From Planctomycetes bacterium RIFCSPLOWO2_12_FULL_40_19 (GTDB lineage Bacteria > Planctomycetota > Brocadiia > Brocadiales > Scalinduaceae), in assembly GCA_001828595.1 (NCBI GenBank), contig MHZA01000030.1:1-34765 (forward strand): a stretch of DNA of 34,765 nt. Reading direction: 5' to 3'. Both the position numbers and the translations under genes were made by a program. Shown here in pieces: positions 1 through 34,765 of the stretch. Numbering within the stretch: the first letter of the stretch is position 1; each line of letters starts with the position of its first letter. The notes under the pieces are model-generated. The model was not told the DNA's origin. It worked only from the letters and a program-made list of their open reading frames with translations, and ran no database searches.

Positions 1-80
1 ATAACATTATTTAATAGTTAAGTCATTAGGACTTGAACCCTTTTGTAAACAAGGATTGATTTGTATTGTATGAAGTGGCT

Positions 81-305
81 TTATTTCGACTCTAGCTTTT
101 TTTTTGCAAGACTCAGACTGGTTTTTGTTGATTTTGTGTATGGGTGTTCATTGCCTAATTTCACCCGTAATACTGATAATGCCTTCTCATAATACTCAAT
201 CGCCTTGCCGTATTGAGCTAAAGTGTAGAATGATTTGCCTGCATCATTTAAATAGGTTGAGTCAGTACCACCAGCTATGCTGTTGGTACTGACTTCAGAT
301 TTCAC
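81..305 (-). pseudogene. N-terminally truncated secreted TPR protein remnant
   Basis: The readable product is 74 residues, opening at a GTG codon. It holds one tetratricopeptide unit of the kinesin-light-chain-like kind (YGKAIEYYEKALSVLRVKLG followed by NEHP) and then a Lys-rich tail. The frame stays open upstream of the GTG back to a stop at 348-350. That extension reads IIPILSVFLCARP, which looks like the core of a signal peptide, but no ATG, GTG or TTG precedes it. The 3' end of the TumE-family gene at 341 overlaps this point. I infer the 3' remainder of a longer secreted TPR protein whose start was lost when the toxin module arrived. TPR units mediate protein-protein contacts, and no more specific function can be given. 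Confidence 0.5.
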
Positions 306-340
306 AGGGCGGGCGCAAAGGAAAACTGAGAGTATAGGGA

Positions 341-736
341 TTATTCTTTATGTTCCGAAATAAAAAGATTTTCAATTTCATTAATAATGTCTGATAACTC
401 CAGATGTTTTGATTCAATAATATTTCCATCTTCAAGGTGTTTATGGCAGGGAAATGTCTTTATATTTTTTGCTCTTGGGTCAGGGGCATTGTCATATCTG
501 AATAAATTATTAGAACCTTTTCTGTAATTATAGGCATATTTGTATTTTCCGATTCCTTTGTCAGTTTTCTCGATAAATTCTTTGAAATCAAGGATAGAAC
601 CGTTGCGAAATTCTATGAAGCCGGATATAAAGGCAATCTCATCGGCTTTTCTGTCAATATTCAAATTATAACTTGCTATTAAAGAACAGGAGTTGATGAT
701 TGATTCTTGCCTGGTGATGTAATCATTTATATTCAA
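341..736 (-). CDS. TumE-family (DUF6516) toxin-like protein
   Basis: A 131-residue protein with the block typical of the TumE/DUF6516 family: a tyrosine-rich strand (KYKYAYNYR) followed by LFRYDNAPDP and FPCHKHLEDG. I recognise the family from this RYDNAP...FPxHKH pattern. Family members are annotated as the toxin of a two-gene toxin-antitoxin module, with a target I do not know. The start is a TTG at 736. It is preceded by a GAGG Shine-Dalgarno sequence and lies inside the end of the upstream small gene, giving a 14-nt overlap that suggests translational coupling. The partner gene comes first in the transcript. The gene sits in a gene-poor, degenerate segment next to a truncated TPR gene, consistent with acquired DNA. 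Confidence 0.7.
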   Translation of the reverse strand: MNINDYITRQESIINSCSLIASYNLNIDRKADEIAFISGFIEFRNGSILDFKEFIEKTDKGIGKYKYAYNYRKGSNNLFRYDNAPDPRAKNIKTFPCHKHLEDGNIIESKHLELSDIINEIENLFISEHKE

Positions 737-998
737 ATGTTATATCCTCAAGAGATTTTAATTTCTCCTGCAGTTTTTTCAATGTTTCAAGCTCTCCTTC
801 CCATTCAACAAGAATTAAATCGTCTACTTTGCCGTAAAAAGAATTTCTGTCAAACTTCCCGTGTTTATTCTCAAAGTCTCTTAATTTAACCTGTGTTCTC
901 TGCGCTGCCTTTCTGAGCATCTCGATTTCTGTATGTATAGCTTCCTTTATCTTCTTTTTTGTCCAGTTATTGTCTGTCTCAACAGTAAGTTTTGTCAT
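723..998 (-). CDS. small partner (putative antitoxin) of the TumE-like protein
   Basis: A 91-residue, highly charged, largely helical protein with no recognised DNA-binding motif. Residues 12-50 and 65-90 are rich in Lys and Glu and probably form coiled-coil helices. It starts with ATG behind a strong AAGGAGG sequence 8 nt upstream and overlaps the following TumE-like gene by 14 nt, so the two form a bicistron. By gene order, size and overlap it is the likely antitoxin. That role is inferred from context, since the sequence alone gives no function. Confidence 0.6.
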   Translation of the reverse strand: MTKLTVETDNNWTKKKIKEAIHTEIEMLRKAAQRTQVKLRDFENKHGKFDRNSFYGKVDDLILVEWEGELETLKKLQEKLKSLEDITFEYK

Positions 999-1419
999 TT
1001 CTGCCGCCTCCTTATTCTATAATGTTAAACTTGACCCGAACGAATCTGAAAAAGTTTAGTTTTACGGCTTGCTTTTGAATTTCTTAATACGGCATTTTTA
1101 TTAAAGAAAAGATATGCTTCCTTTTTGGGATATCTTCTTTAGCCCCGAGAATATAAATATTACGACCTTAATAGGGCTATTAAACCCTTTTTATAGTCTT
1201 TCAGGCTTTTTTAGAATAGATAATTAAAATGTGATAAAAGCGATTCTTAACTGCTTCTTGTTCAGGGATATTATAAAAGAGTGGGGTTGTTTTGCAATAA
1301 AATTCATCTGGGAAAATTGGACGTTGATATACGCAGATGAACACGGAGGGTATAGGCAAAAAGACGGAAACAAGAAAGACAAATTCCGAGAATCAATGAC
1401 TAATGAACAGACTAGCTAA
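999..1419. other. gene-free stretch with degenerate repeat-like sequence
   Basis: No convincing gene. An open frame at 1231-1419 (plus) reads through the phrase IYADEHGG. I take this as part of a non-coding dispersed sequence, because its composition is unlike a protein and it has no ribosome binding site. Around 1142-1178 an AGCCC/GGGCT pair flanks an AT-rich core. The strong Shine-Dalgarno of the TumE partner lies at the left edge. Confidence 0.4.
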
Positions 1420-2538
1420 TCAAGCCGAAATATTCCTTGCCATCTCTATGCGTTTGGATATGGGCGGATGACTGTAAAAGAGTAATTCTACAAGTCTGTT
1501 TGGGGTTCTGTCTGCCAGGTTCTGTTCTGCCAGTTTGTCCATTGTAGAGATAAAGGCCTCCGGATCATTGGTCTTCTCAATCGCATATCTGTCACACGCC
1601 CTTTCAAACCTTCGGCTAATTGCATTCTGAATCGGCATCAGTATGAAACCCAAAACTCCCAAAACCATGCATATAACAGGAAATGCGGCGATATCATGTA
1701 TACTTTGATATCCAAATACCACTATCAGTTTTGACAGCACATAATGGCATAACGCAAACCCTAAACCACCTGTAATTGTACCAATCACTAACATTTTCCA
1801 TATATGACGATAAACGTGATGACCCAACTCGTGAGCAAATACGGATTTTATCTCAGCCAATGAATACGAGTCCAACAGTGTATCGCCCAGAAGCACTCTT
1901 CTGGTGCTTCCCATACCGGCAAGTGCGGCGTTTGCCTTCTTTGTATTTTTGCTTAGGTTAATCTTATAAACCCCCTGAATATTGATTCCCGTACCTTCTG
2001 CAAGTGATTCCAAACCCTCCGTAATCTCCTCATTTTCTATGGGCACGCTTTTGTAAAACAGGGGAAAAACAAGAACGGGAGCAAGTTTTGCCATAATAAT
2101 TGAGAAAAATATCCAGATAATGGTAACAAATATCCACCATGTGTTTGGGAAATTTCTGAGAAATATATACATTATCTCAACCAGAAGAACAAGAAGCGCC
2201 AGTGATATCAGAAACTTCTTTATTTCGTCCTTTACCCACCCAAGAAATTTCTGATTTGATAATTTAAAGATGTGTTCTAAAACAAAGCCTCCATAAAAAC
2301 TCAAGGGGATTGTGATAATATCAATAATTATTACAAAGACTAAAATATAAAGCGCTATCAAGAGGTATTGATTGACCGTAATTAGTGAGATAAGATGTTT
2401 CAGGATGTTTGAGCCAAACAGGCACATGAACACTAAATATATCAGCGCTACTATTATGCCGTTAATGGCTAATATATGTTTTTGCAAAGAATATTTCTTT
2501 GATAATTCTATGGATTGATTTTTTATGTTATCAGACAT
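1420..2538 (-). CDS. M48-family (Ste24-like) membrane zinc metallopeptidase
   Basis: A 372-residue integral membrane protease. The zinc-binding HELGH motif is at residues 236-240, within SVFAHELGHHVYRH, and the downstream third-ligand region is ERACDRYA (312-319). Hydrophobic segments near 22-42, 57-85, 108-128, 134-160, 248-275 and 284-304 fit the multi-helix topology of the Ste24/CAAX prenyl protease branch. In bacteria this branch acts in membrane-protein turnover and stress responses rather than prenyl processing. Length and motif order are normal. The gene stands alone: a short spacer with a palindrome separates it from the PfkB kinase gene upstream. The precise substrate is unknown. Confidence 0.9.
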   Translation of the reverse strand: MSDNIKNQSIELSKKYSLQKHILAINGIIVALIYLVFMCLFGSNILKHLISLITVNQYLLIALYILVFVIIIDIITIPLSFYGGFVLEHIFKLSNQKFLGWVKDEIKKFLISLALLVLLVEIMYIFLRNFPNTWWIFVTIIWIFFSIIMAKLAPVLVFPLFYKSVPIENEEITEGLESLAEGTGINIQGVYKINLSKNTKKANAALAGMGSTRRVLLGDTLLDSYSLAEIKSVFAHELGHHVYRHIWKMLVIGTITGGLGFALCHYVLSKLIVVFGYQSIHDIAAFPVICMVLGVLGFILMPIQNAISRRFERACDRYAIEKTNDPEAFISTMDKLAEQNLADRTPNRLVELLFYSHPPISKRIEMARNISA

Positions 2539-2610
2539 TTATTTCTGCCACTAAGTCACAAAATGATGGTTAGTAGATAAAAGTAACGATGCCTACCGAT
2601 ACATTACTAG

Positions 2611-2632
2611 ATTCCCGATCGGTGTCGGGAAT
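2611..2632. repeat. short palindromic repeat, perfect 8-bp stem
   Basis: ATTCCCGA at 2611-2618 pairs perfectly with TCGGGAAT at 2625-2632 across a 6-nt loop. It lies in the spacer between the PfkB kinase gene and the M48 protease gene. No T-run follows on either strand, so it is more like a dispersed REP-type palindrome than an intrinsic terminator. Confidence 0.55.
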
Positions 2633-2675
2633 GACAAAATGAAGCTTAGCACTGCCAGCGGGGCTTTGCGGTGAA

Positions 2676-3581
2676 TTATATGTTTTCTTCCTCCAGGAAT
2701 ACTTCTACTTCCCTGAAATCGGGAATTGCCGTCCTGCCCCCAACCTTTCTGCACTTGAGTGCTGCCGTTGCAGAGGCAAATCTCATTGTATTATTCAAAT
2801 CCCATCTCTGCAGCAATCCAAATATGAATGCGCCATGAAATACATCGCCACACCCGGTTGTGTCTACAGCCTTAACCTTGAACGCCGGTTGGTAAAAATA
2901 GCTTTTTTTAGAAACACTTATACTTCCCTTTTCGCCCAGAGTTACTATTACGGCCCTGGCGCCAACTTCCAACAGCTCCATTGCAGCTGCTTTGGGATTG
3001 TTACCATTGTAATATTGCCTGGCAAAATCTTCAGAAGCAATAAAGTAATCAGACATTTTGATAAGTTCCAGAGAACCCTCCCTCATGCTGCCCGCATCCA
3101 CGACAACCGTTACTCCCGCATCTCTGGCGCATTTAGCAGCCTCAAGGGAACAGTCTTTCATAAGTCCATCCAGGTGCAATACTCTTGCTGTGCTTATCAA
3201 ATTCCTGTTCACCTCGTCCGGTCTTAATGGTGTAACGGTTGCTTCAGACCAGAAAATAGTTCTCTTTCCGGTTTCCTTTTCTATTGCGATAAAAGCAAAT
3301 TGAGATCTTTTGCCCTTTTCGACAACAATATTGTCTATATTTACAAATTCGCTTGTTAAGCTTTCTTTAATAAGGTCACCAAAATAATCGTCAGATATCT
3401 TCCCGATAAATGCAGTTCTGGCTCCCAGCCTGGACAACGTAACCATAGCCGTTGCCACCGGTCCTCCACCCTGAACAGTGAGATCTCTGACTTCCTCCTT
3501 CTCGTTGATATCCGGATATTGTCCAACAACCCCCAGATAATCAACACAGCATTGCCCTAATCCAACGACATCATAAGTCAA
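2676..3581 (-). CDS. PfkB/ribokinase-family carbohydrate kinase
   Basis: A 301-residue cytosolic kinase of the ribokinase fold. It has the N-terminal glycine-rich substrate-binding signature (QGGGPVATA, 37-45, then LSRLGARTAFIGKISDD) and the C-terminal signature DTTGCGDVFHGAF (240-252). The last Asp of DTTGCGD (D246) is the expected catalytic base. The usual second motif is DTxGAGD, and here the Ala is Cys. The family phosphorylates sugars or nucleosides with ATP, but the substrate cannot be read from the sequence. The start codon overlaps the bioB stop by 4 nt (ATGA), so it is translated together with bioB. Why a sugar kinase is coupled to biotin synthase is unclear. Confidence 0.88.
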   Translation of the reverse strand: MTYDVVGLGQCCVDYLGVVGQYPDINEKEEVRDLTVQGGGPVATAMVTLSRLGARTAFIGKISDDYFGDLIKESLTSEFVNIDNIVVEKGKRSQFAFIAIEKETGKRTIFWSEATVTPLRPDEVNRNLISTARVLHLDGLMKDCSLEAAKCARDAGVTVVVDAGSMREGSLELIKMSDYFIASEDFARQYYNGNNPKAAAMELLEVGARAVIVTLGEKGSISVSKKSYFYQPAFKVKAVDTTGCGDVFHGAFIFGLLQRWDLNNTMRFASATAALKCRKVGGRTAIPDFREVEVFLEEENI

Positions 3582-4576
3582 GGGTTTTGCCCATCTCTTC
3601 CTTCATATATCAGCCCCAAATCTTTTATCATTTGTAAATCATCAACCGGAGCCTTACCCCTCGTAGTAAGGTAATCCCCTATCATTGTGCTGTTAGCCCC
3701 TGCGTAAAACATCCAGCTCTGCACGTCACGCAGATTCTCTTCTCTGCCTCCCGCAACCTTTAACTCTTTATCAGGAAATATATGACGGAAAACAGCTATA
3801 ATTTTTAAAATCTCCATAGGTTCTAAAGGACTTTCCAGAGAGGAGGGCGTTCCCTTTACCGGACTAAGGAAATTCAGAGGTATTGCGTCTACATCAAGCT
3901 CTTTCAGCCTGAAAGCCAGGTCTAACCTGTCTTCAGCGCTCTCACCAACGCCAAAGATCCCACCGCTGCAAATCTTCAGACCCGCTTCTTTTGCAACCTT
4001 AATTGTCTCCACTCTATCCTTATATGTATGCGTTGTGCAAATATTTGGATAGTATGCCTCTGATGTTTCAAGATTGTGGTTAATCATCTCTACTCCACTT
4101 GAAACCAGCTTCTTAGCCATTTTACTCGTAATTGTACCTATTGACGTATGAATGGGAGGGCCATCTTTCTTCGATAATTCATATGCGTCTTCACATATCC
4201 TGTCGAAATCGTCACTGCCATCCAGACTATATCCACTTGTTACAACACCGACACAATTTGATTTATATTTCTTTCCTCTTTCTACTGCCCCCGCAATCTG
4301 CTCTTTTTCCACTAATGGAAAATTTGATATATCCGTTTGGTAACGACTGGATTGAGAGCAGAATCTGCAATCTTCGGGACAACTCCCCTGCCTGGCGCTT
4401 ATTATTGAACACAAACTGATTACGTTTTTAAATGAATTGTATCGTATACGGTTTGCCCAATAAAGCAGGTCATATATTTCATTCCCGCTTATCCCCATCA
4501 GGAAATGAGCTTCATCACAGGATATTCCTTTTCCCTGTAGCACTCTATTTGCAATCTTTTCTATCTTTGTATTCAT
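3578..4576 (-). CDS. bioB: biotin synthase
   Basis: A 332-residue radical SAM enzyme that inserts sulfur into dethiobiotin, the last step of biotin synthesis. The [4Fe-4S]-SAM cysteines are C66, C70 and C73 in GSCPEDCRFCSQSS. Downstream motifs are those of BioB: NHNLETSEAYYPNICTTHTY, then SGGIFGVGES, then PLNFLSPVKGTP, with Arg/Cys positions for the auxiliary 2Fe-2S cluster expected in this fold. Length is normal. No other bio gene is in the window. The gene is first in a two-gene unit with a PfkB kinase that overlaps it by 4 nt. Confidence 0.97.
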   Translation of the reverse strand: MNTKIEKIANRVLQGKGISCDEAHFLMGISGNEIYDLLYWANRIRYNSFKNVISLCSIISARQGSCPEDCRFCSQSSRYQTDISNFPLVEKEQIAGAVERGKKYKSNCVGVVTSGYSLDGSDDFDRICEDAYELSKKDGPPIHTSIGTITSKMAKKLVSSGVEMINHNLETSEAYYPNICTTHTYKDRVETIKVAKEAGLKICSGGIFGVGESAEDRLDLAFRLKELDVDAIPLNFLSPVKGTPSSLESPLEPMEILKIIAVFRHIFPDKELKVAGGREENLRDVQSWMFYAGANSTMIGDYLTTRGKAPVDDLQMIKDLGLIYEGRDGQNP

Positions 4577-4584
4577 GTAATAAA

Positions 4585-4641
4585 GGTAGATTCGCCCTGC
4601 GGTGTAATATAGTAGCTCTGCTCCACAGGGCTTAATCCACC
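4585..4641. repeat. REP-like imperfect hairpin upstream of bioB
   Basis: GCCCTGCGG (4594-4602) faces CCACAGGGC (4623-4631). Just outside, GGTAGATT (4585-4592) faces AATCCACC (4634-4641), one mismatch in each arm pair. The element fills most of the spacer between the TIM-barrel-like gene and bioB. There is no U-tract. Its shape suggests a dispersed palindromic repeat, which may also act as an RNA hairpin in a read-through transcript. Confidence 0.5.
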
Positions 4642-4678
4642 CTACACGTTATATTAATTAGAATTCGTTTGTAGATAT

Positions 4679-5692
4679 TTATTGCTGTTGTAGAGTTTTG
4701 TACTCTTTACTAATTTTGTTCCACACAATCTCAGGGCGGTCGGAGCTGATATATGTCATACAGGCGCCCCCCTCAAAACACCAGGCGGCAATATTTCTCA
4801 CCCCTGAATCAAAAGCCGTCTTAATGGCAGTAGATACCTCTTCTTCTCTCCCTTCCGGAACCCTGAACCCCTGTATCCATATCTGAGGTTCTTTGTTGTG
4901 AGTTTCACACAGGCGTACTACCTCACGGGAAACTTTCTCTACAAAATCATTCACATTTTCTTTATAAGCAAACCAATATGGATCACTTCCAAATATATCA
5001 ATGTTTTTTAACTTAACCAGTTTTTCCCACTGATATATCCCATATTTAGGCTCGCTTATTGGGAAAACACAAACTGCATTCTTTAATCCTTTTTGTGAAG
5101 AAATATCTGATAAATATTCTAAAAAATTCAGGATAGTTTCCTGTCTGAACTCCATTACTTGATCCGTAAACTCCAGGGGCATTTCATATCCATAACAGTT
5201 TTTAAAGATGTCTTTGCACGTATTACACGTACACCCCCATATTATTTTTGTTTTAGCAAACAATTCAGTAAATTCTCCATAGAACAGATGAGGCTCATCC
5301 CAAAAGACGCCTTCCGCCCCTGTACTTGCCGCATGTTCTACCCACTGAGACATCTTTTCTCTGAAGGCTCTTGAATTTATGCACGCCTTATTTACATTAA
5401 TTTCGCCTTCTGCAAAACTCAGCTTCTGCCTTGCTTCCGGAAACAGTTTTACAAACGTAGAAAATGATTCGCCGCCAAAAACCCTGCCAATCCCCCATGG
5501 ATCGAGAAAGACCTCCAACCCAACCTCCCTGCTCACTTTAACTATGTCAACCATGGTTTGAGAATGATAAGTAATATCGTGTTCACTCATAGTATGAACA
5601 ACACTATTACACCCATCATTTATCATTTTCTCCATGTCAGTTCTGACATGTTTTAATGTCCTGTTACCAAAATAACTGGCACCTAATTTCAT
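4679..5692 (-). CDS. unrecognised TIM-barrel-like protein with CxCxxC motif
   Basis: I do not recognise a named family for this 337-residue cytosolic protein (no signal peptide or membrane segment). The alternation of strand-like blocks ending in acids resembles a glycoside-hydrolase-type (beta/alpha)8 barrel: EVFLDPWGIGRVFGG (60-74), GVFWDEPHLF (128-137), AVCVFPISEP (206-215), NIDIFGSDPYWF (230-241), QIWIQGFRVPEG (270-281) and IAAWCFEGGA (301-310). The acids in WDEP (132-133) and GSDP are catalytic candidates. CTCNTC at 154-159 plus C166 forms a possible metal site between barrel strands, which is unusual for a glycosidase. It is upstream of bioB on the same strand, separated by a REP-like hairpin. 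Function is unknown, and hydrolase is only a fold-level guess. Confidence 0.6.
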   Translation of the reverse strand: MKLGASYFGNRTLKHVRTDMEKMINDGCNSVVHTMSEHDITYHSQTMVDIVKVSREVGLEVFLDPWGIGRVFGGESFSTFVKLFPEARQKLSFAEGEINVNKACINSRAFREKMSQWVEHAASTGAEGVFWDEPHLFYGEFTELFAKTKIIWGCTCNTCKDIFKNCYGYEMPLEFTDQVMEFRQETILNFLEYLSDISSQKGLKNAVCVFPISEPKYGIYQWEKLVKLKNIDIFGSDPYWFAYKENVNDFVEKVSREVVRLCETHNKEPQIWIQGFRVPEGREEEVSTAIKTAFDSGVRNIAAWCFEGGACMTYISSDRPEIVWNKISKEYKTLQQQ

Positions 5693-5757
5693 TTATACTA
5701 AGCCTCTCTTAATACTTTGAATAAATTTAACACCCTGCTGGCTAACTACTATAATCA

Positions 5758-5810
5758 CGTGTAGCGGAAACCTTGCTGCCCGAAAGACAGGTCAGGCGGG
5801 CAGGTTTTCA
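5758..5810. repeat. composite palindromic repeat (two repeat families abutting)
   Basis: CTGCCCG (5776-5782) pairs perfectly with CGGGCAG (5797-5803), with AAACC and GTTTT extending the stem outside. Inside are CAGGCGGG and CTGCCCGAA, the same words found in the 26-nt repeats at 14690 and 15043. The left flank GTAGCGGAAACCTT recurs in the MITE-like element at 26310-26489. This appears to be a relic where two dispersed repeat families meet. Confidence 0.55.
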
Positions 5811-6342
5811 CCTCCATGCGTTTGGTAAGCATAAACGATCATAAAAAAATAATAGTACTTCTAAGAAATAATTCTGTCAAGAGAATCTATATCGATGGGT
5901 TATACATTAATATAAATTTATACTTGAATTAAATAATTACATTTGATATAAGATGGCTGTAAAAGGTTCTGCAGTGTACGTGATAGAAGCAAAATATTTT
6001 TAAAACCTACAAGCGTCTAACAGGGAGCTTTTTTTGGCTGGCCTTTTTCTTTACTTAATGTGGAGAATGGTTAACAAAGGGTGCCCACCTTGAAAAAGGG
6101 TTGACGAAAAAATTCTTCACACGGCATTAGCGGAGCCTTTTATTCTTATATCAATTCTTTCATTCAGTACATTTTAATGCCCACACAAGTACAAAAATGG
6201 TTGCGTAAAACAGGAATGTAAATTCTGTATTAGAGTATACTGCAATCTCACATACCCAGGATTTGAAAATACACTTAATAAAATACTGAAAAAGCAATCA
6301 AAACAGCATCAAAATAATTCCAAAGATTATTATAAAAAGTAC

Positions 6343-6371
6343 TTGACAAATCTAAATAACACAATTATATT
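6343..6371 (+). promoter_or_regulatory. sigma70-type promoter candidate for exonuclease-coaE-rho
   Basis: TTGACA (6343-6348) is a perfect -35 box. It is followed after 17 nt by TATATT (6366-6371), one mismatch from TATAAT. It points toward the exonuclease gene, about 320 nt upstream of its GTG start. Confidence 0.5.
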
Positions 6372-6692
6372 ATTGGTGTTTTATACATCTATTTTACATC
6401 AAAAGAAGTATTCAACATCCCCTGGCACAGAATCTTACAAAATTCTTAATTTCTGCGTATTCATGAGAAATTAAAATATCTGGTGCTAAAATACAAAAGT
6501 AAAGTGAATCCTGGAAACTTGTAAATCAGTACTATTCTGCATATTAGAACAAATGAGTTGATAAAACATAAGCAAAGATCACCAGAAAACCTTTTCTAGT
6601 AGAATCCTCTCTAAATAATTGCTTATTTCCAAATAGATGAATAACTCTTAAAATCAGTATCGACTATTCAAATCTCATTTAGCCATACATAA

Positions 6693-7547
6693 GTGTCAAA
6701 GAATTTCTTTATTATAGATGGACATTCGCAATTATACCAGGCTTACTATGCAATCACTGGATTAACGACACCATCAGGTCAACCAATTAATGCAGTGTAT
6801 GGTTTTACGAGGATGTTACGTAAAATTCTGAAGGAGGACAAGCCCTCTTACATGGCAATAGCTTTTGATTCCAAGGGACCTACATTCAGACACTTAGAGT
6901 ATAAAGAATATAAAATTCACAGAAAAACTACGCCGGACGACCTGATCTCTCAAATACCTCTTATGTATGACGTAATAAATGCCTACAATATACCATTTTA
7001 TGCTATTCAGGGCTACGAAGCTGATGACATAATAGGAACCATTTCCAAGAAATTGTCTAAAGGGAAGATTGAATGTACTATTATAACAACAGACAAGGAT
7101 ATGGAACAGTTGATTGATAAATATATAAAGATTTTCAACCCCAGAAAGAAAGAGATAAATGATTTAGAGAAGATGCGTAAAGAAAAGGGAATTGAACCGG
7201 AAAATGTTATAGACATTCTGGCTCTCGGGGGAGACTCCAGCGATAATATCCCCGGTATTCCCGGTATCGGCTATAAGACTGCTTTAAATCTCATTAGAGA
7301 ATGGAAATCATTGGAAAATGTATTAGCAAATGTTGACAAAATAAATGGCAAGAAAAAGCAGGAAAACTTATTGAAGTATATAGAGTCGGCCAGGCTCTCT
7401 AAAAGACTGGCAACTATAAATACAGAAGTCCCGTTGGATTTTAGTCTCGAATCCTGCCGTTTGACAAATTTCGACAATATCAAGCTTAATGAATTATTTA
7501 CCAAATACGGCTTTAACTCATTCCTTACTGAAAATCATGATAATTGA
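6693..7547 (+). CDS. stand-alone 5'-3' exonuclease (PolA N-terminal domain type)
   Basis: A 284-residue flap/5'-3' exonuclease homologous to the first domain of DNA polymerase I. It would remove RNA primers and flaps during replication and repair. Metal-binding acids are visible: D9 (FIIDGH), D59 (AFDSKG), EADD (109-112), TTDKD (132-136) and GGDSSDN (179-185), followed by the helix-hairpin-helix GIPGIGYKTA. The protein ends shortly after the exonuclease C-terminal helices, and the coaE ATG follows the stop directly, so there is no 3'-5' exonuclease or polymerase domain. The start is a GTG with no clear Shine-Dalgarno. I recall polA-coaE-rho as a frequent gene order, so this may be polA reduced to its nuclease. 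The polymerase would then be encoded elsewhere. Confidence 0.92.
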   Translation: MSKNFFIIDGHSQLYQAYYAITGLTTPSGQPINAVYGFTRMLRKILKEDKPSYMAIAFDSKGPTFRHLEYKEYKIHRKTTPDDLISQIPLMYDVINAYNIPFYAIQGYEADDIIGTISKKLSKGKIECTIITTDKDMEQLIDKYIKIFNPRKKEINDLEKMRKEKGIEPENVIDILALGGDSSDNIPGIPGIGYKTALNLIREWKSLENVLANVDKINGKKKQENLLKYIESARLSKRLATINTEVPLDFSLESCRLTNFDNIKLNELFTKYGFNSFLTENHDN

Positions 7548-8159
7548 ATGAAGCAAAGGGTGAAGGTAATTGGTATCGCTGGTGGTATAGCAAGTGGAAA
7601 AAGTACAACAGCAAAAATGCTGGAATCATTGGGAGCAAATATTATCGACGCTGACAAGATTTGCCATCGGCTCATTAATACTAAAGATATAGTACAAAAA
7701 ATCACTGATAGATGGGGAGATCATTTAAAAGACGAGCATGGTAAAATAGAAAGGCACAAACTCGGGAAAATCGTATTCGCAGATAAAAAAGAGCTATCCG
7801 CATTAAATAAAATAATACACCCAAAGGTAATAAATCGAATTAAAAGCCGAATTGCTAACCTTAAGGACAAAGCGACAGCAAAGGCAATAGTTCTAGATGC
7901 CGCTCTGTTAGTGGAATCAAACTTAATAGACATCTGTGACATTATGCTATTTGTCAATACCAAAAAGAGTACATGCAAGACAAGAGTACAAAAAAGTCGA
8001 AAGTGGCCTTTAGATGAAATAACCAAAAGAGAAAAATTCCAAGATTCATTACGGAGAAAAAGGGAAATTGCAGACATTGTTATTAACAATAACCAGTCTC
8101 AAGCGGATACATTAAAACAAGTTAAAGATTTTTGGCGTCAATTTATAACTAAAAAGTAA
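7548..8159 (+). CDS. coaE: dephospho-CoA kinase
   Basis: A 203-residue P-loop kinase performing the last step of coenzyme A synthesis, phosphorylation of the ribose 3'-hydroxyl of dephospho-CoA. The Walker A is [12 protein letters not shown] (9-20), followed by the CoaE-typical [14 protein letters not shown], then [18 protein letters not shown], and [12 protein letters not shown] for the central domain. Length is normal. The start ATG abuts the stop of the exonuclease gene with no spacer, so translation is probably coupled, and rho follows 13 nt downstream. The three genes are likely one operon. Confidence 0.95.
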
Positions 8160-8172
8160 TTTGGAGAATAAC

Positions 8173-9552
8173 ATGGTTTCAACAAAGACTAGTAAGAAAG
8201 CAAGTGCAGCTACCGCAGAGAAGGATATCAAGGACATTAAGGATACGATGGATACTAATGATACTAATGAAAAGTATGAAGAAATTAAGAAAGGTGATAT
8301 GCATATCACCGCATTGCAGAAAATGACAATAAAAGAGCTTCAAGATACAGCTAAAAAGGAAGGCATCAAGGAGTGCTCCGGCCTTAAAAAACAAGAATTG
8401 ATTTTTAAAATACTTAAGGAGCGTGTAAATCAAAATGGCCTTATGTATGGAGAGGGGGTAGTAGAGGTATTACCTGAAGGGTTCGGGTTTTTACGTTCTC
8501 CAGACTATAATTATTTACCATGCCCTGATGATATATATATTTCACCGTCACAAATAAGACGTTTTGGCATAAGAACCGGTGCAATAATTTCCGGGCAAAT
8601 ACGGCCTCCTAAGGAAAACGAAAGATATTTTGCCCTGCTCAGAGTAGAGGCCATAAATTATGAGAATCCGGACCGCCTGAATGAAATGATCGTCTTTGAT
8701 GATTTAACGCCACTACATCCTAATAAACGTCTTTTGTTGGAAGTAAAGAAAGACGAAGTAGAGATGAGAATAATGGACCTTGTTACTCCGATAGGAAAAG
8801 GACAGCGTGGTTTGATCGTTGCGCCTCCCCGCACGGGAAAAACTGTTCTCCTTCAGGAAATTGCAAACAGTATTACAAAAAACCACCCTGAAGTCTACCT
8901 GATAATTCTCTTAATTGATGAACGACCGGAAGAGGTGACTGAGATGGCCAGAGCCGTCCGGGCCGAAGTAATTGGTTCAACTTTTGATGAACCGGCAAGT
9001 CGTCATGTTCAGGTCGCTGAAATGGTGATAGAAAAAGCCAAACGTATGGTAGAATACAAAAAAGATGTTGTAATATTACTTGACTCCATCACACGCCTTG
9101 CAAGAGCATATAATACTGAAATCCCGCATAGTGGAAAGATATTATCAGGTGGTGTTGATGCGAATGCGCTTCAGAAACCCAAACGATTCTTTGGCGCTGC
9201 AAGGAATATTGAAGAAGGCGGAAGTTTGACAATAGTTGCTACAGCACTCATAGATACCGGCAGCAGAATGGACGAGGTTATCTTCGAAGAGTTTAAGGGT
9301 ACTGGCAACATGGAATTACACCTGGACAGGAGACTGGCAGATAAAAGGCTATTCCCTGCAATAGACATCAACAGATCCGGAACAAGGAAGGAGGAGTTAA
9401 TACTTGATCCTGATGAACTGAAAAGAGTATGGTTGTTACGAAGGGTTCTGAATGAAATGAATCCGGCAGATGTATTGGAATTACTAATCAGCAGACTGAC
9501 AAAAACTCAGACAAATGCCGAATTCTTAATGAGCATGAATCTAAAAAGGTAA
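8173..9552 (+). CDS. rho: transcription termination factor Rho
   Basis: RNA-dependent hexameric ATPase/helicase that ends transcription. I place the start at ATG 8173 (459 residues). The TTG 12 nt upstream belongs to the ribosome binding site, where GGAG lies 6 nt before the ATG. Residues 1-45 are a low-complexity charged extension (Asp, Thr, Lys) encoded by short DNA direct repeats such as GATACTAAT twice in tandem. Then come the Rho-N helical domain ([18 protein letters not shown]), the RNA-binding cold-shock fold (GFGFLR near 103-108), the Walker A (PPRTGKT near 218-224), the Walker B (VVILLDS) with ITRLARAYN, and the Q/R loops ([19 protein letters not shown]). The stop is 4 nt from that of the convergent mnmG. 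Confidence 0.97.
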
Positions 9553-9556
9553 TAGT

Positions 9557-11446
9557 CTAGAGTCTACGACTCAGAGAGGTTGTTACTGGTTTAAAACTCA
9601 AAGAATTATTTATAACTGCCGATTGAGTATTTCCCTTGCTTTTACTCATCAAATATACCATCAGTATAGAAATGTCTGCAGGAGACACTCCGGAAATACG
9701 CGAAGCCTGCCCCAGTGAAACAGGGCGAAATCTGGCTAGCTTCTGCTGAGCTTCTTTCCTTAATCCCTGTATACTGTCATAGTGGAAATGTGAAGGAAGT
9801 GAAAGTTTTTCCATCTTTTTAAACTTTTCGATTTGCTGTTTTTGTCTATTAATGTAGCCTTCGTATTTCGCCTCTATTTCCACCTGTTCCTGCACAAGAA
9901 CCGAAATACTTCTTGCCCTTAGGTCACTATCGACCTCTAACAAATCATTAAAGCTTATATTGGGACGCCTCAAAAGCTTTAATAATGAATCTTCCCCGTT
10001 CTTTTTGCGCTCAAGATATTCTCTTGTCTCTGAAATGTTTTTCTCTTTCTCCAATAACCCACCCCATTGATCACTACTAATCAAACCATACTGATAGCCG
10101 TATCTCATGAGTCTTCTATCGGCATTATCATGTCGAAGAACAAGTCTATACTCGGCTCTGGAAGTAAACATTCTATACGGCTCTTGCGTACCTTTTGTAA
10201 CTAAATCATCAATCAGAACACCAATATAAGCTTCGGAACGATCAAGGATAAAAGGTTCGCATCCCCGGATTTTCAACACAGCATTTATTCCAGCCATAAT
10301 TCCCTGCGCAGCCGCCTCCTCATAACCTGAAGTACCGTTTATCTGCCCTGCCAGGAAAATATTTTCAACATCCTTTGCCTCCAGTGAAGGCTTAATCTGA
10401 GTGGGCGGCACATAATCGTATTCTATCGCATATCCGTAACGTGTAATATCTGCATTTTCTAATCCCCTTATTGAATGAATCATTGCTTCCTGAACATCAA
10501 ACGGAATACTGGTAGATATGCCATTACAATACACCTCTGTGGTGTCATGCCCTTCTGGTTCAAGAAATATTTGATGATGATCTTTATCTGGAAATCTGGT
10601 TATTTTGTCTTCGATGGAAGGACAATATCTCGGTCCTACAGCCTTGATCTGTCCCGTAAAGATTGGAGAACGATCAAGGTTTGATTTTATGATCTCGTGT
10701 GTTATGTTGTTCGTGTGAGTTATATAGCATTTGATCTGAGGTCTTAGAATCTTCTTAGTTGAAAAAGAAAATACTGTAGGATTCTCATCACCATCTTGTG
10801 CCTGCAATATATCATAATTTATCCTGCTGCCGTTAAGACGTGGTGGTGTCCCTGTTTTAAGCCTATCAATCTTGAAACCTAAATTCTGCAAACTGCCCGA
10901 TAATTTTTCGGCAGACGGTTCGCTGGATCTTCCTCCTTTCGACTGGGAGTTGCCAATGTGAATTAATCCATTAAGAAACGTACCGGTTGTAATAATTACG
11001 GCCTTAGACCTGTACCTTGTCCCGCTTTTACCGATTAAACCCAGGATTCCATTATCATGAATTATAATTTCTTCAACGCAATCCTGGCGTAATGAGATAT
11101 TGGCCTGCTCTTCCAGTCTCCTTTTCATCGTCAACTGATACAGTCTTTTGTCCGCCTGTGCGCGAGGCGACCGTACTGCGTGTCCTTTACTTGCATTAAG
11201 AAGTCTGAACTGTATGCCGGTCGCATCAATTACCTTCCCCATTTCACCGCCAAGGGCATCCACTTCACGCACTAATTGACCTTTTGCAAGCCCGCCAATT
11301 GCAGGGTTGCACGACATTTGAGCTATAGTATCAAGATTCATGGTCAACATGGCTGTCTGCATACCCATTCTTGCAGATGCCAATGCCGCCTCACATCCGG
11401 CATGACCACCGCCAACAACAATAACATCATAATTAATATACATCAT
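9557..11446 (-). CDS. mnmG: tRNA uridine 5-carboxymethylaminomethyl synthesis enzyme MnmG
   Basis: A 629-residue FAD enzyme that works with MnmE to modify the wobble uridine (U34) of certain tRNAs. Visible signatures are the N-terminal dinucleotide-binding motif VVGGGHAGCEAA (10-21), CNPAIGGLAKGQLVREVDAL, VRSPRAQADK, GTFLNGLIHIGN, LKTGTPPRLNG, GTSGYEEAAAQGI and the C-terminal MnmE/tRNA-binding region (SGVSPADISILM). Length is normal. Two adjacent ATG codons (11446 and 11443) could serve as start, and the first overlaps the rny stop by 4 nt, so it is translated after rny. It converges on rho with a 4-nt gap and no room for a terminator. Confidence 0.97.
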   Translation of the reverse strand: MMYINYDVIVVGGGHAGCEAALASARMGMQTAMLTMNLDTIAQMSCNPAIGGLAKGQLVREVDALGGEMGKVIDATGIQFRLLNASKGHAVRSPRAQADKRLYQLTMKRRLEEQANISLRQDCVEEIIIHDNGILGLIGKSGTRYRSKAVIITTGTFLNGLIHIGNSQSKGGRSSEPSAEKLSGSLQNLGFKIDRLKTGTPPRLNGSRINYDILQAQDGDENPTVFSFSTKKILRPQIKCYITHTNNITHEIIKSNLDRSPIFTGQIKAVGPRYCPSIEDKITRFPDKDHHQIFLEPEGHDTTEVYCNGISTSIPFDVQEAMIHSIRGLENADITRYGYAIEYDYVPPTQIKPSLEAKDVENIFLAGQINGTSGYEEAAAQGIMAGINAVLKIRGCEPFILDRSEAYIGVLIDDLVTKGTQEPYRMFTSRAEYRLVLRHDNADRRLMRYGYQYGLISSDQWGGLLEKEKNISETREYLERKKNGEDSLLKLLRRPNISFNDLLEVDSDLRARSISVLVQEQVEIEAKYEGYINRQKQQIEKFKKMEKLSLPSHFHYDSIQGLRKEAQQKLARFRPVSLGQASRISGVSPADISILMVYLMSKSKGNTQSAVINNSLSFKPVTTSLSRRL

Positions 11447-12966
11447 TTTGCCTTCTGTACCACCCGTTTCTCTCTAATCACAGTAACCGTAACTTCTCCA
11501 GGATATTCAAGTTCTTCTTCTATTTCTTTTGCTATATCATGGCAAATTTTTGAGGCCGATTTATCACTAACCTTGTCTGGATGAACGATCACCCTTACTT
11601 CTCTGCCAGCCTGTATTGCATAGGCGCTTTCAACTCCACCAAAAGACATTGCCACACTTTCCAACTTCTCCAGCCGTTTAACATACTTCTCAAGAGTTTC
11701 CCGCCTTGCCCCCGGCCTGCTGGCCGAAATTGCATCTGCCGCATTTATCAATACAGAATAAACCGTTTCGGAAGGCACTTCTTCATGATGCGAAGCAATC
11801 GCATTTACAACCTCAGGTTTTTCATCATATCTTTTAGCAATATCCGCCCCTACAAGAGCGTGAGTACCTTCAACATCTGAACTAACGGCCTTACCAATGT
11901 CATGCAGAAGACCGCATCTTCTTGCAATCTGTGCATCCAGTTTTAATTCACCTGCCATGATACCCGCTAAATTAGATACCTCTATAGAATGCTGAAGCTG
12001 ATTCTGCCCGTAGCTGGTACGATATCTTAGCCGGCCTATTAAATTGATGATTTCTGAATGCAAATCATGTATTCCCAACTCGAAGCTCGTCTGTTTCCCG
12101 GTTTCCTGAATAATCTGTTCAATATCTTTTTCTGTCTCCTGTACTACTTCTTCTATCCGTGCAGGATGAATTCTACCATCCAGGATTAATTTCTTCATCG
12201 CCAGCCTGGCAACCTCCCTGCGAACACCGTCAAATCCTGAAAGAACTATGATTCCAGGGGTATCATCAACGATTACGTCAATTCCTGTTGCTTTTTCAAA
12301 GGCACGAATATTTCTACCTTCACGGCCAATAATCCTCCCTTTCATTTCGTCACCGGGTAATTCAATCGTACTTACAACATTATCGACCGCGTTATTTGCC
12401 GCACATCGCTGTATGGCAGTACACAATATTGAAACTGCATTCTTTTCGGATTCCTCTTTGGCTTTTTTTGTGTACTTTTCTATTAAGTGGACACATTCCT
12501 TTTCAAGTTCTTTTTCCAGGCGGCTCAACAATAGTTTTTCAGCTTCTTCTCCGGTCAACCCTGAAACTCTAAAAAGTGTATTTTTCCCTTCCTGAATAAG
12601 GTCTTCAAGCTGTAATTCTTTTTTTCCAAGTTCTATTTCTTTGTTTGATAAATTAGAAGCCATACTTTCAATGTATTTCTCCTTTTTTGTAAGTATATCT
12701 ATCTTTCTCTCCAAATTGTCTTCTCTTTTACTCAAACGCTTTTCCAGGTGACGTAATTCTTGTCTTGATTCCTGCGTCTCTTTCTCAAAAATCTCTTTCC
12801 TTTTGTACAAATCTTCTCTGGCTGTAATGTTGGCGTTTTTTAATATCCTCTCCGCCTCTAATTTTGCTTCTTTAATCACGTTCCTGGAGGTTCTCTCCCT
12901 GCTAACTTGACGTAACTTGAAAAACAGATAACATATTAAAAAACCAAATGTTATGCAAACAGGCAA
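11443..12966 (-). CDS. rny: ribonuclease Y
   Basis: A membrane-anchored endoribonuclease initiating mRNA decay. Domains in order: a hydrophobic N-terminal anchor (VCITFGFLICYLFF), a long coiled coil (about 25-175), a KH RNA-binding domain (GRIIGREGRNIRAFEKATG, 210-228) and an HD phosphohydrolase domain with HSIEV (H326) and the catalytic pair H355-D356 in CGLLHDIGKA. The start given is a TTG. The frame remains open upstream to a stop at 13015-13017, adding FTEIPKLFYVFVL, which would lengthen the anchor to a normal helix. No ATG, GTG or TTG exists there. A good AAGGCGG sequence lies just beyond (about 13022-13028), so a non-standard ATT/ATA start or a sequence error is possible. mnmG overlaps the 3' end by 4 nt. 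Confidence 0.95.
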   Translation of the reverse strand: MPVCITFGFLICYLFFKLRQVSRERTSRNVIKEAKLEAERILKNANITAREDLYKRKEIFEKETQESRQELRHLEKRLSKREDNLERKIDILTKKEKYIESMASNLSNKEIELGKKELQLEDLIQEGKNTLFRVSGLTGEEAEKLLLSRLEKELEKECVHLIEKYTKKAKEESEKNAVSILCTAIQRCAANNAVDNVVSTIELPGDEMKGRIIGREGRNIRAFEKATGIDVIVDDTPGIIVLSGFDGVRREVARLAMKKLILDGRIHPARIEEVVQETEKDIEQIIQETGKQTSFELGIHDLHSEIINLIGRLRYRTSYGQNQLQHSIEVSNLAGIMAGELKLDAQIARRCGLLHDIGKAVSSDVEGTHALVGADIAKRYDEKPEVVNAIASHHEEVPSETVYSVLINAADAISASRPGARRETLEKYVKRLEKLESVAMSFGGVESAYAIQAGREVRVIVHPDKVSDKSASKICHDIAKEIEEELEYPGEVTVTVIREKRVVQKAK

Positions 12967-13717
12967 TACAAATACATAAAATAATTTTGGTATTTCAGTG
13001 AAAATATGGATAGGTCATCACCGCCTTTTTTAAAAATAGACAATTAAAAAGATTTCTGGAGATTCAATTGAAGATTCTATAGATTCTCAGAATAAAAGAA
13101 TTGAGGTATGGAAGAATACTAACGGCAAGATTTATAGTCGTCCCTTGTGCTCTAACGAAACGATTTTAACTTGGAATAGTCTTAAGATTTCCTGGAAATG
13201 ATTCTAGCTATAAAAAATAAACTATATCTACCTGAATACACGGATAAGCTATACAAAATAAGTTATCAACACACTCAGGATATTACATAAAGTTCCTTTT
13301 TTTATAAAAAAATTCAAGATAAAAATTTAATCCAAAGGCTAATGCAATGATATAAGTAATTTTCATCTTAATGGAATTCATTTTAAGACCAATAAATATA
13401 TCCAAAACTCATTCCTCGTTAAAACAAAAAAAGCTTTCTTTCCTCAATTCTTCTTTCGTATAAGACAAATCTATATATACACTTTAACTAACACCAATAT
13501 TTTATGCTATATAAACAAGAATAGAAATTTTTGCATTAAATACTCAAAAACTATCGCATAACTCTGGTGCCAGATATTTCATAAAAATGTATTGTGAATA
13601 TATATTACAAACAAACGGAAGTCAAGTAATTTAAAACAGATAAATTAGTTTTATACGAATAGAGCAATCTTTTAATAGCCACATGACATCCAAAAGTCAG
13701 ATTATTTTAGTTCTTAT
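12967..13717. other. 750-nt AT-rich gene-free spacer
   Basis: No coding frame, RNA gene or repeat recognised. Only the first 50 nt can be tied to a gene, as the possible true N-terminus and ribosome binding site of rny. A single DnaA-box-like word (TTATCAACA, about 13262) occurs without companions. The right edge leads into the 3' end of a small membrane protein gene. Confidence 0.4.
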
Positions 13718-13975
13718 CTAGCGACGTCCTCTGGTAGTCATCTGGTACATAAACAAGAAAACAACAAAAGCTAAGATACCACCAACAAATATGTAAACCG
13801 TAATTTTACCGGTAACGGCATAAACATTGGATGTCCCTATACTGATTAGGGCAGCAATACCTATACAAAAAAAAGTTGTCAGGAGTGTATAAAACACTCT
13901 TTTTTTCATTCTTTTTCTCTTATGGATATGATGGTAATATTTTGGTCTTCTATGCTTTTCTGACATTTTTACCAT
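13718..13975 (-). CDS. small two-helix membrane protein, unknown
   Basis: An 85-residue protein not assigned to a family. A basic, His-rich cytoplasmic N-terminus (HRRPKYYHHIHKRKRMKKR) is followed by two hydrophobic segments (YTLLTTFFCIGIAALISIG and VYIFVGGILAFVVFLFMY) and a short basic tail (TTRGRR), giving a hairpin topology with both ends inside. I chose the ATG at 13975 because GGAG lies 8 nt upstream; the longer GTG/TTG-type extension lacks such a site. It is divergent from the Amt-HK relic. The His/Lys-rich head could bind nucleic acid, lipid or metal, which is speculation. Confidence 0.6.
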   Translation of the reverse strand: MVKMSEKHRRPKYYHHIHKRKRMKKRVFYTLLTTFFCIGIAALISIGTSNVYAVTGKITVYIFVGGILAFVVFLFMYQMTTRGRR

Positions 13976-14214
13976 ATTGAATACTCCACTTTGGGGAACA
14001 TTGACTAACAATAGAAGCTATAACTTTTACTCCCGATTTGGAAAAAGCGCTTTTGTGTTTAATCCAGAAAATATACATAATAGCGCCATATGTCAATAAT
14101 AAACAGATATAAATTTTACGCTTACTTAATGTGGTGCAGTATAAAAAAGGGTTATTCAACATAAATATTTAGTCGTTTACACTATCACTATTATAATCTA
14201 CAATAATGTTAATT

Positions 14215-14292
14215 ATGGACAAATCGTTAGTAGACATATTCTGGGTCTTGATATGGTAAAATCAAACAAAATACAAAAAAAGGGCATAAGAT
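14215..14292 (+). pseudogene. relic of a second Amt-histidine kinase gene (internal deletion)
   Basis: Positions 14215-14255 match the first 41 nt of the intact Amt-HK gene (15943-15983) at 36 of 41 bases. They read MDKSLVDIFWVLIW and then stop, against MDKSSVDIFWVLIC in the intact copy. A few bases later, 14264-14292 aligns without gaps to the last 29 nt before the paralogous response regulator start (17924-17952), with 6 differences, all transitions. A response regulator paralogue follows immediately. The simplest reading is a duplicated Amt-HK/response-regulator unit that lost about 1.9 kb, nearly all of the transporter and kinase. It cannot make a functional protein. Confidence 0.85.
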
Positions 14293-14294
14293 AA

Positions 14295-14690
14295 ATGTCA
14301 AAGGCAAAGATTATGATTGTTGAAGATGAGTGGATTACTGCTGAAGATATAAAAATGAGATTACAGGCTTTGGGATATACTGTTTCCTCCCCGGCATCTA
14401 CAGGAAAGGAAGCGATTCAAAAAGCTAAGGAAGATAAGCCTGATTTAGTGCTGATGGACATTGTGTTAAAAGGTGAGATGGATGGGATTGAAGCGGCAAG
14501 TCAAATCCACACATGTTTGGATATACCCATTATCTATCTGACAGCTTATGCCGATGAAAAGATACTGGATCGGGCAAAAATAACAAAACCGTCTGGATAT
14601 ATCGTCAAGCCTTTTATAGATGAAGACTTGAAAATAGCTATTGAGATAGCTCTTTACAAACACAAGTCCGAAAAAGAAAGAAAAGACTAA
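14295..14690 (+). CDS. CheY-like response regulator, C-terminally interrupted paralogue
   Basis: A 131-residue receiver domain. The acidic pair E10-D11, phosphoacceptor D55 ([14 protein letters not shown]), the switch Thr in YLTAYADEK and the Lys in YIVKPF are all present, so phosphorylation should be possible. It is a clear paralogue of the regulator at 17953-18456, sharing long blocks such as the [10 protein letters not shown] start. The reading frame ends at KERKD where a palindromic repeat begins. Beyond the repeat (about 14716-14735), in a shifted frame, the sequence codes QELRDAI, matching ENLQDAL of the intact paralogue. So the gene was interrupted within its linker. With its kinase partner deleted, it is orphaned. 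It may survive as a receiver-only protein or be decaying. Confidence 0.85.
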
Positions 14691-14715
14691 CCCGCCTGTA
14701 CCTATTCGGGCAGGT
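14690..14715 (+). repeat. 26-bp palindromic repeat, left copy of a perfect inverted pair
   Basis: This 26-nt unit contains CCCGCCTG, ACCTATTCGGG and CAGGT. Its reverse complement is present without a mismatch at 15043-15068. The unit can fold locally (TGTACCT with AGGTACA, 8-nt loop). It overlaps the stop codon of the interrupted response regulator. Confidence 0.9.
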
Positions 14716-14768
14716 ACAAGAACTCCGTGATGCAATCTGTATAGAAGAGTTCCATTCTTGTGTATATG

Positions 14769-15023
14769 CTACCTTTCAGACTTTAAACTGGCTATCTCCT
14801 GTTGCAACTTTTTCAGCTCCATTTCCAACATACCTTTGTGAGCAAGCTCCTGATTAGCAACTTTAATGAACATCCTTCTACTACCCTCATGTTCTATGGA
14901 ATTTGCAAGTTCCAGGTAAAATTTATAACTTGACTCCTCCTTAGGAATTGCAATGATCAATACTTCTACTACTTTTTCAATCTCTTTAATTCGTTCCTGT
15001 AAACTTTTAATTTGATCCTTCAT
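14769..15023 (-). CDS. small ferritin-like/rubrerythrin-type helical protein
   Basis: An 84-residue protein of two long helices: a Lys/Glu-rich coiled-coil N-terminus (1-24), then EESSYKFYLELANSIEHEG (29-47) and FIKVANQELAHKGMLEMELKKL (52-73). The EExxxxFYLELA helix and the ExxH pair (E59, H62 in QELAHKG) resemble one half of a ferritin-like four-helix bundle of the rubrerythrin/DUF-type family. A dimer could therefore build a di-metal site. A strong AAGGAGGG sequence precedes the ATG by 6 nt. It lies on the opposite strand between two perfect 26-bp inverted repeats and beside an interrupted gene, which suggests insertion as a unit. Oxidative or iron stress protection is a family-level guess. 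Confidence 0.7.
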   Translation of the reverse strand: MKDQIKSLQERIKEIEKVVEVLIIAIPKEESSYKFYLELANSIEHEGSRRMFIKVANQELAHKGMLEMELKKLQQEIASLKSER

Positions 15024-15042
15024 AGATCGCCCTCCTTAATTA

Positions 15043-15068
15043 ACCTGCCCGAATAGGTACAGGCGGGT
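15043..15068 (-). repeat. 26-bp palindromic repeat, right inverted copy
   Basis: Perfect reverse complement of 14690-14715. It lies about 7 nt upstream of the Shine-Dalgarno of the ferritin-like gene. Any hairpin formed here would sit in that gene's 5' leader, and any promoter for it must lie within or beyond the repeat. Confidence 0.9.
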
Positions 15069-15092
15069 AAGATAAGAAATCATGACAGTTTT

Positions 15093-15578
15093 TCAATGAG
15101 GCAGTCCGTAAACTAGCTTGCCACCCAAATGCCCCAGATAGCCGACAAGTGGTAAGATGGAAATGTTTAGAATAATGAATACGACATTGAGGACACCTGT
15201 ATTGTCCAGTATCCCGGGGTAAAACCAGTCCCAAGTAGTACATAGTCCCCCAACTAAAATCAATATTCGCCCGTAACGGATTTTGCTAATGAAGATATGT
15301 GTTCTTACACCCCTGTATTTCTTTTTCCACTCATGGATTCCGGTAAAATGTGAAATCGGCGTAAAAAAAGTTGCTATTATCATGAGGTAGAAATATGAAT
15401 TGTGGAATGAATCCTTATCTGAAAGCAGAGCAAGGAAAAGAAAAAAAATCGCTACAGGGTAGAGGGCGGCCGGGAAGTGAACGAACATCGCATGAAAAGG
15501 AATATTAAATAAGCCAATTTTTATTTTTGTCTTTTCTGGAAAGATTTTTTTTAGAATTTCAGCCCAATTTGTTCTCAT
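15093..15578 (-). CDS. DUF2231-type membrane protein
   Basis: A 161-residue protein with four predicted membrane helices. It shows the DUF2231 hallmarks: PFHAMFVHFPAALYP at the first helix and GYLGHLGGKLVYG at the C-terminus, with His residues near the membrane faces (FHAMFVHFP, ISHFTGIHEW). The family is uncharacterised, and its conserved His may bind heme or metal. I prefer the ATG at 15578 over the TTG 6 nt upstream. It lies between the repeat-flanked ferritin-like gene and the Amt-HK gene, on the strand opposite Amt-HK, and may share an operon with the ferritin-like gene downstream. Confidence 0.7.
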   Translation of the reverse strand: MRTNWAEILKKIFPEKTKIKIGLFNIPFHAMFVHFPAALYPVAIFFLFLALLSDKDSFHNSYFYLMIIATFFTPISHFTGIHEWKKKYRGVRTHIFISKIRYGRILILVGGLCTTWDWFYPGILDNTGVLNVVFIILNISILPLVGYLGHLGGKLVYGLPH

Positions 15579-15584
15579 GATCAA

Positions 15585-15942
15585 TTTCAGGTAAAACCTG
15601 TTTTCCCTATTGCTGTTTTTTAATTAAAAAATATTTTACTTAAAAATCCTTTATAAATGTAGTAAAAAACTTATGAGATAGTACGGTAGGCGGGGTGACA
15701 TATTTGTTTTTATATCTCTATGTATCCTGATATTTATTCTTCCAGAAGCAAGAACATAAGCTACTTTTAAAACTTTTTGCGCCTTCGTTGGTAAGTTTTG
15801 AAATTCCGATACCGCAAACTAAACTAATCACGAAAAATTATCTTGCCTTTCTTTCTATGTACCGTTTATCATTATTACTTAAAAGCTAAGGTTACTTGTA
15901 CAGTTAGAATTGTACTACAAAAATAACTATAAGAAGTAAGTA
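15585..15942. other. divergent spacer upstream of Amt-HK
   Basis: An AT-rich spacer between divergent genes, no coding content. A small inverted repeat (GTACA / TGTAC) lies at about 15897-15915, roughly 30 nt before the Amt-HK start, and could be an operator or part of the promoter. A TATAAG word sits at 15928-15933. No well-spaced -35/-10 pair was found. Confidence 0.35.
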
Positions 15943-17949
15943 ATGGACAAATCGTCAGTCGATATCTTTTGGGTCTTGATATGTGCGGGCCTGGTGTTTT
16001 TAATGCAGTCAGGTTTTACTTGTCTGGAGTCTGGACTGACACGGTCAAAGAACAGCATAAACGTTGCCATAAAGAACATAACCGATTTTGGAATATCTAC
16101 CATCTTGTTCTGGGCGATTGGTTTCGCACTGATGTTCGGAACGTCATACAACGCATGGATAGGATCAACAGGATTTCTTTTGCCTCTTGAAGAAGGGACA
16201 TGGCCTACTACATTTTTTCTATTTGAGCTTATGTTCTGTGCCACAGCAGTGACGATTGTCTCAGGAGCCACAGCGGAGCGACTGCGGTTCAGAAGCTACA
16301 TCATCGCATCGATTATACTATCCGGCCTGATATATCCGACCTTTGGTCATTGGGCCTGGAACGGCTCCCAAAATGGTATATCCTCTGGTTGGCTTGGAAT
16401 GTTGGGATTTGTAGATTTCGCCGGTTCAACCGTGGTTCACAGTGTCGGGGGATGGGTTTCCTTAGCAACATTGCTGATTATCGGTCCCCGCGAAGGGCGT
16501 TTCCCTAAGGGTGGAGTTCACAAAAAGATTCATGGCAGCAACCTTCCCTTATCTGTACTAGGCGCATTTCTTCTGTGGAGCGGTTGGTTTGGGTTCAATG
16601 GTGGTAGCACCCTTGCCTTTAACGACAGGGTTGCAGGAATCATTATAAACACATTTTTGGCTGGCTCTACAGGTTCTATGGTTACGCTTGCTATTGGATG
16701 GTTGCTTCGGCGGCGCCCTGATCCAGAACTACTGATCTTCGGTTCTATAGCAGGTCTTGTGGCCATCACTGCCCCGGCACATGCTGTAAATGCAATATCG
16801 GCCATAGCCATCGGAGGAATCGGTGGAATTGTGATGCTAGGTGTGGAATATCTTTTGGAATATCTGCACATCGATGATGCTGTGGGAGCCATTCCCGTGC
16901 ACCTGGGCGCTGGGATCTGGGGCACACTTGCTGTTGCTATCTTTGGCGAAACAGAACTCCTGAACACAGGACTCAATCGTTGGGATCAACTTCTGACACA
17001 GGTTATAGGTATAGGTGTATGCTTCTTATGGACATTCGGCACGTCTTTTTCGTTATTTCTATTAATAAACCGCTTTCTCCCATTTCGAGTTACGCCTGAG
17101 AACGAATATATCGGCCTTAATGTCTCTGAACATGGGGCTACCACAGAACTCCTGGATATGTTCAGGACTATGGATGCACAGGCTAAGACGGGAGACATGA
17201 GTCTCCGTGTACCGGTGGAACCTTTCACGGAGGTTGGCCAGATTGCTGAGCGTTACAACATTGTCATGGATGCCCTTCAGAAAGCTACTGCCAGGACCGA
17301 AGCCTCTCTTGAAGAAAAAGAAGTGCTTCTGCGAGAGATACATCATCGGGTCAAGAACAATATGCAGGTTATTTCCAGCTTGCTTCGGCTTCAGTCCAGA
17401 AATGTCAGGGATGAACAACAGATAGAAATGCTCAAGGAAAGCCAGAACCGAATAAAAGCGATGGCTCTGATTCACGAGAAACTTTACGGGTCAAAAGACC
17501 TGGCAAACATTAATTTCAACGATTACATTAAGAATCTTGTTAATGACTTGTTTTTATCTTATAAGGTGAGTGCTGGCAAAGTCTCACTGAAGATGAATAT
17601 TGAAGCTGTTTCCTTTGGAATTGATACTGCTATACCCTGTGGATTAATAGTCAATGAACTGGTATCCAATTCACTGAAATACGCATTTCCAAAGGGGAAA
17701 GACGGTGAGATTAAAATATCCCTGCATAAAATTGCAGATTTGAAGTCCGACATGTATGAGTTAACAGTCAGCGACAACGGTACCGGTATACCTGGAGATT
17801 TGGATATCAGAAAGACCGAATCTCTAGGGTTACGGCTGATTACAAATTTAGCTGAAAATCAACTTCAGGGCAAAGTTGAACTAAACAGAAACGAAGGAAC
17901 AGAATTTCAAATTAAATTCAAGGAAGCAAAATATAAAGAAAGGATATAA
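15943..17949 (+). CDS. ammonium transporter-histidine kinase fusion (ammonium sensor kinase)
   Basis: A 668-residue fusion. Residues 1-385 are an Amt/AmtB domain: FGHWAWNG (134-141), D158 and H166 in VDFAGSTVVHSVGG, WSGWFGFNGGS (212-222), and the second pore histidine H320 in IPVHLGAGIWG, so the twin-His pair is retained. Residues about 400-460 form a linker helix with HAMP-like character (MSLRVPVEPFTEVGQIAERYN). A HisKA_2-type kinase follows: EIHHRVKNNMQ with phospho-His at H467/H468, N-box NELVSNSLKYAF (571-582) and G-box DNGTGIP (611-617). Amt-fused kinases of this kind are known from anammox bacteria (Kuenenia Amt5). The response regulator begins 3 nt downstream, so the pair is a two-component system responding to external ammonium. 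Confidence 0.96.
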   Translation: MDKSSVDIFWVLICAGLVFLMQSGFTCLESGLTRSKNSINVAIKNITDFGISTILFWAIGFALMFGTSYNAWIGSTGFLLPLEEGTWPTTFFLFELMFCATAVTIVSGATAERLRFRSYIIASIILSGLIYPTFGHWAWNGSQNGISSGWLGMLGFVDFAGSTVVHSVGGWVSLATLLIIGPREGRFPKGGVHKKIHGSNLPLSVLGAFLLWSGWFGFNGGSTLAFNDRVAGIIINTFLAGSTGSMVTLAIGWLLRRRPDPELLIFGSIAGLVAITAPAHAVNAISAIAIGGIGGIVMLGVEYLLEYLHIDDAVGAIPVHLGAGIWGTLAVAIFGETELLNTGLNRWDQLLTQVIGIGVCFLWTFGTSFSLFLLINRFLPFRVTPENEYIGLNVSEHGATTELLDMFRTMDAQAKTGDMSLRVPVEPFTEVGQIAERYNIVMDALQKATARTEASLEEKEVLLREIHHRVKNNMQVISSLLRLQSRNVRDEQQIEMLKESQNRIKAMALIHEKLYGSKDLANINFNDYIKNLVNDLFLSYKVSAGKVSLKMNIEAVSFGIDTAIPCGLIVNELVSNSLKYAFPKGKDGEIKISLHKIADLKSDMYELTVSDNGTGIPGDLDIRKTESLGLRLITNLAENQLQGKVELNRNEGTEFQIKFKEAKYKERI

Positions 17950-17952
17950 GAC

Positions 17953-18456
17953 ATGACAAAGGCAAAAATTATGATTGTAGAAGATGAATGGGTTACTGCT
18001 GACGATATTAGGATGTGCTTGCAGAGTTTGGGATATACAGTTACCTCTGTAACGTCTTCGGGAGAAGAAGCTATTCAAAAGGCAGAGAATGATAGGCCGG
18101 ATTTAGTGCTAATGGACATTATGTTAAAGGGTGAGATGGATGGGATTGAAGCAGCCAGACAAATCCGTTCTTGCTATGGCATACCTATTGTCTATCTCAC
18201 CGCTTATGCCGATGAAAAGATACTGGAGCGGGCCAGTATAACAGAACCATTTGGATATATTGTTAAGCCTTTTGTAAACGAAGACTTAAAGATAGCAATC
18301 GAAATAGCCCTTTACAAGCATAGAGTAGAAAAAGAAAGAAAGAGGCTCATTGAAAACCTCCAGGATGCACTCCCCAGGATCACGACATTATCAGGCTTAC
18401 TCCCCATCTGCCCTTCCTGCAAAAAGATACGAGATGCCGAAGGTAATTGGAAATAA
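17953..18456 (+). CDS. response regulator partner of Amt-HK, truncated Cys-motif tail
   Basis: A 167-residue protein. Residues 1-125 are a receiver domain with E10-D11, phosphoacceptor D55 ([14 protein letters not shown]), YLTAYADEK and the Lys of YIVKPF. A helical linker ([16 protein letters not shown]) leads to [22 protein letters not shown] and stop. That tail is the beginning of a motif I know from many bacterial regulators and PAS-GGDEF proteins, where CxxCKKIRD is followed by a W and some 20 more residues with further His/Cys. Here it ends just after the Trp, so a metal or redox site would be incomplete. The start lies 3 nt after the Amt-HK stop, with AAAGGA as ribosome binding site inside the kinase gene. 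It has no DNA-binding domain, so output is probably by protein or RNA interaction. Confidence 0.9.
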
Positions 18457-18457
18457 A

Positions 18458-18479
18458 AACCCGGACTTTTCACCCGGTT
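18458..18479. terminator. weak bidirectional hairpin between convergent genes
   Basis: AACCCGG (18458-18464) faces CCCGGTT (18473-18479) across an 8-nt loop with one central C-C mismatch. It lies just after the response regulator stop and before the convergent GH15-like gene end. There is no strong U-tract, so termination here is uncertain. Confidence 0.35.
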
Positions 18480-18507
18480 GTATTTGGATTGCTTATTTGA
18501 GATTCGA

Positions 18508-19872
18508 TTAACTCTTAACTGTTGCTGCCAAATCTACTGTATCTTGCTCATTAGTTGATTGATATTCATATCTGGCAATGAGAGCATTTGCATATTCTAC
18601 ATGTGACCACATAAGCGGTATGGCAAATTGGATAACGGTTTTCTTCTCCTCGTAAATATCCCTTCTAATCTTATCGTAGCTTTTTTTCATGAAGAAAAGC
18701 TCCTCTACAATAATGTCATATGAGAGATTAGGAATCAGGATTTCAGGGTGGAATTCTTTCTTTGCATCAAGCCCCACTTCCCATTCCAGGCGGATAAACT
18801 CTTCAAACCTTCTTTTCGTACTCAAATGTTCGGGGATAAATCCTTCTACGGTTCTATATTTGTCAATTTGATCTAAAATAGTATCCCCTCTCTCCACCGC
18901 TCCCGTTTTATAACAATACTGCGCCAGCATTGCAGTATATTGAATCCAAGGTCCGTTTCCTGCATGTATATGTGTTTCAATATCTTCTGTAAAAGGAAGA
19001 TACCTTTGCAGCATGCCAAGTTCAGAGTCCCAGAGATTCTCTACCATGAAGTTGACAGAATTAGTAATAATATCAGGATTCTCATCCAGGACACAGGAAT
19101 CACAATGCTCTTCTTTACACTGGAAATAAACCGGACTCATCAGAGTGACATCAGGCCTTAAATCAAATGTCCCCTCCTTAGTTATGCGTCTGACAAAACG
19201 GTTACTGAGCATGAAACGCCTGTGAACGGATTGGCAGAATCGGCACTTGAATGAAAGTTCTTCGTCAAAAAGCCCTTTAAGATCAAATTTCTTAGTTAAC
19301 TGCAAAATAAGGTTAAAGAAGTGTGTGTAAACGTGGTTTACCCAGATGCTGTACCCTTTCTCAATAGCGGATTCATGTATGCCCGTTGTAGAGAAAAACA
19401 GGAATATCTCCTCCCTGTAAAAATGCTGAAGAGCGTATTGAATCGCCTTTTTTATCTTTTTAAGATAGTCCTCCAGTTCTTCAGGTTTCTCACGTCGGAA
19501 GCAGCAAGCCAATAAATAGTTGGCAAGAATGATAGCGCCATAAGCAGTATTATCCTCCTGGATGTAGATGGCTTTGTCTTGTCCGTTCAATCCGTAACGC
19601 TGTCCCCACTTCCCACTCTCATCCTGAACATAAGCGATGAATTTGGCCATCCCTTTCAACATGCTGAAAGCGTCCCCATTTGAGTCCAGATCCTTCTCTG
19701 CCATTTGCCTGAACATCATGGAAGCACACGCAGAATCTCTTGGATATACGTATGGATAGCGTGATTCCAAAATAGTAGCCAATAAAACTGTTCCATGCTC
19801 AGATGTAATCGAACATTTCTTAATTATTTCTAAATGTTCGGATAGTTTTTCACAAAGTTTATCCTTGTCCAT
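18508..19872 (-). CDS. GH15-like (glucoamylase-related) protein with Cys-rich insert
   Basis: A 454-residue cytosolic protein with the (alpha/alpha)6 motifs of glycoside hydrolase family 15: YPYVYPRDSACAS (39-51), DESGKWGQRYGLNGQ, IQEDNTAYGAIILANY (104-119), GNGPWIQYTAML (306-317), GFIPEHLS (344-351, E348 in the position of the catalytic base) and PLMWSHVEYANAL (419-431). GH15 enzymes release glucose from alpha-glucans or trehalose. A segment absent from typical members carries C210, C213, C252, C257 and C260 (CRFC, CKEEHCDSC), a likely metal-binding insert. The general acid is less certain; E167 or E171 are candidates. It stands alone, convergent to the Amt-HK regulator. Storage-glucan breakdown is plausible, but substrate is unknown. 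Confidence 0.75.
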   Translation of the reverse strand: MDKDKLCEKLSEHLEIIKKCSITSEHGTVLLATILESRYPYVYPRDSACASMMFRQMAEKDLDSNGDAFSMLKGMAKFIAYVQDESGKWGQRYGLNGQDKAIYIQEDNTAYGAIILANYLLACCFRREKPEELEDYLKKIKKAIQYALQHFYREEIFLFFSTTGIHESAIEKGYSIWVNHVYTHFFNLILQLTKKFDLKGLFDEELSFKCRFCQSVHRRFMLSNRFVRRITKEGTFDLRPDVTLMSPVYFQCKEEHCDSCVLDENPDIITNSVNFMVENLWDSELGMLQRYLPFTEDIETHIHAGNGPWIQYTAMLAQYCYKTGAVERGDTILDQIDKYRTVEGFIPEHLSTKRRFEEFIRLEWEVGLDAKKEFHPEILIPNLSYDIIVEELFFMKKSYDKIRRDIYEEKKTVIQFAIPLMWSHVEYANALIARYEYQSTNEQDTVDLAATVKS

Positions 19873-19911
19873 AATATAAATAGCTTCAAAATCAGGGAAA
19901 AGTATATACTA

Positions 19912-20139
19912 TCACTTATTCTTCTGAGCTACAAGGGCCTGATAACACCAGGTACATAGAATACGGGGAAGCGGCAATGGCAAAGTAACTTTTTCTTCCC
20001 CCAACCCCCATTTGTACGTTTCAGTAACAGGGATCTGCTCACGAATCTGATGATCCCTACAAACGGCAATTCCGCAAACGATACATATTGCTATTGTTTC
20101 GCTCTCTTTCCCTTCCTTGTCACAAATATAACACTTCAA
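19912..20139 (-). CDS. DUF2180 zinc-ribbon-like protein
   Basis: A 75-residue protein with paired cysteines: C3-C6, C19-C22, C27 with H30, and C62-C65. The pattern (MKCYIC...ICIVCGIAVCRDH...RILCTWC) matches the DUF2180 family of small zinc proteins, whose function is unknown. The start is TTG behind a GGGGG-containing ribosome binding site. It lies 39 nt upstream of the GH15-like gene on the same strand, so the two may be co-transcribed. The shared Cys-rich character of the two products is notable. Confidence 0.75.
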   Translation of the reverse strand: MKCYICDKEGKESETIAICIVCGIAVCRDHQIREQIPVTETYKWGLGEEKVTLPLPLPRILCTWCYQALVAQKNK

Positions 20140-20510
20140 AGTTTTCCCCCTTTTTAAAACATTTTACGTAATTTTATAGATGGAACAGAACTTTTAAATT
20201 ATGTCAAATTAATCCGGGAAAATCAAGTTTGGTATTACGTATACTTTCAATGTCAAAAAATGAAAATGACTCATCATAAGCATTGCTTTTTAATGAATTA
20301 TTGGTGAGTTATGAATGTAAGAATCAAATTATGGGGATAAGGGACTTGGTTTACAGACAATTATTAACATTGCGCTGCTTAAGATTCTTAGATTATGCTA
20401 TACCAACAATCTCAGAAAAAAATTCAAGCTAAAACTCCGGCAGGTTGTGTGGTGGCGTGCTAGATTAACAACACAAAGCATGACAGGCCACTAAAAGAGA
20501 GACGAGCAAG
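20140..20510. other. gene-free spacer with one hairpin
   Basis: No gene recognised. Near the right end, GTGGC-GTGCT (20452-20461) can pair with AGCAT and GCCAC (20477-20491) with a 5-nt bulge. This lies just downstream of the end of the minus-strand membrane protein gene and may mark its transcript end. Confidence 0.35.
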
Positions 20511-20978
20511 CTAAGCTCTCTGGAAATGCTTTTCCCTTCTAAAAAACACACTCAATCTTAGCTTGCAATATTCCATTAACCTTATTCTTATACTTTCAAA
20601 GGTAATTTTCTTTACTGACATTACCGTCAATGTCAGGCCAATCGAAATCGCTGCAAACTTTAAAGCAATTATTAATACAATAAAACTAATTATGGGAGTA
20701 GAAACCCACTTTGAAAATTGTAACGTTATCGTATCAAAAGTATGCAAATGAGCAAAAAACAAAACTGCCATTACTATGAGTGTTGGCATAGCGACGGCCA
20801 GCTTTATTATGGAGAGCTTCATCATTATCTTTACGAAACACTCACCTGCTCCCTTCGTTTTTTCTCTCACTAACCCTACAACTTTGTCTATCTTAGTCAA
20901 TATGCTTGTTCTTATCCCGGATAGGTTCTTGGCAGTACTTTTACTTAGTAGGCATCCAAAGACATTTACAGTATTCAT
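20511..20978 (-). CDS. small membrane protein, unknown
   Basis: A 155-residue protein not assigned to a family. An N-terminal amphipathic stretch of about 55 residues (rich in Ser, Lys and Thr) is followed by two strong membrane helices (IIKLAVAMPTLIVMAVLFF and TPIISFIVLIIALKFAAISI) and a basic C-terminus ending RREKHFQRA. Only weak ribosome binding potential is visible before the ATG. No informative neighbour. Confidence 0.5.
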   Translation of the reverse strand: MNTVNVFGCLLSKSTAKNLSGIRTSILTKIDKVVGLVREKTKGAGECFVKIMMKLSIIKLAVAMPTLIVMAVLFFAHLHTFDTITLQFSKWVSTPIISFIVLIIALKFAAISIGLTLTVMSVKKITFESIRIRLMEYCKLRLSVFFRREKHFQRA

Positions 20979-21168
20979 ATTTAATTCCGGCTATTGGTTC
21001 AATTCAATAAAATGCGTATTAGTAATCATTTTAGTTTAAATAAGATATTATTGTCAACTAATTTTTTCTTATATATGGATATTTTTTATTGCAAAAATAT
21101 CATAAAGAGTTTCTCTACTCAAAGTGGAATTTTAACATACTTTGAGATACGCACTACAATGTATCACC

Positions 21169-21738
21169 CTACGGCCTTACAGAACAAAAATATCTTAAAT
21201 ATATCAATGCGCCAAGATCATATACAAAATGTAACTGAATAGGTATAAGAAGGCTGTCGTAATACTGGAATAATATACCCAGGTAGAATCCCATAATCGT
21301 AATGATAACACAATATACGGGAGTTATGAAATGTAAAAGCCCAAAGATTATGCTCCCTCCAACAATACCTAATTTGACCTGAATTACTCCCCTGAATAGC
21401 AACTCTTCAGCAATGCCCGCACATACTGAGATGAAGCACAAGTCCGGTAATTTAGCTTCGGAAAACATAGCCCTTATGTCATTTATAATGATACTTCTTA
21501 GTGAACCCAGCGAAGGAATACCCACTGCCCTTTCTGAAAGTAATAACATAAACAGCGCAAGTGGAAACATCGCCCAGAAAGTACCTATTACTATGTCACG
21601 AAATACATTCTGGGTCAAAGGAAGTAACTTGATTCCATAATATCTCGCTATTATAAGAGCTGCCATCAGGACAACACCTTCCACGAGACAGGTCATTATT
21701 AACAGCTTGTATCTTGGATAAACAGTAAAGTTAAACAT
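21169..21738 (-). CDS. CPBP-family intramembrane metalloprotease
   Basis: A 189-residue multi-pass protein of the CPBP/Rce1 (CAAX protease, Abi) family. Motif 1 is AGIAEELLFRG with E111, E112 and R116, motif 2 is FGLLHF with H136, and motif 3 has H170 and D174 in QLHFVYD. All three catalytic motifs are intact. Bacterial members process peptides or membrane proteins, some in bacteriocin immunity, and the substrate here is unknown. No Shine-Dalgarno is evident before the ATG. Confidence 0.85.
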   Translation of the reverse strand: MFNFTVYPRYKLLIMTCLVEGVVLMAALIIARYYGIKLLPLTQNVFRDIVIGTFWAMFPLALFMLLLSERAVGIPSLGSLRSIIINDIRAMFSEAKLPDLCFISVCAGIAEELLFRGVIQVKLGIVGGSIIFGLLHFITPVYCVIITIMGFYLGILFQYYDSLLIPIQLHFVYDLGALIYLRYFCSVRP

Positions 21739-21902
21739 TTATTAGATATTGAGTTATCCTAATTCCAACTTCATCAGGATAGATTAAAATGTAATATATT
21801 TTCTAGCTCAAAACAAAAAAATGTGTACCTTTTGTATAAATTTATTATTATGAGAAGTAATAAAGTGACCTCACAGGTCCTCCTTTATTAAGGTGAAACT
21901 AT

Positions 21903-21945
21903 GGCTCGATGTACTCGCCATGCTGAGCCTGTAGAAGCATTGAGG
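21903..21945. repeat. REP-like sequence upstream of the GDT1-type gene
   Basis: GGCTC (21903-21907) faces GAGCC (21925-21929). The following words GAGCCTGTAGAAGC resemble the very common dispersed GAGCCTGTCGAAG repeat of many bacterial genomes. About 25 nt further on, a perfect TATAAT (21968-21973) lies before the transporter gene. Confidence 0.35.
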
Positions 21946-21993
21946 ATTTATTTAATTCGTATACTATTATAATATAATGAAAGGAAAACTGTC

Positions 21994-22266
21994 ATGGACT
22001 GGAAAATACTCATAGCAACTTTTACATCTATCTTTCTTGCAGAACTTGGTGATAAAACACAGATTGCCGCAATCATAATGACGAGCAAGACGAATAAACC
22101 CTTAACCGTATTTACAGGCTCCATGATTGCCTTTGCCGTAATAACCATATTAGGTGTTACATTTGGTGTGGCATTAACAAAATTTGTACCCATAAACTAT
22201 ATAAAATTTCTTTCTGCAATCGCATTTATAGCTATAGGTATTCTAATATTAACAGGAAAATACTAA
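21994..22266 (+). CDS. half-size GDT1/UPF0016 (TMEM165-type) cation transporter
   Basis: A 90-residue protein with three hydrophobic segments and the family signature E-L-G-D-K-T at residues 17-22 (FLAELGDKTQ). GDT1/UPF0016 proteins move Mn2+ or Ca2+ across membranes; full-size members carry two copies of this domain. Single-domain members are thought to work as dimers. Only one copy is encoded here and no second half lies next to it. The ATG has AAAGGA about 8 nt upstream, and a TATAAT box lies at 21968. It converges on trpD. Confidence 0.85.
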   Translation: MDWKILIATFTSIFLAELGDKTQIAAIIMTSKTNKPLTVFTGSMIAFAVITILGVTFGVALTKFVPINYIKFLSAIAFIAIGILILTGKY

Positions 22267-22283
22267 ATCTCCAGAACTGACCA

Positions 22284-22300
22284 GCAGCAGTGTGTGCTGC
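22284..22300. terminator. hairpin in the spacer between convergent genes
   Basis: GCAGCA (22284-22289) pairs perfectly with TGCTGC (22295-22300) over a 5-nt loop, between the GDT1-type gene and trpD. No U-tract follows, so terminator function is a possibility only. Confidence 0.35.
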
Positions 22301-22318
22301 CCACTTGCTTATTGCTTC

Positions 22319-23335
22319 TTAGCTACTACCATGTGTTATCTTAATCAGCTTCTTTAAAGATGCCTTAGCTTTACCTGAATCTATAGATTCAGATGCGATT
22401 TGCATTCCATCCCTTAAATCTTCCGCCCCCCCTCCGGCAACAATTGCTGCGGATGCGTTTAAGAGAACAATATCACGCTTAGGGCCGTTTTCCCCCTCTA
22501 ACACGTCACTGATTGCTTTTGCACTTTCCTCTGGAGAATTTACAACGAAATCCTTTATCTCCGCCCTTGGAATTCCAAAGCTATCGTGTGTTATAAAATA
22601 GCTCTTAATCTTTCCATCTTTCAATTCACAGACTTTTGTTTTATCGGTTGTCGTAATTTCATCTAAGCCATCATAGCCATAGACCACAAATGCATGTTCA
22701 GTCTTTAATTTTAGCAGCACCTTCGCTACGACATCTGTCAGCTTTGCCTCATACACGCCTATAACCTGTCTTGTTGCACTCGCAGGGTTAGTCAACGGGC
22801 CTAAAATATTAAATATAGTCTTTATCCCTATCTCACGTCTTGGGATTACTGCGTGCTTCATAGAACTATGTAAAAGCGGCGCCATGAGAAAACCTATGTT
22901 TGCTTTCTTTATACACTCTTCAACAATCTCCGGTCCGGCCTCAACATTAACCCCCAATAACCTAAGTACGTCAGCGCTCCCACAGTGACTCGAAGAAGCG
23001 CTATTACCGTGCTTTGCAACTTTCAGCCCTGCGCCTGCAACAACGAATGCGGCAGCCGTAGATATATTAAAGGTACATTTCGCATCCCCACCGGTGCCAC
23101 AAGTATCCACCACTATATTATTACCTACATTGATGTGAGTGGCCTTCTCCCTCATTACACTTACACAGCCGGTAATTTCGTCAACTGTTTCCCCCTTCAT
23201 CCTTAACGCCGTAATAAAAGAGCCAATCTGCACTTCTGTGGCCTTTCCTTCCATTATTTCCTTCATTACTGCCTTGCTTTCCTCGATCGAAAGATCTCTG
23301 CCTTCCGCTATTTTGCCAATCATTTCTTTTATCAT
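22319..23335 (-). CDS. trpD: anthranilate phosphoribosyltransferase
   Basis: A 338-residue enzyme transferring phosphoribose from PRPP to anthranilate in tryptophan synthesis. Signatures are VDTCGTGGDAKCTFNIST (the PRPP-binding glycine loop), VAKHGNSASSS (anthranilate/PRPP site), PRREIGIKTIFNILGPLTNPA and GYDGLDEI. The N-terminal helical domain (EGRDLSIEESKAVMKEIMEG) is normal, as is the total length. The gene is alone: no other trp gene is in the window. Start ATG at 23335 has no clear Shine-Dalgarno. Confidence 0.97.
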   Translation of the reverse strand: MIKEMIGKIAEGRDLSIEESKAVMKEIMEGKATEVQIGSFITALRMKGETVDEITGCVSVMREKATHINVGNNIVVDTCGTGGDAKCTFNISTAAAFVVAGAGLKVAKHGNSASSSHCGSADVLRLLGVNVEAGPEIVEECIKKANIGFLMAPLLHSSMKHAVIPRREIGIKTIFNILGPLTNPASATRQVIGVYEAKLTDVVAKVLLKLKTEHAFVVYGYDGLDEITTTDKTKVCELKDGKIKSYFITHDSFGIPRAEIKDFVVNSPEESAKAISDVLEGENGPKRDIVLLNASAAIVAGGGAEDLRDGMQIASESIDSGKAKASLKKLIKITHGSS

Positions 23336-23407
23336 GATTCAGATTATGGCAGAAATATACCAGAGTGTCAAGAATTTGGATTAAGAAAAATCAATTTTCA
23401 CTATATA

Positions 23408-23435
23408 TTGACAAAGTCTAATAATAACTTAGAAT
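23408..23435 (+). promoter_or_regulatory. sigma70-type promoter candidate for the PflX-like gene
   Basis: TTGACA (23408-23413) followed by TAGAAT (23430-23435) after 16 nt. Transcription would start near 23442, only about 2 nt before the first ATG at 23444. Either the mRNA is nearly leaderless or translation begins at a later ATG (23462 or 23537). Confidence 0.45.
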
Positions 23436-23443
23436 AAAACATT

Positions 23444-24361
23444 ATGCCTGAAACACGCAGAATGACAACATACTCAAAGGAAGCGGACAAAAAGAAAACA
23501 ACACCTCAAGAAACTATTAAGACCTCTTATAAAATAATGGAGTCTTGTGAGTTGTGTCCAAGGAAATGCAAGGTTAATCGTTTAAGTGGAGAAAAGGGAT
23601 TCTGTGGCACAGGAGCAAAAGCTGTTGTTTCATCAGCAGGCCCACATTTTGGGGAAGAATCTGTATTGGTTGGTAGCGGAGGATCAGGAACAATATTCTT
23701 TGCAGGATGTAACCTGGTTTGTGTTTTCTGCCAGAATTACAACATAAGCCATCTTCGCCACGGAGACGAGGTAGAAATAGACGGCCTGGCAAACATGCTG
23801 TTGCAGCTACAAGGACTAGGCTGCATAAATATAAATTTTGTTACCCCAACACACGTAGTTCCACACATTATTGAATCTGTTTATATTGCCCGGACAAAAG
23901 GTCTTAAAATACCCACTGTCTATAACTGCGGAGGCTATGAATCTATTGACTCATTGCAACTTCTTTCAGGTACAATCGACATTTACATGCCTGACGCCAA
24001 GTATTTGAACTCTGATTCTTCAAATAAGTATTCCTTTGCACAGGATTATCCTTACGTAATGAAAGAGGCTTTACGGGAAATGCACAGACAGGTTGGCGAT
24101 TTAGAGATTAAGGATGGATTGGCAATCCGGGGACTTCTGATACGTCATCTGGTGATGCCGAATAACGTTGCCGGCAGTATAGACATAATCGATTTTCTTG
24201 CCAATGAAGTATCAAAGAATACATTTGTAAATATTATGGAACAATACATGCCCACATTTAAGGCCCATAACTTTCCCGAAATAAACAGACCCATAACCCA
24301 TCAGGAATTCCATACAGTTTGCGATTATGCAAAGGAACGGGGCTTAAGGCTTGCAGATTAG
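23444..24361 (+). CDS. PflX-like radical SAM protein (COG1313 type)
   Basis: A 305-residue homologue of pyruvate formate-lyase activating enzymes. The radical SAM cysteines are C89, C93 and C96 (AGCNLVCVFCQN). Upstream, CELCPRKCKVNR (C35, C38, C42) and FCGTG (C54) form the extra Cys cluster typical of the PflX/COG1313 group. Further motifs are FVTPTHVVPHI, PTVYNCGGYE and DIYMPDAKY. The substrate of this group is not established. The first 30 residues are Lys/Thr-rich and lie outside the conserved region, so the true start may be ATG 23537 (MESCELCPRKC). No glycyl radical enzyme is nearby. Confidence 0.85.
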   Translation: MPETRRMTTYSKEADKKKTTPQETIKTSYKIMESCELCPRKCKVNRLSGEKGFCGTGAKAVVSSAGPHFGEESVLVGSGGSGTIFFAGCNLVCVFCQNYNISHLRHGDEVEIDGLANMLLQLQGLGCININFVTPTHVVPHIIESVYIARTKGLKIPTVYNCGGYESIDSLQLLSGTIDIYMPDAKYLNSDSSNKYSFAQDYPYVMKEALREMHRQVGDLEIKDGLAIRGLLIRHLVMPNNVAGSIDIIDFLANEVSKNTFVNIMEQYMPTFKAHNFPEINRPITHQEFHTVCDYAKERGLRLAD

Positions 24362-24393
24362 GATTGACACTCTTTAGTTATCAGTAATTTACC

Positions 24394-24675
24394 TTATTTT
24401 GTTTCCTCAACCTTTTGCCCGGAAGGGTTCTTTTCCTTTTCAGTTTTTGCCTTTGCTTCTTCCTGCAGCTTTTTCATCCTTTTTGTATCTTCACTTTGTA
24501 ATAATACATCAAGATCCTCGGTTAGCTTTTGCGGGTCAGTTGTACTGTCTTCAATACTTCCAATAGGAGTAAACCTGAATTTTGTTGTCGTACCTTTTGA
24601 GCCACATCCTGAAAGAACTAATGTTGTTAAGAATATAACCATAAACAACAAGATGAAATATTTAAATGATGTCAC
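24394..24675 (-). CDS. small secreted lipoprotein
   Basis: A 93-residue predicted lipoprotein. A hydrophobic signal (FKYFILLFMVIFLTTLVLSG) leads to lipobox Cys (LVLSGC), followed by a Thr/Lys/Glu-rich polar tail with a helical stretch (EDTKRMKKLQEEAKAKTEKEK). I place the start at GTG 24675, because AAGGAGGG lies directly upstream with 5 nt spacing; a longer frame starting 27 nt upstream would bury this site. It follows mtnA by 10 nt and probably ends the purE-mtnA transcript. No family is recognised. Confidence 0.75.
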   Translation of the reverse strand: MTSFKYFILLFMVIFLTTLVLSGCGSKGTTTKFRFTPIGSIEDSTTDPQKLTEDLDVLLQSEDTKRMKKLQEEAKAKTEKEKNPSGQKVEETK

Positions 24676-24685
24676 GACGCCCTCC

Positions 24686-25741
24686 TTATGATTTATACCC
24701 AATAATGTTTTTAATATTTTCCGTATTTGGGCTATTAATTACGCCCCTTTCTGTAATAATGGCCGTTATATTCGATGCCGGCGTAACATCAAAGGCAGGA
24801 TTAAACACCTTTATATCATCCGGAGCAATCTTATTACCTGCAATCTTGGTAACTTCGTCAGGGTTTCTTTCTTCAATTGGGATTTCATCACCGGAAGCTA
24901 TACTCAGATCAAAAGTAGAAGCAGGTGCTGCAACATAAAACGGCACATTATGTTCCTTTGCAATTATTGAAAGGCTGTACGTGCCTATTTTATTAGCAGC
25001 ATCACCATTTGCTGCAATCCTGTCCGCCCCGACAATTACGCAATCAATCTTTTTCCGTTTCATGGTATGAGCGGCCATATTATCGCATATTAACGTAACA
25101 TCAATACCCGCATTCTTAAGCTCCCACGCTGTAAGCCTTGAACCCTGAAGCAAAGGGCGGGTTTCATCTGTATATACGCTAATCCTTTTCCCCTTCTCTA
25201 CTGCTGTAAACATAACTGCCAGGGCTGTTCCATAATCTCCCGTGGCAAGTCCCCCGGCATTACAATGAGTTATCACACAACTACCGTCTTCTAAAAGTGA
25301 TTCGCCATTTTCACCTATCTTTCGACATATTGCTTTATCTTCTTCAAGGATGGTTTTTGCCTCATCAAGGAGTATGCGCTTTATTTCTGAAACCGGTTTC
25401 TGACTATTCTTTTGTGCGGTATCTTCCATACGCTTCAGTCCCCAGAATAGATTTACTGCTGTCGGCCTGGAGGATCCCAGGCATGAAGTAACCTCCTTCA
25501 TCTCCTTGAAGAATGATTCGAAGTCCTCAGATTTACTATTCTTAATACCTACTACTGTACCCATTGCCGCAGCAATACCAATGGCAGGCGCCCCCCTGAC
25601 CATTAATGTCTTTATTGCATGGAAAATGCTTTCTTTATCATCACAATAAACGTATTTCAATTCATTAGGTAATAGTGTCTGATCTATAAGCTTTATCCTT
25701 CCATCAATTCCTCCTATCCATTCTATAGTTGGTAACGGCAC
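24686..25741 (-). CDS. mtnA: methylthioribose-1-phosphate isomerase
   Basis: A 351-residue eIF2B-like aldose-ketose isomerase of the methionine salvage pathway, which converts methylthioribose-1-phosphate to methylthioribulose-1-phosphate. Visible signatures are LIDQTLLPNELKYVYC, VRGAPAIGIAAAMG, ITHCNAGGLATGDYGTAL (catalytic Cys), YTDETRPLLQGSRLTAWEL and VGADRIAANGDAANKIGTY (catalytic Asp). I chose the GTG at 25741 because AAGGAG lies 6 nt upstream and the product then begins near PTIEW as the family does; the TTG 36 nt upstream is less likely. Related isomerases also recycle 5-deoxyribose from SAM-radical chemistry. Downstream of purE on the same transcript. Confidence 0.94.
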   Translation of the reverse strand: MPLPTIEWIGGIDGRIKLIDQTLLPNELKYVYCDDKESIFHAIKTLMVRGAPAIGIAAAMGTVVGIKNSKSEDFESFFKEMKEVTSCLGSSRPTAVNLFWGLKRMEDTAQKNSQKPVSEIKRILLDEAKTILEEDKAICRKIGENGESLLEDGSCVITHCNAGGLATGDYGTALAVMFTAVEKGKRISVYTDETRPLLQGSRLTAWELKNAGIDVTLICDNMAAHTMKRKKIDCVIVGADRIAANGDAANKIGTYSLSIIAKEHNVPFYVAAPASTFDLSIASGDEIPIEERNPDEVTKIAGNKIAPDDIKVFNPAFDVTPASNITAIITERGVINSPNTENIKNIIGYKS

Positions 25742-25773
25742 TAAAATCTCCTTTTTAAACTTAGCATATATCG

Positions 25774-26289
25774 TCAACTTCTTAATTTCTTCAATATTTT
25801 CTTAACGGTCTTATCTTTCTGGACAACCTTATCTGCCTGTTTCTTCTTATAATCAAGAATCTTCCTTCTAAGGCCCTTATCTGCGGTACTCAGAATCTGA
25901 ATCGCCAGGATGGCCGCATTCTTAGCCCCGGCCTTCCCGATACCTACTGCAGCAACAGGAACGCCGCCCGGCATTTGTACCGTTGAATAAAGGGAATCCA
26001 ACCCGCCAAGATCAGACGTCAACATAGGCACCCCAATAACCGGAAGAGGCGTCAACGACGCTATCACGCCGGCAAGATGTGCGGCGCCCCCCGCACCGCC
26101 AATAATAACCTTGTACCCCTTTTTCTCCGCACTTACAGCATATTTATGTGCACGGAGCGGAGACCGATGGCAGGAGACTACGTCAACGTCATATTTAACA
26201 CCAAATTCATCAAGGACATTAAGCGTTTCCTGCATAGTACTCAAATCAGAATCACTGCCCATTACAATCCCAATCTTTTTACCCGTCAT
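25774..26289 (-). CDS. purE: N5-carboxyaminoimidazole ribonucleotide mutase
   Basis: A 171-residue class I PurE, purine synthesis, converting N5-CAIR to CAIR. Motifs are GSDSDLSTM, VSCHRSPLR (catalytic His), GGAGGAAHLAG, TPLPVIGVP and VQMPGGVPVAAVGIG. A Lys-rich C-terminal tail (DKVVQKDKTVKKILKKL) extends the usual end by about ten residues. The start is ATG 26289 with GGGAGG just upstream; a TTG 12 nt earlier overlaps that site. mtnA follows 32 nt later. A MITE-like element separates it from the HpnG-like gene upstream. Confidence 0.95.
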   Translation of the reverse strand: MTGKKIGIVMGSDSDLSTMQETLNVLDEFGVKYDVDVVSCHRSPLRAHKYAVSAEKKGYKVIIGGAGGAAHLAGVIASLTPLPVIGVPMLTSDLGGLDSLYSTVQMPGGVPVAAVGIGKAGAKNAAILAIQILSTADKGLRRKILDYKKKQADKVVQKDKTVKKILKKLRS

Positions 26290-26309
26290 TTTGCCTCCCA
26301 AAAATCCTT

Positions 26310-26489
26310 ACCCTCCTCTCTCCAGGGGGTGATGTCATTGAATTAAGACGTAGCGGAAACCTTAAGGTTTCCATTAACATGTCTAAGTGTATAAATGGAA
26401 GGCTAAAGCCATTCCGCTACAGTTTGGTGATATACACTGAATTTATGAAAATATTCTTAATTCAATGAAATTGCCCTAAGAGAGAGGGT
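26310..26489. mobile_element. MITE-like non-autonomous element, about 180 bp
   Basis: CATTGAATTAAGA (26336-26348) and TCTTAATTCAATG (26454-26466) are perfect 13-bp inverted repeats. Outside them, ACCCTC-type blocks on the left (from 26310) and AGAGAGAGGGT on the right (to 26489) are further imperfect complements, giving terminal arms of about 35-38 bp. Inside, TAGCGGAA and TTCCGCTA form a second perfect pair. No coding capacity. The right arm ends at the stop codon of the HpnG-like gene. A related GTAGCGGAAACCTT word occurs at 5760, so the family is dispersed. Confidence 0.7.
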
Positions 26490-27280
26490 CAGGGCGTTAA
26501 TTTAATGTTTTTATCATAAATAAGGGGAATAAGTTCAGACATGAAGAAAGCAAGACTCTTAGCTGCAGTCTTTGTCTGTTTGTTAAGGCGTCTTAAAAGC
26601 GCCAGTTTTTTAGGGTTTTTCATAACCTCCAATGCCACGCTCGCAACCTTCACCTTTCCTTCATCTGACATTATACTACCATAATCAAGATGCAGGTCAT
26701 CATCTATGTCATCTGAAATCGAACGTATTGCTGCAAACTCAACACCTTTTCTATATGCGATTTCGGCAACAGCAGCACTCTCCATTTCTACAGCTACAAA
26801 TGAATTTTGTTCCCCGATTCTTTTTTTTGTGCTTGCACTGCTTATAACCTTGTCCACCGTTAATAGATTTCCAAAATGGCACTTCGTCTCCAGGCTGTTA
26901 CTAAGTTGTCTGGCTAATCGAACGACTTCCTTCTGACAAACAAAATCTGATTCCAGTTGCAATTCTTCACCGTCGAAGTCGCTTTGATTACTATGGCCGA
27001 CACTTTCCGCTACAACCAGATCTCCTACCTTAAGACCATGCCTTATTCCCCCGGCAACGCCGGCAGAAATCAATAAATCCACCTTTATAAATTCTAATAA
27101 ACAATTTGTAGCCTTAACAGCATTTTTTCTACCCACTCCACCCTGAACAAGCGCTAGAGGCAAGCCATTCAGATACCCCTGAAAGAACAATACTTCATCT
27201 ATATCAAACTTTTTATGTACGTTCATACAGGCGACTAAAGGGCTTATTTCCTGTCTTATCGCACACAAAACCGCTATCAT
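26489..27280 (-). CDS. hpnG: HpnG-like nucleoside phosphorylase (hopanoid-associated)
   Basis: A 263-residue member of the nucleoside phosphorylase/nucleosidase superfamily. Signatures are the N-terminal MIAVLCAIRQEI with a conserved Glu, GGVGRKNA, ISAGVAGGIRHGLKVGDLVV, FVAVEMESAAVAEIA (ribose-binding Glu) and AIRSISDDIDDDL (catalytic Asp). HpnG removes adenine from adenosylhopane to give phosphoribosyl/ribosylhopane. I assign it from its position divergent to hpnH. A methylthioadenosine/SAH nucleosidase for the mtnA pathway is the main alternative. A C-terminal extension (about 225-263) exceeds both families' usual length. Its stop codon is in the arm of a MITE-like element. Confidence 0.7.
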   Translation of the reverse strand: MIAVLCAIRQEISPLVACMNVHKKFDIDEVLFFQGYLNGLPLALVQGGVGRKNAVKATNCLLEFIKVDLLISAGVAGGIRHGLKVGDLVVAESVGHSNQSDFDGEELQLESDFVCQKEVVRLARQLSNSLETKCHFGNLLTVDKVISSASTKKRIGEQNSFVAVEMESAAVAEIAYRKGVEFAAIRSISDDIDDDLHLDYGSIMSDEGKVKVASVALEVMKNPKKLALLRRLNKQTKTAAKSLAFFMSELIPLIYDKNIKLTP

Positions 27281-27366
27281 CTTTTACCCTTGACTTTAAA
27301 TTTCAAATACATAATACTTAAGAGGACGATCAAAAACAGTATCGTCACTAATACCTGCCAGATTTC

Positions 27367-27405
27367 GCCCACTCGTACCTGTACGAACGGGTCATTCTGG
27401 CGGGC
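27367..27405. repeat. palindromic repeat in the hpnG-hpnH divergent spacer
   Basis: TCGTAC (27373-27378) pairs perfectly with GTACGA (27381-27386) over 2 nt, inside GCCC (27367-27370) and GGGC (27402-27405). GTACCT, CGGG and GGCGGG words link it to the repeat family at 14690 and 15043. It lies between the two divergent hopanoid genes. Confidence 0.5.
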
Positions 27406-27511
27406 ACAAAACCACAAAGCTTTGTTGCAAAATATTACCAAAGTAAGAAATTTATAACAACAAAATATTTAAGTCAAATTATCTCGCAATAATCATCATT
27501 AGGACAATATT

Positions 27512-28510
27512 ATGAGAAGTTCATTCAAACAAACGTATTCCCTTGCTAAATATTTATTTAAAAACAGAATCTCATCTGTTGAACGATTTCCTCTTGTATT
27601 GATGCTCGAAATCACACACAACTGCAACCTCACATGCGAAGGGTGCGGCAGAATACTGGAATTCAAAGAAACAATGGACAGAAAGATGAGTGTTGATGAA
27701 TGTATGCAAGCGGCAGACGAATGCGGAGCGCCTGTAGTCTCAGTCACGGGGGGAGAGCCATTCCTGCACCCTGATCTTGACAAGATAGTAAACGGACTGA
27801 TAGCCAAAAGGCGGCATATTTACCTTTGCACAAATGGAATCACACTGGGCGATTCTTTGAAAAAATTCAGGCCCGGTCCATATTTAAACATAAACGTACA
27901 CCTGGATGGGATGGCAGCCACTCATGACAGGATAGTTGGCGCAAAAGGAATATTTAAAAAAGCAACGGATAGCATTAAAAAGGCAAAACAATCAGGTTTT
28001 AACGTATGCACAAATACAACAATCTTTAAAGATACTGATCCAAAAGAGATAGAAGAATTGTTCGCATTTTTGACAAAGATTGGCATTGATGGTTTACTCG
28101 TCTCACCGGGATTCAGTTTTGAAGACAACTCAAATGACGTTTTCATTCAGAAGGAAGAATTTCACAAGAAATTCAGCTTTATTTATGAATTGTCAAAAAA
28201 ATACAAAATCATGAACACGCCCCTCTATCTAAAGTTTCTAATGGGTGCAAGAGACCTGACATGCACACCATGGGGTAATCCTACAAGAAACTATCTTGGC
28301 TGGAAGGGCCCCTGCTATCTAATCACAGACGCATATTATGAAACTTTTCAGGAATTGATGGATAACACCGATTGGAACAAATACGGCACTGGCAAAGACC
28401 CCCGCTGTCAAAATTGCATGGTACACTGCGGATTTGAACCAACGGTTGTCCTGCAAACAGGCAAAAGCTTCAAAGACGTATACGAAATGGCAAGATGGAA
28501 CTTCAGCTGA
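27512..28510 (+). CDS. hpnH: hopanoid radical SAM protein HpnH (adenosylhopane synthase)
   Basis: A 332-residue radical SAM enzyme that joins the 5'-deoxyadenosyl group to hopene, the first step of hopanoid side-chain extension. SAM-cluster cysteines are C38, C42 and C45 (ITHNCNLTCEGCGRI), followed by VSVTGGEPFLHPDL and YLCTNGI. The C-terminal Cys cluster DPRCQNCMVHCGFEP is characteristic of HpnH (DUF3463 region). Length is normal. AGGA lies 7 nt before the ATG. It is divergent from the HpnG-like gene, and squalene-hopene cyclase is about 3 kb away. The stop codon falls inside a 16-bp palindrome that acts as terminator. Confidence 0.93.
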   Translation: MRSSFKQTYSLAKYLFKNRISSVERFPLVLMLEITHNCNLTCEGCGRILEFKETMDRKMSVDECMQAADECGAPVVSVTGGEPFLHPDLDKIVNGLIAKRRHIYLCTNGITLGDSLKKFRPGPYLNINVHLDGMAATHDRIVGAKGIFKKATDSIKKAKQSGFNVCTNTTIFKDTDPKEIEELFAFLTKIGIDGLLVSPGFSFEDNSNDVFIQKEEFHKKFSFIYELSKKYKIMNTPLYLKFLMGARDLTCTPWGNPTRNYLGWKGPCYLITDAYYETFQELMDNTDWNKYGTGKDPRCQNCMVHCGFEPTVVLQTGKSFKDVYEMARWNFS

Positions 28511-28523
28511 AGTTGGTTTTTTT
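28499..28523 (+). terminator. intrinsic terminator overlapping the hpnH stop
   Basis: AACTTCAGCTGAAGTT (28499-28514) is a perfect palindrome, followed by GG and seven Ts (28517-28523). The hpnH stop TGA lies in the middle of the palindrome. Confidence 0.75.
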
Positions 28524-28525
28524 AC

Positions 28526-28574
28526 TTAACAGTCTTGAAAATTATACAGATTTTCTGACTGTTAAATCAGAAAA
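28526..28574 (+). promoter_or_regulatory. two nested perfect inverted repeats, candidate operator
   Basis: TTTTCTGA (28551-28558) and TCAGAAAA (28567-28574) form a perfect pair with an 8-nt centre. TTAACAGT (28526-28533) and ACTGTTAA (28558-28565) form a second perfect pair that interlocks with it. They lie 30-80 nt before the DUF4160 gene, next to a TATAAA word (28581-28586). This fits an autoregulatory operator or competing RNA hairpins. Confidence 0.45.
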
Positions 28575-28604
28575 CCGTAGTATAAAAGAGGTAGAGGAGA
28601 TATA

Positions 28605-28841
28605 ATGCCGACAGTTCTTAATATTGGACCATATCGTTTTTTCTTTTATGCTGGGGATAAAGATGAGCCACAACATATTCATATTGAAAGAGATGCTAAG
28701 ATTGCAAAATTCTGGCTTGACCCCGTTAGATTACAAAATAGTGGTGGCTTTAGCCGAAAAGAAATTAATCAAATGCAAAAAATTATCCAAGAACACCAAA
28801 TATATTTAAGGGAGAACTGGAATGAATACTTTAGCGGTTGA
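28605..28841 (+). CDS. DUF4160 protein (toxin-antitoxin-like pair member)
   Basis: A 78-residue DUF4160 protein. Its hallmarks are the opening MPTVLNIGPYRFFFYAGD, the PQHIHIERD segment with two His, AKFWLDP and the C-terminal helix (EINQMQKIIQEHQIYLRENWNEYF). DUF4160 and DUF2442 genes are habitual neighbours and are suspected to form a toxin-antitoxin-like pair, but the activity is not known to me. AGGAG precedes the ATG by 5 nt. The next gene overlaps its end by 20 nt. An inverted-repeat operator candidate lies upstream. Confidence 0.85.
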   Translation: MPTVLNIGPYRFFFYAGDKDEPQHIHIERDAKIAKFWLDPVRLQNSGGFSRKEINQMQKIIQEHQIYLRENWNEYFSG

Positions 28842-29136
28842 AATACAAGTTCCAAAGGCACAAGGACTTACTATAACAGAAGACACCCTTAGCGTTGATC
28901 TAACTGATGGACGCACCATTTCTGTACCACTTGCATGGTTTCCCAGGCTTCTACATGCAACTAATGAAGAACGTAATAACTGGCGTTTAATCGGCAGCGG
29001 TCATGGGATTCACTGGGAATACATAGATGAAGATATTAGTATTGAAGGGTTAGTAGCAGGTAGGCCATCAGGAGAAAGCCAGATATCATTTAAGAAATGG
29101 TTAACTCGACGACAAAAGAACATATCTAGTCATTGA
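28822..29136 (+). CDS. DUF2442 protein (partner of DUF4160)
   Basis: A 104-residue DUF2442 protein with the typical segments LSVDLTDGRTISVPLAWFPR, LIGSGHGIHWEYIDEDISIEGL and a variable tail, here extended to RRQKNISSH. The ATG lies inside the DUF4160 gene (20-nt overlap) with its own AGGGAG about 8 nt upstream, so the two are coupled. By analogy with other such pairs it may neutralise or regulate DUF4160. Which of the two is toxic is not clear from sequence. Confidence 0.85.
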   Translation: MNTLAVEIQVPKAQGLTITEDTLSVDLTDGRTISVPLAWFPRLLHATNEERNNWRLIGSGHGIHWEYIDEDISIEGLVAGRPSGESQISFKKWLTRRQKNISSH

Positions 29137-29191
29137 TAATTATATCAATGGAAATATCAAATCCACAAAAATTATCACAAAGGATGATAAG

Positions 29192-29225
29192 AAGTCCCGG
29201 TTATCCACCTGGACATCCGGGGCTT
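29192..29225. terminator. hairpin between convergent DUF2442 and dehydrogenase genes
   Basis: AAGTCCCGG (29192-29200) pairs with CCGGGGCTT (29217-29225), nine base pairs with one G-U wobble and a 16-nt loop. Short T/A-rich sequence follows. It is well placed as a bidirectional terminator. Confidence 0.55.
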
Positions 29226-29238
29226 TAATTGAATATTC

Positions 29239-30234
29239 CTAGAAAATAGATTGCAGTTCTTTGACAATGTAGAGCGGCCTCTCATTATTCATTACTTTTA
29301 TTGTGTTTTCTGCAATCAAAGTGTATCTCCTGACCAGGGCTTCTCTGGTCTCTCCGGCTATATGAGGAGTGAGTATGACGTTTGGAAGCTTTCTTAATTC
29401 ACTATTTTCCGGAAGAGGCTCCATTTCGTACACATCCAGGGCGGCCTTCCTGATTATGTTGCTTTTAAGAGATTCTATTAAATCTTTCTCATTAACTATG
29501 GGGCCCCTGGATATATTTATCAACCAGCCGAGGCCTGCTCCACCTATCTTTTCTAATTCCCTTTTTCCAATTATCCCTTTTGTCCTGTAACTGCCATGCT
29601 CTATTAAGGGAAGAAGAATGGAAACAATGTCAGATTTCTCCAATAAATGATCAAAGCCAACAATATCTACAAAGTTAAGGCCCTCGTTCCCTTTTTCCTT
29701 ATTTCTTCTAAATGCTACTGTTTTCATTCCAATCCCATGGGCAATCCTGGCTTTTATCTTACCGATATTGCCGAATCCAATAAGGCCAAGTGTTTTTCCG
29801 GCAAGCTCAACTCCAACCCCCCTGTTCCACCTGCCCTCTTTCATTTCCAGTCCATATTCTCTGTCATTCCTGGCTAATGCTAATACAAGATACATTGCAT
29901 GCTCTGCAACGGATTGAGCCGTAATACCAGGCATATTGCAGACAGGTATCTTTCTCTCTCCGGCGGATGCAAGATCTATGGTATCGTATCCGGTACCAAA
30001 CTGGAATAATCTTGTTTTCTTTGCGCTTTCTATCATTTCTTTGGTAATTATAGCTTTGTCCGGATACACAACATCAGCGTCAACTATCTCTTTAGAGATG
30101 GTATCTGCGTCATGTTGGTCTCTAACAAGAACAATGTTTGCCTCAAAGCCTTTGTTACTAAGAGCGTTTTTTATGGTTTTAACCATTAACCCGTCATCAT
30201 CTGAACATAATAATACCTTTAATGTTCTGGACAT
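29239..30234 (-). CDS. D-isomer-specific 2-hydroxyacid dehydrogenase
   Basis: A 331-residue NAD-dependent dehydrogenase. The substrate domain shows FQFGTGYDTIDLASAGERKIPVCN in two blocks around residue 80-105, and the cofactor loop is GLIGFGNIGKIKA. The catalytic triad is R in NISRGPIVNE, E in ALDVYEMEPLP and H in LTPHIAGETREA. The family reduces or oxidises 2-ketoacids, phosphoglycerate, glyoxylate or related compounds; the substrate here is unknown. I chose ATG 30234 because GGAG lies 6 nt upstream. A frame open back to 30384 adds 50 Lys/Asn-rich residues that resemble no part of the family and are probably untranslated. Single gene, convergent with the DUF4160/DUF2442 pair. Confidence 0.9.
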   Translation of the reverse strand: MSRTLKVLLCSDDDGLMVKTIKNALSNKGFEANIVLVRDQHDADTISKEIVDADVVYPDKAIITKEMIESAKKTRLFQFGTGYDTIDLASAGERKIPVCNMPGITAQSVAEHAMYLVLALARNDREYGLEMKEGRWNRGVGVELAGKTLGLIGFGNIGKIKARIAHGIGMKTVAFRRNKEKGNEGLNFVDIVGFDHLLEKSDIVSILLPLIEHGSYRTKGIIGKRELEKIGGAGLGWLINISRGPIVNEKDLIESLKSNIIRKAALDVYEMEPLPENSELRKLPNVILTPHIAGETREALVRRYTLIAENTIKVMNNERPLYIVKELQSIF

Positions 30235-30520
30235 CTCAGTCTCCATTAGAATTTGTTTCGTATTTCGATATTCAGTATTCGGATTTTTGCATACTTTGTT
30301 TTGTTCGATTTTCTTTTTATAAGAATTCTTGAATAGATTTCGTGGCTTCTTGATTACCTTTTCCGATTCTGCCAATCTCTTCAAGAGCCTGTTCTACCTC
30401 TCCGGCGTTCTCATTATACATCCTTTTCATCATGAAACCAACTTAACAAGCTCTATTAGAAATGTCAATAAAATCAATGTTATAGAATTTTTTGCTAAAG
30501 AAAATTGCAATTAAATGCTC

Positions 30521-30549
30521 TTGACAATTTTAAACTCGATAAATATTAT
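30521..30549 (+). promoter_or_regulatory. near-consensus sigma70 promoter for the di-heme peroxidase
   Basis: TTGACA (30521-30526), 17-nt spacer, TATTAT (30544-30549). The gene starts 46 nt after the -10 box with AAGGGAG as ribosome binding site, giving a short normal leader. Confidence 0.65.
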
Positions 30550-30595
30550 TGCACATATGAAGAAAATACTAATCATTAACTAAAAGGGAGAACAA

Positions 30596-31669
30596 ATGAA
30601 TATAATTAAATTCACTGCAATTTGCTGTTTGGCAACTTTTTTTGCTATCAATATTGCAAACCCAACATTTACCACTGCGGGGGGGTTGATTGATATGGGC
30701 TACGGCAGAGGCGGAAGGATGTCAGGCGGCTTTAAATCATCACGTTCAGATGAACCTATCAAGCCTATTCCAATCGCCTTTGACTATGACAGAGCCAAGG
30801 TGGAATTGGGCAAAAAATTGTTTTTTGAACCCAGGCTGTCCAAATCAGGCTGGATAACCTGTAACTCCTGCCATAACCTCTCGACAGGAGGCGCAGACAA
30901 TCTGCCAACCTCTATCGGGCATAAATGGTTTTTCGGCCCGATAAACGCACCTACCGTACTGAATGCAACATTCAATCTGGCACAATTCTGGGACGGCCGT
31001 GCAAAAGACTTGAAAGAACAGGCTGGAGGCCCCATAGCCAATCCTATTGAAATGGGTTCAAAACATGAATTGGCAGTCAACATATTACAATCAATACCTG
31101 AGTATGTGAAATGGTTTAAGGAAGTATATGGAGATGAAAAGATTGATATCGATAAGGTCACAGATGCTATTGCGGCATTTGAAGAAACTTTAACCACACC
31201 AAACTCAAGATTCGACCATTGGCTGAATGGTTATGCTGAAACCATTTCCGAATCGGAAAAGGAAGGATATGATCTTTTTAAGGGCAAAGGCTGTATCGTC
31301 TGCCACAACGGCGTCGGTGTTGGGGGAAACTCTTATCAGAAATTTGGAATGGCAAAACCGTATGACAAAGACACACATACTCTCGGCAGATACAATGTGA
31401 CAAAAGATGAGAAGGATAAATATGTATTCAAGGTTCCACTGCTGAGAAATATTGAGCTGACGGCTCCATATTTTCACGATGCCAGCACTTGGGATTTGAG
31501 TGAGGCGGTCAACATCATGGCCGAATATCAACTGGGGCTAAAGCTTACTGATGATGAAACAAAAAAGATTGTCGCATTCCTGCATACCTTGACCGGAGAT
31601 CAACCCTCAATTATTTTCCCAACCCTGCCGCCATCTACTTCAACTACTCCGGAACCAAATCGGAATTGA
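30596..31669 (+). CDS. secreted di-heme cytochrome c peroxidase/MauG-family protein
   Basis: A 357-residue periplasmic di-heme protein. A signal peptide (1-28, ending near FTTAGG) precedes two c-type heme motifs, C89-N-S-C92-H93 and C233-I-V-C236-H237. Family blocks are LGKKLFFEPRLS, NAPTVLNATFN, FWDGRAKDLKEQAGGPI, TLGRYNVTKDEKDKYVFKVP and LLRNIELTAPYFHD. Bacterial CCPs reduce hydrogen peroxide; MauG relatives oxidise proteins. The short Gly/Arg linker (GYGRGGRMSGGF) after the signal and the Pro/Thr-rich C-terminus (LPPSTSTTPEP) are unusual additions. AAGGGAG precedes the ATG. Single-gene transcript from a strong promoter candidate. Confidence 0.93.
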   Translation: MNIIKFTAICCLATFFAINIANPTFTTAGGLIDMGYGRGGRMSGGFKSSRSDEPIKPIPIAFDYDRAKVELGKKLFFEPRLSKSGWITCNSCHNLSTGGADNLPTSIGHKWFFGPINAPTVLNATFNLAQFWDGRAKDLKEQAGGPIANPIEMGSKHELAVNILQSIPEYVKWFKEVYGDEKIDIDKVTDAIAAFEETLTTPNSRFDHWLNGYAETISESEKEGYDLFKGKGCIVCHNGVGVGGNSYQKFGMAKPYDKDTHTLGRYNVTKDEKDKYVFKVPLLRNIELTAPYFHDASTWDLSEAVNIMAEYQLGLKLTDDETKKIVAFLHTLTGDQPSIIFPTLPPSTSTTPEPNRN

Positions 31670-31794
31670 TTTCTTGCTGTTGATATTCAGAGTTTAGATG
31701 CGCTGCATAAATATTCTTCCTGGTCTTTAAACAAAAATACCTGTCCTCACAGCTAAAACCAGGGTTTTAATTTAATCTCCCCTACAATCAACAA

Positions 31795-33834
31795 TCACTC
31801 GGCCATATTTCTATATTTACTCAAAGCAAGAAGTGGAAAGTAGCTTCTGTACATATGGTACCTGAGATAAAAGACCTTTGGAAATCCTGTACCTGTGAAT
31901 TCATCCTCATCCCATGTCCCATCTTCCTTTTGAGTTCTTATTAAATATTCTATGCCGTTTCTTACAGAATCAGAGTCTCTTTCTTCCGTACACAAAAGCC
32001 CTAATACCGCCCACGACGTTTGAGAGGGCGTACTCTTCCCCTTAGCGCTTAGAGTTGTATCCCAATATGACTTGCATGTTTCTCCCCAACCACCATCTTC
32101 ATTCTGAAAGTCTTTTAACCACGATACCGCTTTCCTTATGTATTCTTTAGCCATATCTTCTTTAATTGAGTGCAAGCCAGTCAATACAGACCATGTCCCA
32201 TAAACGTAATTAGTGCCCCAGCGCCCAAACCACGAGCCGTTCTTCTCCTGCTCTTTCTTCAGAAATTCAATTGCTCTCTTTGCAGGAGGAAAGCCTGAGT
32301 CATATCCCAGTCTGCCCATTAAATCCAAAACACGCGCCGCAAGGTCACTCGTACTAGGGTCTAGAAGTGCATTCCAATCAGCAAAAGGAATATTGTTTAG
32401 AATTGTCTTATTATTGTTTTTGTCAAAAGAACCCCACCCTCCATCATCACACTGCATCCCTATAAGCCATTGGAACCCCCTGAGGATTGCCTGCCGTTTC
32501 CGCTGGTTATCAGGCAAATCTAAAAGCAGTAAGGACATCATTACTACCGAGGCATCGTCATTATCCGGATAGAACTCGTTTGCGTGCTGAAAATACCACC
32601 CGCTTGGTTCTTTGACAGGGTTTTTCATACTCCAGTCTCCAAAGCTTTTTACCTCTTTTTCCAGCATCCATTCCCCTGCCTTAACCAATGCCGGATGGTT
32701 ATTAGGCAAACCGGATTTTAAAAGCGCCATAATCGCCCATGGCGTGTCCCACACAGGAGACACACAGGGCTGCAGGAACATGGTATCTTCATCATGCACC
32801 GCTAATGCCTCTATATCTTCTAGCGCCTTTTCCACGGCGGGGTTTCCATCTTTATATCCAAGGCATTTCATCGCCATTAATGAATTAACCATGGAAGGCC
32901 AAATTGCGCCCAAACCTCCTGACTTTTCAAGACGTTCCAACATCCATTTTTCCGCCTTTTCAATGGCTATTTTTCTTAAAGATGAAATAGGCTGATTCTC
33001 GTAACGCCTCAGGATTGTATCGAAATTTATAAAAATATTTTTAATTGTTAACTTATTCTGGTCCATCTCCAGCCGATAACTGACTCTTTCCTTGGGTATC
33101 ACATATAATTCATCCAATGCCGCTTTGTCACCAACCTGTAATTTGGGCCTGTTAGCCAAAATTATACCTAAAGGAACTACAATACACCTGGACCAATATG
33201 ACATCTCGTAAATATTAAAATAAAAGAAATTAGGCAGGAGGATTATTTCTACAGGCAATGCCGGTATGCCCCTCCAGTCAAACTGGCCGAAAATAGCAAG
33301 GTATATTTTTGTGAATGTATTACACTTCATTATCCCGCCCAATTTAAGAATACACGCTCTTGCCTTTCGCATTACAGGCTCTTCTTCTGAATGACCTGCT
33401 AATTTAAGAGCAAAATAGCACTTAACCGAAATACTAACATCACTATCTCCTTCATGATAAATACTCCAGCCGCCGTCTTTTCCCTGTTTTTTTATAATAT
33501 ACCTGCTCGCCTTTTCCTGCTTCTTTGCGACAATCCGTTTCAGAAAATGCATTAGCATTAAGTACTCCGCAGTTAACGCAACATCACCCTCCAATACTCC
33601 GGCCCAAAATCCATAATTCCTATCCTGCTCACCAAGCAGATGCGACTGTGATTTCCTAATAGCCGTATTCAGTCTGCTGTCGGGCGACGTTTCTCCGGTA
33701 ATTCCCCGGTGAAGGATTTCGAAGTTAAGTTGATCTGAAGTGATTTTAGGCAGGTAGTACCCGTTCTTATCTTTAATAAGCTTGTGGCTGATTCTATCTA
33801 CTGTGTCTATAAAATCTATCAGAAGTTTAGCCAT
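31795..33834 (-). CDS. shc: squalene-hopene cyclase
   Basis: A 679-residue triterpene cyclase folding squalene to hopene, on the membrane surface. The catalytic DxDD motif is DNDD at 424-427 (EFYPDNDDASVVMM). Most cyclases have DVDDTA, so N replaces V and A-S replaces T-A. QW-type repeats are visible, e.g. QGKDGGWSIY (117-126), QCDDGGWGSF (461-470), NGSWFGRWG (532-540), QNEDGGWGE (577-585) and QKEDGTW (635-641). STPSQTSWAVLGLL (601-614) is also conserved. Length is normal. It works upstream of HpnH and the HpnG-like protein, although the genes are not in one operon. The OGG1-type gene is divergent from it, 124 nt away. Confidence 0.95.
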   Translation of the reverse strand: MAKLLIDFIDTVDRISHKLIKDKNGYYLPKITSDQLNFEILHRGITGETSPDSRLNTAIRKSQSHLLGEQDRNYGFWAGVLEGDVALTAEYLMLMHFLKRIVAKKQEKASRYIIKKQGKDGGWSIYHEGDSDVSISVKCYFALKLAGHSEEEPVMRKARACILKLGGIMKCNTFTKIYLAIFGQFDWRGIPALPVEIILLPNFFYFNIYEMSYWSRCIVVPLGIILANRPKLQVGDKAALDELYVIPKERVSYRLEMDQNKLTIKNIFINFDTILRRYENQPISSLRKIAIEKAEKWMLERLEKSGGLGAIWPSMVNSLMAMKCLGYKDGNPAVEKALEDIEALAVHDEDTMFLQPCVSPVWDTPWAIMALLKSGLPNNHPALVKAGEWMLEKEVKSFGDWSMKNPVKEPSGWYFQHANEFYPDNDDASVVMMSLLLLDLPDNQRKRQAILRGFQWLIGMQCDDGGWGSFDKNNNKTILNNIPFADWNALLDPSTSDLAARVLDLMGRLGYDSGFPPAKRAIEFLKKEQEKNGSWFGRWGTNYVYGTWSVLTGLHSIKEDMAKEYIRKAVSWLKDFQNEDGGWGETCKSYWDTTLSAKGKSTPSQTSWAVLGLLCTEERDSDSVRNGIEYLIRTQKEDGTWDEDEFTGTGFPKVFYLRYHMYRSYFPLLALSKYRNMAE

Positions 33835-33958
33835 ATCATATACTTATAATAGTTGCAATATTAAACAAAATTTATCTGAAATTAATGTACTCTTATATAT
33901 TAAATTATTGTATCTTTTACAAGTATAAATTTTAGTTTATATGTGCTAATAAAGTAAT

Positions 33959-34765
33959 ATGGCCAAAATAAAGGTAAAAGACTTCAATTTAGAGCATACA
34001 CTGGAATGCGGACAAATATTCAGAATAAACAGGGTCGGCGACTGGTACTATGTTAATGCACAAGATAAATATTTTAAAATTAACCAGATCGGAAACGAGA
34101 TAGAATTCCATGGCGTTGACAAAGAATTCGTCATACATTTCTTCTCCTTAAATGAAACCCTCCATAAAATACTCAAGGAAATAAACAAGGATAAATACAT
34201 AGAAGAAGCAATAGACAAATACCGGGGCTTAAGACTCATCAAACAGGATCCCTGGGAATGTTTAATATCCTTTATCTGTTCCTCCGCATCAAACATCCCA
34301 AGTATAAAATCAAAGTTAAATGCGCTCTCAAGGAGTTTTGGTAAAAAACTTATGCTGGATGAAGTTCGTAATTTTGCGTTTCCCCTGCCAGGCAAAATTA
34401 ATGATTATACGAAAATTGTAGCTGCAAAGACTGGTTTTCGCGCAAAATACATCCTTGATGCAAACAATACTATAGACATTAAGCAACTGAATTCGCTAAG
34501 AACGCAACCATACAACCTTGCAAAGAACGAATTAAAGAAGATGAATGGAGTTGGTGACAAGGTAGCTGACTGCATTCTGCTTTTCTCCCTTGGCTTCTAT
34601 CAGGCATTTCCGGTGGACACATGGATAAAGAAAACAATGCAGTTGTTATACTTCGACAATAATAATGTTCCTAACGACAGGATCAGGGAATTTGGAACAA
34701 ATTATTTTGGCGCCTATGCCGGTTATGCACAACAGTATTTATTCATGTACTCAAGAAATGACCTG
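33959..34765 (+). CDS. OGG1-type 8-oxoguanine DNA glycosylase/lyase, partial
   Basis: The window shows the first 269 residues and ends in frame with no stop. It has an N-terminal OGG domain (HTLECGQIFRINRVGDWYYV), then the helix-hairpin-helix GPD domain: PWECLISFICSSASN, LKKMNGVGDKVADC with catalytic Lys K201, and PVDTWIKK with catalytic Asp D220. These match the OGG1 family, which removes 8-oxoguanine from DNA and nicks the backbone. It differs from MutY/Nth in lacking, in the visible part, a Cys-rich iron-sulfur loop. No clear Shine-Dalgarno precedes the ATG. It is divergent from squalene-hopene cyclase. Confidence 0.9.
   Translation, partial: MAKIKVKDFNLEHTLECGQIFRINRVGDWYYVNAQDKYFKINQIGNEIEFHGVDKEFVIHFFSLNETLHKILKEINKDKYIEEAIDKYRGLRLIKQDPWECLISFICSSASNIPSIKSKLNALSRSFGKKLMLDEVRNFAFPLPGKINDYTKIVAAKTGFRAKYILDANNTIDIKQLNSLRTQPYNLAKNELKKMNGVGDKVADCILLFSLGFYQAFPVDTWIKKTMQLLYFDNNNVPNDRIREFGTNYFGAYAGYAQQYLFMYSRNDL

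Follow-up and report, generated by a model that had tools for sequence, protein, structure and literature searches.

Remnant of a second Amt-histidine kinase gene upstream of a retained response regulator in an anammox-type planctomycete

The window analyzed here is a 34,765-nucleotide stretch, contig C30 of the draft genome of Planctomycetes bacterium RIFCSPLOWO2_12_FULL_40_19 (G000; 2.12 Mb in 174 contigs, 88% complete), and its closest matches are Brocadiaceae-type and Scalindua genomes, i.e., anammox-type bacteria. It was examined against a family comparison set of 17 genomes, including G014, G010 and G003, whose identities were inferred to be Hainich-H41-bin245-1, isolate B27T3L11 and Ca. 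Scalindua arabica, respectively. The genes for MnmG and RNase Y on the reverse strand are followed by a 78-base remnant and a response regulator gene (RR-A), then by reverse-strand genes for a rubrerythrin-like protein and a DUF2231 protein, and finally, on the forward strand, by an intact Amt-histidine kinase gene (Amt-HK copy B), in which an Amt domain and a histidine kinase are fused in a single open reading frame, and its response regulator gene (RR-B); Table 1 lists the features from the promoter of copy A to RR-B. A species tree built from MnmG and RNase Y placed the window together with G014 as sister to a group of G010, G003, G013 and G008 (support 100%). The window and G014 are young sister species (dS about 0.04-0.08), and upstream of the remnant they share 97% identity over positions 9558-14253.

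Dispersed repeats were also observed near the locus. One of them, TACCTGCCCGAATAGGTWCAGGCGGG, is a palindrome some 26 nt long that lies behind RR-A and again at 15043-15069 on the forward strand; 40 or more matches to it were counted in this genome and in G014, and 15 of the 17 family genomes have it. Since the copy behind RR-A is placed differently in the window and in G014, it moved or was inserted separately. A second dispersed element, GCTTACTTAATGKGGTGCAGTATA (14120-14143), is found again on several contigs of this genome, and also in G014, G009 and G006, but is missing from the corresponding site in G014. A pattern search for AATAAACAGATATAAATTTTACGC, which neighbors this element, returned the window copy as its sole match.

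Table 1. Features of the Amt-HK locus in the window.
Feature	Positions	Strand	Basis or remark
Promoter and leader block P_A	14169..14214	+	45/46 identical to the sequence preceding the intact G010 gene, and 84% (43 nt) identical to G003; the promoter of copy B is different
Decayed Amt-HK copy A, first 14 codons, now a 14-codon ORF (MDKSLVDIFWVLIW, then stop)	14215..14259	+	36/41 to 15943-15983; continues to codon 49 in G014 (end of contig C10)
Deletion junction, TTGATATG / GTAAAATC	14255..14258	+	Microhomology of about 1 nt, from an alignment to the G014 remnant and complete copies
3' tail of copy A	14256..14294	+	37/39 to the G014 tail; 23/29 to 17924-17952
RR-A, receiver-only response regulator, 131 aa, orphaned	14295..14690	+	Pfam Response_reg 1.6e-20; 98.5% to G014
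Dispersed palindromic repeat behind RR-A	14690..14717	-	Different position in G014
Rubrerythrin-like small protein	14769..15023	-	Neighbor kept with the locus
DUF2231 membrane protein	15093..15584	-	Neighbor kept with the locus
Amt-HK copy B, intact	15943..17949	+	Amt 10-400, HisKA_2 465-540, HATPase 568-661
RR-B, intact response regulator with C-terminal tail, 167 aa	17953..18456	+	Pfam

In the first-pass annotation, the first 41 nt and the last 29 nt of the Amt-HK gene were said to survive within these 78 bases, and the alignments bore this out. The 5' piece (14215-14255) matches copy B starting exactly at codon 1, with an E value of 7.3e-7 in a BLAST search within the whole genome. The 3' piece (14264-14292) differs from copy B at six positions, all of them transitions; this match is short and A-rich, and it runs unbroken into the response regulator genes (14270-14569 against 17928-18227, 79% identity over 300 nt). 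None of 500 dinucleotide shuffles reached the observed match at either end, the best giving 27 for the 5' piece (observed 36/41) and 21 for the 3' piece (observed 23/29). Four of the five differences between copies A and B in the 5' piece are silent third-position changes, indicating that both copies were coding through most of their divergence and that the loss is comparatively recent. The window copy A thus shows a match to its homologue beyond chance and in register at both start and stop, together with disabling lesions, namely a stop after 14 codons and roughly 1.9 kb absent at the junction relative to copy B. The 78-base stretch is a pseudogene remnant of a second Amt-HK; this is an ordinary kind of object, and its value lies in an unusually readable stepwise history.

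That history is visible in the sister species, since a search of the relatives revealed an intermediate deletion of the same copy A at the same locus of G014, where the 3' tail and roughly the first 75 codons are still present. In G014 the reading frame of copy A runs on to codon 49, where contig C10 ends. Contig C163, whose end faces that of C10, picks the gene up at codon 39 and follows it to about codon 75; from there the sequence skips to about codon 620 and proceeds through the tail into RR-A. As the overlap of the two contigs is 35 nt and only 86% identical, the exact structure of codons 39-49 is uncertain. In copy B coordinates, the G014 deletion extends from TGGATA at 16156 to TGGATA at 17801, a pair of 6-nt direct repeats, and removes about 1,645 nt, shifting the frame into a stop codon. 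In G014 the tail is preceded by some 100 nt of kinase 3' end that the window lacks. The tails of both genomes contain GTAAAATCAAACAAAATACAAAAAAAGG, where about 50 nt of the intact genes are absent, a common lesion that points to a copy A already broken in the shared ancestor, with further loss in the window afterwards. Copy A therefore died stepwise, probably before the window and G014 separated. It had been proposed that about 1.9 kb was lost while the regulator stayed; the middle of the kinase gene is indeed gone and the RR-A gene is present, but the loss was stepwise (about 1.65 kb in G014 and more in the window), and RR-A is without the CxxC tail of its paralogue.

A duplicated ammonium-sensing unit, as the annotation had also proposed, is supported by G010, in which a full Amt-HK with the same promoter stands at the corresponding locus, upstream of the block of RR-A, rubrerythrin and DUF2231 genes. 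A single contig of G010 contains, in order, the intact Amt-HK, a receiver-only RR-A, rubrerythrin, DUF2231, a membrane-transporter-like ORF, RR-B and a homologue of orf18508. The membrane-transporter-like ORF occupies the place where AmtHK-B would be, RR-B is kept, and no remnant of AmtHK-B was found between DUF2231 and RR-B. Thus, copy A is dead in the window and G014 and the copy B kinase is absent in G010, a reciprocal loss that agrees with the suggestion that sensor systems have been amplified and lost in this lineage. The kinase was lost reciprocally, and both regulators were kept in the window, G014 and G010. Across the family set of 17 genomes, 12 carry a single intact Amt-HK of this type, and no genome carries two. 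The general pattern is that of a pseudogenized tandem paralogue, with two ancestral copies, different ones lost in sister lineages, and intermediate deletions visible; unlike that pattern, here the kinase alone is lost each time and both regulators stay.

Decayed kinases were also seen in other members of the family. In G013 (L075 7787-7966; L143), an Amt-HK remnant covering about codon 11 to 53 lies beside the orf18508 homologue, and the regulator is gone too; this is an independent loss in a related species. In G002 (L142 5052-5551), kinase fragments about 66% (residues 500-594) and 58% (residues 600-668) identical to Amt-HK are split across open frames, representing a decayed kinase in another genus.

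The two regulators are paralogous, the receiver of RR-A being 78% identical to RR-B. The translation of RR-A (VEDEW/LVLMD/YLTAYAD/IVKPF) retains the acceptor Asp and the conserved Thr and Lys, and has no output domain. Its changes are mostly silent, with a dN/dS of 0.17 against G014 (five substitutions only) and 0.21 against G010. RR-B has a C-terminal tail with a CxxC motif, and this tail is absent from RR-A, in G010 as well; because of this loss, RR-A may itself be decaying. In phylogenetic analysis, the RR-A proteins of the window and of G010 fell with the Amt-HK-linked regulators, apart from the older RR1 family (100/99 branch), indicating that the duplicated unit was a kinase together with its regulator, as originally supposed. 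The assignment of RR-A as an RR1 regulator was considered since RR1 adjoins the rubrerythrin and DUF2231 genes in G009, G005, G004, G011 and, without Amt-HK, in G001; however, a clade of the genus RR1s with the RR-A of the window and G010 was rejected (AU p 0.011). RR-A resembles orphan single-domain (CheY-like) response regulators in having a receiver domain only and no adjacent intact kinase, but unlike those, it still shows, through the remnant upstream, that it derives from a tailed regulator linked to a kinase.

Comparison of the coding sequences indicated that the two paralogues have not evolved separately. Over 219 comparable nt, the coding sequence of copy A resembles copy B more than G010 or G003, and a straight orthology with those two was not supported (AU p 0.022), indicating that the paralogues have recombined and that copy A is not a simple orthologue of the G010 gene over its whole length. 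In the tree, the copy A fragments fall apart from G010 and G003, so that the case for orthology is made by the promoter and gene order: by these, G010 carries the complete copy at the corresponding locus, and the coding tree does not place it so. In the case of copy B, the promoter matches that of G001, another genus, at 43/49 positions, and in the tree of the kinase part copy B joins G001 and not the other members of its own genus (100/99; species-tree alternative AU p 6e-6). Vertical orthology of copy B with G010 and G003 was accordingly rejected for the kinase part by this test, and not for the Amt part (p 0.32). Since both promoter and kinase are shared with another genus, the two units are probably old, with their sequences mixed by recombination.

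Recombination also marks the two sister species. Between copy B of the window and that of G014 (L065 4795-6801), dS is 0.65 in the Amt part and 0.11 in the kinase part; the flanks, RR-B and the kinase part are 97-99% identical. The dense differences end at gene nucleotide 1199 (near position 17142), at codon 400, which is the end of the Pfam Amt domain. This pattern suggests that the sensor domain of copy B was probably swapped in one of the two species, the window or G014. The G014 copy A fragment is nearest, of all sequences compared, to G014 copy B (87%), an identity that allows an exchange between A and B, though it does not demonstrate one. A second recombined tract was observed in the orf18508 region (18508-20400 against L065), with a window/G014 dS of 0.45 amid surroundings that are 95-98% identical.

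Overall, these results support the view, to which we assign a probability of about 0.88, that the stretch represents the remains of Amt-HK copy A from an ancestral pair, AmtHK-A/RR-A and AmtHK-B/RR-B, with RR-A left as an orphan and one kinase per genome apparently being enough. The ancestor of this anammox subclade would have carried both units with the rubrerythrin-like and DUF2231 genes between them, and the window has a larger deletion than G014, from codon 14 to the tail. Judging from the sequence, RR-A would now be an orphan, receiver-only regulator transcribed from the old sensor promoter; the promoter and ribosome-binding site may have been kept because RR-A is still expressed, and RR-A, if it works at all, would take phosphate from Amt-HK B, as a second target or as a phosphate sink. 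A single sensor kinase per genome would appear to be sufficient. Alternatively, the whole RR-A unit may be on its way out, and the data do not firmly separate decay from an orphan function. A more elaborate version seems rather unlikely to us as a full account. In it, paralogous sensors exchange their sensor domains, and the Amt part of copy B up to codon 400 was replaced by sequence from copy A, now dead, or from a close relative of it; with one of the two kinases redundant after this exchange, sister lineages would have lost different copies, and a single Amt-HK would be left in control of two receivers.

The pieces that survive are not arbitrary, as they comprise a conserved promoter with 14 codons, and a tail holding a probable ribosome-binding site for RR-A (AAGGG, 14280-14284), both probably kept for RR-A expression. 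Within P_A, putative motifs were found at 14176-14204 (TTTACA-17-TACAAT) and 14192-14197 (TATAAT), although the promoter-like score alone is not above chance. It is conceivable, with odds that we place at about one in three, that the whole arrangement of promoter, 14-codon leader ORF and ribosome-binding site is a working element selected to express RR-A by itself and not debris. P_A is nearly identical to its G010 counterpart, as compared to 35/41 for the 41 coding nt of copy A; the window and G014 are identical along some 90 nt of promoter and leader; and both the low dN/dS of RR-A and the coincidence of the surviving tail with its ribosome-binding site point in the same direction. Against this, the sister species are so young that little decay would be expected yet, and RR-A has lost its tail.

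That copy A was never complete here, partial duplication or conversion of a full gene having supplied its ends alone, would be consistent with coding fragments nearer to copy B than to G010, but it is very unlikely given the longer remnant at the same locus in G014 and the full gene with the same promoter and neighbors in G010. We consider it highly improbable that the assembler collapsed a full copy A or mis-joined it with copy B; the genome is a fragmented draft and the G014 contigs break inside copy A, suggesting a region that is hard to assemble, but the single nucleotide or so shared at the window junction would not suffice for a k-mer mis-join, the flanking sequences are unique, and in G014, an independent genome, the copy is likewise truncated and shows the same lesion in its tail. 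Finally, a chance or low-complexity similarity, which the short, A-rich 3' piece might suggest, is ruled out by the shuffles at both ends, the start and stop in register, and the G014 remnant.

The best-known relative of copy B is Ks-Amt5 of Kuenenia stuttgartiensis, an Amt fused to a histidine kinase whose regulator partner was described as 'yet to be identified' (PMC5764959); two Amt genes with histidine kinase domains have been reported in that organism (PMC7438415). Both proteins combine an Amt fold with a C-terminal histidine kinase in an anammox host and are of similar length (679 aa for Ks-Amt5 and 668 aa for copy B). They differ in that the Amt part of the window protein scores higher against a different solved Amt structure (8qj3, 428 bits) than against Ks-Amt5 (6eu6, 314 bits), and in that copy B has an adjoining response regulator. 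The copy B kinase is of the HisKA_2/HWE type, and the only Ks-Amt5 structure matched spans the Amt domain alone. The adjacent regulator is a likely partner for an Amt-HK, where none was identified for Ks-Amt5 (PMC5764959), and the orphan RR-A makes a wiring of one kinase to two receivers directly testable in vitro. The locus is therefore a readable history of a sensor-kinase pair that was duplicated, recombined and trimmed to one kinase, in anammox-type bacteria that live on ammonium.

Follow-up and report, generated by a model that had tools for sequence, protein, structure and literature searches.

At one locus of an anammox planctomycete, two perfect 26-nt repeats face each other across a single small gene, and the question is whether they are the ends of a unit that carries the gene, the arms of a segment that can invert, or copies of something that moves independently of the gene. 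The first two possibilities had been put forward in a sequence-only reading of this DNA. We have examined the repeats in the whole 34,765-nt stretch in which they lie (the window; G000:C30:1-34765), in the genome to which it belongs (G000; 2.12 Mb in 174 contigs, 88% complete), and in related genomes. The two repeats of the window are two separate insertions of one dispersed 24-nt mobile element.

The repeat pair and its genes

Both the sequence itself and a repeat search place two identical, oppositely oriented 26-mers at 14690-14715 (minus strand) and 15043-15068 (plus strand), with 327 nt between them, as the sequence-only reading had described; in the repeat search, each extends to 29 nt with one mismatch. 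Within the 26-mers lie exact copies of a 24-nt unit, one at 14691-14714 on the minus strand, 3' of the enclosed gene, and the other at 15044-15067 on the plus strand, between that gene and its 5' neighbour, each with one A/T flanking base on either side. These flanking bases are common to the two sites because the target preference of the element is A^T, such that the 26-mer is made up of the 24-nt unit together with an A and a T that the targets at the two sites happen to have in common. The target flanks before insertion, taken from the empty sites in the relatives G002 and G003, are CTAA at 14687-14690 (TTAG in the orientation of the element) and TAAG at 15068-15071.

The enclosed gene, which had been called ferritin-like, is a rubrerythrin-like ORF of 84 aa (14769-15023, minus strand) that matches PF02915 at 31.1 bits (cut-off 22.8) and has no NCBIfam match; AAGGAGGGCG stands 5' of its ATG. 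With orthologues in relatives, it is a resident of the locus rather than cargo. On its 5' side is a gene for a DUF2231 membrane protein (15093-15584, minus strand; PF09990), the DNA of which also aligns upstream in relatives, and on its 3' side is a response-regulator ORF of 131 aa (14295-14690, plus strand; PF00072, 73.7 bits), with the 24-nt unit at 14691 beginning straight after the TAA stop.

The sequence-only reading had also reported an interrupted gene next to the pair. There is indeed a truncated duplicate, but it is separate from the repeats, and the response-regulator ORF at 14295-14690 is intact. The stretch 14208-14569 is a partial tandem duplicate of 15936-18227, which encodes an ammonium transporter-histidine kinase fusion and a response regulator. 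The upstream duplicate retains about the first 48 nt around the transporter start (14208-14255, plus strand; 83% identity to 15936-15983) along with a response regulator (14270-14569, which matches the one at 17928-18227 with 79% identity). At the Rfam gathering threshold no RNA family falls on the repeat, and the sole match in the window is a 6S RNA gene elsewhere (5963-6140, plus strand; RF00013, 66.8 bits).

Empty sites in relatives

Orthologues of the 84-aa protein occur in G002 and G003 (99% and 93% protein identity), in G005, G007, G008, G010 and G016 (70-74%) and in G015 (49%). In alignments, the DNA of the upstream DUF2231 gene still adjoins the gene in G002, G003, G005, G007, G008, G010 and G016, and G002 and G003 have the response-regulator gene downstream in the same arrangement as G000. 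Both repeats of the window are absent from G002 and G003: at the 15044 site the two genomes read continuously through TTAATTAA|TAAGAT, and at the 14691 site, which is likewise empty in both, G002 runs unbroken through CTTGTA|TTAGTC and G003 has a 1-nt indel close by. The aligned intergenic regions of G005, G007, G008, G010 and G016 also lack the 15044 copy. G002 has a copy of its own at GTATA|GAAG, 29 nt from the downstream site of the window, that is absent from G000 and G003. Alignment of the window with the corresponding stretch of G002 (L131) also revealed a 93-nt segment that is present in G000, missing from G002, and bordered by the direct repeat CAAAAATATC.

These comparisons bear on the possibility that the 26-mers are the terminal repeats of a gene cassette or MITE, whose enclosed gene moves with a transposase acting in trans. 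A perfect inverted pair around a single gene is the arrangement that recommends such a reading. However, the gene and its upstream neighbour are in place in relatives that lack the repeats, and therefore the gene has not moved as a cassette; it is a bystander. For each repeat there is a separate empty site that is shorter by 24 nt, and there is no target duplication. When the gene and both repeats were considered as members of one cassette that should be absent together, G002 and G003 were found to have the gene and to lack the repeats.

The pairing itself is less striking when set against the number of copies. Chance alone, with 64 copies spread over 2.12 Mb, would bring 0.76 pairs of copies to within 400 nt, whatever their orientation. 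Three were observed (Poisson p 0.04), namely the inverted pair of the window, one direct pair and one head-to-tail tandem. No other two of the 64 copies of G000 form an inverted pair within 1 kb, which again speaks against a cassette. A single pair of 26-mers is not a matter of base-level chance, yet it is close to the expectation from copy number. The 26-mer is common as single copies and gene order is conserved, which is the combination that the sequence-only reading had itself set against a cassette; what survives of its proposal is that the repeats are mobile. A cassette is, in our view, hardly credible.

Recombination between the inverted copies, which would flip the gene, had been offered as the second possibility, and perfect 26-bp inverted copies 327 nt apart could in principle recombine. 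But the orientation of the gene relative to its neighbours is unchanged in G002 and G003, both of which lack the copies, and a scan of five neighbouring ORFs turned up no recombinase. The palindromic copies are independent, as this proposal supposed, with no sign of inversion, and we regard an invertible segment as extremely unlikely.

The reading of the two repeats as separate insertions can be extended beyond the window. Comparisons of G000 with G002 and G003 were made on stretches of the genomes rather than on whole genomes, and 37 comparisons of a copy with a genome passed (15 empty, 13 occupied, 7 other and 2 both). With sites inside repeated families left out, eight polymorphic sites were aligned, without junction gaps between G000 and G002 or G003 and with a unit of exactly 24 nt at each; the G002 site that lies 29 nt from a window site is one of them. 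The copy is in G000 at both window sites (15044 and 14691), L162, L142 and L145 (compared with L098), and in G002 at L171, L265 and L099/L261. Variants of the core occur at L162 (3 differences) and at L171 and L265 (one difference each). Target bases are neither repeated nor lost at any of the eight. A copy in murG (L141/L078) is the one site occupied in both genomes.

Gap lengths give a similar picture. In 39 alignments of G000 with G002 or G003, the gaps of 14-400 nt include 24-nt gaps at five independent sites, all belonging to the 24-nt family; gaps of 27 nt occur at two sites with unlike sequences, one of which contains Ns, and other lengths occur once each. In the comparison of L229 with L256/L078, G000 has a 27-nt GC-rich palindromic insertion, CCCGCCCGGCAATGCCGTCCGGACGGG, that is not in G002 and may hint at further tiny mobile families; other hairpins with similar ends were seen as well.

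Anatomy and target of the 24-nt unit

The unit is 24 nt long, CCTGCCCGAATAGGTACAGGCGGG or a near variant, with imperfect 6-bp inverted ends around a 12-nt centre. Its insertion is exact, with neither target duplication nor deletion, takes place in either orientation, and occurs in intergenic DNA, inside other palindromes (including those of its own kind) and in frame inside genes. The flanks of 92 site clusters define a target preference of A^TARGC, with A at -1 in 57 clusters, T at +1 in 45, A at +2 in 57, G at +4 in 58 and C at +5 in 46. The G at +4 compares with a background of 0.196 (p=1e-19), and it persists outside GC-rich palindromes (31 of 52 clusters, p=2e-10). The commonest right flanks among the 92 clusters are TAAG (10), TTAG (6), TAGC (5) and TAGG (5), and all of the nine named sites (the eight polymorphic ones and murG) except L099 have G at +4. 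We are highly confident of the anatomy and the mobility of this element.

Its two boundaries resemble one another: the left end of the element is ^CCTGC and the target at the right junction is ^TARGC, both of which fit ^NNNGC. Read on the other strand, the boundaries are GCYTA^[CCCGCC...GGGCAGG^]. One strand can form a stem of 6 bp, including a G-T pair, with a 12-nt loop, and the other 7 pairs with a bulge and an 8-nt loop; the predicted stability of these DNA hairpins is not greater than that of shuffled sequences (z -0.22 and -0.60).

Some copies are seated in loops of other palindromes, at times in the middle of older copies of their own kind, raising the possibility that the element invades the single-stranded loops of cruciforms rather than a sequence. 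Copies do occur at or near the tips of other palindromes, and 33 of 91 site clusters fall in a predicted hairpin loop; but so do 470 of 1816 shifted control positions (26%), which makes the predicted enrichment modest. Moreover, the sequence preference persists outside GC-rich palindromes, and only one of the two sites in the window is predicted to fall in a loop, that of a weak structure (-1.3 kcal/mol). We therefore consider loops improbable as the primary target. In composite GC-rich arrays (L013, L015, L023, L029, L032, L038 and others) the 24-mer is nested exactly within an older related repeat, CCTGCCCGAA^TAGGTAC..., and CCCGTCCCCGCCAGAA often follows.

Copies within genes

The screen for intragenic copies drew on 160 collected copies and used those flanked on each side by 300 nt or more. 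Twenty-two copies (that in murG counted once per genome) are in ORFs of at least 200 aa, and 21 of these are read through, the remaining one being in an ORF that resembles a transposase by eye; under an earlier limit of 150 aa, 20 of 135 copies were in ORFs. The copies that are in frame include those in pheS, murG, mnmE, glgP and a partial mutL. Five of the six frames of the 24-nt unit are open, and the insert amounts to eight codons, for example PARIGTGG or PACTYSGR.

Seven proteins were scanned with the insert in place. MurG, PheS, MnmE, MutL (the 5' part of which is missing at a contig start) and the glucan phosphorylase pass their NCBIfam cut-offs; the other two, an acyltransferase and an AddB-like nuclease, reach cut-offs in Pfam but none in NCBIfam. 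The copies in pheS, murG, mnmE and mutL show that the repeats also alter proteins.

Copy number and host range

A search of G000 for other copies of the 26-mer, as the sequence-only reading had advised, found 64 at up to 3 mismatches, of which 28 are exact and which are divided 31 to 33 between the strands; the reversed control pattern has 0 copies in G000. For these 64 places, 61 distinct copies were examined together with their flanks. Most of the 64 copies are single units rather than inverted doublets.

Of the 17 genomes of the family, 15 contain the 24-nt core (up to 2 mismatches), copy numbers ranging from 0 to 68 across the 17; none of 42 genomes from elsewhere in the order has it. When 392 genomes were drawn from the phylum, 6 of the 7 family members had the repeat, as against 0 of the 385 others. 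A scan of named genomes returned at least 82 stretches; the matches listed are from Candidatus Scalindua or a Hainich Brocadiaceae bin, with two exceptions, L074, labelled Parcubacteria, and L133, from an uncultured bacterium. L074 (ARS72) has an exact 24-mer and ORFs that resemble type II secretion pseudopilins by eye, and is possibly a mis-binned Scalindua contig. Viral contigs gave 0 exact matches to the repeat. So far, the host range of the family is narrow.

A dispersed sequence of this kind might be maintained by selection as a functional site, such as a terminator, a protein-binding site or an uptake signal. The sequence is rather uniform and many copies are intergenic, and in the window the upstream copy is near a Shine-Dalgarno sequence, and a T-rich stretch follows the downstream copy when read in the direction of the rubrerythrin gene. 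However, in non-repeated DNA there are eight polymorphic positions as against one that is shared, two genomes of the same genus have zero copies, and copies lie inside coding genes and inside each other, none of which favours a conserved function. A terminator scan of 14500-15300 was also empty, although a 12-nt loop exceeds the 8 nt that it allowed. We judge selection for such a function very unlikely.

Search for the mover

IS200/IS605 elements insert without target duplication. The 24-nt unit has this feature, and likewise a preferred short target beside one end and ends that can form a hairpin. Because its like boundary signs fit cutting of the IS200/IS605 type by Y1/HUH enzymes, the logic of which is set out in passages of PMC6006769 and PMC8266576, we propose a Y1-like enzyme acting in trans. 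Such an enzyme would excise the 24-nt hairpin and re-insert it as a single strand, with one cut made 3' of the short flanking target and the other 3' of a like sequence at the end of the element; the ^NNNGC sign at both boundaries would be the common cut signal. A trans-acting, single-strand mover of this kind is the one that we favour, as a tentative suggestion that we hold to be possible. Taken as a whole, independent insertions of a 24-nt element, with a Y1-like mover proposed, are probably the best explanation of the locus.

G000 has one Y1 enzyme of the IS200 type and two of the RAYT type. No copy of the 24-mer occurs within 1.5 kb of these three genes, and the sole copy in wider stretches is about 4 kb off, at a contig end. 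Around the IS200-type gene (L009/L164), nothing nearer than 11 mismatches was found in 5 kb of this 88% complete assembly. The two RAYT genes are flanked by other hairpins of their own. That at L165 (2290-3166; G000:C137) has two kinds of hairpin on both sides, GGTCAGGCA-AGA-TGCCTGACC and CTGAGGCG-TCC-CGCCTCAG, as well as a 94% orthologue in G009, where one of the same hairpins is also present; the L165 locus is likely a REPtron. The second, at L166 (1340-2260; G000:C18), stands amid an abundant family of AT-rich hairpins, TTAAGTCTTTAGACTT / TTAAGGCTTTAGCCTT.

In other genomes, a RAYT-like gene of G002 (L073) has a copy of the 24-mer 56 nt downstream, in the loop of an unrelated palindrome, and one Y1 locus of G007 (L217) has a copy with 3 mismatches. 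Our inspection covered 31 of 184 Y1 matches and seven later stretches, among which no RAYT carries the 24-mer as its own flanking hairpin; nor was a full-length IS200/IS605 element with ends like the 24-mer present near the Y1 genes inspected. Across 17 genomes, the number of Y1 genes does not clearly rise with the number of copies (Spearman coefficient 0.36, p 0.16). The RAYT at L010 has a close orthologue in G009, a fragment in G003 and none in G002, the genome richest in copies. The Y1 loci, the gene numbers and the distribution of this one RAYT did not yield the cognate enzyme. As judged by GC skew, no strand bias was seen (75 of 142 positive, p=0.13), which does not favour lagging-strand targeting. 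The weakness of the hairpin and the lack of space outside its stem for a guide tetranucleotide also count against a Y1-like mover.

The unit could instead be a canonical REP that is mobilised by its own linked RAYT, in the manner of a REPtron. Its size, its dispersed palindromic copies and the lack of target duplication are all in keeping with a REP, G000 has two RAYT genes, and Planctomycetes are among the phyla with tagged REPs according to PMC3733652. But the foot of the hairpin lacks a GT[AG]G or CGTC tag, the flank being mostly TARG or TTAG-like and belonging to the target; a 6-bp stem with a G-T pair and a 12-nt loop departs from the rule for short hairpins of a 7-20 nt stem and a 2-5 nt loop, as worded in a passage of PMC6006769; and none of the RAYT genes inspected is flanked by the 24-mer as a hairpin of its own. 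We consider this alternative unlikely.

The proposal of a Y1-like mover can be taken a step further. The 24-nt sequence alone might be a complete substrate for mobility, with its own hairpin and with GCNNN^ cut signals at both points of cleavage, needing only a single-strand enzyme in trans; it would then rank among the smallest classes of transposable unit and would have become widespread in one anammox family, while also seeding in-frame peptides into core proteins. This broader view we regard as possible, though less likely than not.

Relation to known small repeats

To our knowledge, there is no settled account of how the smallest dispersed repeats move in bacteria. For the CGTC repeats, PMC3733652 states that no dedicated transposase is known. 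The 24-nt family offers a clean case, with a near-uniform unit, both empty and occupied sites, a target preference, like signs at its boundaries and a narrow host range, and the question of mobility can therefore be tested with short oligonucleotides and candidate enzymes.

We file the unit in a loosely defined class of very small mobile repeats, within which we did not find its sequence, host or target described; among the open-access papers listed for palindromic or dispersed repeats of Scalindua and anammox bacteria, there was likewise no description of this repeat. The nearest kind is that of the small dispersed repeats (SDRs) of filamentous cyanobacteria (Elhai et al. 2008), reportedly of about 21-27 nt. 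For SDR5, a passage of PMC4390886 puts the insertion point exactly between the third and fourth nucleotides of the HIP1 octamer. Like the SDRs as there described, the 24-nt unit is very small and dispersed, is judged to be mobile, and inserts exactly in a preferred short target; its 64 copies and its presence or absence as an exact 24-nt unit at eight sites are features of the same type. Unlike the SDRs, it resides in anammox Planctomycetota and its target is A^TARGC rather than HIP1.

REPs and REPINs, going by passages of PMC3733652, PMC3116915, PMC8266576 and PMC6006769, are likewise dispersed palindromes of 20-40 nt that are suspected to be non-autonomous mobile DNA, and RAYT genes are present in the genomes studied here; in contrast to them, the 24-nt unit has no GTAG or CGTC tag, a short stem, a long loop and a mostly single occurrence. 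With the RPEs of Rickettsia, as they appear in the relevant passages of PMC3733652, the unit shares palindromic repeats that lie in frame in protein-coding genes, whereas those repeats end in CGTC and the 24-nt unit, of 8 codons, is untagged and belongs to an environmental anammox lineage. As in the IS200/IS605 elements treated in passages of PMC6006769 and PMC8266576, there is a short preferred flank at one end and a similar sequence at the other, but the unit differs from these elements in being only 24 nt long, and in having no gene, no guide sequence beyond the hairpin and no room outside its stem for a guide tetranucleotide.
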